Assembly: GCF_020297485.1 (NCBI RefSeq)
Contig: NZ_JAIWZC010000001.1
Coordinates: 2,604,001-2,668,000 of the forward strand
DNA length: 64,000 nucleotides
DNA from: Enterocloster clostridioformis
GTDB lineage: Bacteria; Bacillota; Clostridia; Lachnospirales; Lachnospiraceae
Direction of reading: 5' to 3'
A program made the translations under genes and the position numbers. How positions within the stretch are numbered: the first letter of the stretch is position 1; each line of letters starts with the position of its first letter. Under the pieces are notes generated by a model. That model searched no databases, was not told where the DNA came from, and saw only the letters and a list, made by a program, of their open reading frames with translations. Shown piece by piece: positions 1 through 64,000 of this stretch.

Positions 1-554
1 TTCTGCAGCATGTCCTCCAGATTCACCAGGTCGCAGTTGTGCATGTGCTGAGCAAAATAATCGGAATCATGGAAATGAATAATGCCCTCCCTGTCCGCCT
101 CCACGATATCCTGCGGAAGGAGCATCCTCTTGGTCAGGTCCTTGCTGACCTCGCCGGCCATGTAATCTCTCTGCACACTGTTAACCGTTGGATTCTTGTT
201 GGAATTCTCCTGCTTCACATCCTCGTTATTGCACTCAATCAGGGACAGAATGCGGTTATCCGTTGTATTGGCCTTGCGTATGAGGGAGCGCTGGTAACGA
301 TATCTCACATAATCCTTTGCAAGCTCAAACGCGCCTGTAGACATGATCTGGTTCTCCACCATATCCTGGATCTCCTCAACGGACACGGCCCTGTTAAGTT
401 TTACACACTTGTACTCAACGTAATCCGCAATGTCCTTAATCTGCTCCAGACTCAGCTTGTTTTTTCCGGCAGCCGTATTTGCCTTTGCCACAGCCACCAC
501 GATCTTATTGTTGTCAAAATCCTCTTCCGCGCCATTCCTCTTAATAATCTTCAT
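1..554 (-). CDS. nrdD: Anaerobic ribonucleoside-triphosphate reductase, N-terminal part (runs off the left edge)
   Basis: The first 184 codons are present; the gene continues beyond base 1. The protein opens with MKIIKRNGAEEDFD and an ATP-cone domain (about residues 1-95), the allosteric nucleotide-sensing module of ribonucleotide reductases. The start of the catalytic domain follows, with 'NPTVNSVQRDYMAGEVSKDL' and 'IIHFHDSDYF'. Class III reductases of this family make dNTPs without oxygen using a glycyl radical, which would lie in the missing C-terminus. The start at 554 is supported by an AAAGGAG ribosome binding site about 10 bases upstream. A probable NrdR box lies further upstream. The identity is secure from the N-terminus; activity cannot be judged from a fragment. 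Confidence 0.93.
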   Translation of the reverse strand, partial: MKIIKRNGAEEDFDNNKIVVAVAKANTAAGKNKLSLEQIKDIADYVEYKCVKLNRAVSVEEIQDMVENQIMSTGAFELAKDYVRYRYQRSLIRKANTTDNRILSLIECNNEDVKQENSNKNPTVNSVQRDYMAGEVSKDLTKRMLLPQDIVEADREGIIHFHDSDYFAQHMHNCDLVNLEDMLQ

Positions 555-678
555 CGTCACTACACTCCTTTTATCCAAATGCTCTCCCACGCTGCCTGTA
601 TTCAGGTAAACGGTTTAAAGGCATCTTATCACAGAATACTGAAAAAATCTGTTGCTTGTGCAACAGTATAAGATTTTA

Positions 679-694
679 GCACTAAATGTTGTGT
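679..694 (-). promoter_or_regulatory. Probable NrdR box upstream of nrdD
   Basis: On the minus strand this reads ACACAACATTTAGTGC, a close match to the NrdR consensus ACACWATATATWGTGT. It lies about 125 bases before the nrdD start. NrdR usually binds two such boxes about 31 bases apart; I see only one good match, so this is inference from one site. Confidence 0.5.
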
Positions 695-826
695 TTTTCA
701 AGAGGAAGTATACGATAAGATGTATTTCAGAAAAATAAATCAATTGGCTGAAATCCCGGCCAAACCCGAAAATAAGTCTGACAGCAAAAGGCGTCCTATT
801 TCAGGTAGTCACCTGCCGGGGATGTG

Positions 827-1882
827 TTATATTGTTTCAGTATCCCAATCACCACAGAACCGTCCGGTTCCCGCACAGCTCTCCCTCTCCACCAGGTGGT
901 GGGGAACAATGATTTTCGTAGCCACCAGCTCCGGATTTTCCACATGGCTTATCATCTGGGCGGCTGCCTCGATTCCCAGCTGGCAGGCATTCACATCCAC
1001 GGATGTCAAAGGCGGAAATGTAAGTCTGGAGAGAAGGGAATTATTAAAGGACAGGATGGATACATCTCCCGGAATGGATAGTCCCAGACCAATACAGGTC
1101 TTTTCCAGGGCCACTGCCAGTATGTCATCGCTGACCAGCACGGCCGTGGGTCTGTCCTCTCTTGCGAACAGGGCTTCCAGGGCCTGGTCCTGCTCCTCCG
1201 GCACAGAGGGCACCTCCACGCACAGCTGGCCGTCAAAAGGAATGCCCCTCTCTGCCAGGGCCAGCATATACCCCATTTTCCTGTCATTGTTATACAGCAG
1301 AAAGCGGTCTCCGGACAGGCAGGCAATCCTTACATGGCCCAGATTCAGCAGGTACTCAGCCGCCTCCCTGCCCGCGAGCACATTGTCGTTATCCACATAG
1401 ATGGTCTGGTTCACATTCCTGCATGCCTTTCCTATGAGCACATACAGCAGTCCCTCTTCATAGAGATAATCCAGAACCGGGTCCTGCTCCCTGGAGTAGA
1501 GCACGATAAATCCCTCTGCCAGGCCGGTTCTCGCCATGGTCTTTATGGCCTGCAGAACCTCATCCTCATTCTGTCCCGTGATCACGGTATTGATGTACTG
1601 CTTCTGGTTGCAATACTGGCTGATTCCCCGTATCATCTCCAGATAGAAGGGATTCTGGTAAGCCTCCCACTCCGACGGGGGCAGAATGATTCCCACGGTG
1701 CGGGAATTCTGGGTGGCCAGGCTGCTGGCTTGAAAATTCGGTTCATAGCCCAGCTTCGCCATGGCCTGCCGGACCTTTTCCTTGGTCTGGCGGCTGATAG
1801 AGGGATGATCCCTGCATGTCCGGCTTACGGTTGACGGCGACACCCCCGCAAGGGCAGCCACGTCTTTGATTGTAACAGGCAT
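827..1882 (-). CDS. LacI-family transcriptional regulator, probable maltose operon repressor
   Basis: A 351-residue protein starting MPVTIKDVAALAGVSPSTVSR, the classic LacI helix-turn-helix plus hinge (residues 1-60), followed by a periplasmic-binding-protein-like effector domain. The start at 1882 is chosen because it gives the canonical N-terminus and has AAGGAGG 9 bases upstream; the frame is open 25 codons further but that extension has no ribosome binding site. It is divergent from the PTS fragment, phosphatase and malQ genes, whose promoter carries TTGCG/TGCAA dyads. This suggests it represses that operon and is induced by maltose or a derivative (inference). The family is certain, the effector is not. 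Confidence 0.85.
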   Translation of the reverse strand: MPVTIKDVAALAGVSPSTVSRTCRDHPSISRQTKEKVRQAMAKLGYEPNFQASSLATQNSRTVGIILPPSEWEAYQNPFYLEMIRGISQYCNQKQYINTVITGQNEDEVLQAIKTMARTGLAEGFIVLYSREQDPVLDYLYEEGLLYVLIGKACRNVNQTIYVDNDNVLAGREAAEYLLNLGHVRIACLSGDRFLLYNNDRKMGYMLALAERGIPFDGQLCVEVPSVPEEQDQALEALFAREDRPTAVLVSDDILAVALEKTCIGLGLSIPGDVSILSFNNSLLSRLTFPPLTSVDVNACQLGIEAAAQMISHVENPELVATKIIVPHHLVERESCAGTGRFCGDWDTETI

Positions 1883-2136
1883 AAACAGCCTCCTTAATAT
1901 ACGTTTCATTTTCATCGTCACGGGGATGTATATATACATGTTGACCGAATCCATCACCGCAATCCATATACATCCTTCCTATATTGTAAAGTTTAATGCA
2001 ATTTTTGTCAACTCGTTTGCGCTCTTTTTGCGTAATCTTCTCCCGTTCGTTTGCATTCCCCTTTAAGAAAACTGCACAAATACCTGGCGCTGTTTTTGTT
2101 CAAAACGTAGAAAACAAAGGATTCTCAAAATATCTA

Positions 2137-2165
2137 TTGCATTCTTCAGACAGCCGGACTATATT
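2137..2165 (+). promoter_or_regulatory. Promoter of the maltose operon
   Basis: A sigma-A type promoter with -35 TTGCAT (2137-2142), a 17-base spacer and -10 TATATT (2160-2165). It lies about 50 bases before the PTS gene start and immediately upstream of the LacI-like dyads. Confidence 0.55.
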
Positions 2166-2168
2166 TAA

Positions 2169-2194
2169 TGCAATCGGTTGCGTAAATAATGCAA
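2169..2194 (+). promoter_or_regulatory. Putative LacI-family operators
   Basis: Two overlapping dyads share the half-site TTGCG/CGCAA or TTGCA/TGCAA: TGCAATCGGTTGCG (2169-2182) and TTGCGTAAATAATGCAA (2178-2194). They start a few bases after the -10 box, a position that would block transcription. Similar TTTGCG half-sites recur at about 2015-2060. Assignment to the divergent LacI gene is inferred from position. Confidence 0.45.
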
Positions 2195-2217
2195 CAATCA
2201 AACTCAGGAGGTTACAT

Positions 2218-3000
2218 ATGAACAAGAACACTGACGGCTGTATTGGAATCAGGATTCTCTCCCCTTTAACCGGAACAGCGGTTCCATTGGAGGAAGTGCC
2301 GGACCCTGTATTTTCACAAAAAATCATAGGAGACGGCGTTGCCATCCTGCCTCAGGACGGCAATCTGGTCAGTCCCATTGACGCAGAGGTGGTTTCCATT
2401 GCAGAGACCCTCCACGCCTATGGCCTGCGTTCAGAGAACGGCATAGAGGTCATGATCCACTTCGGCCTGGAGACCGTGGCCTTAAAGGGAGAATGCTTCC
2501 AGTGCTGTGTAAAGGTTGGAGATAAGGTAAAGGCCGGCGAACTGTTGGCAAAAGCCGATTTAAAGGCCCTTGAGGAAAAACAGGTCAATACCATCACGCC
2601 TGTCCTCATCTGCGGCGGAATGGAAGGCCGCTCCATGAATGCCTTCACAGGTCCTGTAAAGGCGGGAACAGATGCCGTGATAACGGTTTTAGACCATTGT
2701 CCGCCGGACGGGACCGCAGAAGCTGAGACAGCCGCCCTCCAAAATCCAGACGGCGCCCCGGCGGCAAATGCGTCTTCCCTCACAGACACCGCGGACAGGA
2801 AAACAGGAAAGACCCGAAAATCCCTGATAAATTTTGACTTTCTCCAAAAGCTGGGCAAGGTTCTGATGACAGTCATTGCCGTCATGCCCGCGGCCGGACT
2901 GATGATCAGCGTAGGAAAGCTGATACAGATGGCAGGCATCCAGGCCATCTACGGACCAAAAGCAGATGTGCTCAAATCCGATATCAATGATATACTGTAA
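2218..3000 (+). pseudogene. Truncated PTS glucose/maltose-family permease (EIIA domain plus start of EIIC)
   Basis: The 260-residue product begins with a full EIIA(Glc)-type domain (about residues 10-155), including the 'IMIHFGLETVALKGECF' region with the phosphorylatable His. A linker follows, and then the first part of an EIIC membrane domain ('VIAVMPAAGLMISVGKLIQM'). The reading frame stops about 20 residues later. A working EIIC needs several hundred residues and an EIIB domain, neither of which follows; the next gene starts 66 bases on. The tail 'AIYGPKADVLKSD' resembles sequence that normally lies deeper in EIIC, which suggests an internal deletion (inference). The EIIA part could still be made as a soluble donor. 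Start at 2218 has CAGGAGG 6 bases upstream. Confidence 0.75.
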
Positions 3001-3066
3001 ACAGGCCGCTGCCACTTACGCACCGCAGCTGCCCTCTGTAACTGAAAACCACCGGAGGCAGGTAAT

Positions 3067-3939
3067 ATGAAAATAATGACGCTTAACACACACAGTCTGG
3101 CGGAACCGGAATATGAATCCAAGCTCGCTGCCTTTGCCGGCTCCCTTGTCCAAATCAAACCGGATATCATCGCCCTCCAGGAGGTCAACCAGTCCAGGGA
3201 CGCTCTCCCCGCAGCCCCCGGCCGGCTGCGGGAATCCTGCTACGTCCCCTGCCGCGCCATAGGCTTAAGTACGGACTCCCCCTGCGCGCCACGCGCAGTT
3301 ATCCGCGCAGACAACCACGCCTTTAACCTGGCGCTGCTCCTGGCCCGGGCCGGTGTTTCCTATCAATGGACCTGGACTCCGGCCAAGGCAGGATACGGAA
3401 TATACGACGAGGGCCTGGCCGTCCTCAGCCGTTCTCCCATACTGGGGACCAGCCAGTTTTACATCACCGGCATCCGGGATTATGAAAACTGGAAGACCCG
3501 TAAAATACTCGGAATCAACACCCGGACAGAATACGGAGATGAATCCTTTTACAGTGTCCACATGGGTTGGTGGAATGACAGCGAAGAACCCTTTGAGGGA
3601 CAATGGAAACGCATATGCAGGGGCCTGGCCCCCTTATCCGGAAAACAGCTGTGGCTCATGGGGGATTTCAACTCCCCGGCACATGTAACCGGCCAGGGAC
3701 GGGACCTGATACTGGCCTCAGGCTGGTTTGACGCCTACGACCTGGCTGTCTCCAGGGATTCAGGCGTCACGGTGGCAAATGCCATTGACGGATGGAGGGA
3801 ACAGGGAGAGATATCGGGAATGCGCATTGATTACATCTGGACCAGCCGCAGGGTGCCGGTTATTTCCACCAAAACCATATACGACGGCATATCCGGCCCC
3901 CTTGTATCAGACCACTTTGGAATCATCACAGAATATTAA
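3067..3939 (+). CDS. mapP: Endonuclease/exonuclease/phosphatase-fold enzyme, probable maltose-6'-phosphate phosphatase
   Basis: A 290-residue cytoplasmic protein of the EEP superfamily. Visible metal and catalytic motifs are ALQEV (Glu39), GDFNSP (about 200), and SDHFGI near the C-terminus (His283). The family includes DNases, phosphodiesterases and sugar phosphatases. In Enterococcus and Lactobacillus, MapP of this fold dephosphorylates maltose 6'-phosphate made by a maltose PTS so that maltose can enter normal glucan metabolism. Placement between a PTS permease fragment of that type and malQ, under a LacI regulator, makes MapP the best call; sequence motifs alone only give the superfamily. 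GGAGG lies upstream of the start. Confidence 0.68.
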   Translation: MKIMTLNTHSLAEPEYESKLAAFAGSLVQIKPDIIALQEVNQSRDALPAAPGRLRESCYVPCRAIGLSTDSPCAPRAVIRADNHAFNLALLLARAGVSYQWTWTPAKAGYGIYDEGLAVLSRSPILGTSQFYITGIRDYENWKTRKILGINTRTEYGDESFYSVHMGWWNDSEEPFEGQWKRICRGLAPLSGKQLWLMGDFNSPAHVTGQGRDLILASGWFDAYDLAVSRDSGVTVANAIDGWREQGEISGMRIDYIWTSRRVPVISTKTIYDGISGPLVSDHFGIITEY

Positions 3940-3977
3940 ACAGGGCAATGCCTGCAAAAAACGAGGAGCATATAGAA

Positions 3978-5477
3978 ATGAAACGAGAAAGCGGAATCTT
4001 ACTATCCATCGCCAGCCTTCCCTCCAGATATGGAATCGGCTGCTTTTCAAAGGAGGCCTACGAATTCGTGGACCGTTTAAAGGAGGCCGGCCAGTCCTAC
4101 TGGCAGATTCTCCCCCTGGGCCCCACCAGCTACGGTGATTCCCCCTACCAGTCCTTTTCCACCTTTGCAGGCAATCCCTATTTCATAAGCCTGGAGGACC
4201 TTATCCGGGAGGGTGTTCTTACAGAGGAGGAATGCAGCCGGGCCGACTTCGGCAGCCGGCCGGATTCCGTGGACTACGCAAAGGTTTACGAAGAACGGTT
4301 TCCCCTGCTCAGAAAAGCCTATGAGAGGAGCAGCATAAGCCTTGACCCGGAGTTCAGGAAATTTATGGAGGAAAACAGATGGTGGCTGGAGGATTACTCC
4401 CTCTTCATGGCAGTAAAGGCCCGGTTCGGCCAAACTGCCTGGACCCAGTGGGCGCAGGACATCCGCCTGCGCTGGAAGAACGCCCTGGATTACTACCGCA
4501 GGGAGCTGTATTACGACATAGAATTCCACCAATACCTTCAGTTTAAATTCAGCCAGCAGTGGAAAAAACTGAAAGCCTATGCCAATGCCAACGGAATCCG
4601 CATCATAGGGGACATTCCCATCTATGTTGCCATGGACAGCGCCGACACATGGGCCCATCCCGAACTCTTTGAGCTGGACAGGGACAATCTGCCCACCGCA
4701 GTTGCAGGCTGCCCTCCTGACGGCTTTTCCGCCACAGGACAGCTCTGGGGAAATCCCCTGTACCGCTGGGAATACCACCGCAGCACAGGCTATGAATGGT
4801 GGCTGTCCCGGCTGGCCTACTGTTATAAACTGTATGATGTGGTGAGGATTGACCATTTCCGGGGATTTGACCAGTACTATTCCATTCCGGCCGGTTCCGC
4901 CACTGCCATTGGAGGCCATTGGGAGCAGGGACCGGGAATCGGCTTCTTCCACATGGTAAAAAACAGGCTGGGAGAAAAGGAAATCATTGCCGAGGATCTG
5001 GGATATGTGACAGACTCTGTCAGACAGCTTGTAAGAGAAAGCGGATTTCCGGGCATGAAGGTGCTGGAATTTGCATTTGATTCCAGGGATTCCGGCTGTG
5101 CCAGCGATTATCTTCCCCACAATTACCCTGAAAACTGCGTGGCCTACACCGGCACCCATGACAATGAAACCATCAAAGGATGGTATGCCTCCATCACGGC
5201 CCAGGAGCGCAATCTGGCCAGAGATTATCTCTGTGACAGCTGCACCCCCGCAAACCGCCTGCACATGTCCTTCATCAGCCTGATTATGCGCAGCCAGGCC
5301 AGAATGTGCATCATCCCCCTCCAGGATTACATGGGTCTGGACAATGACTGCCGCATCAACACTCCCTCCACCATTGGCACCAACTGGAAATGGCGCCTTC
5401 TTCCCGGCCAGATATCGGACCAGTTAGTAAAAACCATTGCCTCCGTCACACTGCGCTACGGGCGCTGGAACTGGTGA
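3978..5477 (+). CDS. malQ: 4-alpha-glucanotransferase (amylomaltase)
   Basis: A 499-residue GH77 enzyme that disproportionates maltose and maltodextrins, transferring glucan chains and releasing glucose. Family motifs are visible: LPSRYGIG near the N-terminus, WQILPLGPTSYGDSPYQ, VRIDHFRGF (nucleophile Asp, about residue 291), IIAEDLG (acid/base Glu, about 337) and GTHDNET (about 392). Length is normal for the family. The start at 3978 has GAGGAG upstream; an in-frame ATG at 3948 has no comparable site. It is the last gene of the maltose operon, 38 bases after mapP, and is followed by a strong terminator. Confidence 0.95.
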   Translation: MKRESGILLSIASLPSRYGIGCFSKEAYEFVDRLKEAGQSYWQILPLGPTSYGDSPYQSFSTFAGNPYFISLEDLIREGVLTEEECSRADFGSRPDSVDYAKVYEERFPLLRKAYERSSISLDPEFRKFMEENRWWLEDYSLFMAVKARFGQTAWTQWAQDIRLRWKNALDYYRRELYYDIEFHQYLQFKFSQQWKKLKAYANANGIRIIGDIPIYVAMDSADTWAHPELFELDRDNLPTAVAGCPPDGFSATGQLWGNPLYRWEYHRSTGYEWWLSRLAYCYKLYDVVRIDHFRGFDQYYSIPAGSATAIGGHWEQGPGIGFFHMVKNRLGEKEIIAEDLGYVTDSVRQLVRESGFPGMKVLEFAFDSRDSGCASDYLPHNYPENCVAYTGTHDNETIKGWYASITAQERNLARDYLCDSCTPANRLHMSFISLIMRSQARMCIIPLQDYMGLDNDCRINTPSTIGTNWKWRLLPGQISDQLVKTIASVTLRYGRWNW

Positions 5478-5500
5478 CAGGGCATGGGATAGACGAAACG

Positions 5501-5540
5501 GCCGCAGGCCAAATCCAAGAGAATTTGGCCTGCGGCATTT
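5501..5540 (+). terminator. Rho-independent terminator after malQ
   Basis: Near-perfect hairpin: GCCGCAGGCCAAAT pairs with ATTTGGCCTGCGGC around an 8-base loop, followed by ATTTACT. It also faces the 3' end of the convergent amidase gene, so it may serve both. Confidence 0.75.
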
Positions 5541-5579
5541 ACTCCGTATATGTTTACTGATTTCTTATAATTACACCTG

Positions 5580-6362
5580 TCAGTATATGGCCCGTTCCCT
5601 CACCAGCACAGTGGGGTACCCCATGTTTCTCAGGTTCCTCTCCATCTGCACCGCATAGTCCATATTGAGGAAAGCACCGACCCTCACCTTGTACAGCCCG
5701 TCGTCGTAAACCAGGAAGGCCGGGAGGCCGCTTGCCTGGAGCTCATTCACCAGCCTGTCTGCGGGCATCCTGGTGCGGAAGGCTCCCACCTGGACCTGAT
5801 AATATTCAGGCCGTTTTGCCTCCTGCTGCCGGATAGTTTCCAGCACACCGTCTGCTATGGCCTGGGCAATGGCGTCGAAATTCTCATCAAAAAACCGGTT
5901 GTCTTCCGGATTATCAATAAATCCCACTTCTACCAGTACAGCAGGCATCTGTGTCTTTCGCAGCACGATAAGTCCAGGGCGCTCCTGTACTCCCAGGTCC
6001 CTGAACCCTGTTTCCACCAGATTGCGCTGGATATTATCCGCCAGCATGGCAGGCACGCCTGCATCCTGATACACCAGCGTCATGGCACCGCTTGCCCCTC
6101 CCGGCACAGGGAAGGCATTCCGGTGAATGGACACAAAATAATCAGCCCCGGACTGGTTTGCTATCTGGGCCTTCTCCAGAGGTGTGTCGTATATATCCGT
6201 AGTCCTGGTGTATACCACATCTACCCCATTATTTTCCAATATCTGTCCTATGGCAAGAGCCAGCCGCAGGGTATCATCTTTTTCCCGGCGCCCGTCGTAC
6301 ATAGCGCCCGGCTCTTCGCCGCCGTGGCCGGCATCAATTATGACTCTCTTAACATCTGTCAT
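5580..6362 (-). CDS. N-acetylmuramoyl-L-alanine amidase with C-terminal SPOR domain
   Basis: A 260-residue protein. Residues 5-185 form an Amidase_3 zinc hydrolase: IIDAGHGGEEPGA (zinc His13), the downstream REKD glutamate, FVSIHRNAF (zinc His) and LVEVGFIDNPED (catalytic Glu). Residues 190-260 are a SPOR domain (YYQVQVGAF...YKVRVGAF), which binds denuded septal peptidoglycan. The enzyme cleaves the amide between muramic acid and the stem peptide. No signal peptide is seen at this start, and no better upstream start was found, so how it reaches the wall is unclear. It could act in spore or mother-cell wall remodelling like CwlD/CwlC (inference). Confidence 0.88.
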   Translation of the reverse strand: MTDVKRVIIDAGHGGEEPGAMYDGRREKDDTLRLALAIGQILENNGVDVVYTRTTDIYDTPLEKAQIANQSGADYFVSIHRNAFPVPGGASGAMTLVYQDAGVPAMLADNIQRNLVETGFRDLGVQERPGLIVLRKTQMPAVLVEVGFIDNPEDNRFFDENFDAIAQAIADGVLETIRQQEAKRPEYYQVQVGAFRTRMPADRLVNELQASGLPAFLVYDDGLYKVRVGAFLNMDYAVQMERNLRNMGYPTVLVRERAIY

Positions 6363-6437
6363 ACCAGATTCTCCTTCATATATGACTCTACATTATACCA
6401 TATGTGAAAGTAAGACAAATGTTGACTGAACCTGGAA

Positions 6438-6578
6438 CTAAATTTCGTCCACATCCACCCCTCTGGGGCCCACATGGGTGGAAAATACGATTTGTGTGCT
6501 TGTCCTGCCGAATTTCTGCAGCTGCCCTATGAACATATACCCCAGCTTCACCGGGTCCACCGCGGCATCACGCCCTGC
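6438..6578 (-). pseudogene. Orphan C-terminal fragment resembling the tail of an Lrp/AsnC regulator
   Basis: Directly downstream of dapL a short open stretch reads '...GQLQKFGRTSTQIVFSTHVG PRGVDVDEI' before a stop. The pattern (helix, FGRTST, then a beta strand) is like the end of Lrp/AsnC effector-binding domains. It has no start codon or ribosome binding site, and its frame runs into the dapL coding region, so it could only be a remnant. Assignment is by eye and weak. Confidence 0.25.
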
Positions 6579-6583
6579 CGCCG

Positions 6584-7804
6584 TTACTGCCTGAGGGCCT
6601 TTATCCGTTTTACAGCCTCCACCGTATTCTCATAGGTGCCAAAGGCCGTCAGGCGGAAATACCCCTGGCCGCTGGGCCCGAAGCCGCTTCCCGGTGTACC
6701 CACCACATTGGCCTGTTCCAGAAGATAATCAAAAAACTCCCAGCTGTCCATCCCGTCCTCCACCTTAAGCCAGATGTAAGGGGAATTGATTCCGCCAAAC
6801 ACGGTGTAGCCCGCTTCCTTCAGCCCGTCATAGATAACCCTGGCATTCCTCTTATAATACGCCACCTGCTCCATGACCTGCCGGCTGCCTTCTTCGGAAT
6901 ATACGGCTTCCCCGGCTCTCTGCTCAATATAGGGGGCCCCGTTGAACTTGGTGCCGTGGCGTCTGGCCCACAGCGAATGGAGCGTCACATCCCCGCATTT
7001 CAAATCCTTTGGAACCACGGTAAATCCCAGACGCACGCCTGTGAATCCGGCTTTTTTTGAGAAGGAACGGAACTCAATGGCACAGGTCCTGGCTCCCTGA
7101 ATCTCAAATATACTGTGAGGCACATCCTCCTCGGATATATATGCCTCGTAAGCAGCATCATAGAGAATTACAGCCCCTATCCTGTTTGCGTAGTCCACCC
7201 ACACCTTTAGCTGGCCCCTGGTCAGCGTGGTTCCTGTAGGGTTATTGGGCACACACAGGTAAATAAGGTCCGGTGTTTCCTCCGGAAGCGCCGGTACAAA
7301 ATGATTCCGCGCCGTACAGGGCATGTAAATCACATTGCTCCACACGCCCGTGGCAGGGTCATAACTGCCTGTGCGGCCTGCCATAACATTGGAATCCACA
7401 TACACGGGATATACGGGGTCACACACCGCAATGCGGCTGTCCTCGCTGAATATCTCCTGGATATTGCCGCAGTCGCTTTTGGCTCCGTCCGATACGAATA
7501 TCTCGTCTGCCTCCACATGGCACCCCCATGACTTGTAGTCCTTTTCCACAATCGTCTCACGCAGGAAGGCATAGCCCAAATCCGGCGCATAGCCGTGAAA
7601 TGTCTCTGCATGTCCCATTTCGTCCGCCGCCTTGTGAATGGCCTCCACAATGGCCGGGGCAATGGGAAGTGTCACATCCCCGATTCCCAGCCGTATGACC
7701 TGCCTGTCCGGGTTGGCCTTTTCATATGCAGCCACTTTTTTTGCAATGGCGGAAAAGAGATAGCTGCCCGGCAGCTTCAAATAATTTTCATTGATTTTAA
7801 ACAT
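6584..7804 (-). CDS. dapL: LL-diaminopimelate aminotransferase
   Basis: A 406-residue fold-type I PLP aminotransferase starting MFKINENYLKLPGSYLF, the DapL signature N-terminus. It converts tetrahydrodipicolinate directly to LL-diaminopimelate using glutamate, bypassing the succinyl/acetyl branches. Motifs seen: IRLGIGDVTLP, FVSDGAKSD, VPNNPTGT, and FRSFSKKAGFTGVR with the PLP-binding lysine at about 250. The start at 7804 has GGAGG about 8 bases upstream; the longer open frame has no such site. It follows dapF in the same direction, so the two make meso-diaminopimelate for lysine and peptidoglycan. Confidence 0.95.
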   Translation of the reverse strand: MFKINENYLKLPGSYLFSAIAKKVAAYEKANPDRQVIRLGIGDVTLPIAPAIVEAIHKAADEMGHAETFHGYAPDLGYAFLRETIVEKDYKSWGCHVEADEIFVSDGAKSDCGNIQEIFSEDSRIAVCDPVYPVYVDSNVMAGRTGSYDPATGVWSNVIYMPCTARNHFVPALPEETPDLIYLCVPNNPTGTTLTRGQLKVWVDYANRIGAVILYDAAYEAYISEEDVPHSIFEIQGARTCAIEFRSFSKKAGFTGVRLGFTVVPKDLKCGDVTLHSLWARRHGTKFNGAPYIEQRAGEAVYSEEGSRQVMEQVAYYKRNARVIYDGLKEAGYTVFGGINSPYIWLKVEDGMDSWEFFDYLLEQANVVGTPGSGFGPSGQGYFRLTAFGTYENTVEAVKRIKALRQ

Positions 7805-7929
7805 GTCCGTTTCCTCCTGTCCTCTGTCTCTGATAAATAGGAAAACACTCCCAAAAACCGGATACACCTTTCGCCGCGGGACACATTGCCATGTCTTTCC
7901 CATGACCGCCTGTGTGCCGCAAAAGATGT

Positions 7930-7958
7930 ACCAGGACGCACGCCATCGTGCGTCTGGT
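7930..7958 (-). other. Stem-loop between dapF and dapL
   Basis: ACCAGGACGCACG pairs with CGTGCGTCTGGT around a short loop with one bulge. On the minus strand it is followed by ACATCTTTTGC, so it is a poor terminator and may be an attenuator or processing site ahead of dapL. The 214-base dapF-dapL gap is otherwise without a recognisable riboswitch. Confidence 0.45.
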
Positions 7959-8018
7959 TCCTGAGAGTGTATAGTAAACATTTTCGCTTTAAAGTATTAA
8001 TTGATGAAATTCGCCTCA

Positions 8019-8849
8019 TCAATCATAATATATTTCTTCCGGTATGTCAATAGAGCCCCGGAACACCTCCACGGCCGGCCCTGTCATAAACAGATGGCCG
8101 GACTCCCTGTCATACCGTATTACCAGCTTTCCACCGCGCAGAGCCACCTCCGCCTCATCCTCCGTATATCCCATGAGGATGGAAGCCATGACGCTGGCCG
8201 CGGCCCCTGTACCGCATGCCCAGGTTTCACCGCTTCCCCGCTCCCACACCCGCATATCAAGGTGTTTCCGGTCCACCACATGAATGAACTCCGTATTCAC
8301 ACGGTCAGGCGCAAACCGAGCATGATTCTCAAAGGCCGGCCCAATCCGCTCCAAATCCAGACTGTCCACCTGGTCCACATAGTAGATTGCATGGGGATTT
8401 CCCACATTGATTCCCACAAACCTGTATTGCTCCCCGTCCACCGTAATATCCTCCGGCAGCCGGGATGTGAGGGCTGCCTCCCCCATATCCACGGTAACAG
8501 ACACCGCCCTGCCATCCTCAGTCTCCAACTCCAGCGTCTTGATTCCCGCCAGTGTCTCCACTGTGATGGTCCTTTTATCCTTATCCACCAGACCGTGGTC
8601 GTAAACGTATTTTCCCACGCAGCGCACACCGTTGCCGCACATGATTCCCTGGGAACCGTCCGCGTTGTACATCTCCATTCTGCAGTCCGCTGTCCGGGAG
8701 GGGTATATGAGAATCAGTCCGTCCGATCCGACGCCAAAATGGCGGTCGCTCACATAGACCGCTGTCTTTGCCGGATCCCTCACCGTCTCCTTAAAACAGT
8801 CCACATACACATAATCATTGCCGGTTCCCTGCATTTTTGTAAATTCCAT
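8019..8849 (-). CDS. dapF: Diaminopimelate epimerase
   Basis: A 276-residue enzyme that interconverts LL- and meso-diaminopimelate through a two-cysteine acid/base mechanism. Both catalytic motifs are intact: MCGNGVRC with Cys71 and WACGTGAAAS with Cys212. The N-terminus MEFTKMQGTGNDYVYVD is canonical. I chose the ATG at 8849, which has GGAG 6 bases upstream, over the ATG four codons earlier. It lies between the ANTAR regulator gene and dapL and is probably co-transcribed with glnA. A second DapF-like gene 2.2 kb upstream lacks the cysteines, so this is the functional copy. Confidence 0.95.
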   Translation of the reverse strand: MEFTKMQGTGNDYVYVDCFKETVRDPAKTAVYVSDRHFGVGSDGLILIYPSRTADCRMEMYNADGSQGIMCGNGVRCVGKYVYDHGLVDKDKRTITVETLAGIKTLELETEDGRAVSVTVDMGEAALTSRLPEDITVDGEQYRFVGINVGNPHAIYYVDQVDSLDLERIGPAFENHARFAPDRVNTEFIHVVDRKHLDMRVWERGSGETWACGTGAAASVMASILMGYTEDEAEVALRGGKLVIRYDRESGHLFMTGPAVEVFRGSIDIPEEIYYD

Positions 8850-8903
8850 ATCCGTCTCCATCCTGCCGTGTTACAGGCATTCTATAAATATTTCCCTTCC
8901 CCA

Positions 8904-9452
8904 TCACACATGAATGAGGCTGATTACCATCTGGGCTGTCTCCACCAGATTGGTGCCGCTGTCCATGCTGCATTTCTGTATATACCGGTGGGCTTCCGAC
9001 TCCGTCATATTGTTCCGTTCCATCAGCAGTGTCTTTGCCTCTGTTATGATATCCTGTTCCTCCTTGCTGCGCTCCCTGGGCCTGCTTCTTCTCCTTCTGC
9101 GGATTCTCTCCTGGGCCTGCACCATCATCTCCAGGGTATTCAGCAGATCGTGGACCTTTAGGGGCATGGGCAGGCAGATGACCCTGTCCGGGGACTGTCC
9201 GCTCCACCTGGCAGGTGATGAAATCAGAAGCATCTCAAATTCTCCCGGCAGGCACTGGCGCAGTTCGTCGTACATCATATCCTCAAACCGGTAACCGCTC
9301 ACCACGATTCCCCCGTTCAGGCAGTCCGCGGCCGACAGAACCTGACCTCCTGAGGTACAGACTGCGACTACCTGGAAACCGTTGCGGACCAGTATGCTTT
9401 TTATGTTCTTCCCGTCCTCCGGCTTGGAGAACGCTACGATAATGTTAGTCAC
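8904..9452 (-). CDS. ANTAR-domain RNA-binding response regulator
   Basis: A 182-residue protein with an N-terminal receiver-like domain (about 1-110), then a short arginine-rich linker and an ANTAR domain (about 120-175): 'EEQDIITEAKTLLMERNNMT ESEAHRYIQ'. ANTAR proteins such as EutV and NasR bind paired hexaloop hairpins in nascent mRNA and prevent termination. The receiver lacks an obvious phospho-acceptor aspartate in the usual VDYxM-like context ('IVVSGYRFEDM' is there instead), so phosphorylation control is doubtful. GTG at 9452 is taken as start because GGAGG is 8 bases upstream. It sits 45 bases after glnA, so glnA mRNA is its likely target, as for clostridial NitR-type regulators. Confidence 0.85.
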   Translation of the reverse strand: MTNIIVAFSKPEDGKNIKSILVRNGFQVVAVCTSGGQVLSAADCLNGGIVVSGYRFEDMMYDELRQCLPGEFEMLLISSPARWSGQSPDRVICLPMPLKVHDLLNTLEMMVQAQERIRRRRRSRPRERSKEEQDIITEAKTLLMERNNMTESEAHRYIQKCSMDSGTNLVETAQMVISLIHV

Positions 9453-9497
9453 ATGTCCCACCTCCAGGTAAAACCTTATTCACAACTGCCGGCGCCA

Positions 9498-10835
9498 TCA
9501 ATATTTGTACAGATACTGGCTTACTTCCCAATCCGTTACCTGGGCCCGGAAATCCCGCCATTCCTGCTCCTTGGCCTCCAGATACTTGGTATAAATATGC
9601 TCTCCCAGAACCTCCTTCATGAAGGAATCCCCGTTGTACGCCTCAATGGCATCACCCAGAGTCTCCGGAATCCGCTCCACATTCCTTTCCCTCAGCTCCT
9701 CCGGCTCCATGGTAAACATATTTCCCTCCACACACGCGGGAAGTCCGATTTTCTTCTCAATTCCGTCCAGGCCGGCCGACAGGCAGGCTGCCAATGCCAG
9801 ATAAGGATTCATGGCAGAATCCGGGCATCGCAGCTCAATCCGCGTGCTCTCCCCTCTGGGGGATGGTATGCGAATCAGGGAACTGCGGTTGGAGGTAGGG
9901 GACCAGGCAATATAAATCGGTGCGTCGAATCCCGGAATCAGCCTCTTATAGGAATTCACAAGGGGGTTGGTCAGGATGGTCATTGCCTTCATGTGCCTGA
10001 GGATGCCGGCCATGAAATAATAGGCGTCCCTGCTCAGTCTCAAAGCATCCTGGTCATCCGCAAACAGGTTCCTGCCCTCCTTGTCTGACAGGGACATATT
10101 GATATGCATGCCGGAACCGTTCATCCCTTCTCTGGGCTTTGGCATAAAGGTGGCATGGAGCCCGTGGCGCTTTGCTATGGTTTTGGCAGCCATCTTAAAG
10201 GTCATGATATTATCCGCGGCCCGAAGCGCATCCGTATACTGGAAATCAATCTCGTGCTGGGCCGGCGCAATCTCATGATGGCTGGCCTCCACCTGAAACC
10301 CCATCTCCTCCAGGTTCAGCACAATATCCCTTCGGACATTTTCCGCCAGGTCAATGGGGGACACGTCAAAATATCCCGCCATCTCATGTGTGCTGGTGGT
10401 GGGCCTCCCCTCCTCGTCCGTGTGAAAGAGAAAGAATTCACATTCCGGCCCCACATTGAGCACATATCCCATGTCCTGCGCCCGCTTTACAGCCCGTTTG
10501 AGCACATATCTTGGGTCGCCGGAAAACGGGGTTCCATTTGGGTTATACACGTCGCAGATAAACCTGGCCACCTTGCCCTGCTGGGGCCTCCACGGAAACA
10601 CCTCAAAGGTATCCAAATCCGGATACAGGTACATATCCGACTCGTCAATCCTCACAAAACCTTCAATGGCAGAGCCGTCAAACATGCAACGGTTATCCAA
10701 TGCCTTTTCAAGCTGGCCGGCAGTGATGGCCACATTCTTAAGCATTCCGAAGATATCCGTAAACTGGAGGCGGATAAACTCCACATCCTCATCTTCCACC
10801 ATACGCATGATATCCTCTTTACTGTATTTGCTCAT
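9498..10835 (-). CDS. glnA: Glutamine synthetase, type I
   Basis: A 445-residue GSI enzyme, MSKYSKEDIMRMVEDEDV at the start, which condenses glutamate and ammonia with ATP. Seen are the beta-grasp N-domain, the DGSAIEGF and PECEFFLF metal-binding segments, NGSGMHIN, and the SNRSSLIRIP glutamate/ATP region. The length fits the GSI-alpha type that is feedback-regulated and lacks the adenylylation loop. The start at 10835 has GGGAG 6 bases upstream. It has its own strong promoter and a structured leader, and is followed by the ANTAR regulator gene. Confidence 0.95.
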   Translation of the reverse strand: MSKYSKEDIMRMVEDEDVEFIRLQFTDIFGMLKNVAITAGQLEKALDNRCMFDGSAIEGFVRIDESDMYLYPDLDTFEVFPWRPQQGKVARFICDVYNPNGTPFSGDPRYVLKRAVKRAQDMGYVLNVGPECEFFLFHTDEEGRPTTSTHEMAGYFDVSPIDLAENVRRDIVLNLEEMGFQVEASHHEIAPAQHEIDFQYTDALRAADNIMTFKMAAKTIAKRHGLHATFMPKPREGMNGSGMHINMSLSDKEGRNLFADDQDALRLSRDAYYFMAGILRHMKAMTILTNPLVNSYKRLIPGFDAPIYIAWSPTSNRSSLIRIPSPRGESTRIELRCPDSAMNPYLALAACLSAGLDGIEKKIGLPACVEGNMFTMEPEELRERNVERIPETLGDAIEAYNGDSFMKEVLGEHIYTKYLEAKEQEWRDFRAQVTDWEVSQYLYKY

Positions 10836-10880
10836 ATTAATCTCCCTCTCTTGCAAACTGTGATACCGACAAACACGCAG

Positions 10881-10979
10881 AGGCGGGAACCTCTTACCAT
10901 GCTCCCGCCTCCTTAAAATTCACCGGGCAGGGACAGAGCGCCCCTTAAGACGTCCTCGTCAACCTTCCCTTACCCCTGC
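10881..10979 (-). promoter_or_regulatory. Structured 5' leader of glnA, candidate ANTAR antitermination target
   Basis: The transcript between the promoter and glnA holds two hairpins. The first is a long irregular one closed by GCAGGG/CCCTGC (10974-10979 with 10927-10932), with an inner GACG/CGTC stem. The second is a strong stem AGGCGGGA/TCCCGCCT (10881-10888 with 10903-10910). The second stem resembles a terminator but has only a weak U tract after it. Regulation by the downstream ANTAR protein is inferred from gene order. Confidence 0.5.
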
Positions 10980-10993
10980 TTTTTGTTATAAAA

Positions 10994-11022
10994 AATATAT
11001 CAGCAGATATTTCATTTGTCAA
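10994..11022 (-). promoter_or_regulatory. glnA promoter
   Basis: On the minus strand, consensus -35 TTGACA (11017-11022), a 17-base spacer and -10 TATATT (10994-10999). The predicted start leaves a leader of about 150 bases before glnA. Confidence 0.7.
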
Positions 11023-11046
11023 TGAATTTCCTCTATTTTTTTGATA

Positions 11047-11907
11047 TCACTTTAACGCGCGAAGCTGTTCTGTGAAATGGCTTCCCAGTTTAATGGTCCC
11101 CACATACCCCACATCGCCGGTCATGTGAACCACACCTTCCCCGTCGATCTCCAGCTCCAGGGTGCCTCCCGGCATCTGCACAAACATCTTGGGGTCCGTA
11201 AGCCCCAGACGGTAAGCCGCAGCCGCAGCCGCACAGCAGCCGCTTCCGGAAGCCAGGGTATAGCCTGCTCCCCTTTCGTATACCTCGGTCTGGATGTGGG
11301 TCCGGTCCAGTACCTTCATGATTTGGGTGTTGATTTTCTCCGGGAACTGTTTGGCGCTTTCAGAATACCTTCCAATCCTGCAAACCAAATCCTTTGAAAT
11401 CTCATCCATAAGGATAACGCAGTGGGGATTGCCGATGGACAGGCAGGTAACCGGATAGGGAATCCGGCCAAACACCATGGTCTCGTTGATGATTTCCCTG
11501 CGCGGTCCCTCCACCGGCACATCGTCACTCCAGAAGGAAACCTTTCCCATGGATGCCTTTAACCGGGTGCCCTCCTCGTTGAGATAATGGATGGCGGCCT
11601 CGCCGCCCTGGGAGGAAATGGTAAAATCCTTTTTCTGTACGTACCCCGCGTCCTTTAAGTATTTGGCAAAAATGCGGACGCCGTTGCCGCTCTTTTCCGC
11701 AACACTGCCGTCCGGATTCCACACCACCATGGAAATCTGCTCTCCGTCCAGAATGGGTCCCTCCAGAACACCGTCAGCTCCCACCCCAAAATTGCGGTTG
11801 CACATGAGCTGTACATTGGAAGGGGTCAGCTTCAGTTTATTTTTGTTGGGGTCATATACCAGATAATCATTTCCCAGTCCATGATACTTTTCCACTACAA
11901 TCCTCAT
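11047..11907 (-). CDS. DapF-fold protein with both catalytic cysteines replaced by serine
   Basis: A 286-residue protein clearly of the diaminopimelate epimerase fold: KYHGLGNDYLVYD at the N-terminus, NFGVGADGVLEG, GNPHC, and a C-terminal half with the second pseudo-repeat. The first catalytic motif CGNG is SGNG (Ser73), and the second ACGTGA is ASGSGC (Ser220, TCC codon). DapF needs a Cys pair, so this is unlikely to be an ordinary epimerase. It could be an isomerase like PhzF (same fold, no Cys pair) or an epimerase of another substrate. GGAGG sits 8 bases before the start. It is upstream of glnA on the same strand and divergent from an AraC regulator. Databases may call it dapF; I would not. 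Confidence 0.8.
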   Translation of the reverse strand: MRIVVEKYHGLGNDYLVYDPNKNKLKLTPSNVQLMCNRNFGVGADGVLEGPILDGEQISMVVWNPDGSVAEKSGNGVRIFAKYLKDAGYVQKKDFTISSQGGEAAIHYLNEEGTRLKASMGKVSFWSDDVPVEGPRREIINETMVFGRIPYPVTCLSIGNPHCVILMDEISKDLVCRIGRYSESAKQFPEKINTQIMKVLDRTHIQTEVYERGAGYTLASGSGCCAAAAAAYRLGLTDPKMFVQMPGGTLELEIDGEGVVHMTGDVGYVGTIKLGSHFTEQLRALK

Positions 11908-12129
11908 ATAGATATCCTCCATATCTGCGGTCTGTTCAACAGCTCTGCTTACCGGCAGCACAACAGGTTCTCCGCCTGTAAGCTTTATCATTATTTTATC
12001 AAGCACTTTTTTATAAAAATATAGATATATTGCTATTTTATATTGCAAATAATGCTCTATTTATTTTATACTCAAATTATAAACCCATCACATGCAGACA
12101 AAGCATGTAAAAAAGGAGGTAACTGTTTC

Positions 12130-12999
12130 ATGCCCATCACAGACAACGCCCCTGCATTTGAACGCCAGGGATTCCTGAGGGAGGACTTCAGGCTGTTCCA
12201 TTTAAAAGACAAGGTAAGCCCCAGCTACGAATTCCACTACCACGATTTTCTGAAAATCATGGTGCTGCTGGAGGGCAGGGTAAACTATGTCATAGAAGGC
12301 CGTTCCTATATCCTTCACCCCTTTGATATTGTGCTGGTGGGACGGGGACAGATTCACCGGCCGGAGGTGGAGCCGGGGCAGCCCTATGAGCGTCAGATAC
12401 TTTACCTGTCCCAGGATTTTCTGGACCGTCACAGGGAAAACGGAGACTCCCTGGACCGGTGTTTTGCCACGGCAGCCTACCGCCATTCTAATGTTCTCAG
12501 ACTGAAGGATGAGGTCAGGGCAAACATGCTCTCCCTTTTAAAACGGCTGGAACGCTCCCAGAGCTGGCGGCAGGAAGAATTTGCCGGGTCCCTCATGAGC
12601 CGCCTTTTATGCCTGGAATTTCTGGTGGAGCTGAACAGGGCCTCCATGGACGATAAGGCCCAGTACCTTCCCACAGGTGTCTTAAACTACCGTGTCTCCG
12701 GCCTTATATCCTATATAAATGAACATCTGGACGAGGATCTGAGCATCGGGACATTGTCCGCCGTAAGCTGCATCAGCCCATACCATATGATGCGTATTTT
12801 CAAGGAAGAGACAGGATGCACCATAGGAAATTACATCACCGAAAAACGCCTGCTTTACGCCAGGGACCTGCTTGGGGATGGGATAAATGCCACGGACGCC
12901 TGCTTCCGTTCCGGCTTCAGCCACTATTCCACCTTTCTCAGAGCCTACAAAAATCACTTCCACCAGCTCCCAAAACGGAACCCGGGCACTAAAATATAA
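12130..12999 (+). CDS. AraC-family transcriptional regulator
   Basis: A 289-residue protein with an N-terminal cupin-like sensor (about 25-110: 'YEFHYHDFLKIMVLLEGRVN', 'DIVLVGRGQIHRPE') and a C-terminal pair of helix-turn-helix units (about 190-285: 'SIGTLSAVSCISPYHMMRIF', 'ATDACFRSGFSHYSTFLRAY'). The start at 12130 has AAAGGAGG upstream. It is divergent from the DapF-like gene, with about 220 bases between them, and upstream of the liv operon on the same strand. Which of these it controls is unknown; the ligand is probably a small carbon or amino compound (inference). Confidence 0.87.
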   Translation: MPITDNAPAFERQGFLREDFRLFHLKDKVSPSYEFHYHDFLKIMVLLEGRVNYVIEGRSYILHPFDIVLVGRGQIHRPEVEPGQPYERQILYLSQDFLDRHRENGDSLDRCFATAAYRHSNVLRLKDEVRANMLSLLKRLERSQSWRQEEFAGSLMSRLLCLEFLVELNRASMDDKAQYLPTGVLNYRVSGLISYINEHLDEDLSIGTLSAVSCISPYHMMRIFKEETGCTIGNYITEKRLLYARDLLGDGINATDACFRSGFSHYSTFLRAYKNHFHQLPKRNPGTKI

Positions 13000-13017
13000 A
13001 GTATTTCTCAAATTTTC

Positions 13018-13045
13018 TTGAAATTTTTCTGATTTCTGTTATAAT
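13018..13045 (+). promoter_or_regulatory. Promoter of the liv-type ABC operon
   Basis: -35 TTGAAA (13018-13023), a 16-base spacer and a consensus -10 TATAAT (13040-13045), about 100 bases upstream of the binding-protein gene. Confidence 0.65.
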
Positions 13046-13145
13046 ATACTCATTGTTTTTCCATTGAGGACAGTTGTCTTTGTAAGGTGAACACGCGAAA
13101 ACAAACTGGACCAGGACAAATTCAATGAAACAGGAGGAATGTATT

Positions 13146-14309
13146 ATGAGAATCAGAAAGGTATTGGCAATTGCCATGGCAGCGTGTCTGGCCGCCGGCA
13201 CCCTGGCAGGGTGCGGCAGCAGGAAATCAGACGAAAAAGTCATCAAAATCGGCGTATTCGAGCCAACCACCGGAGAGAACGGAGGCGGCGGTTACCAGGA
13301 AGTACTGGGTATCCGTTATGCCAGGGAAATGCATCCTACCGTCAACATAGGCGGCGAAGAATATACCGTCAAGCTGGTTGAGGCAGACAACAAATCGGAT
13401 AAAACCGAGGCTGTCAACGCCGCCCAGAAGCTGGTAAGCGAGAAGGTCAGCGTGGTGCTGGGAAGCTACGGTTCCGGCGTGTCCATAGCCGCCGGACAGA
13501 TTTTCGCAGACGCCAAGATTCCGGCCATTGGCTGTTCCTGTACCAACCCCCAGGTAACCGAGGGAAATGATTTCTATTTCCGCGTATGCTTCATCGACCC
13601 ATTCCAGGGCACGGTCATGGCTAATTACGCGTACCAGAACGGCGCCAAGAACGCTGCCGTGATTACCCAGCTGGGCGATGACTATTCCTCAGGCCTTGGT
13701 TCCTATTTCAAGGATGCTTTTGCCAAGTTGGGCGGCAGCATCGTCAGCGAGGAACAGTTCCAGACAAACCAGACCGATTTCAAGGCCATCCTGACCAACA
13801 TAAAGGCAGCTGACCCTGACATTATCTTTGCTCCATCCTCCATCACCACTGCCCCCTTAATCATCAAGCAGGCCAGGGAGCTTGGAATCACAGCCACCAT
13901 CGCTGCAGGCGATACATGGGAGAACTCCACCATCATCGAGAACGCAGGAGCTGACTCAGAGGGCGTAGTGCTCTCCACCTTCTTCGACGAGGCGGAACCG
14001 GCCAACGACGAAGCCGCTGCCTTCATCAAGGGCTTCAAGGAATACCTGGTAAAGGAAAAGCAGGAAGACATTATCCCGGCTGTCTCCGCCCTGGGTTACG
14101 ATTCCTACCTGGCTGCCATCAAGGCCATTGAGGACGCAGGCTCCACCGATACCACCGCTATCCGCGATGCGCTTAAGAATGTGGAGATTGACGGTGTGAC
14201 AGGAAATATCACCTTCAACGAGACCGGCGATGCCAACAAGGATATCGCGTTCATCAAGACCATCAAGGACGGCAAGTTCCAGTTCCTGACCACCACTACC
14301 GTAGAATAG
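13146..14309 (+). CDS. livJ: Branched-chain-amino-acid-type ABC transporter, substrate-binding lipoprotein
   Basis: A 387-residue exported lipoprotein: positive N-terminus, hydrophobic stretch and lipobox LAGC (Cys about residue 21). The mature part is a type I periplasmic-binding fold of the Leu/Ile/Val family ('IKIGVFEPTTGENGGGGYQE', 'AQKLVSEKVSVVLGSYGSG', 'AGDTWENSTI'). It delivers the ligand to the LivHM-GF complex encoded next. The start at 13146 has AGGAGG 8 bases upstream. The family also includes binding proteins for other amino acids, amides and urea, so the substrate is not proven. Confidence 0.9.
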   Translation: MRIRKVLAIAMAACLAAGTLAGCGSRKSDEKVIKIGVFEPTTGENGGGGYQEVLGIRYAREMHPTVNIGGEEYTVKLVEADNKSDKTEAVNAAQKLVSEKVSVVLGSYGSGVSIAAGQIFADAKIPAIGCSCTNPQVTEGNDFYFRVCFIDPFQGTVMANYAYQNGAKNAAVITQLGDDYSSGLGSYFKDAFAKLGGSIVSEEQFQTNQTDFKAILTNIKAADPDIIFAPSSITTAPLIIKQARELGITATIAAGDTWENSTIIENAGADSEGVVLSTFFDEAEPANDEAAAFIKGFKEYLVKEKQEDIIPAVSALGYDSYLAAIKAIEDAGSTDTTAIRDALKNVEIDGVTGNITFNETGDANKDIAFIKTIKDGKFQFLTTTTVE

Positions 14310-14340
14310 GGTATCTGGCTAATTACATATGGATACAGGG

Positions 14341-14402
14341 CCGCAGGCGGCATCCGCTGCTGCCTTCGGTCTTAACCAGCCTTGGACGTTCCAGGGCTGG
14401 TT
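14341..14402 (+). other. Intercistronic stem-loops after livJ
   Basis: Two hairpins lie between the binding-protein and permease genes: one around CCGCAGGCGGC/GCTGCCTTCGG (14341-14370) and a stronger one AACCAGCC/GGCTGGTT (14374-14402). No long U tract follows, so partial termination or 3' end protection of the livJ message is likelier than full termination. Confidence 0.5.
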
Positions 14403-14463
14403 GTATGTTTCAACGGATTTCTGGATACGGACCTTACTATAAAAACACAGGAGGCAGACTCAT

Positions 14464-15345
14464 ATGAGTTTAACAACATTTCTTCAGCAATGCCTGACCG
14501 GCATCTCCCTTGGCGGGGCATATGCGCTCATTGCCATTGGCTACACCCTGGTCTACGGCATCCTCCGCCTCATCAATTTCGCTCACGGCGATATCTTCAT
14601 GATGGCCGGATACTTTATGATATTTGCAATGGCAAGCCTGCCCTGGTTCATTGCCATTCCCGTCACCCTGATTGTGACCATTCTTTTGGGCGTCACCATA
14701 GAGCGGGTGGCCTACCGCCCCTTGCGCTCCGCACCCAGAATGTCTGTTATGATTTCAGCCATTGGTGTTTCCTACCTTTTGCAGAACCTGGCCACCTACC
14801 TCTTTACCGCCCTGCCCAAAGGATACCCGGAGATTCCTTTCTTAAAGAAAATCTACCGGATAGGCGGACTGTCCGCCTCCTTTGTCACCTTCCTTACGCC
14901 TGTCCTGACCCTGGTACTGGTTTATCTTCTCATTCTGCTGATTAACCACACCAAAATAGGCATGGCTATGAGGGCGGTTTCCAAGGATTACGAGACAGCC
15001 TCCCTTATGGGCATTAAAATCAATAAGACCATCACCTTTACCTTCGCGGTGGGGTCCCTGCTGGCCGGTATTGGCTCCATTCTGTATTTTACGGACCGTA
15101 TGACCGTTTTCCCCTTCTCCGGCGCCCTTCCAGGCTTAAAATGCTTTGTGGCCGCCGTGTTCGGAGGAATCGGCAGCATTCCCGGAGCTGTCATCGGAGG
15201 TTTTATCCTGGGACTTGGAGAGACGGCCCTGGTAGCCATGGGACAGTCCACCTTCAGCGATGCATTTACGTTTATCCTGTTGATTGTCATGCTTCTCATC
15301 CGTCCCACTGGACTCTTTGGTGAGAAGACGACCGATAAAGTGTGA
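14464..15345 (+). CDS. livH: Branched-chain-amino-acid-type ABC transporter permease LivH
   Basis: A 293-residue polytopic membrane protein of the LivH family, with about eight hydrophobic segments. It has the family start 'LTGISLGGAYALIAIGYTLV YGIL', 'LINFAHGDIFM', and the EAA-like coupling region 'MRAVSKDYETASLMGI'. It forms the transport channel with LivM. GGAGG precedes the ATG. It begins 154 bases after livJ and ends 10 bases before livM. Confidence 0.92.
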   Translation: MSLTTFLQQCLTGISLGGAYALIAIGYTLVYGILRLINFAHGDIFMMAGYFMIFAMASLPWFIAIPVTLIVTILLGVTIERVAYRPLRSAPRMSVMISAIGVSYLLQNLATYLFTALPKGYPEIPFLKKIYRIGGLSASFVTFLTPVLTLVLVYLLILLINHTKIGMAMRAVSKDYETASLMGIKINKTITFTFAVGSLLAGIGSILYFTDRMTVFPFSGALPGLKCFVAAVFGGIGSIPGAVIGGFILGLGETALVAMGQSTFSDAFTFILLIVMLLIRPTGLFGEKTTDKV

Positions 15346-15355
15346 GGTGGCGGAC

Positions 15356-16471
15356 ATGAAGAATATGACAAAGAACAAAAACAAAATATATTCCCTCATT
15401 GCCCTGGCGGTAATCATAGGTTTCCTGGCATTCCTGCAGTCTGACACAGCCGAATACAGCTACCAGATTTCCATTCTGGAGAGAAGCGCCATCTATGCGG
15501 TGGTGGCTGTTTCCATGAACCTGCTGACCGGCTTTACAGGTCTGTTCTCGCTGGGACAGGCAGGATTTATGGCTATCGGCGCCTATGTGGTGGCTATCTT
15601 TACCATTCCGGTGGGATCCAGGGCCAGCGTATACTATGTAAGCGGCATATCACCGGTGATTGCCAATATCCAGCTGCCTATACCCGTGGCTCTGCTCCTT
15701 GGCGGACTGGCCGCAGCAGCCATGGCTGCCCTTATCGGAATCCCGGTGCTGCGCTTAAAGAGCGATTACCTTGCCATCGCAACCCTGGGCTTTTCGGAAA
15801 TCATCCGGGCATTCATAGCAGCTCCCATGTTTGACACCATTACCAACGGTTCCTACGGGCTTAAGAGCATACCGGGCTTTCCCAATATCTTTGCGGTATT
15901 CGTTCTGGCCGCCCTGTGCATTGCCCTGATGGTGCTTCTCATCAACTCCTCCTACGGCAGGGCCTTTAAGTCCATCCGGGAGGACGAGGTGGCAGCCCAG
16001 TCCATGGGTATCAACCTGTTTCATTACAAGGAGCTCTCCTTTGTGATTTCCTCCTTCTTCACAGGAGTGGGAGGCGGAATGCTGGCCATGTTTATGCGAT
16101 CCATTGACTCCAAAACCTTCCAGGTGGCCCTTACATATGATATTCTGCTGATTGTGATCTTAGGCGGCATCGGCAGCGTCACCGGCAGCGTGGCGGGCGC
16201 TTTCCTGGTCACCGCAGGCAGGGAGCTGCTGCGCTTCTTCGATGAGCCCCTGACCATTGCCGGGGTAAGCATTCCTCTGTTCCGATCCGGATTCCGTATG
16301 GTCATTTTCTCCATCCTTCTGATGGCCGTGGTCCTCTTCTACCGCCGCGGTATCATGGGGAACCACGAATTCTCCTGGGACGGACTGTTCCGGCTCATAC
16401 AGAGCATTCCTGACAGGTTTAAGGGAGGCAGGAAAAGGCCCTCTTCCGCTAAGAAGGGAGGCATCCACTGA
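15356..16471 (+). CDS. livM: Branched-chain-amino-acid-type ABC transporter permease LivM
   Basis: A 371-residue membrane permease, partner of LivH. Visible family features are 'NLLTGFTGLFSLGQAGFMAI GAY', 'LRLKSDYLAIATLGFSEI', and the cytoplasmic loop 'GRAFKSIREDEVAAQSMGI' that contacts the ATPases. It ends with a basic cytoplasmic tail. The start at 15356 (MKNMTKNKNK) is chosen over an in-frame ATG 24 codons upstream because that would extend back into livH. Its stop overlaps the livG start as ATGA, implying coupled translation. Confidence 0.92.
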   Translation: MKNMTKNKNKIYSLIALAVIIGFLAFLQSDTAEYSYQISILERSAIYAVVAVSMNLLTGFTGLFSLGQAGFMAIGAYVVAIFTIPVGSRASVYYVSGISPVIANIQLPIPVALLLGGLAAAAMAALIGIPVLRLKSDYLAIATLGFSEIIRAFIAAPMFDTITNGSYGLKSIPGFPNIFAVFVLAALCIALMVLLINSSYGRAFKSIREDEVAAQSMGINLFHYKELSFVISSFFTGVGGGMLAMFMRSIDSKTFQVALTYDILLIVILGGIGSVTGSVAGAFLVTAGRELLRFFDEPLTIAGVSIPLFRSGFRMVIFSILLMAVVLFYRRGIMGNHEFSWDGLFRLIQSIPDRFKGGRKRPSSAKKGGIH

Positions 16472-17337
16472 TGAACAACATGAAAAACAGTGTAAAAAAC
16501 GTATTACATATGGAAAGCATCACCATGCAGTTCGGCGGCGTCGTGGCAGTGAACGGACTGACATTGGATGTAAATGAACACGAAATCGTGGCCCTCATCG
16601 GGCCCAACGGCGCAGGCAAAACCACTGCCTTTAACTGTGTTACCGGTATTTACCAGCCCACCTTTGGTTCTGTATCCTTTAACGGGGAAGTCATACTGGC
16701 CGATACGCCCCAGGGCAAGATGCGCCGCCTCTACGAGGGCGATGTATCCCCCACGGACCTGACTCCTGTGCGCAAGACACCGGACCAGATTACCAAGCTG
16801 GGCATTGCCAGGACCTTCCAGAACATCCGTCTCTTCGGCGCCCTGACCGTGTTTGAAAATGTCCTGATTGCCAAACATATGCGGGCAAAGCAGAATGTAT
16901 TTTCGGCCACACTGCGCCTCAACCATGCCGAGGAAAAGCGCATGCGCGAGGAGTCCATGGCGCTTCTGGAAATGCAGGGACTGGCCCATTTAAAGGACGA
17001 GGTTGCCTCCTCCCTGCCCTACGGACTCCAGCGCCGTCTGGAAATTGCGCGAGCTCTGGCCACCAGCCCCAGCCTTCTTCTTCTGGACGAACCAGCGGCC
17101 GGCATGAATCCACAGGAAACCCAGGACCTGACTGATTTTATCCACAAAATCAGAGACGATTACCACCTGACTATCTTCATGATAGAGCACCACATGGATC
17201 TGGTCATGCAGATATCCGACCGCATTTACGTGCTGGATTTCGGCAAGCTCATAGCCCACGGCACGCCCGGCCAGATCCAAAACAATCCAAAAGTAATAGA
17301 AGCATATCTGGGGGTGAGTGAAGATGCTGAAGATTAA
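16471..17337 (+). CDS. livG: Branched-chain-amino-acid-type ABC transporter ATPase LivG
   Basis: A 288-residue ABC ATPase: Walker A GPNGAGKTT, Q-loop within 'ARTFQNIRLFGALTVFENV', signature 'SSLPYGLQRRLEIARAL', Walker B LLLLDEPAAGMN, and the switch His in FMIEHHMD. The signature is the PYG/LPYGLQ form usual for LivG. The N-terminal dozen residues before HMESITMQFGG are extra. It pairs with LivF to power import. The gene overlaps livM by one base and livF by 14. Confidence 0.93.
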   Translation: MNNMKNSVKNVLHMESITMQFGGVVAVNGLTLDVNEHEIVALIGPNGAGKTTAFNCVTGIYQPTFGSVSFNGEVILADTPQGKMRRLYEGDVSPTDLTPVRKTPDQITKLGIARTFQNIRLFGALTVFENVLIAKHMRAKQNVFSATLRLNHAEEKRMREESMALLEMQGLAHLKDEVASSLPYGLQRRLEIARALATSPSLLLLDEPAAGMNPQETQDLTDFIHKIRDDYHLTIFMIEHHMDLVMQISDRIYVLDFGKLIAHGTPGQIQNNPKVIEAYLGVSEDAED

Positions 17338-18031
17338 TGATTTAAGAGTGAATTACGGCGGTATCGAGGCCGTAAAGGGAATCAGCTTTGAGGTGCCGGA
17401 GAAATCCATTGTCACCCTCATAGGCGCCAACGGAGCAGGCAAGAGCACCACCCTGCGGGCCATCGCAGGGCTGGTGAAAGCCTCGGCAGGCTCCATCCAG
17501 TTTGACGGGACAGAGCTGTTAGGCATGGATACCCCCGATATTGTGTCCAGGGGCATCACCCTTGTTCCCGAGGGCAGGCGGGTGTTCCCGGACATGACCG
17601 TTATTGAGAACATAAAAATCGGAGCCTATTTGAGAACCGATTTCCTGGACCATGACATAGAATGGGTCTACAGCCTGTTCCCCAGATTAAAGGAGCGAAG
17701 CTGGCAGCTGGCAGGCACTCTGTCCGGAGGCGAGCAGCAGATGCTGGCCGTGGCCAGGGCCCTGATGAGCCATCCAAAGCTGATGATGATGGATGAGCCG
17801 TCCCTTGGCCTGGCCCCTCTCATTGTCCAGGATATATTCAATATCATAAAGGAAATAAACAAACAGGGGGTAACCATCCTTCTGATTGAACAGAATGCCA
17901 ACATGGCCCTGCGCATTGCGGACCAGGGTTATGTGCTGGAAACAGGCCGGATATCCCTGTCAGGCACCGGCAGGGAGCTGCTGGCAGATGAATCTGTGAA
18001 GGCGGCTTATCTGGGGAAGAAAAAGAAATAG
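17324..18031 (+). CDS. livF: Branched-chain-amino-acid-type ABC transporter ATPase LivF
   Basis: A 235-residue ABC ATPase: Walker A GANGAGKST, signature LSGGEQQMLAVARAL, Walker B MMMDEPSLGLAP, switch region LLIEQNA. The canonical LivF start MLKINDLRVNYGGIEAVKG fits the ATG at 17324; a GTG two codons earlier is possible. It overlaps livG by 14 bases and its stop is only two bases from the stop of the convergent phosphoribosyltransferase gene. Confidence 0.93.
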   Translation: MLKINDLRVNYGGIEAVKGISFEVPEKSIVTLIGANGAGKSTTLRAIAGLVKASAGSIQFDGTELLGMDTPDIVSRGITLVPEGRRVFPDMTVIENIKIGAYLRTDFLDHDIEWVYSLFPRLKERSWQLAGTLSGGEQQMLAVARALMSHPKLMMMDEPSLGLAPLIVQDIFNIIKEINKQGVTILLIEQNANMALRIADQGYVLETGRISLSGTGRELLADESVKAAYLGKKKK

Positions 18032-18033
18032 CT

Positions 18034-18675
18034 TCACTGCAAACTGGTATACCCATAGGCGTTCACCAATGCGTCCAGTTTCTTTCCCTGTTTACACAGC
18101 GGGCAGTCCCTGTAGTCATAATACGTATAATCAGGCAAATCCTTCCTGCCAAAAATAGACGTGATCCTGTATCCGTTGAGCTCCTCCAATGTGCTGAAAA
18201 TAGCGGTAACAGCTCTCAGGTTGCCTCCGTAATACCGGATGGACTCGATTCCCTTGTTCAGCGCCAGACCTGTGGTCACGGACGCGGTCAGGATGATGAC
18301 ATTCTTATCCCGAATCATGGGTAGTATGTTCTCCTTGAATATCATCTGGCTGTTGCTGTTGAACTCCGGAGTCACAATGTAGATGGTTTTATGGGCATTC
18401 ATGGAGAGAACTCCGGCGCTGGTCAGTTCCTCTGCCAGGAAACTGCCGATGACCTGAGTTCCCTCAAGACACACAATGGTATCCACCACAGTGTCATAGA
18501 GGAACAGCCCCGACAGGCTCCCTGCAATCTCCTGGGCCTCGCTGAGCCTGGTCTTTAAGGTAGTCATATCCAGATAATAATTGATATGGGCATGGTTGGT
18601 GGCAAAGTGTCCCGGTGTAACCTTAAGCGGTGCATTACAGCCGGTGGTATGTATCTTAACATACTTATTATCCAT
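18034..18675 (-). CDS. Phosphoribosyltransferase-family protein (orotate PRTase-like)
   Basis: A 213-residue protein with a type I phosphoribosyltransferase-like core: a PRPP-loop-like segment 'DKNVIILTASVTTGLALNKG', where acidic residues normally precede TxxTTG, and a hood region 'VTPEFNSNSQMIF'. The C-terminus carries a CPLC motif ('DYRDCPLCKQGKKLD'), a possible metal or redox site not found in PyrE. Annotators often label such Lachnospiraceae proteins orotate phosphoribosyltransferase. The PRPP motif is unusual, so a binding or regulatory role is also possible. The start at 18675 has AAGGGGG upstream. It is a single gene convergent with livF. Confidence 0.6.
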   Translation of the reverse strand: MDNKYVKIHTTGCNAPLKVTPGHFATNHAHINYYLDMTTLKTRLSEAQEIAGSLSGLFLYDTVVDTIVCLEGTQVIGSFLAEELTSAGVLSMNAHKTIYIVTPEFNSNSQMIFKENILPMIRDKNVIILTASVTTGLALNKGIESIRYYGGNLRAVTAIFSTLEELNGYRITSIFGRKDLPDYTYYDYRDCPLCKQGKKLDALVNAYGYTSLQ

Positions 18676-18834
18676 AAAAGCGCCCCCTTTTACAATGGTA
18701 CGGACATCGGTTTCCATATGTATTATTATACTAAATAATCCTCCCCGGTACAAGAGCAATCCGGCTGTCTTACCATTTTCCGCTAAAAATTACGAACATC
18801 CTGTTATGTTCAGATCATCCCACCCATCCTGTAA

Positions 18835-18876
18835 AACAGGCGCCGTCACTGCTTCCCCGCAGCTTCGGCGCCTGTT
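18835..18876 (-). terminator. Terminator after ftsH
   Basis: AACAGGCGCC pairs with GGCGCCTGTT around a 22-base loop. Read on the minus strand it is followed by TTTT, fitting the end of the ftsH transcript. Confidence 0.65.
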
Positions 18877-18893
18877 ACTTTTATCACTCAATC

Positions 18894-20939
18894 CTACAGA
18901 TTTCTGTCATTTCCGGGATGACTCCACACTGTATCCTCCGGTTTATTCTCTGAATCATTATTTCCGTCTGAATCCTCCGGTCCTGTCTGGCTCCCCGGAT
19001 TCACCTGTTCTCCCTGGCCAACCTGAGCTTTCGGGTTTGCACGGGGCTCCTGTAAAGCCCTGCCTTTGTCCTCATCCTCTTTTGTTTCCTCCGGCTCAGG
19101 AATGCCCTTAACCTTGCGGAATATCTTCATGAATTCCTTACCTGTGATCGTCTCCTTGTCAATGAGGAATGCGGCTATCTGGTCCATGGCATCCTTGTTA
19201 TCGCTTAAGAGACGCTTTGCCTCATCGTAGGAATCCTTCAGTATCTTCATGATCTCCTGGTCAATCTCAGCTGCCGTTGCATCGCCGCAGTTTAATACGG
19301 CCCGTCCTGTCAGGTACTGATTCTCCTGGGATGCAAGCCCCATGAGGCCGAATTTATCAGACATGCCATACTGGGTAACCATGGCCCTGGCCAGGTTTGT
19401 AGCCTGCTGGATATCGTTGGCTGCTCCCGTGGTAACTGTCTCAAATACGATTTCCTCTGCGGCACGTCCGGCCATCAGCTCTACCAGCCTGGCCTCCAGC
19501 TCCTTCTTCGTATTGAGGTACTTCTCCTCCTCCGGCACATTCATGACATATCCAAGAGCACCCATTGTCCTCGGCACAATGGTAATCTTCTGTACCGGCT
19601 CCGAATGCTTCTGAAGCGCGCTTACAAGAGCGTGGCCCACCTCGTGATAGGATACAATACGGCGCTCTTCCCTGCTCATGATACGGTCCTTCTTTTCCTT
19701 ACCCACAAGGACCACTTCTACTGCCTCAAACAAATCCTTCTGTGACACGGCATTGCGCCCGTGCTTAACCGCATTGATGGCTGCCTCATTCATCATATTG
19801 GCCAGGTCAGCGCCCACAGCGCCTGAGGTGGCCAGCGCTATCTCCTTAAAGTCTACGGATTCATCCAGGAGCACATCCTTGGAATGTACCTTAAGTATAT
19901 TGATACGCCCGTTAAGGTCCGGCTTATCCACCACCACGCGGCGGTCAAAACGTCCGGGACGAAGCAGGGCCGGATCCAGGACCTCAGGACGGTTGGTGGC
20001 GCCCAGCACCAGAAGACCCTTGGTGGAATCAAATCCATCCATCTCGGAAAGAAGCTGGTTCAGGGTTTGTTCACGCTCGTCGTTGCCGCCCATACGGCTG
20101 TCGCGGCTGCGTCCAATGGCGTCAATCTCATCAATAAAGATAATACATGGCGCATTCTCAGTGGCGTTCTTAAACAAATCACGGACGCGGGACGCGCCCA
20201 CGCCCACGAACATCTCCACAAAGTCAGAACCGGAAAGGGAATAAAACGGCACATGGGCCTCGCCTGCCACTGCCTTTGCAAGCAGGGTCTTACCAGTTCC
20301 GGGAGGGCCTACCAAAAGGGCTCCCTTGGGCAGCTTGGCGCCAATCTTGGTGTATTTGCCCGGGTTGTGGAGGAAATCCACGATTTCTGTCAGCGACTCC
20401 TTGGCCTCGTCCTCACCGGCCACATCCTTGAAGGTAATGCCGGTTTCCCTCTGGACATACATCTTGGCGTTGGACTTGCCCACGCCCATGATTCCGCCGC
20501 CGCCCATGCGCTTCATGGTGAAGTTCATAAGGAACAGCAGGAACAGGAACGGGACAGCGTAATTCAACAGGACCAGAAGAAGGGTGCTGCTGTCGCTCTT
20601 CTCACGGTTGGTAACCACGTTATTATCCAGTATCCTGTTGACGAAGTCGTAATCGCCTTCCAGTCTCACCACATAATAATCCAGATTCTGGGAATACTTA
20701 GTATTACCCTTCTTAGGGATGACCGTGATTTCCGTGCTGCCCACCTTGATGGAGTCCACCTCGCCGGCTTCCACCATCTGGACAAACTCATTATAGGACA
20801 ACTCCTGACGCTTCTTGGAATTCAGATAGTTGTTCATACTGCTGACCACGATAAATGTAAGTATGGCAGCAACCACCAGCATGGTTATGGTCTGCCAGTT
20901 ACTTTTCATATTCGGGTCCTGTTTGTTGTTATTATCCAT
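18894..20939 (-). CDS. ftsH: ATP-dependent zinc metalloprotease FtsH
   Basis: A 681-residue membrane-anchored AAA+ protease that degrades misfolded membrane and regulatory proteins. There are two transmembrane segments (about 15-35 and 105-125) around an extracytoplasmic domain. The AAA domain follows, with Walker A GPPGTGKT (about 211), Walker [12 protein letters not shown] and SRH '[19 protein letters not shown]'. The peptidase domain has the zinc site HEVGH (about 430). The C-terminal tail is low-complexity (Glu, Asn, Gly, Pro). ATG at 20939 is preferred over a TTG three codons earlier, though spacing from GGGAG is long for the ATG. Confidence 0.95.
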
Positions 20940-21003
20940 ATTGTACAAATTCTCCCTCTGAATGGGTCATCTATCAATTTCCAGCAAAAACCCATTCTCT
21001 ACC

Positions 21004-21032
21004 ATTATAGTGTCAGTCTCCCCATAAATCAA
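21004..21032 (-). promoter_or_regulatory. ftsH promoter
   Basis: On the minus strand -35 TTGATT (21027-21032), a 17-base spacer and -10 TATAAT (21004-21009), about 65 bases before the ftsH start. Confidence 0.65.
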
Positions 21033-21177
21033 GAAAAGAACAATTAATTTTCTTAAATTTTTGCAAAAAGCCCTGGATTTATTCTCGGTGAGGATGTATA
21101 ATGTTTCAGTTATTTTTTTGATACTATATCAAACAAGTCACACGACACCCACAACAAGAAAAGGAGGTATCCCCATC

Positions 21178-22788
21178 ATGCCAGTCAAGTACGTATTCGT
21201 AACCGGCGGCGTAGTCTCCGGCCTGGGAAAAGGCATCACCGCGGCATCTCTCGGCCGCCTGTTAAAGGCCAGAGGCTACAAAGTGACCATGCAGAAGTTC
21301 GACCCCTACATCAACATCGACCCCGGCACCATGAACCCGGTCCAGCACGGAGAAGTCTTCGTGACGGACGACGGCGCTGAGACGGACCTGGACTTAGGCC
21401 ACTATGAGCGCTTTATCGACGAAAGCCTTACCAGGAATTCCAACGTCACCACCGGCAAGGTCTACTGGACGGTCCTGCAAAAAGAACGCCGCGGAGACTT
21501 CGGCGGCGGAACCGTACAGGTAATCCCCCATATTACCAACGAAATCAAAAGCCGTTTCCACCGCAACTACACGGAAAACGAGACGGAAATCGCCATCATC
21601 GAGGTCGGCGGCACGGTCGGCGACATCGAAAGCCAGCCCTTCCTGGAGGCCATACGCCAGTTCCAGCACGATGCAGGCCCCGGCAGCACCTGCATCATCC
21701 ACGTAACTCTCATTCCTTACCTGAAAGCCTCAGAGGAGCTTAAGACCAAGCCGACTCAGGCCAGCGTAAAAGACCTTCAGGGAATGGGCATTCAGCCCGA
21801 TATCCTTGTCTGCCGTTCCGAACTCCCCCTGGACGACGGCATAAAGGCGAAAATCGCCCAATTCTGCAATGTTCCCAAACATCACGTACTCCAGAACCTG
21901 GATGTGGACGTGCTCTATGAAGTACCCCTTGTAATGGAGGAAGAGCATCTGGCCCAGTCCGCCTGTGAATGCCTGGATCTGCCCTGTCCGGAGCCGGACC
22001 TGACAGACTGGAAAGCCATGATAGACGCCTGGAAGCATCCGGAGCAGGAAGTGACCGTGGCCCTGGTAGGCAAATACATCCAGCTCCACGACGCCTACAT
22101 TTCCGTGGTGGAAGCCCTGAAACACGGAGGCATTGCCAACCGTGCGGCCGTCCATATAAAATGGGTGGATTCCGAGACAGTCACACCGGAAAATGCCCCT
22201 CAAATCTTCAAAGATGTAAGCGGTATCCTGGTTCCCGGCGGCTTTGGCGACCGCGGTATTGACGGAAAGATTCACGCCATCCAGTATGCCCGGGAACACC
22301 GCATACCATTCCTTGGACTTTGTCTGGGAATGCAGCTGTCCATTGTGGAGTTTGCCAGAAATGTGGCCGGATACGCGGATGCTCACAGCGTGGAGCTGAA
22401 TCCCGCCACCACCCATCCCGTCATCCATCTGATGCCGGAACAGAACGGAGTGGAGGACATCGGCGGCACCTTAAGGCTGGGATCCTATCCCTGTGTCCTG
22501 GACAAGGCCTCCAAAGCTTATGGCCTGTACGGCGAAACCACAATCTATGAGCGCCACAGACACCGCTACGAAGTCAATAACGACTACCGCACCGTGCTTA
22601 CCAAATGCGGCATGATGCTCTCCGGCCTGTCCCCCGACGGACGGATTGTGGAGATGATAGAGCTTCCGGGCCATCCCTGGTTCATTGCCACCCAGGCCCA
22701 TCCTGAGCTCAAATCCAGGCCCAACCGTCCCCATCCCCTGTTTAAAGGTTTCATAGAGGCCGCTTTAAAGCAAAAGGGATGTAAATAA
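21178..22788 (+). CDS. pyrG: CTP synthase
   Basis: A 536-residue enzyme that aminates UTP to CTP with glutamine and ATP. The synthetase domain begins [17 protein letters not shown] and has [11 protein letters not shown] and '[20 protein letters not shown]'. The C-terminal class I glutaminase domain has LCLGMQ (nucleophile Cys about residue 382) and the His-Glu pair in AHPEL. AAGGAGG precedes the ATG at 21178; the longer open frame upstream has no support. It is divergent from ftsH. Confidence 0.96.
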
Positions 22789-22831
22789 TCTTAAAAAAGC
22801 CGCGGCATCGTCAGCGGAAATTCCACAAAAT

Positions 22832-22870
22832 AGGGCCGCCATTTTGAAAGAAATGGCTGCCCTGCTTTTG
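22832..22870 (+). terminator. Terminator after pyrG
   Basis: AGGGCCGCCATTT pairs with AAATGGCTGCCCT around TGAAAG (one mismatch), followed by GCTTTTG. It separates pyrG from the small gene downstream. Confidence 0.65.
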
Positions 22871-22953
22871 ATTTGCCAGTATGAATCATCTGCCTTTGCG
22901 CAAACTATATCTAAGATTCAATCACAAGCGCATCACAAGGAGGTGAATCACAA

Positions 22954-23118
22954 TTGGATCACAAGGAAAAAGACGATTTTGACGTTGACATACAAGCCTG
23001 CTCCGCCATGGACTGCACCGGCCTGATTCCTTCCCTGCCCCAGGATGAGGCGGAAAAGGAAGCCTATGAGGACCTCTATCCCTATGTCACCAAGGCTGTT
23101 TCATCGGACAAGGAATAA
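22954..23118 (+). CDS. Small acidic protein, 54 residues, function unknown
   Basis: The frame starts with TTG, preceded by a strong AAGGAGGTGA site 9 bases away, and ends at TAA 23118. The product is very acidic (many Asp/Glu) with two cysteines in 'IQACSAMDCTGLIPSLPQDE' and a Tyr-rich 'YEDLYPYVTKA' end. Coding bias and the ribosome binding site make it a real gene, probably a conserved Lachnospiraceae small protein that can be missed because of its size and TTG start. It has no recognised domain. Confidence 0.65.
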   Translation: MDHKEKDDFDVDIQACSAMDCTGLIPSLPQDEAEKEAYEDLYPYVTKAVSSDKE

Positions 23119-23160
23119 CGGAAGGCAGGCAGGACGGCACAGTACAATGCCGCACAAATT

Positions 23161-23202
23161 AAAACGGAGCCGAGGCCCTTTGCCTTTGCTCCGTTTCGTT
23201 TT
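23161..23202. terminator. Bidirectional terminator
   Basis: AAACGGAGC pairs with GCTCCGTTT around an 18-base loop; T-rich sequence follows on the plus strand (CGTTTTAT) and the minus strand (TTTTAATTTG). It lies between the small gene and the convergent amino acid transporter operon. Confidence 0.65.
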
Positions 23203-23207
23203 ATACA

Positions 23208-23951
23208 TCACCCATGCATAAATCTGCTTAAAAACTCCTGGGTCTGAAGCTGTTTGGGCGCTCCAAATATCTGAGAGGGTTCTCCCTCCTCCACAATCAC
23301 TCCCCCTGCCATAAATACCACATGGCTGGACACATCCCTGGCAAAGGCCATTTCATGTGTGACGATAATCATGGTAAGGCCCTCTCCTGCCAGCTTGCGC
23401 ATGACCTCCAGCACCTCGCCCACCATCTGCGGGTCAAGAGCCGAGGTAGGCTCGTCAAACAGCAGCACCTCTGGTTCCATGGCCAATGCCCTGGCAATGG
23501 CCACCCTCTGTTTCTGTCCGCCGGAAAGCTGTCTGGGCTTGGCGTTGATATAAGGCGCCATTCCCACCTTTTCCAGATAATACATGGCATTCTTATGGGC
23601 ATCTGTCTTGTTCTTCTTAAGCACCTTGACCTGTCCGATAATACAGTTCTCCAACACGGTCATGTTGTTAAACAGATTAAAGCTCTGGAACACCATTCCC
23701 ACCTTGGAGCGGTACTGGGGCGCATTGACCTTTTTATCGGCAATATTGGTTCCATGGTACATGATTTCGCCTGTGGTAGGCGTTTCCAAAAGATTCAGGC
23801 ATCTGAGCAGTGTGGATTTTCCGGAACCCGACGCGCCGATAATGCAGGTCACATCCCCGCTGCTGACTGAAAAGTCAATATCCTTAAGCACAGGATTGGT
23901 GCCGAAGGTTTTGCTCAAATGACGGATTTCTAATATCCTGTCTCCCTTCAT
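23208..23951 (-). CDS. Polar amino acid ABC transporter, ATP-binding protein (GlnQ/ArtP type)
   Basis: A 247-residue ABC ATPase: Walker A IIGASGSGKST, Q-loop 'VGMVFQSFNLFNNMTVLEN', signature LSGGQKQRVAIARAL, Walker B EVLLFDEPTSALDP, switch IIVTHEM. The motif set is typical of the PAAT family that imports glutamine, arginine, cystine and related amino acids. Its start overlaps the permease stop as ATGA. It is the last gene of a three-gene minus-strand operon. Confidence 0.93.
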   Translation of the reverse strand: MKGDRILEIRHLSKTFGTNPVLKDIDFSVSSGDVTCIIGASGSGKSTLLRCLNLLETPTTGEIMYHGTNIADKKVNAPQYRSKVGMVFQSFNLFNNMTVLENCIIGQVKVLKKNKTDAHKNAMYYLEKVGMAPYINAKPRQLSGGQKQRVAIARALAMEPEVLLFDEPTSALDPQMVGEVLEVMRKLAGEGLTMIIVTHEMAFARDVSSHVVFMAGGVIVEEGEPSQIFGAPKQLQTQEFLSRFMHG

Positions 23952-24751
23952 CGCGCATCCTCCTTCTTCTTATCCTTTTCGTCCGGAAACCGGTACATAC
24001 CGCTGGTATGCGCCAGGGTATCGGTGGTGGCCAGGTCGTAGTTGTCCGCGCCGTCCATCCTGTTTTCCCACCAGCGCAGGATTCTGGAACAGGTGAATGT
24101 CATGATGAAATATACGATCATGGTGATGGTATATGCCTCGAAATTCATGTACAGGGCTCCTGCGGCAGCCTTGGTCTTATACAGCAGCTCCGTGACGCCG
24201 ATAACAGAGAGCACGCAGCTGTCCTTGATATTAATAATCAGGTTGTTGCCAATCTGAGGCATGATATTCCTCAATGCCTGGGGCAGAATCACATAGAGCA
24301 TGGTCTGTACATGGGTCATGCCCACGGCCTTTGCTCCCTCTGTCTGGCCCGGATCAATGGAAAGTATTCCGCCGCGGACCGTCTCAGCCATGTAAGCGCC
24401 TGTATTGATGGAAAGAATGAAATAAGCGGCGCCCCACATGGACATGTTGATTCCTAACATAGGCAGAAGCCCGTAATAAATAAACATGGCCTGGGCCATC
24501 ATGGGCGTACCGCGGAAGAACTCCACATAGGCGTTCAGAATCAGTTTCACGACCCAGAGCACGGCCCTCTTTACCGGGTTGTCTCCCCGCTCATTTGGTA
24601 TGGTCTGGACAATACCCACGGCAAAGCCTATGATACAGCCCACCAGAGTACCTACCAGGGCAATCTTAAGGCTGACGCCCGCGCCCTGGAGCATTGACAT
24701 ACCGTATCGGTTGAATACGACCATAACACGGCCGAAAAAATCTGTTGGCAT
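23948..24751 (-). CDS. Polar amino acid ABC transporter permease
   Basis: A 267-residue HisM/GlnP-type permease with five to six hydrophobic segments. The conserved 'EFFRGTPMMAQAMFIYYGL' and the EAA loop 'TEGAKAVGMTHVQTMLYVIL PQALRNIMPQIGN' contact the ATPase. The C-terminal 40 residues are charged and cytoplasmic. Being a single permease gene, it probably forms a homodimer. It overlaps the ATPase gene by 4 bases and follows the binding-protein gene after 95 bases. Confidence 0.92.
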   Translation of the reverse strand: MPTDFFGRVMVVFNRYGMSMLQGAGVSLKIALVGTLVGCIIGFAVGIVQTIPNERGDNPVKRAVLWVVKLILNAYVEFFRGTPMMAQAMFIYYGLLPMLGINMSMWGAAYFILSINTGAYMAETVRGGILSIDPGQTEGAKAVGMTHVQTMLYVILPQALRNIMPQIGNNLIINIKDSCVLSVIGVTELLYKTKAAAGALYMNFEAYTITMIVYFIMTFTCSRILRWWENRMDGADNYDLATTDTLAHTSGMYRFPDEKDKKKEDAR

Positions 24752-24846
24752 ATCCCTTCTCCTTACTCTTTAACGTACTTTAGCCTGACGGCAACTCCGC
24801 TTCTCTGCAAATCAGTTTGGTATCCCTTTACAGATGCCGCGGCAGT

Positions 24847-25791
24847 TTAGTTTGCCAGAGGCTGAACAGAGATAGCTTCATCCATCATCTTGGAGAAGTC
24901 GTCCTTTGTCATCTTTGTGAGAACGCTGTTGATGGCATCCTTTAACTCTGTATTTCCCTTCTTTAAGGAAATACCGATATTGATATCTTCATCCGTTACC
25001 TGGAAATCAGCGTCGCCGCCGCCAAACTCAATCATCTTGAAATTAGGATAAGCGATGAGGGCTCCCTTGCCTGTAGGCTGGTCTGTAACAACCAGGTCGC
25101 ACTTGTCAGCGTTTAAGGACATGAGCATGTCAGGAGCGCTGGCAGTGGCTGCCAGGATATTGGCATCCTGAATCTGAGGCAGACAGGTATTATACCAGAT
25201 GGTGCTCTGCTGGGAAGTACAGGTAGCTCCCGCCAGGTCCGCCACACTCTTGGCATCCGCATATTTGCTGCCTTCCTTTACCAGGGTAACGATGGTTGCG
25301 TAGTAATATGGCTCAGTGAAATCCACTGCCTGAAGACGCTCAGAGGTAATGGACTGTCCTGCGATGACGCAGTCAACCTGTCCTGTGGTGACAGCCGGAA
25401 TCAGTGAATCCCAGTCCAAACGCACGATTTCCAGGTCATAGCCCAGTTCCTCGCAAATCTTCTTTGCCATCATGACATCGTATCCGTAAGCAAATTCATT
25501 GCTGTCCGCAATAGCCACCGCGCCATTGGAATCATCAGGCTGTGTCCAGTTGTAAGGAGCATACGCGCATTCCATAGCCACGCGCAGCGTCTTTTTCTCT
25601 CCGCTGTCCGCCCCCGTGGTATCTGCTGCGGCATCGCCCTCTGCCTTGGCATCGCCGGCTGCGGTTGTTGCCTCTGCCTTTGTGTCTGCTGCCGTGGCCG
25701 CTGTGCCCCCTCCGCCGCATGCCGTCAGGGAACCGGCAGCAAGGACGCCGGCCAGAATCAGGCCTAAAACTTTCTTTGTACTCATTTTCAT
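24847..25791 (-). CDS. Polar amino acid ABC transporter, substrate-binding lipoprotein
   Basis: A 314-residue lipoprotein: signal sequence with lipobox LTACG, then an Ala/Thr/Asp/Glu-rich linker (about 30-65) and a type II SBP_bac_3 domain ('LRVAMECAYAPYNWTQPDD', 'YGYDVMMAKKICEELGYDLE IV', 'AVTTGQVDCVIAGQSITSER'). Substrate specificity is not readable from sequence. GGAGAG precedes the ATG at 25791. First gene of the operon, with its own promoter about 180 bases upstream. Confidence 0.92.
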   Translation of the reverse strand: MKMSTKKVLGLILAGVLAAGSLTACGGGGTAATAADTKAEATTAAGDAKAEGDAAADTTGADSGEKKTLRVAMECAYAPYNWTQPDDSNGAVAIADSNEFAYGYDVMMAKKICEELGYDLEIVRLDWDSLIPAVTTGQVDCVIAGQSITSERLQAVDFTEPYYYATIVTLVKEGSKYADAKSVADLAGATCTSQQSTIWYNTCLPQIQDANILAATASAPDMLMSLNADKCDLVVTDQPTGKGALIAYPNFKMIEFGGGDADFQVTDEDINIGISLKKGNTELKDAINSVLTKMTKDDFSKMMDEAISVQPLAN

Positions 25792-25969
25792 AATAATCTC
25801 TCCTCTTAAAAATGTTCCAGGCTTTACTGTCTAAGAAAAAAGCCACACCCATCCTCACAGGTATGACTCCACTGTCATCTGATGACCGGCAATCCCAAAC
25901 AGCTAAAACCTTGCCCTATTAAACACGGCGCGCTTTGCTTTCCTAAGCGTATATGCGCCTAACGTGCTA

Positions 25970-25998
25970 AGTATAACATAACTCGTTCTGTTTTCCAA
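25970..25998 (-). promoter_or_regulatory. Promoter of the polar amino acid ABC operon
   Basis: On the minus strand -35 TTGGAA (25993-25998), a 17-base spacer and -10 TATACT (25970-25975). The rest of the 310-base gap between sortase and transporter holds only this promoter, its leader and the sortase terminator. Confidence 0.55.
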
Positions 25999-26043
25999 TA
26001 CCCAAATACGTCTTTTTATGCAGGAAAAAGGTATAAATAATTG

Positions 26044-26085
26044 TAAAAACAGCCATAAATCCTTTAACTGGGAATTCATGGCTGT
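26044..26085 (-). terminator. Terminator after the sortase gene
   Basis: ACAGCCATAAAT pairs with ATTCATGGCTGT (one mismatch) and is followed on the minus strand by TTTTTACAA, just after the sortase stop codon. Confidence 0.75.
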
Positions 26086-26101
26086 CATATATAATCATTT
26101 C

Positions 26102-27019
26102 CTACTGTTCGCCTTCCTTTGCACTGTCCGCTGTTTCCTGAAGGTTTTCCTGTGCTGTCTCCTGCGTCTTATCCTTCGTCTTGTCCCCCATCAGCTCATC
26201 CATGCGCTGTAAGAATACATCGTCAGGCTGGATTTGATTTCCGTCCTCATCCACCTCCACCGCAAACAGGAAGGTTCTGGCATCGTTGATTTCATAGCTG
26301 CATGTAACCAGGGTATACAGGGTCTTGGCCGGATATGTAATCTCGTCGCCGTAGCCGCACGGCTTCACCATCTCATGCACAAAGGCGTCAAAGGATTCCT
26401 GGGATTTAAACCTGGTCTTGCGCACAATGGGCCGCGCCTCCCCGTAGTAGGCGGCCACTGCCTTTAACCTGATTTCCCGGTCGGGCGTGTAGATGCTGAA
26501 AAACTGGTGCTCCTTAAAAAATGCCTCGTCCTTATACCGGTTCACATCCTTGAACATGCTTCCGTTCTTCATATTATGGCCGTACAGCACATTGTTCCGT
26601 CCCACAAAATCTCCCTGGCTCTCAAAATCCAGGTAAATGGCGCCCGCAATATTCTCCTTGCCGTAAAAATCATGGTTTAGGTAGAAATCATTGTCCTCTC
26701 CCTGAACAATGGGATAATCGATATTGGTATCCGGCACCCGGATCCATCCGATGGTATCCGGATTCCCCCTCATCAGCTCCTCAAAGTTGATTGGAGATAC
26801 ATAGGGCTCTGTCTCCGGCTCCCCCGGCTCCGTCACTGCTTCCGTGGACGGCTGCGCGGTGGTCTCCCTGGCCAGCCCGGCCAGCCGCTCATATTCTTCC
26901 CTGGTCCTCTTGTCCTCCATCCAGCTGTGGATGCTCATGGCACCGCTTACCAGCATGACGGCCAGTAAAACCAAGATGATGATGCCCCGTATCCTGCTCT
27001 TTCCTTTTTTCTGATCCAT
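26102..27019 (-). CDS. srtB: Class B sortase
   Basis: A 305-residue membrane-anchored transpeptidase. There is one N-terminal transmembrane helix (about 10-30), a Thr/Glu/Pro-rich stalk, then the sortase barrel: GWIRVPDTNIDYPIVQ, LYGHNMKNGSMF (catalytic His) and TLYTLVTCSYE (catalytic Cys), with the Arg in the following NDARTF. The long helix inserted before the Cys is the class B hallmark. The C-terminal tail after about 265 is low-complexity. It attaches NPQTN- or LPxTG-like proteins to peptidoglycan; no obvious sorting-signal substrate is encoded in this window. Confidence 0.92.
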   Translation of the reverse strand: MDQKKGKSRIRGIIILVLLAVMLVSGAMSIHSWMEDKRTREEYERLAGLARETTAQPSTEAVTEPGEPETEPYVSPINFEELMRGNPDTIGWIRVPDTNIDYPIVQGEDNDFYLNHDFYGKENIAGAIYLDFESQGDFVGRNNVLYGHNMKNGSMFKDVNRYKDEAFFKEHQFFSIYTPDREIRLKAVAAYYGEARPIVRKTRFKSQESFDAFVHEMVKPCGYGDEITYPAKTLYTLVTCSYEINDARTFLFAVEVDEDGNQIQPDDVFLQRMDELMGDKTKDKTQETAQENLQETADSAKEGEQ

Positions 27020-27045
27020 AGATGATTATGTGTCCTTTCCCGCTG

Positions 27046-27906
27046 TCATCCCGCATGGCCGGAAGCCGCTTTAAGCTCCTCGTTCCATCCTTCGCTGTCA
27101 GCCACTGCCTCCTGCATCAGAAGCAGCATCTCCAAGAAGCTGCGGAAACTGACCTGTCTGCGCTTTTCCTTCCAGCAGATGGTTCCCTGCCAGGTGGCGT
27201 TCCTTCTGAACATGATCCTTATAACGAAGGTCATGGGGCCAAAGCCTCCCGCATTGACCGTGACGCTTCTGGGACTTATGATGTTCCCCTCCTCCCCGCC
27301 TTCCGGAAGAGGAAGAAGAAGGCGCTCCACTTCGTCCCTGAGTTCAAACTCACTGGCAAATTCCCGGCGGTCCGCCACTGCCGGATGGGATACGTCCCCG
27401 CCCATGACGAAATGACTGAAATTGCGCACAGCCACCTCGCACATCCGCTTGCCGAGGCCGTGCTTAATATCACTTCCTTGTCCGAGAGAACGGTCCAGAT
27501 ACTCCATCAGCTCCAAAAAGCTCTGAAAAGAATAGGTACCGCCGTTTCTCAGGTCCCTTATATTACCCTGCCACGTGGAATGAAACCTGTATTTCACATG
27601 CAGGCAGAACTCAGCCAGTTTTCCCTGGAGCCTCTTTTTTCCGGACTCCTCCCCACACCTTAATGACGGACCGCCATGTTTTATCCCCGCAAAGGACCTC
27701 TGGTCCACACTCTTCATGGGATAGCGGAGCTCATAAAAAAGGTTTTCCAGGCAAATGGCCATCTCCGAAATACAGCCAAAGGGTACTGCCTCCTCCAGGC
27801 TGTCATGGCAGATCCTCCCCTGCAACAGGCGGCCATCAAAGCTGTCAATGGCTATATTTACATATTTGTACGAATCCTGTAGGGCTCCGGTTTTTGCAAT
27901 CGACAT
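27046..27906 (-). CDS. Unknown protein with a repeated 'TWQG ... SFxSFLE' module
   Basis: A 286-residue protein with no family name I can give. Two clear copies of a module are seen: 'FHSTWQGNIRDL' followed by YSFQSFLELMEYLD (about residues 108-140), and 'RRNATWQGTICWKEKRRQ' followed by VSFRSFLEMLLLMQEAV (about 232-267). A weaker version near the N-terminus ('DSFDGRLLQGRICHDS' ... 'FGCISEMAICLEN') may be a third. No signal peptide or membrane segment is seen. The module (a short beta hairpin then an amphipathic helix) looks like a ligand- or protein-binding unit. The N-terminus has a GCAGGTG site upstream. It is a single gene upstream of, and co-directional with, sortase B. Confidence 0.7.
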   Translation of the reverse strand: MSIAKTGALQDSYKYVNIAIDSFDGRLLQGRICHDSLEEAVPFGCISEMAICLENLFYELRYPMKSVDQRSFAGIKHGGPSLRCGEESGKKRLQGKLAEFCLHVKYRFHSTWQGNIRDLRNGGTYSFQSFLELMEYLDRSLGQGSDIKHGLGKRMCEVAVRNFSHFVMGGDVSHPAVADRREFASEFELRDEVERLLLPLPEGGEEGNIISPRSVTVNAGGFGPMTFVIRIMFRRNATWQGTICWKEKRRQVSFRSFLEMLLLMQEAVADSEGWNEELKAASGHAG

Positions 27907-28032
27907 ATATTCACCTGCTTTTCTCTAATAAATTGACATAGTAATCCCAATAAGCCTGCTACCATTATAACAGTCTCCGGTTACAATCCGGTTACAAAAG
28001 AACGCCGGGCTGCTTTTTTATGTATTTTTTTC

Positions 28033-28061
28033 TGGACAATTATGATTCTGATTAGTATACT
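28033..28061 (+). promoter_or_regulatory. Promoter of the SARP-type regulator gene
   Basis: -35 TGGACA (28033-28038), a 17-base spacer and -10 TATACT (28056-28061), about 40 bases before the gene. Confidence 0.6.
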
Positions 28062-28100
28062 TATTTTAGAATGACCCCGCTTTTGCAAAGGAGAGCAGAC

Positions 28101-29336
28101 ATGAATGCATCCATTATAGAAGATAAACCTATTATTTATATAAAAACCCTGGGCGGATTTTCCCTCAGGGTTGGCGATAAAGAGATAACCGACAACAGCA
28201 ACCAGTCAAAAAAACCCTGGTGTCTCCTGGAGTATCTGGTGGTATTCCAGAAGAAATCCATCAGTCCCGGTGAACTTATCAACATCGTATGGGCCGACGA
28301 CCCCGGCGTCAACCCGGGCGGCGCCCTGAAAACCCTGATGTTCCGCAGCCGCAGGCTGCTGGAGCCCCTGGGGATTCCTCCCCAGAAGCTGTTAGTCCAG
28401 CAGAGAGGTTCCTATTGCTGGACGCAGGACTATTCATCCGTCCTTGACATTGACCAGTTTGAGTCCATCTGTACCCGGGTCCTGAATCAGGACATGGATG
28501 AGGCTGAAGCCCTTAAGCTTTGCCTTGAGGGACTGGAGCTGTACAAGGGGGATTTTCTTCCCAAATCCGAATACGAATCCTGGGTTATCCCCATCAGTAC
28601 ATATTACCATTCCCTGTACCAGAAGCTGGTCTATAAGACGGTGGAGCTGCTTACCAAAAAGGAGGACTTCTCCAGGATAACCTCTATCTGCCAGACAGCA
28701 GTGGGGATAGAGCCCTTTGACGAAGGATTCCACTATCACCTGGTATACTCCCTCTACCGGGACGGCCACACCAGCCAGGCCATTGAAGAATACAACCATA
28801 CACTGGACCTGTTTTATAACGAATTCTCCATCTCTCCGTCGGACCATTTTAAGGATTTATACAAGTCCATCCGCAGCAAGGAGCAGGGTATCAACACTAA
28901 CCTGGATTCCATCCAGGAGACACTTAAGGAGGAAGCCTCAGGAGGGGCATTTTACTGCGAATATCCTGTATTTCACGACCTGTTCCAGCTGGAACGCAGA
29001 GCCATTGAGCGCACCGGCGATTCCATCTATCTGTGTCTCCTGACCATCGGTGACCTGGACGGACGGGTTCCCAAGACAACGGTCCTTAACAAGGCTATGG
29101 AGCATCTGAACCACGCCATCCGTGACTCCCTTCGTTGCAGCGACGTGTACACCCGTTACAGCATCAGCCAGTACATCATCCTCCTTCCCACCGTGACCAT
29201 GGAAAAGGGTGAGATGGTCATGAAGCGGATACTGAGCAATTTCCGCAAGCTCTGCAGCCGCAGGGAACTGATTGTGGATTACAAGCTTCAGCCGGTGCTT
29301 CCCTGGAAGCGCTCTCCGGCAGGCCTTCGGGAATAA
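28101..29336 (+). CDS. SARP/BTAD-type transcriptional regulator with GGDEF-like C-terminus
   Basis: A 411-residue protein. Residues 10-105 form an OmpR/SARP-like winged helix ('IKTLGGFSLRVGDKEI', 'SKKPWCLLEYLVVFQKKSIS', 'ALKTLMFRSRRLLEPL'). Residues 110-270 form the all-helical bacterial transcriptional activation domain with TPR-like repeats. The last 120 residues (about 290-411) resemble a degenerate nucleotide-cyclase/GGDEF fold ('SIYLCLLTIGDLDG', 'AIRDSLRCSDVYTRYSISQY') without the GGDEF motif. The start at 28101 has AAAGGAG upstream. It stands alone, so its targets are unknown; the divergent neighbour is the TWQG protein. Confidence 0.78.
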   Translation: MNASIIEDKPIIYIKTLGGFSLRVGDKEITDNSNQSKKPWCLLEYLVVFQKKSISPGELINIVWADDPGVNPGGALKTLMFRSRRLLEPLGIPPQKLLVQQRGSYCWTQDYSSVLDIDQFESICTRVLNQDMDEAEALKLCLEGLELYKGDFLPKSEYESWVIPISTYYHSLYQKLVYKTVELLTKKEDFSRITSICQTAVGIEPFDEGFHYHLVYSLYRDGHTSQAIEEYNHTLDLFYNEFSISPSDHFKDLYKSIRSKEQGINTNLDSIQETLKEEASGGAFYCEYPVFHDLFQLERRAIERTGDSIYLCLLTIGDLDGRVPKTTVLNKAMEHLNHAIRDSLRCSDVYTRYSISQYIILLPTVTMEKGEMVMKRILSNFRKLCSRRELIVDYKLQPVLPWKRSPAGLRE

Positions 29337-29381
29337 ACAGAGTTTTGGCAAATGACAAAATTATGGCATTCATGAATCAGA

Positions 29382-29430
29382 AAAGCTGCGGCATTATCCT
29401 TCATCGGATTCCCTCCCGCAGCTTTTTTTA
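29382..29430. terminator. Terminator between SARP and MATE genes
   Basis: AAAGCTGCGG pairs with CCGCAGCTTT around a 24-base loop, followed by TTTTATTTTG on the plus strand. On the minus strand TTTTCTG follows, so it may also end the MATE transcript. Confidence 0.75.
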
Positions 29431-29444
29431 TTTTGCTTTCACAA

Positions 29445-30824
29445 TCATTGTGCAGCGTCTGTGGCCCTGCTCCTGCCATAAAAAAGCTGGTTCAGGTTCT
29501 TCATCACATGGCGGTAAGCCGGTATGAGAAACAGATCCGCGGCGATCCAGGCCACAGGGCTGGCGATGCACACTGCTATGTAACCAAACACAGGGACCAG
29601 GCAGAAGCCTACAAAGGAGCGCGCCGCCATCTCGCATACACCGGCAATAATGGCCAGCCTGGAATATCCGAGCCCCTGAATCATGAACCGCACCGCGTTG
29701 ACAAACACCAGCGGAATATAGAACAGGCTGTTGCCGATGAGGAACAGCCGCGTGTTCCTCAGGATTTCCCCTTCCCCCTTATCCACGAACATAAGTGCAA
29801 TCCATTGTCCAAAGATACAGAGCACCGCAAAGGCTATGACGGCATAGACGCAGCCCATGACAGCCCCTGCCTTCAGCCCCTGATCAATACGGTCCAGCTT
29901 CCTGGCGCCCACATTCTGTCCGCCGTAGGTGGCCATGGTGGATCCCAGGGCGTCAAAGGGGCAGCAGAAGAACATGCTGATTTTACTGCCTGCCGTCACA
30001 GCAGCCACCGCCATGGATCCCAGTGAATTGACTGCGGTCTGGAGGATTACGCTTCCTATGGCGGTGATGGAATACTGCAGTCCCATGGGAATTCCCATGT
30101 TGCACAGAATCTTCATGTAATGGGCATCCGGCCTCCACTCGTCATCATTCATTTTAAGGATGTCGAATTTCTTTCTCATATAAAACAGGCACAGGATTCC
30201 CGACACTGCCTGGGCCGTGATGGTGGCCCAGGCAGCCCCTGACACGCCCATCTTGAGGACCAGAATCGTAAAGAAGTCCAGGGCCACATTCACCACAGAG
30301 GAGAACACCAGAAAAATCAGGGGGGTGGTGCTGTCTCCCAGGGAACGTATGGTGCAGGACAGCAGGTTATAGAGATAGGTGGCCGGAATGCCCAGGAATA
30401 TCACAAAGATATAGCTGTAGGCCCCATCAATAATATCCTCCGGCGTCTGCATCAGCTCCAGGATGTTGCGGCATAACAGGCACACGGCCACGGTCATGAC
30501 CGCTGAAAACAGGACTGCCAGCCATGCGCTGTTGGCCACAAACCGTCTGAGCGCTTTTTCGTTCTTTTCTCCGAATTTCTGGGCCACCGGAATGGCAAAA
30601 CCGCTGCATACACCCAGGCAGAAACCGATAATCATAAAGTTGATGGAGCCGGTGGAACCCACCGCTGCCAGGGCCTTAACCCCCAGGCACTTGCCCACGA
30701 TGATGGTGTCCGCCATATTGTACAGCTGCTGGAACAGCAGTCCGCACAGCATGGGGATGAAAAATCCCAGTATCAGTTTTACCGGGGAGCCTTCCGTCAT
30801 ATCCTTTGTCACATTTGCGGCCAT
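29445..30824 (-). CDS. MATE-family efflux transporter
   Basis: A 459-residue protein with about 12 hydrophobic segments and the MatE repeat pattern: 'SPVKLILGFFIPMLCGLLFQ QLYN', MADTIIVGKCLG, and in the second half 'NMGIPMGLQYSITAIGSVIL'. These export cationic drugs or metabolites using Na+ or H+ gradients. The start at 30824 is chosen because GAGAGG sits 9 bases upstream; an open extension of 11 codons lacks a site. Single gene. Confidence 0.9.
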   Translation of the reverse strand: MAANVTKDMTEGSPVKLILGFFIPMLCGLLFQQLYNMADTIIVGKCLGVKALAAVGSTGSINFMIIGFCLGVCSGFAIPVAQKFGEKNEKALRRFVANSAWLAVLFSAVMTVAVCLLCRNILELMQTPEDIIDGAYSYIFVIFLGIPATYLYNLLSCTIRSLGDSTTPLIFLVFSSVVNVALDFFTILVLKMGVSGAAWATITAQAVSGILCLFYMRKKFDILKMNDDEWRPDAHYMKILCNMGIPMGLQYSITAIGSVILQTAVNSLGSMAVAAVTAGSKISMFFCCPFDALGSTMATYGGQNVGARKLDRIDQGLKAGAVMGCVYAVIAFAVLCIFGQWIALMFVDKGEGEILRNTRLFLIGNSLFYIPLVFVNAVRFMIQGLGYSRLAIIAGVCEMAARSFVGFCLVPVFGYIAVCIASPVAWIAADLFLIPAYRHVMKNLNQLFYGRSRATDAAQ

Positions 30825-30941
30825 GTATGTATTCCTCTCTGTTTCCATGAATTTCATCCCAATAATGTACTCTCTTAACCTGCAATTTGCAAGTAGAAAA
30901 TATCGCTGGAATCCGGGACCGGGACATACATTTTACACAAT

Positions 30942-30965
30942 GGGCCGGGAATCTGTTCCCGGCCC
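30942..30965 (-). other. GC-rich hairpin after the L,D-transpeptidase gene
   Basis: Perfect 10-base stem GGGCCGGGAA/TTCCCGGCCC with a 4-base loop just after the stop codon. No U tract follows on the minus strand, so it may be a weak terminator or a 3' end stabiliser. Confidence 0.5.
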
Positions 30966-30975
30966 GTAATGCCTG

Positions 30976-32412
30976 TTATTGGTAGCAGAGCACAGGCATG
31001 CCCTTATATATTAAGTCATAGAGCACGCTGGCTTTCTCCGGCGGAAGGTTTATACAGCCATGACTTCCGCTGGTCTGGAAGATGGTGCCGCCGAATTTGC
31101 TTCTCCATGTGGCGTCATGGAAACCAATGCCCCCGTTAAAGGGCATCCAGTAATCCACATGGCTCTCGTACTCATAGGTTCCGTCCGCCTTCTTGGCTCC
31201 CCTCAGTATCCTGTCCTTTTCCTTGTAGGTCAGGCTGTAAATGCCTGCGGGCGTGTCATAATTCTTGGATATATTACCCGTGACACAGGGCGCGTCCCAC
31301 ACCAGGTTTCCTTCCTGGAACATGTATACGTGCTGTCCTGTCAGGTCCACCTCCGCATACGTGTTGCCCCAGTCAGGGGCCGTGCGGCTGGCGGCCGTCA
31401 TGGCGTATACAGGTTCCCTGTCCACAGGACCGGCTGCGGGGCCGGCCTGAATCAGGGCTGCCAGGGCCTGTACCTCGCCTGCCACATCTATTTTCCAGCC
31501 GTAGGGGCCCGTCAGCTCCACATCTTTGCCCGCGGCTGTATGGAATATGCGGGCGGTTCCGGCCGTATCCCTTCTGGACGCCATCTCTGTCACAAAGGCT
31601 GTGATTTTCTCCAAGTCAACCGTCGGCACCCCGTCCTGGCTTCCTGTGACCCAGGCGGCAATGGTCTCACCGCCAAGAGTCTCCTTCTCATCGCCAAACA
31701 CATAATTGACGCTCATGTCCCGGTACTGGTTCATGCGGGCGCACAAGGCGATAAGGTTCTCATCTGTCTCCCATATATTTACCTGGTAATAACAGCCTGC
31801 GCTGTCCACATCCACAGAGCTCTGCCCTGCTTTTACAGCAGCGGTAATCACCTCCGTGGTCTTGGCCTCGTCCACATTATTTCCCTGGACAGCCGGTATG
31901 ACGGAAAAAGGCTGTCCCTCCTCATAGGAGGATATGCGGGCATCGGAAGTGACTGTGATGCCGGAGCCGCTTATCAGGGTCAGAGCCTTAATCTTTGCCC
32001 CCATGGCCTCCTGGCTGTAGGTCACTGTCATGGCCATGGTATGGGAGTTATCCGCATCCGGTCCTGAGACACGTCCGGCTGCGTTCTGCGCATCCAGTAT
32101 AGCCTTAAGTCCCTCGGGAACCTCCACCTTGTAACCGATGTCCGCACCTGTTATGGTTTCCTGGCGTCCGCCTCTCTCCTTAATGGTGAGATTGTATTCA
32201 CCGGCATAAAAACCTTCGATTCTGGCCTTGGCCTCATCCACGGTCAGTCCGCCCACGCCCACGCCGTTGACCTTTGTACCGGATACAAAGCGGGTTGTAT
32301 CTCCGCTCTCATCCGCCAGGGACACAAACGCCCCTGCCAGCACAAGCACAGCCGCTGCCGTCAAAGCCGCGGCCAGCCTTCCCATCCATGTCCTCTTCCT
32401 TAACTTCCGCAT
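30976..32412 (-). CDS. L,D-transpeptidase (YkuD) with N-terminal peptidoglycan-binding domains
   Basis: A 478-residue exported protein. The signal sequence or anchor is at 8-32. Next come YoaR-like repeats of the putative peptidoglycan-binding type ('VNGVGVGGLTVDEAKARIEG', then a second unit after 165), and a YkuD catalytic domain at about 350-478 ('YAEVDLTGQHVYMFQEGNLV', SGSHGCINLPP with the catalytic Cys). It forms or edits 3-3 peptidoglycan crosslinks, or anchors proteins. ATG at 32412 is used; a TTG two codons earlier is in frame. Downstream of the cyclophilin gene on the same strand with about 200 bases between, so probably separate. Confidence 0.9.
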   Translation of the reverse strand: MRKLRKRTWMGRLAAALTAAAVLVLAGAFVSLADESGDTTRFVSGTKVNGVGVGGLTVDEAKARIEGFYAGEYNLTIKERGGRQETITGADIGYKVEVPEGLKAILDAQNAAGRVSGPDADNSHTMAMTVTYSQEAMGAKIKALTLISGSGITVTSDARISSYEEGQPFSVIPAVQGNNVDEAKTTEVITAAVKAGQSSVDVDSAGCYYQVNIWETDENLIALCARMNQYRDMSVNYVFGDEKETLGGETIAAWVTGSQDGVPTVDLEKITAFVTEMASRRDTAGTARIFHTAAGKDVELTGPYGWKIDVAGEVQALAALIQAGPAAGPVDREPVYAMTAASRTAPDWGNTYAEVDLTGQHVYMFQEGNLVWDAPCVTGNISKNYDTPAGIYSLTYKEKDRILRGAKKADGTYEYESHVDYWMPFNGGIGFHDATWRSKFGGTIFQTSGSHGCINLPPEKASVLYDLIYKGMPVLCYQ

Positions 32413-32561
32413 AAACAATCCTGCCCTGCCTTTTATTGATATTTACTGCATTTTCTTCCACTCCTGCCTGAAAACGGCAGGACGCCTTCTAAACATAACA
32501 GCCCTTCACCATATTTTCAATATGAAAATCAAAAATGTAAGAATTCTTCATAAAAACATAA

Positions 32562-32595
32562 AATCCGGGGTCCCTAAAACAGGGAAACCCGGATT
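32562..32595 (-). terminator. Terminator after the cyclophilin gene
   Basis: AATCCGGGGTCCCT pairs with AGGGAAACCCGGATT (small internal loop), followed on the minus strand by TTATG with a TTTT run at the stem base. Confidence 0.65.
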
Positions 32596-32617
32596 CTTTC
32601 GTATGCCAGGACCTTTA

Positions 32618-33331
32618 TCAGTCCACTACCTCTATGCTCTCGATGACAGGCTGGTTGGCCTTTGCCACGGAACCGTTATTGTCTTCCACCTTTGTGTCCT
32701 CACAGATGGCATCCACTACCTCCATGCCCTCTGTCACATATCCGAAACAGGCGTAATCCCCATCCAGGAATGTGCTGTCCTCATGCACAATGAAGAACTG
32801 GGAACTGGCGCTGTCCTTTATCTGGGAGCGCGCCATGGAAATAGCTCCCCTGGTGTGGGACAGCGGGTTCTCCACTCCGTTGTTGGAAAACTCGCCTTTG
32901 ATTTCCTGGTCAGAACCGCCCATACCTGTGCCTAACGGGTCGCCGCCCTGAATCATGAAACCGCTTATGATGCGGTGAAAGGTAAGTCCGTCATAGAAAC
33001 CGTCCTTTGCCAGCTTCAGGAAGTTAGCCACCGTGATGGGAGCCTCGTCCCCGTAAAGCTCCACGGAAATGGTTCCATAGTCCTTTACGTTAATCTTCAC
33101 ATGGTGTTTTCCTGCCGCTGCCTGAATTTCCTCCGAAGCTGTATCCCCGGCTTCCTCTGAAGCCTCCGATGTCTTGGTTGTCTCTTTTTTAACCGCCTCT
33201 GCCTTGGCCGCCTCTTCCTTGGACGCCTCAGTCCGCGCCGCTGTAGTGGCTGCCCCTGCGCTGGTGCCGCATCCGGTCAGGGCTGAAACCGCCAGTACAG
33301 CTGCCGCACATATACACATCCATTTTTTCAT
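32618..33331 (-). CDS. Peptidyl-prolyl cis-trans isomerase (cyclophilin), lipoprotein
   Basis: A 237-residue protein with lipobox LTGCG, an Ala/Glu/Lys/Thr-rich spacer (about 25-75) and a cyclophilin domain. The domain has FHRIISGFMIQGGDPLGTG (catalytic Arg and the Gln/Gly-Gly-Asp motif), 'GAISMARSQIKDSASSQFFI' and 'YACFGYVTEGMEVVDAI'. It isomerises prolyl bonds in exported proteins at the outer face of the membrane. Length is normal after allowing for the spacer. Confidence 0.93.
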   Translation of the reverse strand: MKKWMCICAAAVLAVSALTGCGTSAGAATTAARTEASKEEAAKAEAVKKETTKTSEASEEAGDTASEEIQAAAGKHHVKINVKDYGTISVELYGDEAPITVANFLKLAKDGFYDGLTFHRIISGFMIQGGDPLGTGMGGSDQEIKGEFSNNGVENPLSHTRGAISMARSQIKDSASSQFFIVHEDSTFLDGDYACFGYVTEGMEVVDAICEDTKVEDNNGSVAKANQPVIESIEVVD

Positions 33332-33482
33332 AAATTCCGCTCCTCTGCTTATGGGAAAACGGTACGCCGTCCCTCTGTCCGGCCATTTTCCCGAAATATA
33401 CGTCTGGGCGTTATGTCACCCGGACTGCCAGAGCATATTGTAACACCTGCAATGCCTTCCCGTAAAGGACTTTATAGAAATA

Positions 33483-34706
33483 TCATACTTTTGTCACATT
33501 TTTCCGGCCGGGAAAGGCGCGGACGGCGACCGTCACCCGGCTGCAAACCACGCACAGAACCACGGTGGCCGCCATGTCAGGAAGGGTGCTTCCCACAGGC
33601 GTATCCACCCGCATCAGTATGCGGTAAATCACAAAACCCGCCAGCCAGATAACCAGGTTTGGCAGATTGGCGGCCTCCGCCTCATGGTCCTGCCGGATGA
33701 TAAAATAATCCGCAATCTGAATGGCAATCATGGGGGCAAACACGGAACCAATCAGATAAAGGAAATCTGTAATGTTGTCCATGGGGTATACCATGGCTGC
33801 CGCGGTGCCGATGATGGTCACTGCCACTGCCGCCCATTTTTCCTTAATCCTGTGTGTGATGGATACGCTGGATACACCGGCAGAGTAGGCGTCCAGGAAC
33901 GTGGTAGTCACGGTGGACAGCACAATAATGAGAAGACCTGCCGCTCCCAGCCCCGCCTTGACCATGATGACAGATATATCATAATCACCCGTGTAAATGG
34001 CTGCTCCCATTCCGATGACATACATAAAGCAGCTCACCAGGCCGTAAACCACGGCGCTGGCCGCCGTTGCCCCAAAGGGCCTTTCGGCCTCCCTTGTATA
34101 ATCGCTTATGAGGGGCAGCCAGGACAGAGGCATGGCCACGGACAATTCAACTGCGGCCCCAAAGCTCAGGGAACCGCCTGCCTCCGCGGACGGCTCCACG
34201 TTACCTGTAAATATAACCCGGCACAAAATGAGAGTCAGTACAAACAGAGCCGTCATGGCTGCCGTATTGATTTTTCCCAGGTTCCTGATTCCAATTAAAA
34301 GCCACACCAGAATCAGACCGCCAATCACAAGACACCATGCCCACAGTCCCGCGTCATAAATACCGTTAGCAGCCAGACCGCCGTCATAAATCATGATGGA
34401 GGTCCAGCCCACCAGCTGCAGGACGTTGAGTCCGCAAAACAGCAGGCTTCCTTTCTGTCCAAAGCTCATCTTCACTGTTTCCATGGAGCTTCGCCTGGTA
34501 TGCCCGCCAATAAGCCCCGCCACAAACAGCAGCATGCAGCCAATCACATGACCCAGCACAATGGCTGCCAGCCCCTTTCCAAATCCCAGAGGCGCCAGAT
34601 ATGTGCCTGTCAGTATCTCGGCTATGGATACTCCTGCCCCAAACCATATAAGGCTGTTGGCAGATACGGAGGTTCCCTTTTCCTTCATTCTCATCTTTTC
34701 CCTCAT
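33483..34706 (-). CDS. cytX: Hydroxymethylpyrimidine transporter CytX
   Basis: A 407-residue NCS1-family permease with about 12 hydrophobic segments ('ANSLIWFGAGVSIAEILTGT', 'LAAIVLGHVIGCMLLFVAGL', 'YPMDNITDFLYLIGSVFAP'). NCS1 members import nucleobases, and the CytX clade takes up thiamine pyrimidine precursors. That assignment is strongly supported here because the gene follows thiD by 12 bases under a TPP riboswitch. Start at 34706 has AAGGAGG 7 bases upstream; the ATG two codons earlier abuts the site. Confidence 0.87.
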   Translation of the reverse strand: MREKMRMKEKGTSVSANSLIWFGAGVSIAEILTGTYLAPLGFGKGLAAIVLGHVIGCMLLFVAGLIGGHTRRSSMETVKMSFGQKGSLLFCGLNVLQLVGWTSIMIYDGGLAANGIYDAGLWAWCLVIGGLILVWLLIGIRNLGKINTAAMTALFVLTLILCRVIFTGNVEPSAEAGGSLSFGAAVELSVAMPLSWLPLISDYTREAERPFGATAASAVVYGLVSCFMYVIGMGAAIYTGDYDISVIMVKAGLGAAGLLIIVLSTVTTTFLDAYSAGVSSVSITHRIKEKWAAVAVTIIGTAAAMVYPMDNITDFLYLIGSVFAPMIAIQIADYFIIRQDHEAEAANLPNLVIWLAGFVIYRILMRVDTPVGSTLPDMAATVVLCVVCSRVTVAVRAFPGRKNVTKV

Positions 34707-34718
34707 GCTCATCCCTCC

Positions 34719-35510
34719 TTAATACTCGCCCCGGATGGCAAATCCATGGTTCATTGGTCCGCTTCCTTTTCCCAGGTCCAGCTGCGCTTCCAGCGCGCCT
34801 GAGAGATATACCTTGGCGCGCTCCACAGCCAGGTCCATATCCATGCCCTTGGCCAGATTGGAGGCAATGGCGCTGGACAGGGTACAGCCTGTCCCATGGG
34901 TATTGGGGTTGTCAATCCGCCTGCCGTTAAACCATTTCAGTTTCTTATGCCGGTACAGCAGATCATTGGCATCATTGAGCTGGTGGCCGCCCTTAAGGAG
35001 TACGGCGCAGCCATAGCTCTCCCCGATGGCCCTTGCCGCCTTCTCCATGTCACCGGGATTATGTATCTCCATTCCTGACAGCACCTCTGCCTCCGGGATA
35101 TTGGGGGTCAGCAGGTTTGCCATGGGAAGAAGGACTTCCTTCAGCGCCTCTATGGCCTCCCCGCTGATGAGCCGGGAACCGCTGGTGGATACCATCACCG
35201 GGTCCACCACCACATTGGCTGCCCTGTAAAACGCCAGCCTGTCCCCGATGGCCTCTATCAGGCCGCCGGAGGAAACCATCCCGATTTTAACCGCGTCCGG
35301 GAAGATATCCGTAAATATATCGTCTAGCTGTTCCTTTAAAAAAGATGGAGTCACCTCCATGATTCCTGTCACGCCGGTGGTATTCTGGGCAGTCAATGCC
35401 GTTATGGCGCTCATGGCGTATACCCCGTGAGCGGTCATGGTCTTGATATCTGCCTGGATGCCGGCGCCTCCGCTGGAATCGCTTCCCGCGATTGTTAATG
35501 CTGTTTTCAT
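34719..35510 (-). CDS. thiD: Hydroxymethylpyrimidine/phosphomethylpyrimidine kinase
   Basis: A 263-residue ribokinase-fold enzyme that phosphorylates HMP to HMP-P and HMP-PP for thiamine synthesis. Motifs: ALTIAGSDSSGGAGIQADIK at the N-terminus, AITALTAQNTTGV, VVVDPVMVSTSG, LLTPNIPEAEVL, and NPNTHGTGCTLSSAIAS with the catalytic Asp/Gly/Cys region (GTGC). AAGGAG lies 7 bases before the ATG at 35510. With cytX it forms a pyrimidine salvage operon whose TPP riboswitch lies 2 kb upstream, beyond an intron. Confidence 0.95.
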   Translation of the reverse strand: MKTALTIAGSDSSGGAGIQADIKTMTAHGVYAMSAITALTAQNTTGVTGIMEVTPSFLKEQLDDIFTDIFPDAVKIGMVSSGGLIEAIGDRLAFYRAANVVVDPVMVSTSGSRLISGEAIEALKEVLLPMANLLTPNIPEAEVLSGMEIHNPGDMEKAARAIGESYGCAVLLKGGHQLNDANDLLYRHKKLKWFNGRRIDNPNTHGTGCTLSSAIASNLAKGMDMDLAVERAKVYLSGALEAQLDLGKGSGPMNHGFAIRGEY

Positions 35511-35625
35511 AGTCATTCTCCTTTTCGCATTAATTTTATAAAGCGGCGGAAGGTGGTGCCCCCAATCCGCCGCCGGGAAGCTCCGGCGCCCATGCCTGAT
35601 ACCATACAGAATTGTCCCGCGTATT

Positions 35626-37476
35626 AATCGAGTAGGAGGAAGGCGATTATTTCGCCTTCCGACCTCTCACACCACCGTACGTACCGTTCGGTATACGGCG
35701 GTTCAATCAACTTAACATGTAACAGCCTTTTCGGCGTAGTAGTCTTCCATGGATACAAGACCAAACTTAGCTAGTCTCTCTTTACTGATACAAATGTGGA
35801 GATTCCAGCTTCTGCACACTCTGGCATATCCTTTGGCATATGAAATGCCATGTGCCGCATTTGGCGGCAGACCAAGTTTGATAAGATTCTTTTCCCTGTT
35901 CTTTGGCGTTTTCCAGTGTTTCCATATGCACATGCGCAGTCGATACCGAATCTGTCCGTCCATTTTTGCGCACAGCCTTTTCATGCTTCCGATTTTGAAA
36001 TAATTTATCCACCCTCGGATAAGCCGGTTGAGTTTCCCAATTTTATAACCATTGCCCACTCCCCAGCTCCTGCTTGTATATTTCTTCATCTGCGCCTTGA
36101 ACTTTGCTGCCGCTTTCGGGTGTGGTCTGGCTTTGTACCCTTTGGCAAATGAGTCATAGTAAAATCCAAACCCCAGATACTTAATGCCCTTTGGTTTATC
36201 AACCCTGCTCTTTTCCGCGTTCACTTTCAGTCCAAGCTTTTCCTCTATAAACCGAGCCACGCTCTTCATTACCCGCTCTGCCGCCTGTCTGCTCCCGACC
36301 ATTATAATAAGGTCATCTGCATACCGGACGAAATCCAGCCTCCTTGCTTCCAGTTCTTTGTCCAGCTCATTTAACATGATATTTGCTAACAGCGGCGAGA
36401 TATTTCCACCCTGCGGTGTGCCGACTACCGTATCTTCATACTCATCATCAATCATTACGCCGCTGACCAGAATCTTTCTTACCACCGATATGACATCTCC
36501 GTCCTTTATTGTCCGTCCGAAAATCGTCATCAGCTTGTCATGGTCTACTGTGTCAAAGAATTTCGCTAGGTCGATATCCACTATCCAGTTGTGTCCGTCA
36601 TTCATCATTTCCAATGCTTTAAGGACTGCCTGCTGTGCACACCGCTTGGGTCTGAATCCATAGCTGTGGTCGTGAAACTGCTCCTCAAATATCGGGGTAA
36701 GCACCTGTGCCACCGCCTGCTGTACAAAGCGGTCTACTGCTGTTGGCACTCCAAGATTTCTTGTACCACCATCGGGTTTGGGTATCTCCACCCTGCGGAC
36801 TGGCTTCGGCTTATACTTCCTCGTCCGCAACTGTTCCTTAATGTTTTCGCCGTTTTCCGAAAGATATGCGCCAAGTTCTTCAACGGTCATCCCGTCCACG
36901 CCTGCCGCTCCTTTATTCCTTACGACTTGCAGATACGCCGCATTTAGATTATCCCTGCTTAATATCTGCTCCATGAGACTGCTTGTGTCCATGCGTTGTT
37001 TCCTTTCTGCCCCTTTTGCCTTTGCCGCCTTTGAAGTCATCGACAGGCGTATGCTCCGGCTACGAAGTGGAACGTACTTCAACTGATTGATTGTTCAGCC
37101 CTTCGCTCCGTCCCCATTACAGGAACTTCCTCACTACTATGGCTTCTGCTGACTTCTCACAATTCGTTGTTACTACGGCTAATGAGACCGCCTGTGAGAC
37201 CTCCCCAGTTAAGGTGCGTGTTCTTTTCCTCCATGTACCTGCCGCATTTACTCGTACTTCCGGCAACCTTTTGGACTTCAGTGCCTTTTGCCACCTTATC
37301 CGTATTTCCGAGCCTTATATGCGGTTCCTGTCCGTCAGGTCAGAGGTTTGCTTACAGCTTCTTTCAGATTCCGTCTCACGGCGGACACCCTTGCTGTTCG
37401 GCTATGTGCTTCGTTGTTGCCTACGCGCACTTGGGACTTTCACCCATTAGAAAACGCCCATGCTGGGCAAACAAAA
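35626..37476 (-). mobile_element. Group II intron, copy 1 (complete), between the TPP riboswitch and thiD
   Basis: About 1.85 kb shared base for base, as far as I can read, with the copy at 42989-46210. That comparison sets the ends to within a few bases. On the minus strand it starts in the sequence GTTTGCCCAGCATGGGCG, right after the U tract of a terminator. It carries a long structured 5' region, a reverse transcriptase gene, and at the 3' end a domain-V-like hairpin (GAACCGCCGTATACC/ACGGTACGTACGGT, about 35673-35705) and a domain VI hairpin (GGAAGGCGA/TCGCCTTCC). The reverse transcriptase lacks an endonuclease domain and the site follows a terminator stem, both features of class IIC introns. 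Confidence 0.85.
35712..36992 (-). CDS. ltrA: Group II intron reverse transcriptase/maturase, copy 1
   Basis: A 426-residue intron-encoded protein: RT motifs RNKGAAGVDGMT, YKPKPVRRVEIPKPDGGTR, FRPKRCAQQA, DIDLAKFFDTVDH, GTPQGGNISPLLANI, and the active site FVRYADDLII. A maturase (X/thumb) region follows, with 'NRLIRGWINYFKIGSMK'. No HNH endonuclease follows, consistent with class C introns. It splices its host RNA and mobilises it through target-primed reverse transcription. Start at 36992 follows AAAGGA; a longer open frame to 37082 lacks a site. Intact, unlike copy 2. Confidence 0.93.
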   Translation of the reverse strand: MDTSSLMEQILSRDNLNAAYLQVVRNKGAAGVDGMTVEELGAYLSENGENIKEQLRTRKYKPKPVRRVEIPKPDGGTRNLGVPTAVDRFVQQAVAQVLTPIFEEQFHDHSYGFRPKRCAQQAVLKALEMMNDGHNWIVDIDLAKFFDTVDHDKLMTIFGRTIKDGDVISVVRKILVSGVMIDDEYEDTVVGTPQGGNISPLLANIMLNELDKELEARRLDFVRYADDLIIMVGSRQAAERVMKSVARFIEEKLGLKVNAEKSRVDKPKGIKYLGFGFYYDSFAKGYKARPHPKAAAKFKAQMKKYTSRSWGVGNGYKIGKLNRLIRGWINYFKIGSMKRLCAKMDGQIRYRLRMCIWKHWKTPKNREKNLIKLGLPPNAAHGISYAKGYARVCRSWNLHICISKERLAKFGLVSMEDYYAEKAVTC

Positions 37477-37504
37477 GGCGGAACACCAAAACAGGTGCTC
37501 CGCC
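37477..37504 (-). terminator. Intrinsic terminator of the TPP riboswitch
   Basis: GGCGGAGCACC pairs with GGTGTTCCGCC (one GU pair) around TGTTTT, followed by TTTTG. It lies just after the aptamer and directly before the intron, so it serves as the riboswitch expression platform and as the intron target. Confidence 0.8.
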
Positions 37505-37520
37505 GGCAATTGTCCGCTAT

Positions 37521-37606
37521 GGTCCCTACGTTGGCATTATCCAAATCAGGTAATGGGTCTAAGCATGAACAGCTTACTCTCAGCCCACTTAAGTGAGCTC
37601 CCCGTT
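37521..37606 (-). promoter_or_regulatory. TPP riboswitch (THI element) for thiD-cytX
   Basis: Read on the minus strand, it shows the conserved thi-box segments in order: ACGGGGAGC at the 5' side, GGGCTGAGAG, a variable P3 extension, GACCC, then CCTGATTTGGATAATGCC and CGTAGGGA at the 3' side. These match the thiamine pyrophosphate aptamer well. High TPP should favour the adjacent terminator and stop transcription before the intron, thiD and cytX. Confidence 0.93.
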
Positions 37607-37620
37607 TATTTACAACTACC

Positions 37621-37648
37621 ATTATACATGGTTTCAGGGAGAATGCAA
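37621..37648 (-). promoter_or_regulatory. Promoter of the TPP riboswitch transcript
   Basis: On the minus strand -35 TTGCAT (37643-37648), a 16-base spacer and -10 TATAAT (37621-37626), about 15 bases before the aptamer. Confidence 0.65.
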
Positions 37649-37701
37649 TCCCTTTAGCAAGAACCTCTCCGAAACCGCTCCAAAACCTCTCTGTCATCCG
37701 C

Positions 37702-39006
37702 CTATCCCAGGGCCCTGTCCACGATTTTCACCATGGCCGTAAAGGTGGTGTCATTGTAATCCACATCGAACTCGTCCCCCGGCTGGTTCAGGATGCGCTT
37801 AATGCTCAGTATACCCAGCCCGCCATCCCTTTTGCTGGACAGAATCCTGCTTCCGTTCTTCTTAATCTGTCCGTTATAGGAATTTTCCACCAGCATCATA
37901 AGGTGGCCGTCCAGCCATCTGACCCGGACCAGGATGAACCGATGTCCCGTCAGGCGGCGGCATGCTTCCATGGCGTTTTCCAGCAGGTTTCCGATGACAA
38001 TGCACAGAGTCAAATCATCCACTGGCACATGGGCGGATAAGTCCACCCTGGCTGTGAACTCCACCCCATCCTGCCTTGCCCTGGCGGCATACTCCTGCAA
38101 AAGTCCGTTTACGGCCTGGTTCTGGCAGAACACCATCTCAGCCGTCATATCCAGCTCCCTCTTCAGGTTCATCAGGTAATGGGTCCGCTCGCCCCGGTCC
38201 ATGTTCAGAAGAGCGTGGATATGATGGCGGAAATCATGCTTGATGATGCGCACCTGTTCAATATAATCCAGAGTCTGGTTATAATGCTCCCTCTGCTGGC
38301 TGATGAGCTGCCTGGCAAACTGCAGCTCCTCCTCGGTCCTGCGGCGGCACATGATTTCCAGGGTGCTGCTCAAAATCAGCACGTACAGCACCAGTATCAT
38401 AACGCACAGCGCCAGATAGAACAGCACGTCCTCCAGTCCGCGCACGGCCAGGGAACGGGATGAAAATATGGTATTGTTCCCAATGAAAAGGATGAACAGG
38501 GAAACAGACGGATATGTCAGCAGCAGGGAACAGGATCGCCTGGATAACTGGTCAAAGAGACGGTTAACCCTGTCCCTCAGCCAAAACCGTACAAACACAT
38601 AAAATCCGCAGGCCCACAGCAGGGATACCGCCACACAGATCTGTCCGTATGTCAGGGACACATGCCCCTTTAATATCCAGGACGCAAACTCATTCAGCGA
38701 TGTGGACAGGACCGCGAACAGCCATGCGGAAATGTACAGGAATCCTTTCTTAAGCAGGGTTCCCTTAAAAAAAATAAGGAGCACCAGAAAGTAAAGACAG
38801 GAAAATATGCCCCGGAACACAAAAAAGACCTGGGGGCTGATATGGAATACGGATTCCATGGATATCATGATGACCCACAGATAAACGGATATGGCTGCTA
38901 TGTTCTCCCTGTCCCTGTGTTTCGGCTCCAGGCACACAAAAATGGGCATCATGCGCACGGCCAGATTGATCAGATTCACAAAAACAGTACACGCTGCATC
39001 GTTCAT
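37702..39006 (-). CDS. Sensor histidine kinase, GHKL/AgrC-like
   Basis: A 434-residue membrane kinase with about six hydrophobic segments in residues 1-205 and a coiled-coil linker. The phospho-acceptor region is 'IIKHDFRHHIHALLNM', and the GHKL ATPase has IVIGNLLENAMEA (N-box) and GGLGILSIKRI (G-box). This architecture is that of kinases paired with LytTR regulators that sense peptides or small signals. It is encoded 7 bases after the LytTR regulator gene, with GAGG before its ATG. Confidence 0.9.
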   Translation of the reverse strand: MNDAACTVFVNLINLAVRMMPIFVCLEPKHRDRENIAAISVYLWVIMISMESVFHISPQVFFVFRGIFSCLYFLVLLIFFKGTLLKKGFLYISAWLFAVLSTSLNEFASWILKGHVSLTYGQICVAVSLLWACGFYVFVRFWLRDRVNRLFDQLSRRSCSLLLTYPSVSLFILFIGNNTIFSSRSLAVRGLEDVLFYLALCVMILVLYVLILSSTLEIMCRRRTEEELQFARQLISQQREHYNQTLDYIEQVRIIKHDFRHHIHALLNMDRGERTHYLMNLKRELDMTAEMVFCQNQAVNGLLQEYAARARQDGVEFTARVDLSAHVPVDDLTLCIVIGNLLENAMEACRRLTGHRFILVRVRWLDGHLMMLVENSYNGQIKKNGSRILSSKRDGGLGILSIKRILNQPGDEFDVDYNDTTFTAMVKIVDRALG

Positions 39007-39013
39007 AAATTCC

Positions 39014-39721
39014 TCATTTCAGCCGGTAATGGTAGTAGGCATTCTTACTCTGTTTATAAAAATTCCTGGATATGGGAATCATCTGCCCATCCTTCATGTA
39101 AAAACAGGAATCCTCCAGCTTATCCACATAGTCCAGATTCACAAGGTAACTCTGGTGGCAGCGCAGGAACTGGGAATGGGGTTCCAGAACCAGCTGCAGC
39201 TCGGACAGCTTCTGGTTGACGGACAGTATTTCCCCATCCGCCAGTTTCACAAAAACGCGGTGAAGCCTGTTCTCGAACCAGGCCAGGCGCTCCAGGGGAA
39301 GCTCCACATTTACACGGTTATGTACCACGGGCAGAACAGCCTTCTTCACTCCCAGTCTGCGCCTCACCACACGCTCCATGGTGGCCCAAAAGCTCTCCTC
39401 CTCCACGGGCTTTAAGATAAATCCCGCCGCCTCCACTCGGTATCCCTCCACGGCTGATTCCAGGGAAGAGGTGATGAATACCACCACCGGATGGCCCTTG
39501 GCTTCCGCCAGTGCTTGTGCGGTGTCAATGCCGCTCATTCCGGGCATCAGCACATCCAGAAGATACAAATCATACTCCCTGTCCGACTCCAGAAGCTCCC
39601 TTCCTGATGCATATGTTTCTATGCGGACCTCAATGCCTTCCCGGTCAAAAAACCGTCCGGCATATTCCGCCGCCTGAAGGCGCTCCTCTTCTGTATCGTC
39701 ACAGACAGCCACATTATACAT
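39014..39721 (-). CDS. LytTR-family response regulator
   Basis: A 235-residue protein: receiver domain 1-120 ('YNVAVCDDTEEE', acceptor Asp in YDLYLLDVLMPGMSG) and LytTR DNA-binding domain about 135-235 ('PLERLAWFENRLHRVFVKLA', 'HSQFLRCHQSYLVNLDYVDK', 'MIPISRNFYKQSK'). The start at 39721 gives the canonical receiver N-terminus and follows a G-rich site; an in-frame ATG 25 codons earlier adds a non-conserved tail. It is divergent from the symporter gene, its most likely target (inference). Confidence 0.9.
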   Translation of the reverse strand: MYNVAVCDDTEEERLQAAEYAGRFFDREGIEVRIETYASGRELLESDREYDLYLLDVLMPGMSGIDTAQALAEAKGHPVVVFITSSLESAVEGYRVEAAGFILKPVEEESFWATMERVVRRRLGVKKAVLPVVHNRVNVELPLERLAWFENRLHRVFVKLADGEILSVNQKLSELQLVLEPHSQFLRCHQSYLVNLDYVDKLEDSCFYMKDGQMIPISRNFYKQSKNAYYHYRLK

Positions 39722-39916
39722 ACCCTGGACCCCCTCTCTCATAAAACTGCTGTACGGCGCACAGCCTATTCTATATTTTATTGGCATTTTTGCCATAAGT
39801 CAAGTTTCCCCGCAAAGTATCATATTCGGTATATTTTCTGCAGAAATGGTCCTTATTCCCCTGAAGCTCCTGTGGTAAAATAATGGTAAGAAAAATATTT
39901 CAACAGGAGGGGTTTT

Positions 39917-41374
39917 ATGGGTTCAAATGTAATTGTAACAATCATCGTAATCGTCTACCTGCTTTTCATGCTGTGGATTGGATGGTACTCATCCACCAAG
40001 ATATCCACCAACACCGACTTCATGGTGGCCGGACGCCGTCTGGGACCGCTTCTCATGGCCGGTACCCTGGCAGCCACGGAAATCGGCGGCGGAAGCTCCC
40101 TGGGCGTGGTCCAGAACGGTATGTCAGGCTTCGGACTCAGCGCATCCTGGTACATAACCACCATGGGAATCGCCTTTATCATCCTCAGCTTCGTGGCCCC
40201 CAAATTCAGGGCAGCCACCGTCAAGACGGTTCCTGAATATTTCCGCAGGCGTTACGGGAAATCCTGCGGCATCATAACAGCCGTCATCATGCTTCTTCCC
40301 CTGGTGGGACTTACTGCCGGACAGTTCATCGCGTCTGCCGTCATCCTGTCCACCATGCTGAATATTGACTACCAGGTGGCTGTTATCATCGTAGCCGTTG
40401 TGGTTACGGTCTACTCCATCATGGGCGGTCTCTGGAGCGTTACACTGACAGACTTTGTCCAGGTATTCCTGATTGTCATCGGTATGATTATCGCGGTTCC
40501 CTTTGCCATGAATTACGCGGGGGGATGGGGAAATGTGGCATCCAACATACCGGAGGGCACACTGAGCCTGTTCCAGGGCTATGATCTGTTTGGAATTATC
40601 TCCCTTGTTATCATGTATACAGCCACTTTCTCCGTAGGGCAGGAGGCTGTGTCGCGATTCTACGCTGCCAGGGATGAAAAGGCGGCCAAGGGCGGCGCAT
40701 GGCTGGCAGCCCTGGTAAACTTTATCTACGCCTTTGTTCCTACTATCCTGGGCATCATCACGCTGGCCTTAATCAATATGGGCAAATTCAGCTCCGCACA
40801 GTTTGAGTCAGTAGGCGCGCGTTACGCCCTGCCGGTCCTTGCCATCAACACCATGCCGGCCCTTATATGCGGACTTCTGTTCGCAGGCATCATCTCCGCC
40901 ACCATGTCCAGTTCTGACTCCGATCTCCTTGGCGCGGGCTCCATATTTGCCAATGACATCTATAAAGCAGTGCTGAAGCCGGACGCCTCCAGCCAGTCCG
41001 TCATGAAGGTAACAAAAATCGTTATGTGCCTGGTGGGTTTGGCCTCCATGCTCATTGCCCTCTTCAACACCCAGAGCATTGTATCCATCCTGATGTTCTG
41101 CTTCACATTAAGAGCAGCCGGCTCCTTCTTCCCATATGTTATGGGACATTACTGGAAGAAGGCGTCCACAGCAGGCACCATTGCCTCCCTGATTGCCGGA
41201 ACCATCGTGGTAGTATATCTGGAGCACGTTTCCAAGGGAATGCTTTTCGGCATCAAGTTCAGCCAGCCCATCATTCCGGGTCTGGCAGCAGCCTTCATCT
41301 GCTTTATCATATTCTCACTGGCCATGCCGCCTGAGAAGGAGACCACGGAGCTGACGCCTGAGGAAGATGATTAG
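39917..41374 (+). CDS. Sodium:solute symporter family protein
   Basis: A 485-residue SSS-family transporter with about 13 hydrophobic segments. Family signatures include 'STKISTNTDFMVAGRRLGPL', 'AATEIGGGSSLGVVQNGMSG', and 'GIISATMSSSDSDLLGAGSI', which contains the Na+-site serines. SSS members import sugars, amino acids, panthothenate or organic acids with Na+; the ligand here is unknown. AGGAGG lies upstream of the ATG. It is divergent from the LytTR two-component pair and convergent with a ceramidase-like hydrolase. Confidence 0.9.
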   Translation: MGSNVIVTIIVIVYLLFMLWIGWYSSTKISTNTDFMVAGRRLGPLLMAGTLAATEIGGGSSLGVVQNGMSGFGLSASWYITTMGIAFIILSFVAPKFRAATVKTVPEYFRRRYGKSCGIITAVIMLLPLVGLTAGQFIASAVILSTMLNIDYQVAVIIVAVVVTVYSIMGGLWSVTLTDFVQVFLIVIGMIIAVPFAMNYAGGWGNVASNIPEGTLSLFQGYDLFGIISLVIMYTATFSVGQEAVSRFYAARDEKAAKGGAWLAALVNFIYAFVPTILGIITLALINMGKFSSAQFESVGARYALPVLAINTMPALICGLLFAGIISATMSSSDSDLLGAGSIFANDIYKAVLKPDASSQSVMKVTKIVMCLVGLASMLIALFNTQSIVSILMFCFTLRAAGSFFPYVMGHYWKKASTAGTIASLIAGTIVVVYLEHVSKGMLFGIKFSQPIIPGLAAAFICFIIFSLAMPPEKETTELTPEEDD

Positions 41375-41450
41375 ATACGGATTTAATAGGAATTTAATGG
41401 GGATTTAAACGGGATGTAAGAACACAATCGAATCATACAAACCATTGCAG

Positions 41451-41493
41451 GGACTGTCCGCCGCCGGTGTATGGCCGGAGGCGGACAGTCCCT
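41451..41493. terminator. Terminator between symporter and hydrolase genes
   Basis: Perfect 13-base stem GGGACTGTCCGCC/GGCGGACAGTCCC with an inner CCGG/CCGG pair. It lies between two convergent genes and can serve both; the U tract is short on either side. Confidence 0.65.
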
Positions 41494-41528
41494 GTCTTCT
41501 GCTGGCACTCATGGCTCTTATGATGACT

Positions 41529-42863
41529 TTATGATGATTTATGATTCCCCTTCTTCCAATCCCGCACCACCTGCATCGCCATTTTTCCGGCCGTGTTCCT
41601 GTTAAGAGGCATAACCCGGCCGTGATAGGGAAAGTATACCAGGTTGGACCACAGCACCTCGTATCCTCCCTTATCATACTCTTCTGCGGTGGGCAGATAG
41701 CTGCTGCATCCATTGGTATAGCCGTTAAAAAACAGAAGCGGCGCCTCCGCCTCCTTCCAGATGTCAACGGCGATCCGACACATGGCCTCATTGGGAACGC
41801 CGCACAGACAGCCCTGGCTGATAAAAAGATACTGAATCTCAATGTCCGCGTACTGGCGCCGGATTCCTCCGTCCAGAAGGCGCCTCACCTCCTCCAGCCA
41901 CATCCTCCCGTCAATTCCGGCTTCTCTCTGCGCCTCCTCTGCAATTTTCCCTGCCCTTTCCATGTCCGGCACATCCGCCGCAAAACGGCAGAAGGAGGAA
42001 CGGATTTCCAGACGCTCCAAAGGCGTCATCACCAATGAACCATACACAGCATCCACGGACCGGAAAATACGCTCCGCCATCTGTTCCAGGGCCCTGCGGC
42101 TCTGGGGCCCATATTTTTTCCTGTACTCCTGTGAAAATCCGTTCCGTGCCATCTCACAGCAGTGAACCTCCAAATATTCCAGGTTATCCTGATGATATTT
42201 GGGACGGATATCACCGGCTGCCCCCTGTACCATCATCACCCGGCAGTTATATGTCTCCTCCAGCCGTTTCCTTGCGGCCCCAATATAATCTGCGGAGATA
42301 AAGTAATTATCCCCGGACAACACATTGGCATGGGCTGTCACACGAATAAGAAGGACCTCCTTTCCCTTCCCATCCCGCGCAGCCAGCTTCAAAATACCTA
42401 ACCGCCCGTCCATCTGGTCCGGTTCATTCCTCCTGTTTATCCCCACGGTGTTTTCTCCAATCCCCCAGGCAGCCTCCATGGGTTTCATATTGCCTGCGGC
42501 CTCCCGGACAGCCCTGTCCGCCTTCCTGCATACCATTTCAAAATAATCCGGTTCCTCTGCGGCATTGGGCGCGCTGTGAGTATGGGAAAAGCATACCATA
42601 ATCCGCTCCCGCCCCGTGTGAAGCGCCGCCGCGGCCCTATCCCGGATAACATTGGACAGGTCCACCGTAAAGCCCAGACTGTCAATGGCAATAAGGCCGC
42701 CCCTGACGCCGTCAGCCTCCCATACCAATGCCTGAAGCCTTAAGGAATCCATGACGCCCTGCGATCGGTTATCCGGACGGTAAAATCCCACCATCTCAGC
42801 CGGACTGTCCGGCGTGATGTCCGCCTCCCCATATCCGGCCTGTACCATATCATATGTCTGCAT
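41529..42863 (-). CDS. Neutral/alkaline ceramidase N-terminal-domain-like hydrolase
   Basis: A 444-residue protein matching the N-terminal domain of neutral ceramidases: AGYGEADITPDSPAEMVGF at the start, 'GGLIAIDSLGFTVDLSNVI', FSHTHSAPNA (zinc-type His pair) and 'MMVQGAAGDIRPKYHQDN'. No signal peptide, so cytoplasmic. Bacterial short versions of this domain are poorly characterised and may act on other amides. It sits convergent with the symporter, so a shared substrate is possible but unproven. It lies between the two intron copies. Confidence 0.8.
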   Translation of the reverse strand: MQTYDMVQAGYGEADITPDSPAEMVGFYRPDNRSQGVMDSLRLQALVWEADGVRGGLIAIDSLGFTVDLSNVIRDRAAAALHTGRERIMVCFSHTHSAPNAAEEPDYFEMVCRKADRAVREAAGNMKPMEAAWGIGENTVGINRRNEPDQMDGRLGILKLAARDGKGKEVLLIRVTAHANVLSGDNYFISADYIGAARKRLEETYNCRVMMVQGAAGDIRPKYHQDNLEYLEVHCCEMARNGFSQEYRKKYGPQSRRALEQMAERIFRSVDAVYGSLVMTPLERLEIRSSFCRFAADVPDMERAGKIAEEAQREAGIDGRMWLEEVRRLLDGGIRRQYADIEIQYLFISQGCLCGVPNEAMCRIAVDIWKEAEAPLLFFNGYTNGCSSYLPTAEEYDKGGYEVLWSNLVYFPYHGRVMPLNRNTAGKMAMQVVRDWKKGNHKSS

Positions 42864-43162
42864 GATAAGACACCTCTTTTCTTATTTCTGATGACTCTAT
42901 CCTATCTCCCGGAAAATGGATATGCAATCTACTGTTTTCTTCTGTAGAATTCTGTACTATGTTTCCCGCATCAGCTTCTCCAACCCGCAATCGAGTAGGA
43001 GGAAGGCGATTATTTCGCCTTCCGACCTCTCACACCACCGTACGTACCGTTCGGTATACGGCGGTTCAATCAACTTAACATGTAACAGCCTTTTCGGCGT
43101 AGTAGTCTTCCATGGATACAAGACCAAACTTAGCTAGTACAGCATTGCTTAAATATCAGTGA

Positions 43163-43927
43163 TTAAATTACTAATGGTATCCCGGCATATGTCCACTTAA
43201 ATGGGTGTGCTGTAAGATTGTATTGTTCAATAAAGCGCAGGATGCTTGCTTCCAGTTCTTCTATTGATAGGTAGCTTTTCCGCTTCAGCAGCTTCCGGTT
43301 AATGATGCCAAACCATATCTCAATCTGGTTCATCCAGGAACTGTGTTTCGGAGTATAGACAAAGCGGATCCGGTGGGAAGGGTCATGCAGGAAATCCGCT
43401 CGGCTTTCCATACTTTTAAGGATCCCTGTTTTCCCTTTTTTGCCCAGTTCCACGCCAAGGGCACAGGCTTCTGCCACAAAGCGGACAAGGGCTTCCGATT
43501 TATGGGTGTTTAGGCCATCGCATATAAATGTCCATGGGGCTTGCGGGTCTGTCCCTACCAATGCTTTCACGGCTTCCACAAAATCCTCTTCTGTGCGTGT
43601 GGAGTTTAAATACGGCATTTCCATACGGCCCGTTGCAACATCAAAGAACCCGATGAGGCTGGTCGTGCCATGGCGGATATACTCAAACTCCATTTTGGCG
43701 CACTGGCCGGGTAATGGGAGCTTGTCAGGATATTTATGTTCCAGCGCTTGTACCCCGGTCATTTCATCCGTGGAAACAATGTGTGCACCTTCCCGGCTTT
43801 GTTCCTGGGCACTCTGGTACAGGCCGCAGATTTCGTTTACTTTCCGCGCAAAAGATTCCGGGGCTTCCGTCTTTTCCGAAGAATGAAGCCAGTAACGGAT
43901 TTTGTGGGGATGTAAATCTACCTCATT
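43163..43927 (-). CDS. IS630-type transposase, catalytic part (ORF B, reached by -1 frameshift)
   Basis: About 254 codons from the frameshift site to the stop at 43163, carrying the DDE/RNase H-like catalytic core: STDEMTG (first Asp), FICDGLNTHKS (second Asp) and WMNQIEIWFG (Glu), then 'NRKLLKRKSYLSIEELEA'. There is no good independent start at the 5' end of this frame. An internal ATG at 43762 would remove the first catalytic region, so expression as a fusion with ORF A is expected. Confidence 0.85.
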   Translation of the reverse strand, partial: NEVDLHPHKIRYWLHSSEKTEAPESFARKVNEICGLYQSAQEQSREGAHIVSTDEMTGVQALEHKYPDKLPLPGQCAKMEFEYIRHGTTSLIGFFDVATGRMEMPYLNSTRTEEDFVEAVKALVGTDPQAPWTFICDGLNTHKSEALVRFVAEACALGVELGKKGKTGILKSMESRADFLHDPSHRIRFVYTPKHSSWMNQIEIWFGIINRKLLKRKSYLSIEELEASILRFIEQYNLTAHPFKWTYAGIPLVI

Positions 43928-44412
43928 TTTAAAAAACGGCTGACAGATTTCTCAGAAATCTGTTCAGCGATCCCCTGCTTTTTAATTTCTGCCACTAACA
44001 GCGGGAGACTCCACTGGCTTACTTCGTACCCAAAATCATTTGGGTTGCTGCAGGCAAGGTCGATGATCCGCATGATCTGGTCCGGCGTAAAAACAGACGG
44101 GGCACCGGGGCGTTTTTTATCGGACAGGACTGCCCGTATCTCATCTTCAAGCTTTTTCGGGTCGTCCATTTCAATCCTCCGCAAGGCTGGGAGCGCCGCG
44201 AGGAACCGACTGCGCCAGGTGGCAACATTATTATAATGAAGCCCGACCTGTGGTGCAATATTCTGGTTGAGTTCCCCCTGTGACGCAAGCAGGACAATGC
44301 TGGCTCTTTTGACCAGTCCTGACGGAAGGGAGCGGCTTTTTGAAAAAGCAGATAATATGTTTTTCATGGCATCAGATAAAACCGGGATAGTATCAATTGT
44401 TTTCCTTCGCAT
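43918..44412 (-). CDS. IS630-type transposase, DNA-binding part (ORF A)
   Basis: A 164-residue frame with helix-turn-helix content ('LVKRASIVLLASQGELNQNI APQVGLHYNNVATW' and a second helical unit 'IMRIIDLACSNPNDFG') that ends at TAG 43918. The slippery heptamer T TTA AAA at 43927-43933 lies three codons before this stop. Slipping by -1 gives FLKNEVDLHPHKIRYW and continues in ORF B, for a fused transposase of about 416 residues. Confidence 0.85.
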   Translation of the reverse strand: MRRKTIDTIPVLSDAMKNILSAFSKSRSLPSGLVKRASIVLLASQGELNQNIAPQVGLHYNNVATWRSRFLAALPALRRIEMDDPKKLEDEIRAVLSDKKRPGAPSVFTPDQIMRIIDLACSNPNDFGYEVSQWSLPLLVAEIKKQGIAEQISEKSVSRFLKMR

Positions 44413-44475
44413 AATAACACATCCATTCTTTAGTGATAGAATTATTATGCACCGACTACAATAAAAAAGCAACGT

Positions 44476-45726
44476 CTATTCATTATTATTTTGGCAATGC
44501 TGTACTAGTCTCTCTTTACTGATACAAATGTGGAGATTCCAGCTTCTGCACACTCTGGCATATCCTTTGGCATATGAAATGCCATGTGCCGCATTTGGCG
44601 GCAGACCAAGTTTGATAAGATTCTTTTCCCTGTTCTTTGGCGTTTTCCAGTGTTTCCATATGCACATGCGCAGTCGATACCGAATCTGTCCGTCCATTTT
44701 TGCGCACAGCCTTTTCATGCTTCCGATTTTGAAATAATTTATCCACCCTCGGATAAGCCGGTTGAGTTTCCCAATTTTATAACCATTGCCCACTCCCCAG
44801 CTCCTGCTTGTATATTTCTTCATCTGCGCCTTGAACTTTGCTGCCGCTTTCGGGTGTGGTCTGGCTTTGTACCCTTTGGCAAATGAGTCATAGTAAAATC
44901 CAAACCCCAGATACTTAATGCCCTTTGGTTTATCAACCCTGCTCTTTTCCGCGTTCACTTTCAGTCCAAGCTTTTCCTCTATAAACCGAGCCACGCTCTT
45001 CATTACCCGCTCTGCCGCCTGTCTGCTCCCGACCATTATAATAAGGTCATCTGCATACCGGACGAAATCCAGCCTCCTTGCTTCCAGTTCTTTGTCCAGC
45101 TCATTTAACATGATATTTGCTAACAGCGGCGAGATATTTCCACCCTGCGGTGTGCCGACTACCGTATCTTCATACTCATCATCAATCATTACGCCGCTGA
45201 CCAGAATCTTTCTTACCACCGATATGACATCTCCGTCCTTTATTGTCCGTCCGAAAATCGTCATCAGCTTGTCATGGTCTACTGTGTCAAAGAATTTCGC
45301 TAGGTCGATATCCACTATCCAGTTGTGTCCGTCATTCATCATTTCCAATGCTTTAAGGACTGCCTGCTGTGCACACCGCTTGGGTCTGAATCCATAGCTG
45401 TGGTCGTGAAACTGCTCCTCAAATATCGGGGTAAGCACCTGTGCCACCGCCTGCTGTACAAAGCGGTCTACTGCTGTTGGCACTCCAAGATTTCTTGTAC
45501 CACCATCGGGTTTGGGTATCTCCACCCTGCGGACTGGCTTCGGCTTATACTTCCTCGTCCGCAACTGTTCCTTAATGTTTTCGCCGTTTTCCGAAAGATA
45601 TGCGCCAAGTTCTTCAACGGTCATCCCGTCCACGCCTGCCGCTCCTTTATTCCTTACGACTTGCAGATACGCCGCATTTAGATTATCCCTGCTTAATATC
45701 TGCTCCATGAGACTGCTTGTGTCCAT
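44476..45726 (-). pseudogene. Group II intron reverse transcriptase, copy 2, truncated by the IS
   Basis: Identical to the copy 1 protein through residue 407 (ending SKERL). The frame then runs into the IS end and adds nine foreign residues (VQHCQNNNE) before a stop, losing the last 19 native residues. The lost 3' end of the gene is at 43081-43136 on the other side of the IS. RT and maturase motifs including YADD remain, so partial activity is conceivable. Confidence 0.88.
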
Positions 45727-46210
45727 GCGTTGTTTCCTTTCTGCCCCTTTTGCCTTTGCCGCCTTTGAAGTCATCGACAGGCGTATGCTCCGGCTACGAA
45801 GTGGAACGTACTTCAACTGATTGATTGTTCAGCCCTTCGCTCCGTCCCCATTACAGGAACTTCCTCACTACTATGGCTTCTGCTGACTTCTCACAATTCG
45901 TTGTTACTACGGCTAATGAGACCGCCTGTGAGACCTCCCCAGTTAAGGTGCGTGTTCTTTTCCTCCATGTACCTGCCGCATTTACTCGTACTTCCGGCAA
46001 CCTTTTGGACTTCAGTGCCTTTTGCCACCTTATCCGTATTTCCGAGCCTTATATGCGGTTCCTGTCCGTCAGGTCAGAGGTTTGCTTACAGCTTCTTTCA
46101 GATTCCGTCTCACGGCGGACACCCTTGCTGTTCGGCTATGTGCTTCGTTGTTGCCTACGCGCACTTGGGACTTTCACCCATTAGAAAACGCCCATGCTGG
46201 GCAAACAAAA

Positions 46211-46247
46211 CAGGCGTCCGCCGGTCTTTTTCCCGGCCGGGCGCCTG
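46211..46247 (-). terminator. Terminator downstream of the GrpB-GNAT gene, abutting intron copy 2
   Basis: CAGGCG pairs with CGCCTG, with further CCGG/CCGG pairing inside; on the minus strand TTTTG follows. Intron copy 2 begins in this U tract. Confidence 0.7.
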
Positions 46248-46350
46248 TTCATACGTTACCATTTTACCAGTTTCTGCACTTCTTCCATACCCTCCTTATT
46301 GCACACCCTCCAGACCGCAGCACACCTTACCGGCATTTTCCCATGGAATA

Positions 46351-47388
46351 TCACACGTCATACACAAAACGCGGAACCGGCCGGCCGTCCACAGGGGACC
46401 GTGTTTCCCCGTCCTGCACCGCGCCCATTTTCCTGTAAAATCCCACGGCCTGGGGGCTGGTGACAAATTGGATACGGCCTATTCCCTGTTTTCCGCACCA
46501 GCCGATCATATGCTCCCACATCTGTTTTCCCAGTCCCCTCCCCAGCCTTTCCTCTGCCACGTAAAAATACTCTAATTCCCACGCATCTCTATCCTGCCTG
46601 ATTCCCCAGAAGGCGGCCGGACAGCCGCGGTCCCCCGCCGCATACACAGGATTGCAGCGGATAAAATCTTCCGTAACATTAAACCCTGCGTCAAAGTTTT
46701 CCATAAACGCCTCATCATATCCCCAGTGCGCCTCCGACGCCCTGGCAAGCCGGCGCAGCGCTTTCGTATCCTCGGGCTCAGCCCTGGCAAACTCCAAAGC
46801 CTGCCTTTTATACCGGCCGGGATAAAGGGTCTTTGCATCCCCGGTAAACCTTGCCACCATAACTGTTTTCTGCTCCGTATACCCATCCCGGTCATATTCA
46901 TATTCCTTCCAGAGCCTCAGTTTCAGCGCCTCATATTCCCTGGCTGCTTCCGGATGCTCCCTCATATAATCCCGAAAATACAGCTCGTCGTTATCCCCCG
47001 CCTCTCTCAGATGCAGATGGAATACCTTCTCCGCAAGTCCAGACGGCGTGTACCCTCTGTTGAACGAAATCCTCCCCGCCTTTTCCATCATGCAGATGTA
47101 GCCGCCGCGGATGATATGCTCCTTCATGGCCTGCATATCAGCGCCTTCCCTTATTTCCACCAGGATATCCACTATGGGCTTGGCCCAGATGGATGGGATG
47201 GACGTGCTTCCCACATGGCTGATTTCACAGATATCCTCCATGGACAGGATGTCCAGCAGCCGCTTCCCTTCCTCCTGATACCACTGCGCCCAGACCGGCC
47301 TGTGCTCTGTGAGGAACACAGGGAACATCTGCCACAGCTCCTCCAGACTCATGCCGGAAAACGGGTCCTGTTTATCCTTCATCATCAT
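46351..47388 (-). CDS. GrpB-family nucleotidyltransferase fused to a GNAT acetyltransferase
   Basis: A 345-residue two-domain protein. Residues 25-175 match GrpB/UPF0157: 'ICEISHVGSTSIPSIWAKPI VDILV' is the nucleotidyltransferase-like GSxxxP...D motif, and 'FHLHLREAGDNDELYFRDYM' follows. Residues 195-345 are a GNAT domain with 'ELEYFYVAEERLGRGLGKQM' (acetyl-CoA loop RxxGxG/A) and a conserved end GFYRKMGAV. GrpB has no settled function, and the acetyl acceptor is unknown. The start overlaps the alarmone synthetase stop by 17 bases, so the two are translationally linked. Three consecutive ATG codons occur at the start; the first is shown. Confidence 0.85.
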   Translation of the reverse strand: MMMKDKQDPFSGMSLEELWQMFPVFLTEHRPVWAQWYQEEGKRLLDILSMEDICEISHVGSTSIPSIWAKPIVDILVEIREGADMQAMKEHIIRGGYICMMEKAGRISFNRGYTPSGLAEKVFHLHLREAGDNDELYFRDYMREHPEAAREYEALKLRLWKEYEYDRDGYTEQKTVMVARFTGDAKTLYPGRYKRQALEFARAEPEDTKALRRLARASEAHWGYDEAFMENFDAGFNVTEDFIRCNPVYAAGDRGCPAAFWGIRQDRDAWELEYFYVAEERLGRGLGKQMWEHMIGWCGKQGIGRIQFVTSPQAVGFYRKMGAVQDGETRSPVDGRPVPRFVYDV

Positions 47389-48178
47389 GTCTCTCCAATT
47401 TTCTCTCCCACTCCTCCTTCACCCCTTTCATCCTGCGGAAATAGGAACTCATCTCATCCGCCATGCCTGACAGACGGTTTAAAAGAGTGGAAAAATCCTT
47501 TAACATCTCATCGTTCTGGAAATAGGGGTATACGATATCATGGTCTATCTCACTCCAGCCCTCCTCGAACAGGGTCCTTCCCTGGATTTCCACATAGTAT
47601 CCCTTATATTTGATGATATAGTGGAGAGAGCGGTATATTCCGTTGGACTTAATCTCAATCAAATTCTCATCATAAATCCTGGTGTCTCCGTTCCTGCGGT
47701 AGACCTTTGGCCGTTCCGCGATGTAATAATGCCTGGGATCCTCATCAAAATCCTTTATCCGGTCCACCACATAGAGAGCGGGATTATTCTCAAATACGCT
47801 GGTTATATATTTGTGGAAATGAATCCAATCCTCCCGGTAAAGAAAAAACACCCGGATACCAATCAGGTCCGTGATATACTTATGATAATTGCTCCTGCTT
47901 ATATCCTCAAACCGTTCAAAATGTTCGTTGCGCTTGCGTATGATTTTCTCTATCAGATGGCCGGGATCCTTAGTACGGTACCGATAGGAATGTATGCCCG
48001 CCCTCTCAATATCATAGAGATAATCGTATACAAAATCCTTACCAATGCTGCGCAGTCTTCCCTCAACGGACAGATAATCATCATATATGGCAGCCAGCTC
48101 CTCCCAGGCCAGACCGACTGCCTTAAGTTCCTCAGGTTCAATGTTGTAGCTTGTCAAAAATTTTTCCTTGTCAATCAT
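47372..48178 (-). CDS. Small alarmone synthetase-like protein (RelA/SpoT synthetase domain)
   Basis: A 268-residue protein with a stand-alone RelA/SpoT nucleotidyltransferase domain: YRYRTKDPGHLIEKIIRKR (ATP site), 'YITDLIGIRVFFLY' (metal Asp), 'GIYRSLHYIIKYKGYYVEIQ' with EIQGRT, and WSEIDHDIVYP (catalytic Glu/His region). No hydrolase, TGS or ACT domain, so it should make (p)ppGpp or a related nucleotide without degrading it. The last 50 residues are a charged helix. It overlaps the GrpB-GNAT gene. Start at 48178 lies behind a GGAGG-like site. Confidence 0.85.
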   Translation of the reverse strand: MIDKEKFLTSYNIEPEELKAVGLAWEELAAIYDDYLSVEGRLRSIGKDFVYDYLYDIERAGIHSYRYRTKDPGHLIEKIIRKRNEHFERFEDISRSNYHKYITDLIGIRVFFLYREDWIHFHKYITSVFENNPALYVVDRIKDFDEDPRHYYIAERPKVYRRNGDTRIYDENLIEIKSNGIYRSLHYIIKYKGYYVEIQGRTLFEEGWSEIDHDIVYPYFQNDEMLKDFSTLLNRLSGMADEMSSYFRRMKGVKEEWERKLERHDDEG

Positions 48179-48243
48179 CCGGTATCATTCCTCCTGTGTG
48201 TCTAAAATGTCTGCGTATCCTCACAGCCGCCCTGCACTATCCA

Positions 48244-48726
48244 TCAATGAGGTTTCATCACAAATGCCCTCTCATCCACTGCCCGCAGGGTTGCCAGTAT
48301 TCCGTCCAGGTGATCGTACTCATGCTGAATCAGCTCCGACATATCCCCCTCCAGTTCCATGGAACAGTCGTTCCAGTCCAGGTCTTTATAATATATGATG
48401 CACCGTTTATGCCGCTTTACCCTGACCAGAAGGTCAGGAAATGACATACAATCGTCCAGCACATCTATCATATCCTGTTCAGGAAAGGAAAGACAGGGAT
48501 TGATAAACAGCACAGGCGTGTCCAGGTGCCGGTAAATAACACGTTTCTTCACTCCAATCTGAGGCGCCGCAATGGCTCTTCCCACTCCATATCGGGCCCT
48601 GAATGCCAACAGGGTATCCTTTAAATCCTCCTGCACCTGTTTCATCTGCTGAAGCTCTTCTATTTTCACTTCCTCGCTGACCTCATATAATTCAGGATCT
48701 CCCAATAAAAGAATCGTCCGCTCCAT
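48244..48726 (-). CDS. def: Peptide deformylase-family protein with variant motifs
   Basis: A 160-residue protein with the three deformylase motifs in altered form. Motif 1 is GVGRAIAAPQIG (two extra residues against GxGLAAPQ). Motif 2 is DDCMSFP instead of EGCLSxP, keeping the metal Cys. Motif 3 is QHEYDHLDG, with both His ligands and the catalytic Glu. It should bind iron or zinc and could remove N-formyl groups, but changes in motif 2 suggest a paralogue with different substrates. Start at 48726 follows GGGAGG. It lies upstream of the alarmone synthetase gene, 65 bases away, same strand. Confidence 0.8.
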   Translation of the reverse strand: MERTILLLGDPELYEVSEEVKIEELQQMKQVQEDLKDTLLAFRARYGVGRAIAAPQIGVKKRVIYRHLDTPVLFINPCLSFPEQDMIDVLDDCMSFPDLLVRVKRHKRCIIYYKDLDWNDCSMELEGDMSELIQHEYDHLDGILATLRAVDERAFVMKPH

Positions 48727-48886
48727 GTCAAAACCTCCCTCTGCGCTGTTTTCGCTCCCACGCAACGCGTTTTCTTAAGTATACCATGATTCCATCCTAT
48801 TTCCAAATCCCAATTAAAGGGGACAGCCAAAAAATCCGGACCGCCTCGTACATGGGGCAGTCCGGGCCTGTATGCCTTTTTGTATA

Positions 48887-49318
48887 TTACGCCTGTGTGA
48901 ACTCAATCAGATTCAGTCCGATGGATTCGTTCATTCTTCTGCCTGCGGTTCCGTCAATCACCGTAATGAAAATCTCGGCAGTGGCGCTGATAACCGCCCT
49001 GTTCAAATGGCCTCCATGGCACTCTCCCACCAGTGGGTTGCCGATTACCATGTGAAGATGGAGATAGGGATTTTCTCCCTGCTGCGTTATGCTGCCTGTG
49101 AGGGAGGCAATCTCATAGATGCCCTTGAAGGACTTCCCATAATATTTCTTTTCCGTTGTATCAAATACCCCAAGTTCCGCCTCAGAAGCAGCCCCCAGCC
49201 CGGAGACCTCTCCCAAAGCCACCTTTTCAGTTCTGCACACTTCCCGAATACACTCTGCCACTTCCTCGCCCGGATTCAGGCGGAGAAGGATTTTTTGTCC
49301 AAATCTCTTATATTCCAT
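48887..49318 (-). CDS. PPC-domain (DUF296) DNA-binding protein
   Basis: A 143-residue protein that is a single PPC domain: 'GEEVAECIREVCRTEKVALG EVSGLGAAS', LHLHMVIGNP (the conserved LHxH site) and 'GHLNRAVISATAEIFITV'. In plants the domain forms trimers in AT-hook proteins; bacterial stand-alone forms are uncharacterised and may bind a ligand or metal. AAAGGAG is 8 bases upstream of the start. It is divergent from the HxlR regulator with repeats between them. Confidence 0.87.
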   Translation of the reverse strand: MEYKRFGQKILLRLNPGEEVAECIREVCRTEKVALGEVSGLGAASEAELGVFDTTEKKYYGKSFKGIYEIASLTGSITQQGENPYLHLHMVIGNPLVGECHGGHLNRAVISATAEIFITVIDGTAGRRMNESIGLNLIEFTQA

Positions 49319-49371
49319 GGTATTGACTCCTTTCAAACACAGTTTACAATACATACATCTCCCTCTCCAAA

Positions 49372-49408
49372 AGTCATATCCCGTGACATATCCCGAGTCA
49401 TATCCCGT
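49372..49408. repeat. Three 12-base direct repeats between PPC and HxlR genes
   Basis: GTCATATCCCGT, GACATATCCCGA and GTCATATCCCGT lie end to end (36 bases) in the divergent promoter region. Regular spacing of a little more than one helical turn suggests cooperative binding of a regulator, possibly the neighbouring HxlR protein (inference). Confidence 0.6.
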
Positions 49409-49506
49409 CCACCCTTCCCATTGTCAAATTTCCTTCGCAGATATATAATTATACCAATATCTATTTTATACCATACAACCTTAGAGATACCAGGAGGCGA
49501 TACAAT

Positions 49507-49857
49507 ATGGATAATGGAATGAAAATACCGGACTGTCCCGTGGAAATGACCCTGTGGCTCATCGGAGACAAATGGAAGGTTCTCATCATCCGGGATTTGC
49601 TCACAGGGACAAAACGGTTCAACGAGCTCATGCGGTCCGTCAGCGGCATAACCCAGAAAGTCCTTACCAGCCATCTCAGGGCCATGGAACAGGCAGGACT
49701 TGTTACACGCAAAATATACCCGCAGGTTCCCCCGAAGGTGGAATATACCCTGACGGAAACAGGATACAGCCTGAAACCCATACCGGACTCCATGGCAGCC
49801 TGGGGAACGGCTTACAAAAAGAATACAGGGCAAATGCAAACGCAAAAAGAGCCGTGA
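49507..49857 (+). CDS. HxlR-family transcriptional regulator
   Basis: A 116-residue winged-helix protein of the HxlR type: 'PVEMTLWLIGDKWKVLIIRD LLTG', 'RFNELMRSVSGITQKVLTSH LRAMEQAGLV' (recognition helix) and a wing ending PPKVEYTLTETG. The conserved early Cys (DCPVEM) is present, as in redox-sensing family members. It is divergent from the PPC-domain gene and preceded by an AGGAGG site. Targets are unknown; autoregulation through the repeats upstream is plausible. Confidence 0.9.
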   Translation: MDNGMKIPDCPVEMTLWLIGDKWKVLIIRDLLTGTKRFNELMRSVSGITQKVLTSHLRAMEQAGLVTRKIYPQVPPKVEYTLTETGYSLKPIPDSMAAWGTAYKKNTGQMQTQKEP

Positions 49858-49896
49858 ACCCGTTTTTCTCACTTCCAGGGTCCATGGCTCTTATAT
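49847..49896 (+). terminator. Possible terminator after the HxlR gene
   Basis: AAGAGCCGTGAACCC pairs imperfectly with GGGTCCATGGCTCTT, overlapping the end of the HxlR gene and followed by ATATGAT. Weak U tract. Confidence 0.4.
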
Positions 49897-49900
49897 GATA

Positions 49901-50773
49901 TTACCCGCACACAGCCGGCTCCACTCCTAAAAAACCCGCTGTATCCCGAAGCGCCTTCATCCCGTCAAGGCGCCCTAATTCATACATCTGTTGTATCTTC
50001 TCCGGTCTGTTTTCTGTCCTGCTGATTTTAATAAGATGGCTGGGCCGTATGACAAAAATTTCCCCCGCAGCCTCCATGCGTCTGACCTCCTCCAGTTCCC
50101 GGTTATACATCAGGTGACGGCACTCCATGGTTTTTATAAATTCAGGATATCTGCGGTATACCCTGCGGATAGCGGGGAGCATATGGTTTGGCTTTTTGCG
50201 GTAGCCATCCGGCCGGGTAAGTATGACCAGGCTTCTTCCAAAGCCCATTTTGCGGAATGCAGCCGCGGGAATGGAGTCGGATACTCCTCCGTCCAGCAGT
50301 TTATGTCCGTCGATTTCCACAATCCTGGAAACCAGGGGCATGGATGCGGATGCCCGGATCCATTGTATGTTCTCTCCCCTCAGGCTGTCGCATCTGTGGT
50401 ACACCGGCCTGCCGGTCTCCACATCCGTGCAGGTGGCATAAAACTCCATGGGCGAAGCCTCAAAGGCGTCATTGTCAAATGGGTCCAGCCGTTCCGGCAG
50501 TTCGTGATAGCAGAACTCATTTCCCACCAGGTCGCCGGTCGTTACCAGAGATCGGAAGCTCATATACCGCGGATCGCGGCAGTACTTCAGATTATATCGT
50601 ATGGAGCGCCCGGCCTGTCCCGCCACAAAGCTGCACCCATGGATGGCGCCGGCCGAAACGCCCACCAGACCGTCCGCCTTAATCCCATGTTCCAATAATA
50701 CATCCAATACACCGGCGGCGTAAATGCCCCGCATTCCGCCGCCTTCCACAACAATTCCAGTTTTCATTTCCAT
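49901..50773 (-). CDS. Patatin-like phospholipase (RssA/YjjU type)
   Basis: A 290-residue serine lipid hydrolase: oxyanion loop GGGMRGIYAAGVLDVL (GGGxRG), nucleophile elbow GVSAGAIHG (Ser about residue 41), and the catalytic Asp in LLDGGVSDSIP. The C-terminal part has the usual helical extension with 'LIKISRTENRPEKIQQMYEL GRLDGMKAL'. It is expected to release fatty acids from phospholipids or lysophospholipids inside the cell. GAGG precedes the start; a second ATG two codons later is equally possible. Confidence 0.9.
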   Translation of the reverse strand: MEMKTGIVVEGGGMRGIYAAGVLDVLLEHGIKADGLVGVSAGAIHGCSFVAGQAGRSIRYNLKYCRDPRYMSFRSLVTTGDLVGNEFCYHELPERLDPFDNDAFEASPMEFYATCTDVETGRPVYHRCDSLRGENIQWIRASASMPLVSRIVEIDGHKLLDGGVSDSIPAAAFRKMGFGRSLVILTRPDGYRKKPNHMLPAIRRVYRRYPEFIKTMECRHLMYNRELEEVRRMEAAGEIFVIRPSHLIKISRTENRPEKIQQMYELGRLDGMKALRDTAGFLGVEPAVCG

Positions 50774-50794
50774 CTACCTCTTTACAGACGCATT

Positions 50795-52066
50795 TTAGGA
50801 ATTAGCCCTTACCTCGTCCCACTGGCCATGGCCTGTCAGCCAGTTAAGAGCCTTGTGCCATTCCCTTACCGCCCCGGTCTTCATGCCCGCAGGCTCCGGC
50901 AGCTCATGGCGCCTGGCATTGATGCAGGACCATTCCAGACAGGAAATAAGGTCGCAGGCATCTAACAGCTCTCTGGGGCTCTTAGGCCTGGACTTTGCCA
51001 TGATTTTACTGATACTGGTGCCATTTCTCAGGGACTTCACCAAATCAGCGGGATTGCACGGATGATCCGGGAACCCCAGCTCCTCCACCAGTCCCAGCGC
51101 CCACTCTACCACGTAAAGGGATTCATACTGCCTTAAGAAAGACAGGACTTCCTTCCTGTCGGGAGCCGTATCGTGAAGATACCTCCACTCCCTGGGAGAA
51201 AAATAATCCTGGGTATTGTTATTATCAATATAATCCATCAGGAAATTCTGGGCCTTTTCCACTCCCTGCTTTTCATCCAGCAGGCATTCCGAATAAATGG
51301 CAACGCCCATGATGGCCAGGGCTCTCTTGGCTGTCTCCTCCAGGGAGGGACATGTTATCTGCGAAGCAGGCTCAACCGCCGGCAGCCATCCGGGTACATA
51401 GATGGCATTCCCGATAAGCGTCTGCATGGTGCGCATCCTTCGGTCCACCTGTTCCTGGGTGATATCCTTTCCGGCCTTTAAGTCCGGCTCCTGATAGGGA
51501 AGATAGCGGGTAAAGGCGCTTCCGCCCTTGTCGGACAGAATCAGAAGCTTTTCCCCATTTTCCCCGCAGCAGAACATGCTGTCCTCTTTCTCTTCCTGGT
51601 TCTGGATCAGGATGATCCCCTCCAGGTCGTTTAAGACGGACACAAACATGTCCTCAATCATGGTCTTCTTGCCCTCAATATCCTCCTCGTCTTCCACGTC
51701 AAAGGCATATTCCACCAGCACAAAACTTCTGGCCCGTCCAATCTGGTACAGCAGGTTGGTCTTAACATCCACCACTCCTGTTTCCACCTGATAGAAATGG
51801 CCGCAGGTTCCCTCCACCTGTTTCTTTATGAACTCCTCCGCCTGCTCGCCGGCAGACTCGCTGGCCACCGCCAGACGGATTTCTATATCTCCGTTGTGCA
51901 GAACCAGGGTGTCTCCTATTCCCTCCGGGTCCAGGCCAAAGGTTGCACACAGAACTTGAATGATTTTTTCCTGTGACGGGATATCTGAGAAAATGAATGC
52001 CTTGCCTTCATACCGCTTTGCTGGGGCTGATGTCTCTGTTGTATTCTTTTCTTCAAACAATTCCAT
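50795..52066 (-). CDS. DUF4272-family protein
   Basis: A 423-residue cytoplasmic protein. The N-terminal 170 residues are an acidic mixed alpha/beta region ('GKAFIFSDIPSQEKIIQVLC'). The C-terminal half fits DUF4272: 'EETAKRALAIMGVAIYSECL', 'RQYESLYVVEWALGLVEELG FPD', and a final 'CDLISCLEWSCINARRHELP'. The function of the family is unknown. It is 21 bases upstream of the patatin gene, same strand, so the two are probably co-transcribed. Confidence 0.7.
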   Translation of the reverse strand: MELFEEKNTTETSAPAKRYEGKAFIFSDIPSQEKIIQVLCATFGLDPEGIGDTLVLHNGDIEIRLAVASESAGEQAEEFIKKQVEGTCGHFYQVETGVVDVKTNLLYQIGRARSFVLVEYAFDVEDEEDIEGKKTMIEDMFVSVLNDLEGIILIQNQEEKEDSMFCCGENGEKLLILSDKGGSAFTRYLPYQEPDLKAGKDITQEQVDRRMRTMQTLIGNAIYVPGWLPAVEPASQITCPSLEETAKRALAIMGVAIYSECLLDEKQGVEKAQNFLMDYIDNNNTQDYFSPREWRYLHDTAPDRKEVLSFLRQYESLYVVEWALGLVEELGFPDHPCNPADLVKSLRNGTSISKIMAKSRPKSPRELLDACDLISCLEWSCINARRHELPEPAGMKTGAVREWHKALNWLTGHGQWDEVRANS

Positions 52067-52154
52067 ATAAATCTCCTTCTTGATTACACCGTATAAAACA
52101 GTTTGATTATACTATGTTTGGTGGGAAAACACAAATTATTCCTTATATTTTCTA

Positions 52155-52718
52155 CTATTTCCCTTCAAAATAATCCGAAGCCGCCATCCCATAGATACAC
52201 TCATCGCATATCCCCTGATTATTCCACCCATACTGCCGGAGGGTCCCTTCCTTTTTAAGCCCGCAGGCCATCATGACCTTTCCGCTGTTCACATTGCGCG
52301 TATCATGCAGGGCCTCCACGCGGTTGGCACCCTCCACCTCGAAAAAGAACCGAATCAGCTCCGCAAACGCCTCCTTCATGATTCCATTCCCCCACCACTT
52401 CCTGCCCAGGCAGTAACCCACCGTCACCCGTCCGGCCTTCTGGTTAAGCTCCGGGACAGAAATGTTTCCAATGACATTTCCCTGGTCTTCCTTCCACTCT
52501 ATGGCCCAGTTATAATAATCCCCGGACGCATAAGACTGAATCCAGCCCTCCAGGATTCTCCTTGTCTCCTCCGCATCCTTATGAGGTTCCCAGGAGAGAA
52601 ACTTCGTGACCTGAGGATCGTTTGCCCAGTTTCTGAACATGGCGCCGGCATCCTCTATCACAAAAGGGCGCAGCACCAGCCGCTTTGTCTCCATTCTCAC
52701 GGTTCCTGAATTCTTCAT
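52155..52718 (-). CDS. GNAT acetyltransferase (RimJ/RimL-like)
   Basis: A 187-residue GNAT domain: 'METKRLVLRPFVIEDAGAMF RNW', 'VTVGYCLGRKWWGNGIMKEA' (acetyl-CoA pyrophosphate loop) and 'ALHDTRNVNSGKVMMACGLK KEG'. Such enzymes acetylate protein N-termini, amino acids or antibiotics; the substrate cannot be told here. Start at 52718 has AAAGGAG upstream. Confidence 0.88.
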   Translation of the reverse strand: MKNSGTVRMETKRLVLRPFVIEDAGAMFRNWANDPQVTKFLSWEPHKDAEETRRILEGWIQSYASGDYYNWAIEWKEDQGNVIGNISVPELNQKAGRVTVGYCLGRKWWGNGIMKEAFAELIRFFFEVEGANRVEALHDTRNVNSGKVMMACGLKKEGTLRQYGWNNQGICDECIYGMAASDYFEGK

Positions 52719-52850
52719 AAGGTTCCTCTCCTTTCCTGCACATACAAAGGATGTGCGCAGCATGATTGACTGGCAGCAGAATATTATTCTCTAATATAGC
52801 ACACATCCCGCATTTTAGGAACCCTTAATATCCTAAATTATTCCATATAG

Positions 52851-52967
52851 CTATGCTTCCTCCGCTTGCTTCTTCTTTAACTCCATAGCCCCTGCCTCTG
52901 CCCGCTCCTGAAGGATGGGATTGTCAAAACACAAAAATGCTCAAAGGCATCGGGATATGGAAATACC
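52851..52967 (-). pseudogene. Short decayed coding remnant
   Basis: Reading the minus strand gives 'VFPYPDAFEHFCV', then after a one-base frame change 'FDNPILQERAEAGAMELKKK QAEEA' and a stop. The two pieces look like one protein C-terminus with a frameshift. No start or ribosome binding site remains and I do not recognise the family. The rest of the 52719-53082 gap holds only the terminator at 52995. Confidence 0.3.
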
Positions 52968-52994
52968 TTTAATTAAGCTTACCTCTTTAAGCAA

Positions 52995-53034
52995 AAAAAG
53001 CTCTCCGGCCGCATCATATACCGGAGAGCTTTTT
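52995..53034. terminator. Terminator after nth (bidirectional form)
   Basis: Perfect 14-base stem AAAAAGCTCTCCGG/CCGGAGAGCTTTTT with a 12-base loop; T runs on both strands. It follows the endonuclease III stop codon on the minus strand. Confidence 0.8.
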
Positions 53035-53082
53035 CCATAAAGCTTTCTTCAAGTCCCATCTCTATTCCATCCCTGCATATAT

Positions 53083-53721
53083 TTATTCCACTCCCGCTTT
53101 TTTGCAGATATCATTGAGACAGCATGACTCGCAGTGGGGTTTTGTCCTGGCCGTGCAGACGTCCCGGCCATGGAATACCAGCCTGTGGCAGAAATCGCTG
53201 CCCTCCTCAGGCGGTACAAGCTTCCACAGAGCCATCTCCACCTTCTTGGGCTCCTTGATTCCATCCACCAAACCCATGCGGTTCACCAGGCGGATGCAGT
53301 GTGTGTCCGTCACAATGGCAGGTTTTCCAAACACATCCCCCATAATCAGGTTGGCGCTCTTTCTTCCCACTCCGGGAAGCTTTAACAGGGCGTCAAAGTC
53401 ATCCGGCACCTTGCCTCCATACTGTTCCTTCAGTATCTTCATGCAGGCGCTTATGTCCCTGGCCTTGCTGTGTCCCAGGCCGCAGGGCTTCACAATCCGT
53501 TCAATGTCTTCCACATCCGCCTCTGCCAGGGCATCCACATCCGGATATTTGGCGTAAAGGTCCTCAACCACCACGTTCACCCTTGCATCTGTACACTGTG
53601 CCGCCAGACGTACACTGACCAGCAGCTTCCACGCATGGTCATAGTCCAGGGTACAGCCTGCATCGGGATATTCTTTTTTCAGGCGGCCTATGATTTCCAA
53701 TGCTAGTTTTTCCTTAGTCAT
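53083..53721 (-). CDS. nth: Endonuclease III
   Basis: A 212-residue DNA glycosylase/AP lyase for oxidised pyrimidines: helix-hairpin-helix LPGVGRKSANLI with the catalytic Lys, VTDTHCIRL with the catalytic Asp, and a C-terminal 4Fe-4S site CTARTKPHCESCCLNDIC (spacing C-x7-C-x2-C-x5-C, one residue longer than E. coli Nth in the first gap). Start at 53721 has AAGGAG 7 bases upstream; a longer open frame of 10 codons is unlikely. Confidence 0.94.
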   Translation of the reverse strand: MTKEKLALEIIGRLKKEYPDAGCTLDYDHAWKLLVSVRLAAQCTDARVNVVVEDLYAKYPDVDALAEADVEDIERIVKPCGLGHSKARDISACMKILKEQYGGKVPDDFDALLKLPGVGRKSANLIMGDVFGKPAIVTDTHCIRLVNRMGLVDGIKEPKKVEMALWKLVPPEEGSDFCHRLVFHGRDVCTARTKPHCESCCLNDICKKAGVE

Positions 53722-53862
53722 GTTATATCTCCTTTGTATGCTGCAGCGCACTTCTTTTTAACTTCTTTTTAACTTCCTTTTTACTTCTTTGTATCATCCT
53801 GCGCTTCTCTTTTCACATACATCTTATTATACATGACACAGGTTTATTTCTCAAGGGAAATA

Positions 53863-53897
53863 CCCTGGGGCAGACTGTAAGGACAACGGCCCCAGGG
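53863..53897 (-). other. Hairpin after the sugar ABC operon
   Basis: CCCTGGGGC pairs with GCCCCAGGG around a 17-base loop about 30 bases after the mmsB stop. There is no U tract on the minus strand (TATTTCCC follows), so a weak terminator at best. Confidence 0.45.
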
Positions 53898-53926
53898 CAG
53901 ATTATTCCTGTTGATATCACATATGA

Positions 53927-55099
53927 TTATTTAACAATAAACGACTTCCTCTTACTCACCACATCAAAGATAACGGCTGCCAGCAGAACGCCGCCCTTGA
54001 CCACCTTCTGCAGGTTCTGGTCCACGCCCATGATGCTCATGCCCAGATTCAGCACGCCCATGAGGGTTGCGCCCACGATAACCCCAGGCACCGTGCCGGT
54101 GCCGCCGTATGCGGAAGCGCCGCCGATAAAGCACGCGCCGATGGCGTCCATCTCATAGCTGTTTCCGGCCGTTGGGTTGGCGGAGTTCAGTCTGGCCACT
54201 GTAACCATGCCCGCGATGGCTGCCAGAAGTCCCATGTTCAGATAAGCCAGGAAATATACCCGGTTGGTATTAATGCCGGAAAGCTTTGTTGCCTTTTCAT
54301 TTCCGCCCACAGCGTAGAAATAACGGCCTGTGGTGGTCTTGGAGGCGATATAGCTGTAGATTCCGATGATGACCGCAACCCAGATAAGAGCGTTTGGAAT
54401 TCCCTTGTACTGGGCCAGACGGAACATGAAGGAGAGCAGGACAATGCAGATGACTGCCATTTTGACCACAACTCCCGTAAGGGGCTCCACATAATACCCC
54501 TTTGCCAGTTTCTGTCTCCTTCCGTTGAACACGATAACGGCATAGACAACACAGGCAATGACGCCCACCAGGAAACAGGTCAGGTTAAATCCCTCCACTG
54601 CGAAGAAATCCGGCACATAGGTGTTGAACAGCACCAGGAACTGGTCCGGTATGGGGGCCAGCGTCATTCCCTGCAGCACCACATTGGAAAGCCCCCTGAA
54701 CATCAGCATGCCTGCCAGGGTAACGATAAAAGGAGGAATCCTGACATAGGCAATCCAGAATCCCTGCCATGCTCCCACCAGCATTCCCATGATGACCATG
54801 GCGATAAGTGTAAGGCAGGGACTGATGCCCATTTCCACCATCATCTTGCCTCCGATGGCGCCCACGAAGCATACCACGGAACCAACGGACAGGTCGATGT
54901 TGCCTCCTGTCAGGATACAGAACAGCATACCGGTGGCCAGGATAAATACATAGGCATTCTGGGCAATCAGGTTGTTTACGTTCTGCGGAAGAAGCATCTT
55001 GCCTCCCGTGTTCACGGTAAACAGTATGATAATGACCGCAAGAGCGATAATCATTGTATATTTTTTCAGAATCTCTGATATTTTCAGCTTTTGATCCAT
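53927..55099 (-). CDS. mmsB: Monosaccharide ABC transporter permease
   Basis: A 390-residue permease of the RbsC/XylH/GguB family with about 10-11 hydrophobic segments. Seen are 'LATGMLFCILTGGNIDLSVG SVV' (the conserved GxxDLSVG), 'RIPPFIVTLAGMLMFRGLSN' and 'AIGACFIGGASAYGGTGTVP G'. As the only permease gene it should homodimerise. It imports a monosaccharide such as xylose, galactose, arabinose or glucose. It lies 3 bases after the ATPase gene. The longer length (390 against about 330) is typical of the XylH/GguB subgroup. Confidence 0.92.
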   Translation of the reverse strand: MDQKLKISEILKKYTMIIALAVIIILFTVNTGGKMLLPQNVNNLIAQNAYVFILATGMLFCILTGGNIDLSVGSVVCFVGAIGGKMMVEMGISPCLTLIAMVIMGMLVGAWQGFWIAYVRIPPFIVTLAGMLMFRGLSNVVLQGMTLAPIPDQFLVLFNTYVPDFFAVEGFNLTCFLVGVIACVVYAVIVFNGRRQKLAKGYYVEPLTGVVVKMAVICIVLLSFMFRLAQYKGIPNALIWVAVIIGIYSYIASKTTTGRYFYAVGGNEKATKLSGINTNRVYFLAYLNMGLLAAIAGMVTVARLNSANPTAGNSYEMDAIGACFIGGASAYGGTGTVPGVIVGATLMGVLNLGMSIMGVDQNLQKVVKGGVLLAAVIFDVVSKRKSFIVK

Positions 55100-55102
55100 G
55101 GT

Positions 55103-56641
55103 CTACTCTCCTTTATCAGCTTTAAGAATACAGGACATAATATATTCCTGGGTAGCTTCCGAAGCGTCCACTTCCCCGGCCAGCCTGCCCTCATTCATGA
55201 TATAAATGCGGTCGGACATGCCCAGCACCTCGGGAAGCTCCGACGATATCATGATGACGGACTTTCCCTCCTCCACCAGACGGTTTATGATGCAGTATAT
55301 CTCGTATTTCGCGCCCACATCGATTCCCCTTGTGGGCTCATCCAGAATCAGCACATCGGGCTCTGTGAACATCCATTTTGCCAGAAGCACCTTCTGCTGG
55401 TTGCCGCCGCTTAAATTACCTGCGTTCTGTTCCACACCAGGACATTTTGTCTTCAGCTTATCCTTGTACTCCACAGCCACCATGTATTCTTTGTCCTTGT
55501 CTATGACTCCATGGCTGCTGACCGCCCCCATGTTGGCAAGGGTGGTGTTTACACGGATGGGATTGGACAAGATAAGGCCGTTCCCCTTCCTGTCCTCGGT
55601 CACATATGCGATTTTATGGCGTATGGCATCCTGCACCGTATTCAGATGGACTTCTTTTCCCTCAATATAAAGCCGTCCCGATATATTGGTGCCGTAGCTC
55701 TTTCCGAAAATGCTCATGGCCAGCTCCGTACGTCCCGCGCCCATAAGGCCGCAGATTCCCACCACTTCTCCTTTGTTTACATGAAGGGAAACATGGTCCA
55801 CCACCTTCCTGTCTGAGTACAGGGGATGGTATACCACCCAGTCCCTGACCTTAAGGGCAGTGCCGCCGATGCTGATGCTCTCCCTCCTGGGGAACCGGTC
55901 TGTCAGCTCACGTCCCACCATGCCCTTTATGATCCGGTCCTCTGAGATATCGTCTGTCTGTTTGTCCAGCGTCTCTATGGTGGAGCCGTCACGGATGACC
56001 GTTATCTTGTCAGCCACATATGCGATCTCATTGAGCTTATGGGAAATAATGATGGATGTCATGCCCTCCTGCTTGAATTTAAGAAGCAGCTCCAGCAGGG
56101 CTTTGGAATCATCCTCATTGAGGGAAGCAGTTGGTTCGTCCAGAATCAGCAGCCGGGCCTTTTTGGCAAGGGCCTTGGCTATCTCCACCAGCTGCTGCTT
56201 TCCCACTCCGATATCCTTGATCAATGTATGGGAGGACTCGTTAAGACCCACTGTCTTTAAATAGCGGTCGGCCTCGTCGTATGTCTGGTCCCAGTTAATT
56301 GCCATCTTCTTTCCTTTTTCATTTCCAAGGTACATGTTCTCGCCAATGGACATATATGGAATCAACGCCAGCTCCTGGTGGATGATGACGATTCCCTTTT
56401 CCTCGCTGTCACTGATTTTATCGAACTTGCACACCTGACCGTCGTAAATGATGTCGCCCTCATATGTGCCGTAGGGATATATGCCGCTGAGCACATTCAT
56501 GAGAGTGGATTTACCGGCTCCGTTTTCCCCCACCAGCGCGTGGATTTCTCCCTTTTCCACCTTCAGGTTTACATTGTCAAGGGCTTTTACTCCGGGGAAG
56601 GTCTTGGTGATATTTCTCATTTCCAAAAGTATCTCTGCCAT
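55103..56641 (-). CDS. mmsA: Monosaccharide ABC transporter, double ATP-binding protein
   Basis: A 512-residue tandem ABC ATPase of the MglA/XylG/GguA type. First domain: Walker [11 protein letters not shown], signature '[15 protein letters not shown]', Walker [13 protein letters not shown]. Second domain (about 255-505): degenerate Walker A-like [10 protein letters not shown], signature [14 protein letters not shown], Walker [13 protein letters not shown]. The unequal halves are normal for sugar transporters of this class. Start at 56641 has AGGAGGG upstream; the longer open frame lacks support. Middle gene of chvE-mmsA-mmsB. Confidence 0.94.
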
Positions 56642-56661
56642 TCTATCCCTCCTACAACCAT

Positions 56662-56687
56662 ACAGGCGGGTATTTCTCCCCGCCTGT
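56662..56687 (-). other. Intercistronic stem-loop between chvE and mmsA
   Basis: ACAGGCGG pairs with CCGCCTGT around a 10-base loop, immediately upstream of the mmsA ribosome binding site. Such hairpins often stabilise the upstream binding-protein message so that it exceeds the membrane genes. Confidence 0.5.
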
Positions 56688-56729
56688 GTGATTCTCACCT
56701 TTTCCGGTCTGTTTCACCGGTCCATCTGA

Positions 56730-57905
56730 TTACTTTAACTGGTCTTCCGTGTAATAACCGGAGTCAATCAGCATTTCTTTGTAATTATCAATTGTGACAA
56801 CCACCGGCTCGCAGAGATATGTGGGGATTACGCCTGTGCCGTTGTCATAAGACTGGGTATCGTTTACTTCTGCCTCTCCGCCCTGCATAACGGCGTCCAC
56901 CATCTTAACCACCTGTGAGGCCAGGGTACGTGTATCCTTGAATACGGACATTGCCTGCTTGCCTGCAATCAGGTTCTTCACATTGGCGATATCACAGTCC
57001 TGGCCGGTGATAATGGGATATTCGCCGGTATAGGAGGATGCAAGGGCATTCTCAACACCCAGTGCGGTGGAGTCGTTGGAGCAGAGTACTGCGTTTAAAA
57101 CGGTTCCGTCGGAGTAATTTCCTGCGATGATGGTATCCATTCTGTTCTGTGCCTTCTCCGAATCCCAGTTAGCGGTTGCCACCTGCTCAAATGTGGTCTG
57201 GCCGGACTTTACAACCAGCTTTCCGCTGTCAATGTATGGCTGAAGCACGTCCATGGCTCCGCCGAAGAAGAAGTTACAGTTATTGTCAGCCGGGTCTCCG
57301 GTGAACATCTCAATGTTGAACGGTCCGTCGTTCCCCTCTAATCCAAGAGCCTTTACCAGATATTCGCCCTGCTTCTGTCCTACCATATAGTTGTCAAAGG
57401 TTGCGTAGTATGTAACAGCGTCGGAGTTCATCAGAAGTCTGTCATAGGAAATAACAGGTATGCCTGCTTCCTTTGCCTGTCCCAGCGGCTCGCCCAGAGA
57501 GCTTCCGTCGATGGATGCGATTACCAGCATCTCACAGCCGTTGGAAATCATGTTCTCCACCTGGGATACCTGGGTCTGTACATCGTTGCTGGCGTACTGA
57601 AGGTCTACCTCATATCCGGCTGCCTCCAGCTCTGCCTTCATATTGCTTCCGTCCTGGTTCCATCTCTGCAGGTCCTTGGTTGGCATTGCCACGCCGATCA
57701 GGTGCTTTTCGCCGGATGCAGCCCCGTCCTTTGCTGCTTCTGTCTCAGCCTTGGTATCCTCTGCTTTGGCATCCTCTGCCTTTGCGTCGGCCTGGGTCTC
57801 TGTCTTTGCCTCTGAAGCAGGAGCAGCTCCCTCCTTGCCTGCGCATGCCATAAGGCTGCCTGCCATGGCTAATGTAAGCATGGTCACTAACAATTTCTTT
57901 TTCAT
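56730..57905 (-). CDS. chvE: Multiple-monosaccharide ABC transporter, substrate-binding lipoprotein
   Basis: A 391-residue lipoprotein: signal with lipobox LMACA, an Ala/Glu/Lys-rich linker (20-60), then a type I sugar-binding fold of the ChvE/XylF type ('IGVAMPTKDLQRWNQDGSNM', 'VIASIDGSSLGEPLGQAKEA', 'YPIITGQDCDIANVKNLIAG KQ'). The GQD motif contacts sugar in this family. The start at 57905 has GGAGGAGG upstream. First gene of the transporter operon; expected to be controlled by the kinase-regulator pair encoded upstream (inference). Confidence 0.93.
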   Translation of the reverse strand: MKKKLLVTMLTLAMAGSLMACAGKEGAAPASEAKTETQADAKAEDAKAEDTKAETEAAKDGAASGEKHLIGVAMPTKDLQRWNQDGSNMKAELEAAGYEVDLQYASNDVQTQVSQVENMISNGCEMLVIASIDGSSLGEPLGQAKEAGIPVISYDRLLMNSDAVTYYATFDNYMVGQKQGEYLVKALGLEGNDGPFNIEMFTGDPADNNCNFFFGGAMDVLQPYIDSGKLVVKSGQTTFEQVATANWDSEKAQNRMDTIIAGNYSDGTVLNAVLCSNDSTALGVENALASSYTGEYPIITGQDCDIANVKNLIAGKQAMSVFKDTRTLASQVVKMVDAVMQGGEAEVNDTQSYDNGTGVIPTYLCEPVVVTIDNYKEMLIDSGYYTEDQLK

Positions 57906-58002
57906 ATTGCAAATCCTCCTCCAAATGTTTTTGATGGTTTCACTATACCACAAAGGCCTCTGGACTTGCTTGGCACCCATCTGCACACTTTTGAGAGGTT
58001 TA

Positions 58003-58034
58003 AAAAAATGCCCTGTGCTCTACAGGACATTTTT
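58003..58034 (-). terminator. Terminator upstream of chvE, downstream of the broken HEPN gene
   Basis: AAAAATGCCCTGT pairs with ACAGGACATTTTT (one mismatch) around GCTCT. On the minus strand TTTTTTTAAACC follows, so it ends transcripts arriving from the HEPN pseudogene side. The 57906-58173 gap otherwise holds only the presumed chvE promoter region, where I see no consensus pair. Confidence 0.7.
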
Positions 58035-58173
58035 GCTCAGTTTATATTGTTTTTAGTTAAAAATGTGCTAGCGTGGTCTTTGCAGTCATTCCTGGTCATG
58101 AAAAGCAAAAGAATACTGCCGGGAATACACATTAGATAAGATACCATATCTACCCCTGCTCCATTGTAAACTT

Positions 58174-59079
58174 TTATTTTATTTCTGAACAGGCCTTTAA
58201 TGCTTCATAAGCCACATACTTAATCAACTTAATTTCCAAACCAATTTCGCTGTCACTTACCGTTGGAACCGCAATATATTCGTCAACATCCCCTTTCGCA
58301 TGTGCTATGGAACACCTCATTGAATATATCCGTTCACAGAGCCTTCCTACTATCTTTTCATCGCTTTTCGTTAAATCAATTGGGTTTTTCTGTGAATTAC
58401 AGTATTTATTTACTCTGTTTTTATCTTGTAATATCCAGGCTTTAAACTTTGATATATCCAAACTCCTTGTCAGCACTCATTTCAGCGACTCTCTCTCACT
58501 TAGTATATTCTTGTACTTGTGCAATACTTTTCTAAGTTCATTGTGATTTACAGCAGGCATTGACAGCGCACCATATTCGTTTTAAAAAAAAATAGTTTTG
58601 TGCTCTAACAAAAAAATACTCTAATACTTGATAGTAACTCAAATATGCCAATCTGGCCTCCTTGGCATGCAGAGCATTGATTAGGTATAGGGCTGGTATA
58701 TACTCGAATTCTAACGAATGAAACTGAATTCCATATAACTTGGCTTCCCCTTCTAATTTATAGATTGCATCCATTTCTGCAACGGAAAAGTCTAAGTCAT
58801 GTTCCATTGAGACTTTCAGCAATATCTCATTAATCATACGGCATATCGCATCATTGCTTAAGCATTCTATATCAAATAATTGAATCGATAAATATCTTTT
58901 ACCAATTCAACCAGCTTAGAAAACAAAGCAATCTGTATACCCAGGATTTTCTTGGATTCTTCTGTTAATTCAAACAACTCCCCTCCAATATCCACTGAAT
59001 TAATATTATCCAGCGAAATAGTCTTAACCCATCTTTTTAGTGCTTCATGTTTAACCAACCGATTCCCATACATTGACAT
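58174..59079 (-). pseudogene. Broken HEPN-domain-type gene, AT-rich
   Basis: One coding sequence can be followed through several breaks. It starts at 59079 (MSMYGNRLVKHEALKRW, behind AAGGGGAG). A one-base frame change occurs near 58880, in an AAAA run. A second piece reads 'GIQFHSLEFEYIPALYLINA'. Another break near a long T run at about 58580, and a TGA, precede the last piece ending KYVAYEALKACSEIK. The last piece has 'ERIYSMRCSIAHAKGDVDEY', an R-x4-H motif as in HEPN ribonucleases and related proteins. GC content is clearly lower than on both sides. The intact protein would be about 300 residues. Original function unknown; an abortive-infection or toxin-type role is possible but not shown. 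Confidence 0.6.
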
Positions 59080-59143
59080 ATAACGGACTCCCCTTTGTCT
59101 TGCTGGTATTTCTCCATTAGGCTGCACCTTACTGACATGAAAG

Positions 59144-60205
59144 TCAGTTTACATTCAAATACACATCCTCCTTAGCATGGAACCCGCCCTTAATGATGAC
59201 CTCGTCCATATTTTCCCCGGTGACCGCAATGGGCTGCAATTCCAGGTAGGGAACTTGATAGGTGCCGTCATAGGCAGTGCTCCGCGCCTCCTCTATTTCC
59301 TCTCCCAGTCCCAGGAGCACCGCGCATTTGGCAGCCATGCTGGCCTCCTGTTCCACGGATTTGAAGGCCGTCATTTCCTGGGTTCCCTCCACGATGCGCT
59401 GGCAGGCTGCCAAGTCGCCGTCCTGGCCGGTCACGTACACCTTTCCGGCCAGCCTTTCCTCGGACAAGGCCCGGAATGCCTGGCTGGCCAGATCATCATT
59501 TCCGCAGATGATTCCCTTAACATAGCGGTCCTGTTTTAATCCTTCCTTGGTGTAGGTATAGGCGTTCTCTGCAATCCAGCCCGCACAGTTGGACTCGTAG
59601 ACCACGCTGAGGTTGCTGCCTGCCAGCGTCTCGTCAATGCCTTCGCGGACAAGCGTTACATTGTGATCTGTTAACGGACCCTGAATTAAGAAGATATCTC
59701 CCCCATCCGGTATGTTTTCTAACAGGCTTCTGGCCATCAGCCTGCCCACCTCGGTGTTGTCAAAGGATATGTAAAGGTCACATCCGGCATTCTGTATGAG
59801 ACGGTCATAGGAAACTGTCTTGATTCCCGCTTCCCTGGCTTTAATCATCACATCTGTCAGCGCCTCGCAGTCCCCTGCCACCACCACGATGACATCCACC
59901 TGTTTTCTGATGAAATACTCAATCTGGGAAATCTGATCCTGCACGTCCCCGTTGGCATTCTGGACATTGACCTCTGCCCCCAGCTCCTTTGCAGCGGATA
60001 CGAACACATCCCGTTCCCGCATCCACCGCTCTATAACAAAAGAATCAAAGCTAAGACCAATCTGTACCTTGGTCTCCTCCTGCTCCACGCTGCCTGCCGC
60101 CGCATCCTCCGTCCTGACACAGCCCGAAGCCGCCAGGACCGTGAACAGGACCGCAGACAGCGTGCAGACAATGCGGCCTGCGGTTCCTTTTTTACGTATA
60201 CTCAT
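59144..60205 (-). CDS. Sugar-binding lipoprotein (ChvE/XylF-like), second copy
   Basis: A 353-residue lipoprotein (lipobox LAASGC) with the same sugar-binding fold as the transporter's own protein: 'VQIGLSFDSFVIERWMRERD', 'VIVVVAGDCEALTDVMIKAR EAGI', 'VYVTGQDGDLAACQRIVEGT QEM'. It has the GQD sugar-contact motif. It lies 9 bases downstream of the response regulator gene and has no permease of its own. It may present sugar to the sensor kinase or donate to the same transporter (inference). It is more divergent from the chvE gene than a recent duplicate would be. Confidence 0.85.
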   Translation of the reverse strand: MSIRKKGTAGRIVCTLSAVLFTVLAASGCVRTEDAAAGSVEQEETKVQIGLSFDSFVIERWMRERDVFVSAAKELGAEVNVQNANGDVQDQISQIEYFIRKQVDVIVVVAGDCEALTDVMIKAREAGIKTVSYDRLIQNAGCDLYISFDNTEVGRLMARSLLENIPDGGDIFLIQGPLTDHNVTLVREGIDETLAGSNLSVVYESNCAGWIAENAYTYTKEGLKQDRYVKGIICGNDDLASQAFRALSEERLAGKVYVTGQDGDLAACQRIVEGTQEMTAFKSVEQEASMAAKCAVLLGLGEEIEEARSTAYDGTYQVPYLELQPIAVTGENMDEVIIKGGFHAKEDVYLNVN

Positions 60206-60214
60206 GTCTATTCC

Positions 60215-61828
60215 CTATCCTCTCCCTGTCCCATTCTCCAGCCGTTCCCTGTACTCGCTGGGATTGACGCCCTCGTATTTCTTAAAAATACGGCTGAAAT
60301 AATTGGGATCGCTGTATCCTACCATGGCACATATCTGCTTGATACTGTAATCCGGGTTCTGAAGACAGACGCAGGCCTGTCTCATCCTGGTTCTGGTCAG
60401 GTATTCTATGAAATTTTCCCCTGTACCCTGTTTGAACAGCTTGCTGAAATAATAGGGACTTATGTTTACCATCCTGGATATCTCATCCAGGGAAATATCC
60501 TTCTGGTAATTTTCGTCAATGTATTTCCTCACCGTATCCACCAGGTATTCCATCTCCTTCTTTTTCTCAGTTCCCGCGCATTTGCATATTTCCCGCGTCT
60601 TTTCCAGGAACCAGTGGCACAATTTGTCGCTGTCAGATGCATCCCTTATCTCGCGTATATAGCTGCCCCTGGGCTTCATGCCGAATTCAGTTCCGTCCTT
60701 TGCACAAATCCGGTACTCCAACTGCATGATAAGCTCCAATATCTTGGCCTCCATGTCCTCCCGGCACCCATACATTCCCTCAATGCAGGAAAAAAGCTCC
60801 GCCCCGCAGGCAGCCGCTCCCTCGCTGTCCGCCTTCAGCCCCCGCTCGTAATAACTGTTTTCCAGCTCCTTTGGATATTCCCCTGTCACATCCCCCTGCC
60901 TGCTGGGAATATCCGTGATGTGGACCACATGGCTGACGCTCTCCCGCAGGGCCCTCAGCGCCTCCCCGTATGACTCCTTCGCGTTTCCCAGGGTTTTTGT
61001 ACTCCCGATGCCGCTGCGGAAATCGCTTCCGATGTGTTTCTCCAGCTTCTGGAGCATGGTCCTGGTCCTGGTGATGACCTCCACCCGTTCTTCATATTTA
61101 AGCGTCGGCTCAGAGGAAGGCACAAACAGCACCACCCGGTTGCCCATGACAGGCCCGGTGATACAGGAAAAATAATCCTTCACGATTTCCCTCATATCCT
61201 GATAATACTTGTTGGCCTTTACGCTGGAGCCGATTGCATTGGTCAGCCTGCCGCTCTCATCCCTGTCTCCGAATTCCAGCACCAGGCAGAAACCGTAATT
61301 GTCCCTGATTCCCAACAGTTCCTCGTAGCCGGAACTGTCCGCTGCGCCGTCGTCCTGAAGCATGCTGTAGATAAACCCGCTCTCAATCATGGGCACCACA
61401 ATTTCCAGCCTCTCCCTGATTTTAAGGTTGTCGCTCCGCTTCTGCCTGGCTTCCTCCACCCGCTGCATGGCTTTCATGCACACGTCCAAAATCACCTTTT
61501 TATTGGAAATAGGCTTTGTCAGATACTCCATGACACCCAGGTTCACCGCCTCCTTTGCATAGGCGAATTTATCGTAGGCCGTAATGATAATAATAATCAT
61601 CTCATTATTGACCTTCCTGATCTCCTGGATAGCCTGGATTCCGCTGAGCCCCGGCATATGGATGTCCACAAATGCTATATCCGGGTGAAAACTTTCAGCC
61701 ATCTCCACCACAGCCCTGCCTGTTTTGACGCATCGTATATCGCATTCACTTCCAAAGCTGGTGGTAATGATATGCTTAAGGGACTCCAGCATAATTCCCT
61801 CATCATCTGCCAGTAATATCCGAAACAT
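60215..61828 (-). CDS. YesN-like response regulator with AraC DNA-binding domain
   Basis: A 537-residue regulator: receiver 1-120 ('RILLADDEGIMLESL', acceptor Asp in IAFVDIHMPGLSG), a long central domain (130-420), and an AraC-type double helix-turn-helix at 435-535 ('DISLDEISRMVNISPYYFSK LF', 'SIKQICAMVGYSDPNYFSRI FK'). Such regulators control sugar transporter operons with YesM/LytS kinases. The ATG at 61828 follows GGAGG by 9 bases. Its first 26 bases overlap the 3' end of the kinase gene, implying coupled translation. Confidence 0.92.
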   Translation of the reverse strand: MFRILLADDEGIMLESLKHIITTSFGSECDIRCVKTGRAVVEMAESFHPDIAFVDIHMPGLSGIQAIQEIRKVNNEMIIIIITAYDKFAYAKEAVNLGVMEYLTKPISNKKVILDVCMKAMQRVEEARQKRSDNLKIRERLEIVVPMIESGFIYSMLQDDGAADSSGYEELLGIRDNYGFCLVLEFGDRDESGRLTNAIGSSVKANKYYQDMREIVKDYFSCITGPVMGNRVVLFVPSSEPTLKYEERVEVITRTRTMLQKLEKHIGSDFRSGIGSTKTLGNAKESYGEALRALRESVSHVVHITDIPSRQGDVTGEYPKELENSYYERGLKADSEGAAACGAELFSCIEGMYGCREDMEAKILELIMQLEYRICAKDGTEFGMKPRGSYIREIRDASDSDKLCHWFLEKTREICKCAGTEKKKEMEYLVDTVRKYIDENYQKDISLDEISRMVNISPYYFSKLFKQGTGENFIEYLTRTRMRQACVCLQNPDYSIKQICAMVGYSDPNYFSRIFKKYEGVNPSEYRERLENGTGRG

Positions 61829-63329
61829 TTCCAATCTCCTCCTTCACCGGAATATGGATAATGACCTCGGTCCCCATTCCGGGGCCTTCGCTTACAATCT
61901 GGACCAGGCCCTTTTGCTGATAATACAATTCCAGGCGGCTGACCACATTGTCCAGGCCGATTCCCGTGGAATCGCCGTCCTCCGGCGTTTCCTGCCTCCT
62001 GCCTTCCATTACCTCAAGAATCCTCTCACGGCTCATGCCCTTTCCGTTATCCCGCACACTGATGCGGATGGAATCCCTGCACCCGTGAACCGTAAGAAGA
62101 ATTGTACCGTTTTCTTCCATGCCGCGGATCCCATGTCTGACCGCATTCTCCACAATGGGCTGCAATATCATGCTGGGCATCTTCACATCCAAAACCCGCT
62201 GGTCAATGGACTCTTTAAACTGTATATCCCCTGCAAACCGCACATTCAGTATGTAGATATAATTTTCAGCCGCAGCCGTCTCATCCCCCACCGTGGCGTC
62301 CTCCAGCCCCTTCTTCACATTGTAGCGGAAAAATTCCGCCATCTTGTCCAGAAAAATACAGGTTTTTTCCGCGTCCTCCATCATAGCCAGCTGGGCTCCG
62401 GCATTGAGGGAATTAAACAGAAAATGGGGATTAATCTGGGACTGCAGGTATTTAAGACGGGCTTCCTTCAGGTGGTTTTCCATCAAAAGCTCCCGCTCCA
62501 AAAGTTCCTGCTCCTTCTCCGCCCCTTCCTTTACCTTAGCCACATACTCCTCCAGGCTGCCTACCATCTGGTTGAAGGTTCTGGTGACAATGCCAATCTC
62601 GTCGTTGGAATCCGTGTCCGGCATCTTTACGTTGAAGTTCCCCTGCCCCACCAGATTCGCTGTCCTCGCCAGACTGGTAAGGGGCGTCACCATATCCTTT
62701 ACCAGCATCCTGAGCACCATAATCCCAGCCAGCATGACAATCATCAGAATTACCATATTGAACACCTCCATATAGCGAAGGGCTTCCCTCATGGTCTGGT
62801 AACTGGCAGAGTTATTTTTAAACTGAAGCTCGTTGAGCTCCGATATACGCATGTTGATGTACTGGTACAGGGTAAGGGCCCTCTCATAAGCCTCCCTGTA
62901 CCGTTCCACATTCCGTCCCCGTTTGGCCTGGACCGCATCCTGAGTCACGGCCAGATAGGATTCCGACATCATACGGATGTTTTTTTCCAGGATTTTTCCC
63001 GGCTTGTCAACTGTTTTGTCATTCAGGCGTTCTAAAAATTCCTGGTATTCCTGCTGGCTTTTATAATAGCTCTCAAGGCTGTCCGAGCTCTTTACGGACA
63101 CATAGTCCCCCATGTCCTTCTGCACATGTTCCAATGCCTCTGACAGCTCGCTCAGATTGACATTGCTGGCATAAACCGTATCCATCTTTCCGGCTATTTT
63201 ATTTACCTGGAGATAGATAAATATATTGCTTACAAATAACGTCAGTATCATAAGGGTTACGGCCAGCAGTATCTTCTTCTCCAGGCTCAGGCGGCCCCAT
63301 ATGTTCTTTCCCGGTCTTTCCATATACAT
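61803..63329 (-). CDS. YesM-type sensor histidine kinase
   Basis: A membrane kinase of about 508 residues: transmembrane segments at about 17-37 and 190-215, an extracytoplasmic helical sensor between them, HAMP to about 265, and the His_kinase motif 'LQSQINPHFLFNSLNAGAQL' (phospho-His). The ATPase has ILQPIVENAVRHG (N-box) and DNGKGM/GIGLDNV (G-boxes). I use the ATG at 63329, with AAGGA upstream; a TTG at 63350 that overlaps the previous stop (TTGA) is an alternative. It lies between a sugar-binding-protein gene and its regulator gene. Confidence 0.9.
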   Translation of the reverse strand: MYMERPGKNIWGRLSLEKKILLAVTLMILTLFVSNIFIYLQVNKIAGKMDTVYASNVNLSELSEALEHVQKDMGDYVSVKSSDSLESYYKSQQEYQEFLERLNDKTVDKPGKILEKNIRMMSESYLAVTQDAVQAKRGRNVERYREAYERALTLYQYINMRISELNELQFKNNSASYQTMREALRYMEVFNMVILMIVMLAGIMVLRMLVKDMVTPLTSLARTANLVGQGNFNVKMPDTDSNDEIGIVTRTFNQMVGSLEEYVAKVKEGAEKEQELLERELLMENHLKEARLKYLQSQINPHFLFNSLNAGAQLAMMEDAEKTCIFLDKMAEFFRYNVKKGLEDATVGDETAAAENYIYILNVRFAGDIQFKESIDQRVLDVKMPSMILQPIVENAVRHGIRGMEENGTILLTVHGCRDSIRISVRDNGKGMSRERILEVMEGRRQETPEDGDSTGIGLDNVVSRLELYYQQKGLVQIVSEGPGMGTEVIIHIPVKEEIGNVSDITGR

Positions 63330-63346
63330 TGCCCACTTTTCCTTAC

Positions 63347-64000
63347 TCAACGCCCATGTTTCATTAGCTGGCTCACATTTTCCTTTGTGACAAACTGCAA
63401 ATCCACACTGTAATAGGAATTTGCATGTCCCTCCTGCAGATACTCCTCCAATGCCTGTACACAGTACCGCCCCATCTGCTCCGTATCGATGACAAGCGTT
63501 ACCGGAATATTCCCCTTCCTGACAGCCTCCAGAATCTGGTCTGACTTGTAATACCCCAAAAGCTGGAGCTCACCCACCTTATTGTAGTCAATCATGGCCT
63601 GATAGGCTGCCTCTGTATCTACGGCCTCGGTACACACCAGGACGTCCGGTATTCCCTCCTTGCGGAAGAATATGTTCCTTATGGTCTCGTCCGCATCCAC
63701 CTTCCCGGTGGAACGCATGGTCTCCTGTATCAGTCTGACCCTTCCCGATGTGTCCGGCGAGGTCACCAGCAGGTTGTTGATCTGTTCCGCTATCTGCTCC
63801 TGGCTGCTGTTATCCCTGTCGTGGAGCAGAAGCATCACCTCCACATCGTCCTTATCCGGCGGCACCAGCTTAAAAATCTGTTCCCCGTACTGCCGTCCCA
63901 GCTGGTAATCGTTGACCCCCACAAAGCTTATGCGGCTGGTATCCGGAGCGTCCTTGAGGACCGTGACCACGGGGATTCCCGCCTTATCGGCCTCATTAAT
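63347..64000 (-). CDS. Sugar-binding-protein-like sensor component, C-terminal part (runs off the right edge)
   Basis: The last 217 residues of a type I sugar-binding fold: 'INEADKAGIPVVTVLKDAPD', 'ISFVGVNDYQLGRQYGEQIF', 'LLGYYKSDQILEAVRKGNIP VTLVIDTEQMGRYCVQALEE YL'. The N-terminus, and so any signal peptide or anchor, is outside the window. Its stop overlaps a possible TTG start of the kinase. Gene order matches the XylFII-LytS-YesN sensing systems of clostridia, where this protein hands the sugar signal to the kinase. Confidence 0.8.
   Translation of the reverse strand: MNEADKAGIPVVTVLKDAPDTSRISFVGVNDYQLGRQYGEQIFKLVPPDKDDVEVMLLLHDRDNSSQEQIAEQINNLLVTSPDTSGRVRLIQETMRSTGKVDADETIRNIFFRKEGIPDVLVCTEAVDTEAAYQAMIDYNKVGELQLLGYYKSDQILEAVRKGNIPVTLVIDTEQMGRYCVQALEEYLQEGHANSYYSVDLQFVTKENVSQLMKHGR

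Follow-up and report, generated by a model that had tools for sequence, protein, structure and literature searches.

The window analysed here, a stretch of 64,000 nucleotides from Enterocloster clostridioformis, carries on its minus strand, in this order, a TATAAT box, a TPP aptamer, a terminator hairpin followed by TTTT, a group II intron, a 116-nt leader, thiD and cytX. Both genes score above their NCBIfam cut-offs: thiD (34719-35510), coding for an HMP/HMP-P kinase, matches TIGR00097 with 339.8 bits, and cytX (33483-34712), coding for a putative HMP transporter, matches TIGR02358 with 393.6 bits. The start of thiD is probably 35510 and not 35516, the longest-ORF start given by the ORF caller. 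Relatives of this gene are found mostly in Lachnospiraceae and other Clostridia. A second thiD (67% identical, with a leader of its own) lies elsewhere in the genome; a TenA-like ORF sits after this second gene, not before it.

At the upstream end of the locus, the -10 element of the riboswitch promoter (37621-37626, minus strand) is the same TATAAT as at two loci of the same genus, L117 and L118; upstream of it no -35 element reaching the consensus of our scan was found, and the box itself was missed by that scan. The TPP covariance-model search proposed in an earlier note on this DNA places the aptamer at 37614-37505 (minus strand; RF00059, 56.1 bits, E 2.6e-08), above the Rfam gathering score of 54.3 bits. 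It is followed on the same strand by the terminator hairpin (37477-37504), recognised by terminator search and by folding, and by the TTTT tract (37473-37476), which ends the 5' exon and is directly abutted by the 5' end of the intron. The earlier note had described riboswitch, intron, thiD and cytX in this arrangement, with the intron inserted exactly in the U tract; Rfam, NCBIfam and Pfam matches bear out the first statement, and three intron-free leaders from the same genus, which fix the junction, bear out the second.

The intron was also said to be complete and to encode a reverse transcriptase, and it does. It spans 35627-37472 (minus strand; 1846 nt, GTTTGC...CTCGAT), as delimited by Rfam domains and by comparison of copies. 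Rfam matches cover domains 1-4 (RF02001, 136.5 bits; RF01998, 47.6 bits), while RF00029 (domains 5-6) is reported at 11 of 20 scanned loci and for another copy in the window but not for the copy at thiD, despite identical letters. A candidate branch-point A, bulged from domain 6, was read by eye at 35633. The reverse transcriptase/maturase (35712-36992, minus strand) matches TIGR04416 with 421.5 bits and contains the Pfam domains RVT_1 and GIIM. Its longest ORF starts at 37082, and since the alignment with 7uim_D begins at residue 31 of that ORF, the ATG at 36992 is probably the true start. The closest solved relatives are 7uim_D (a full-length protein match of 723 bits over 427 residues of the chain), 5hhj and then GsI-IIC 6ar1, and on account of these relatives we take the intron to be of group IIC. 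We take 7uim and 5hhj to be from Eubacterium rectale, and 7uim to be a group IIC RNP. The reverse transcriptase/maturase domains, the ribozyme domains and a target of hairpin plus U tract are all present, as in other members of group IIC (bacterial class C).

This intron is abundant in its own genome. At least 21 copies measure exactly 1846 nt, of which 20 are identical and one (L026) has a single-base difference, and four further intron 5' ends bring the number of copies with a located 5' end to at least 25; these counts are lower bounds, as the best 40 of 106 candidates were scored, and a separate search of the same genome gave at least 19. The window holds a second copy at 42990-46206 (minus strand), recognised by Rfam and sequence comparison, which lies behind a hairpin and TTTT and is broken by a transposase-bearing insertion. 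All 25 copies start directly after TTTT, with a hairpin ending 0 or 1 nt before it. A hairpin stands at 25 of 25 intron sites, with a mean energy of -22.6 kcal/mol, and at 72 of 279 of the remaining TTTT tracts of the flanking sequence, where the mean is -6.2; the 3' exon begins with T in all 22 copies with a readable 3' end. The target rule is thus hairpin and TTTT, then T. Insertion behind intrinsic terminators is known for group IIC introns (PMC4424553 and PMC8919778, citing Robart et al. 2007), and as every site seen here is alike, nothing special is required to explain the position in the U tract of a riboswitch. For this intron the placement is routine, for the riboswitch it is unusual, and the suggestion of the earlier note that it represents a new logic is not supported. 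That 20 of the 21 full-length copies are identical points to recent spread and mobility.

Three genomes of the same genus, G004, G012 and G011 (loci L117, L118 and L119), have an intron-free TPP leader running across the site, and their thiD genes are 98%, 97% and 94% identical, respectively, to that of the window. In two others, G003 and G007, the thiD element discussed below is preceded by a TPP riboswitch at a distance of 107-168 nt. The insertion is present in one of 17 genomes of the genus; among the matches listed in the other 16, none is a full-length intron, and 10 of these genomes have fragments or distant relatives of it. We regard the following as established: the presence of the intron with its precise ends, the unoccupied site in three sister species, and the target rule, which holds for all 25 copies. 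Judged from these comparisons, the insertion is precise and recent, and the intron likely arrived from outside the genus.

Two of the 25 copies in this genome lie in riboswitch terminators, one TPP and one glycine. The latter copy (L011) sits between the terminator of a glycine riboswitch (RF00504, 55 bits) and a 226-aa ORF in which the start of a serine hydroxymethyltransferase (PF00464) is joined to part of a glycine cleavage P protein (PF02347). Outside this genome, we scanned 55 intron sites of the family, drawn from at least 91 intron places with at most the best five candidates per genome scored; the 5' end was located in 53, and flanks were scanned over at most 1.5 kb (about 0.4-0.5 kb for 26 sites, some ending at a contig edge). 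Within that range a single site, in a genome of another genus (G041), has an Rfam riboswitch upstream. Here the order is a TPP riboswitch (65.4 bits), its terminator, an intron fragment, the thiD-leader element, thiD and thiC. The fragment belongs to a different IIC intron, of which it retains the 5' part only, without the reverse transcriptase, and is 75% identical over the matched 5' part. Between it and the thiD-leader element lies a fragment which, by eye, resembles a phosphatase gene. By this comparison of sequences, the arrangement behind a TPP riboswitch upstream of thiD arose at least twice, and the older case, that of G041, has decayed. A preference of the intron for riboswitch terminators was considered and rejected, there being no clear excess in 2 of the 25 sites of this genome and 1 of the 55 from the family, and we claim no enrichment.

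What might the insertion mean for expression? In predicted folds of a transcript cut before the 3' arm of the terminator, the 5' strand of the aptamer, AAACGGG (37601-37607, minus strand), pairs with CCUGUUU of the terminator (37495-37489), while the full transcript folds as the aptamer helices plus the terminator. The same competing pairing is predicted in five further leaders of the genus (L117, L118, L119, L122 and L124), and it was not seen by folding in L242, the truncated leader of G041. The riboswitch terminator is accordingly predicted to be conditional, by way of a competing antiterminator. If so, low TPP would leave the terminator open and RNA polymerase would enter this intron copy mainly then, and this agrees with the earlier proposal that transcription of the intron from the riboswitch promoter needs read-through.

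We therefore favour, as probable, a reading in which a recent, spreading group IIC intron entered the terminator of the thiD-cytX TPP riboswitch by its ordinary rule of hairpin and TTTT, then T, so that this copy would come to be transcribed under thiamine control, with the leader element of thiD left untouched. Precise splicing would restore a leader resembling that of the sister species, with a junction CCGCCTTTT-TAATACGCGG close to the G012 leader CCGCTTTTTTGATATGCGG. Unspliced read-through RNA could also yield ThiD, and the insertion would thus be tolerated; the second thiD may soften any cost. The start codon of thiD stands 117 nt beyond the intron with a Shine-Dalgarno sequence of its own (AAGGAG), and the intron lies in the 5' untranslated leader. 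The suggestion that thiD depends on splicing is thereby weakened, and on the evidence of this ribosome-binding site we provisionally reject splicing as a necessity. Several points count against gating: class C introns behind terminators are expected to be rarely transcribed (PMC8919778), the thiD-cytX aptamer has the lowest score among the five TPP matches in the genome, and the antiterminator is a prediction within one genus, not seen in the truncated G041 leader. Even if it operates, control of one copy may leave total intron mobility unchanged, since the RNA and the reverse transcriptase could come from at least 20 further full-length copies.

The expected rarity of class C transcription would fit a neutral insertion, with a terminator strong at all TPP levels, a silent intron and a poorly expressed thiD whose work is done by the second thiD, present with its own leader; the predicted fold of the terminator hairpin is indeed stable. 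We think this rather unlikely, for the aptamer, its terminator, the predicted antiterminator and the leader of thiD have all stayed intact and nearly identical to those of sister species. This is what continued use of the leader would produce, although there may not yet have been time for decay since the insertion.

A further alternative appears distinctly improbable, namely that transcription of thiD starts at a promoter within the 3' part of the intron or within the 3' exon, so that the riboswitch would no longer matter. The leader contains the faintly promoter-like UUGGGG-N17-UUUAUA (UAUAUA in many relatives), but in relatives CCGGGG often stands in place of its -35-like part, and the flanking arms covary as RNA. 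A crude sigma-70 scan of 35450-37750 gave no sites at threshold where 2.4 would be expected by chance; the earlier note had allowed for a promoter inside the intron, and this empty scan speaks against it, yet weakly, because the promoter of the riboswitch itself was missed as well. That the host has co-opted the intron, with thiD output requiring both TPP state and splicing, could draw on the two or more origins indicated by the different, decayed IIC intron of another genus, but is scarcely credible given an insertion in one of 17 genomes of the genus, near-identical and recent copies, an older case reduced to a fragment without reverse transcriptase (against selection to keep it) and riboswitch sites that show no clear excess.

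To return to a copy transcribed under thiamine control, its interest lies in the fact that class C introns are thought to be mostly silent behind terminators, whereas the terminator of a riboswitch opens on cue. Intron copies in riboswitch terminators thus allow one to ask directly whether a metabolite of the host can gate a retroelement.

The most valuable feature within these coordinates is one that the earlier note does not contain, a conserved element in the thiD leader. Between intron and thiD, it reads GGCGGCGGA-UUGGGGGCACCACCU-UCCGCCGCU, then UUAUAAAAUUAAUGC. Its core is a hairpin, P1 (35542-35574, minus strand), with arms at 35574-35566 and 35550-35542 and the loop UUGGGGGCACCACCU, supported by alignment, covariation and a covariance model. 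The alignment holds 58 distinct sequences from 69 leader rows, after removal of L134 (the same locus as L132), L126, L054 and L084 and collapse of near-duplicates. The nine base pairs of P1 are paired in 93.5% of cells, against 33-65% for slid versions of the helix, with two-sided change at seven of the nine. In 500 shuffles, its covariation score, the percentage of paired cells, the count of pair types and the count of two-sided cells are never reached, and seven pairs with change on both sides are reached in 17; kinship is ignored throughout, in these tests as in those of P2 below. The loop, GGGGGCACCAC, has eight invariant positions and three that are at least 90% kept. G-U pairs outnumber A-C pairs 55 to 8 in P1, which indicates that the selected molecule is the sense RNA and makes an operator in duplex DNA unlikely.

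A second helix, P2, may form between UUAAUGC (35527-35533, minus strand) and GCAUUAA (35495-35501, minus strand), the latter inside thiD codons. In 62 leaders (after dropping L134, L084, L115 and duplicates), helices score 16.3 on average, whereas exchanging the coding regions between genomes gives 15.4 (with the observed mean reached in 0 of 300 swaps) and shuffled tails give 8.9; the contrast with swapping is small because most sequences share one type. Three matched types occur, UUAAUGC/GCAUUAA, UCAAUGC/GCAUUGA and AUAAUGC/GCAUUAU. At the first varying position 58 of 63 leaders pair (Fisher p 7e-12, kinship ignored) and at the second 45 of 63 (p 2e-4, likewise); the starting set was 76 distinct leaders, of which 13 have no tail anchor, and three more have no recognised coding start. 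In several of these 13 leaders the helix is shifted (UGCUGU:ACAGCA), and P2 is absent from L126 in the stretch examined. Minimum-energy folds show P2 in L091, L093 and L095, and that of the window's own 35580-35480 contains P1 without P2. Support for P2 is weaker than for P1. As P2 would enclose the Shine-Dalgarno sequence and the start codon, it suggests translational control of thiD, and the element formed by P1 and P2, untouched by the intron, most likely acts at this level.

The strict loop stands before thiD at 59 of 80 thiD loci, and the 21 others include contig ends and diverged loops (L041). Within the genus, the loop is present at thiD in 9 of 17 genomes, and two loci (L127 and L128) have a TPP leader without the element. 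A TPP riboswitch lies at most 500 nt upstream of the element in 21 of 68 rows, by a count of pattern matches, not of model matches; that of the window is further off because the intron intervenes. One locus with both element and TPP riboswitch (L110) lay outside the 68 rows. A covariance model of the hairpin finds it at 19 places in 18 of 291 genomes of the class, always directly before thiD. Phylum-wide the model matches 4 of 299 genomes, three of them among those 18 and the fourth (L215) again before thiD. In one further family, the loop pattern matches once each in 24 of 61 genomes, against three matches in the reversed control; 12 of these matches precede thiD and 12, from two genera, precede tenA-like ORFs. 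The tenA variant reads UUGGGGGUACCACC, then UUG and an ORF of 222-223 aa. Two of the twelve ORFs were tested and match TENA_THI-4 (PF03070; 188.8 and 178 bits), and the others read alike. TenA has a role in making HMP. HMP is what ThiD acts on, and TenA serves salvage within the thiamine pathway (PMC12452182).

Searched against Rfam 15 with E up to 10, the window at 35500-35640 gives as its best overlap 13.2 bits to SAM_alpha, for which the gathering score is 36; at 20 other loci, with E up to 1, no match overlaps the element, and two of these loci have a TPP match just upstream of it, one below gathering. The element has the appearance of a regulatory RNA of the HMP branch, one as yet uncatalogued. 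We tentatively suggest, as a reading that may well prove right, that it represents a new class of metabolite-sensing RNA, in which a hairpin with a GGGGG(C/U)ACCAC loop would sense a compound of the HMP branch and control translation of thiD and of the tenA variant, thiD thereby standing under two switches. On thiD it would act via the helix reaching into the codons, and in the tenA variant the loop itself carries the Shine-Dalgarno sequence. At the locus in the window, the retroelement would then lie between this sensor and the TPP riboswitch, its transcription following TPP. Alternatively, and this we consider possible if somewhat doubtful, the element is a binding site for a protein, or a fixed fold that dampens translation. 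A loop with near-invariant letters is equally compatible with a protein site. The restriction to thiD and variant tenA-family genes fits pathway-specific sensing and tells against this alternative, though a pathway-specific protein would account for it equally. Should the element bind a ligand, as the sensor reading has it, the thiamine pathway of many Clostridia would gain an RNA sensor that has so far gone unlisted.

No description of such a thiD-leader RNA was found in the literature searched, which covered few subscription papers; excerpts of PMC11477304 (on thiD), PMC8632094 (on thiamin) and PMC12452182 (on thiD and tenA) treat TPP, HMP-PP and other known switches and not this element. 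The same literature yielded no description of a group II intron in a riboswitch terminator.

Compared with known systems, the intron shares with other class C introns behind terminators its type of reverse transcriptase/maturase, its target of hairpin and U tract, precise insertion and a high number of copies. It differs from those at ordinary sites in that the copy at thiD follows a regulated riboswitch terminator, and so lies inside a leader, not behind a gene. The protein is of the same type as that of the group II intron in PDB 7uim, and the difference is one of genomic setting only. A riboswitch and a self-splicing intron have been found together in one clostridial leader before, where a c-di-GMP riboswitch stands in tandem with a group I intron (PMC3073962). 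There the aptamer controls the choice of splice site, whereas at thiD a group II retroelement lies behind a terminator and no allosteric contact is proposed.

For the thiD-leader element, the closest likeness is to the thiS (HMP-PP) motif, about 30% of whose members occur in tandem with TPP riboswitches (PMC6478431); in both cases the leader of a thiamine gene holds a TPP riboswitch and, after it, another conserved hairpin of compact form, here in the 21 of 68 rows counted by pattern. Hairpins with a U run, of other sequences than the thiD-leader element, do occur before thiW at six of 20 loci (L176-L180 and L182), and by position they look like thiS as PMC6478431 describes it; an RNA-model search over these hairpins found nothing. 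We rejected identity of the thiD-leader element with the thiS motif on two grounds. First, thiS RNAs have a strong stem that ends in a run of six or more U, whereas here the stem is followed in the consensus by UAUAUAAAA, without such a run. Second, they stand before HET-P genes (both features from the description in PMC6478431), whereas the genes here are thiD (19 of 19 matches in the class) or tenA-like. In sum, the thiS RNAs are embedded in a terminator with its U run ahead of HET-P genes, whereas the hairpin described here stands before thiD, has no U run and continues into a tail that can pair with the coding region.

Upstream of thiD in the window lies a conserved hairpin with the loop GGGGGCACCAC, together with a possible helix that reaches into the thiD codons (35580-35495, minus strand), and a hairpin with this loop is likewise found upstream of thiD in many Clostridia. 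Within Rfam, no family was matched by the window hairpin. The second thiD of the source genome (loci L214 and L133) also carries the leader element (G000:C1:1747660-1747718, minus strand), and is followed by an ORF that by eye is TenA-like.

A variant of the loop, UUGGGGGUACCACC, directly abuts the UUG start of TenA-like ORFs at twelve loci in two genera (L243-L248 and L255-L260; two of the twelve ORFs were tested against Pfam). The GGGGG of this variant could act as a Shine-Dalgarno sequence for these ORFs.

The window holds a second copy of the intron (42990-46206, minus strand), interrupted by an inserted segment in which two ORFs resemble transposases and carry HTH and DDE domains. Just past this copy sits a gene (41529-42863, minus strand) whose protein has a weak match, of 34.8 bits, to Pfam PF04734 (neutral ceramidase N-terminal domain). 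The source genome also contains a second, diverged intron-like family (69% identity), with at least nine similar places. Elsewhere in the bacterial family, tRNA genes lie upstream of other introns of the window intron's kind at loci L148, L168 and L220. At L009, another locus in the source genome, an intron copy is directly upstream of the 5' end of a different group II intron, so that a single terminator is followed by two introns in tandem.

Riboswitch terminators precede introns elsewhere too. At L011, also in the source genome, a glycine riboswitch terminator precedes a copy of the same intron as at the window thiD; the ORF 3' of this copy terminates early and fuses the start of SHMT to a portion of the glycine cleavage P protein. 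In a genome of another genus (L242, G041:C64:154500-160352), a TPP riboswitch and a terminator lie upstream of the thiD-leader element, as does a IIC intron other than that of the window, decayed to a fragment; the leader element is followed by thiD and thiC.
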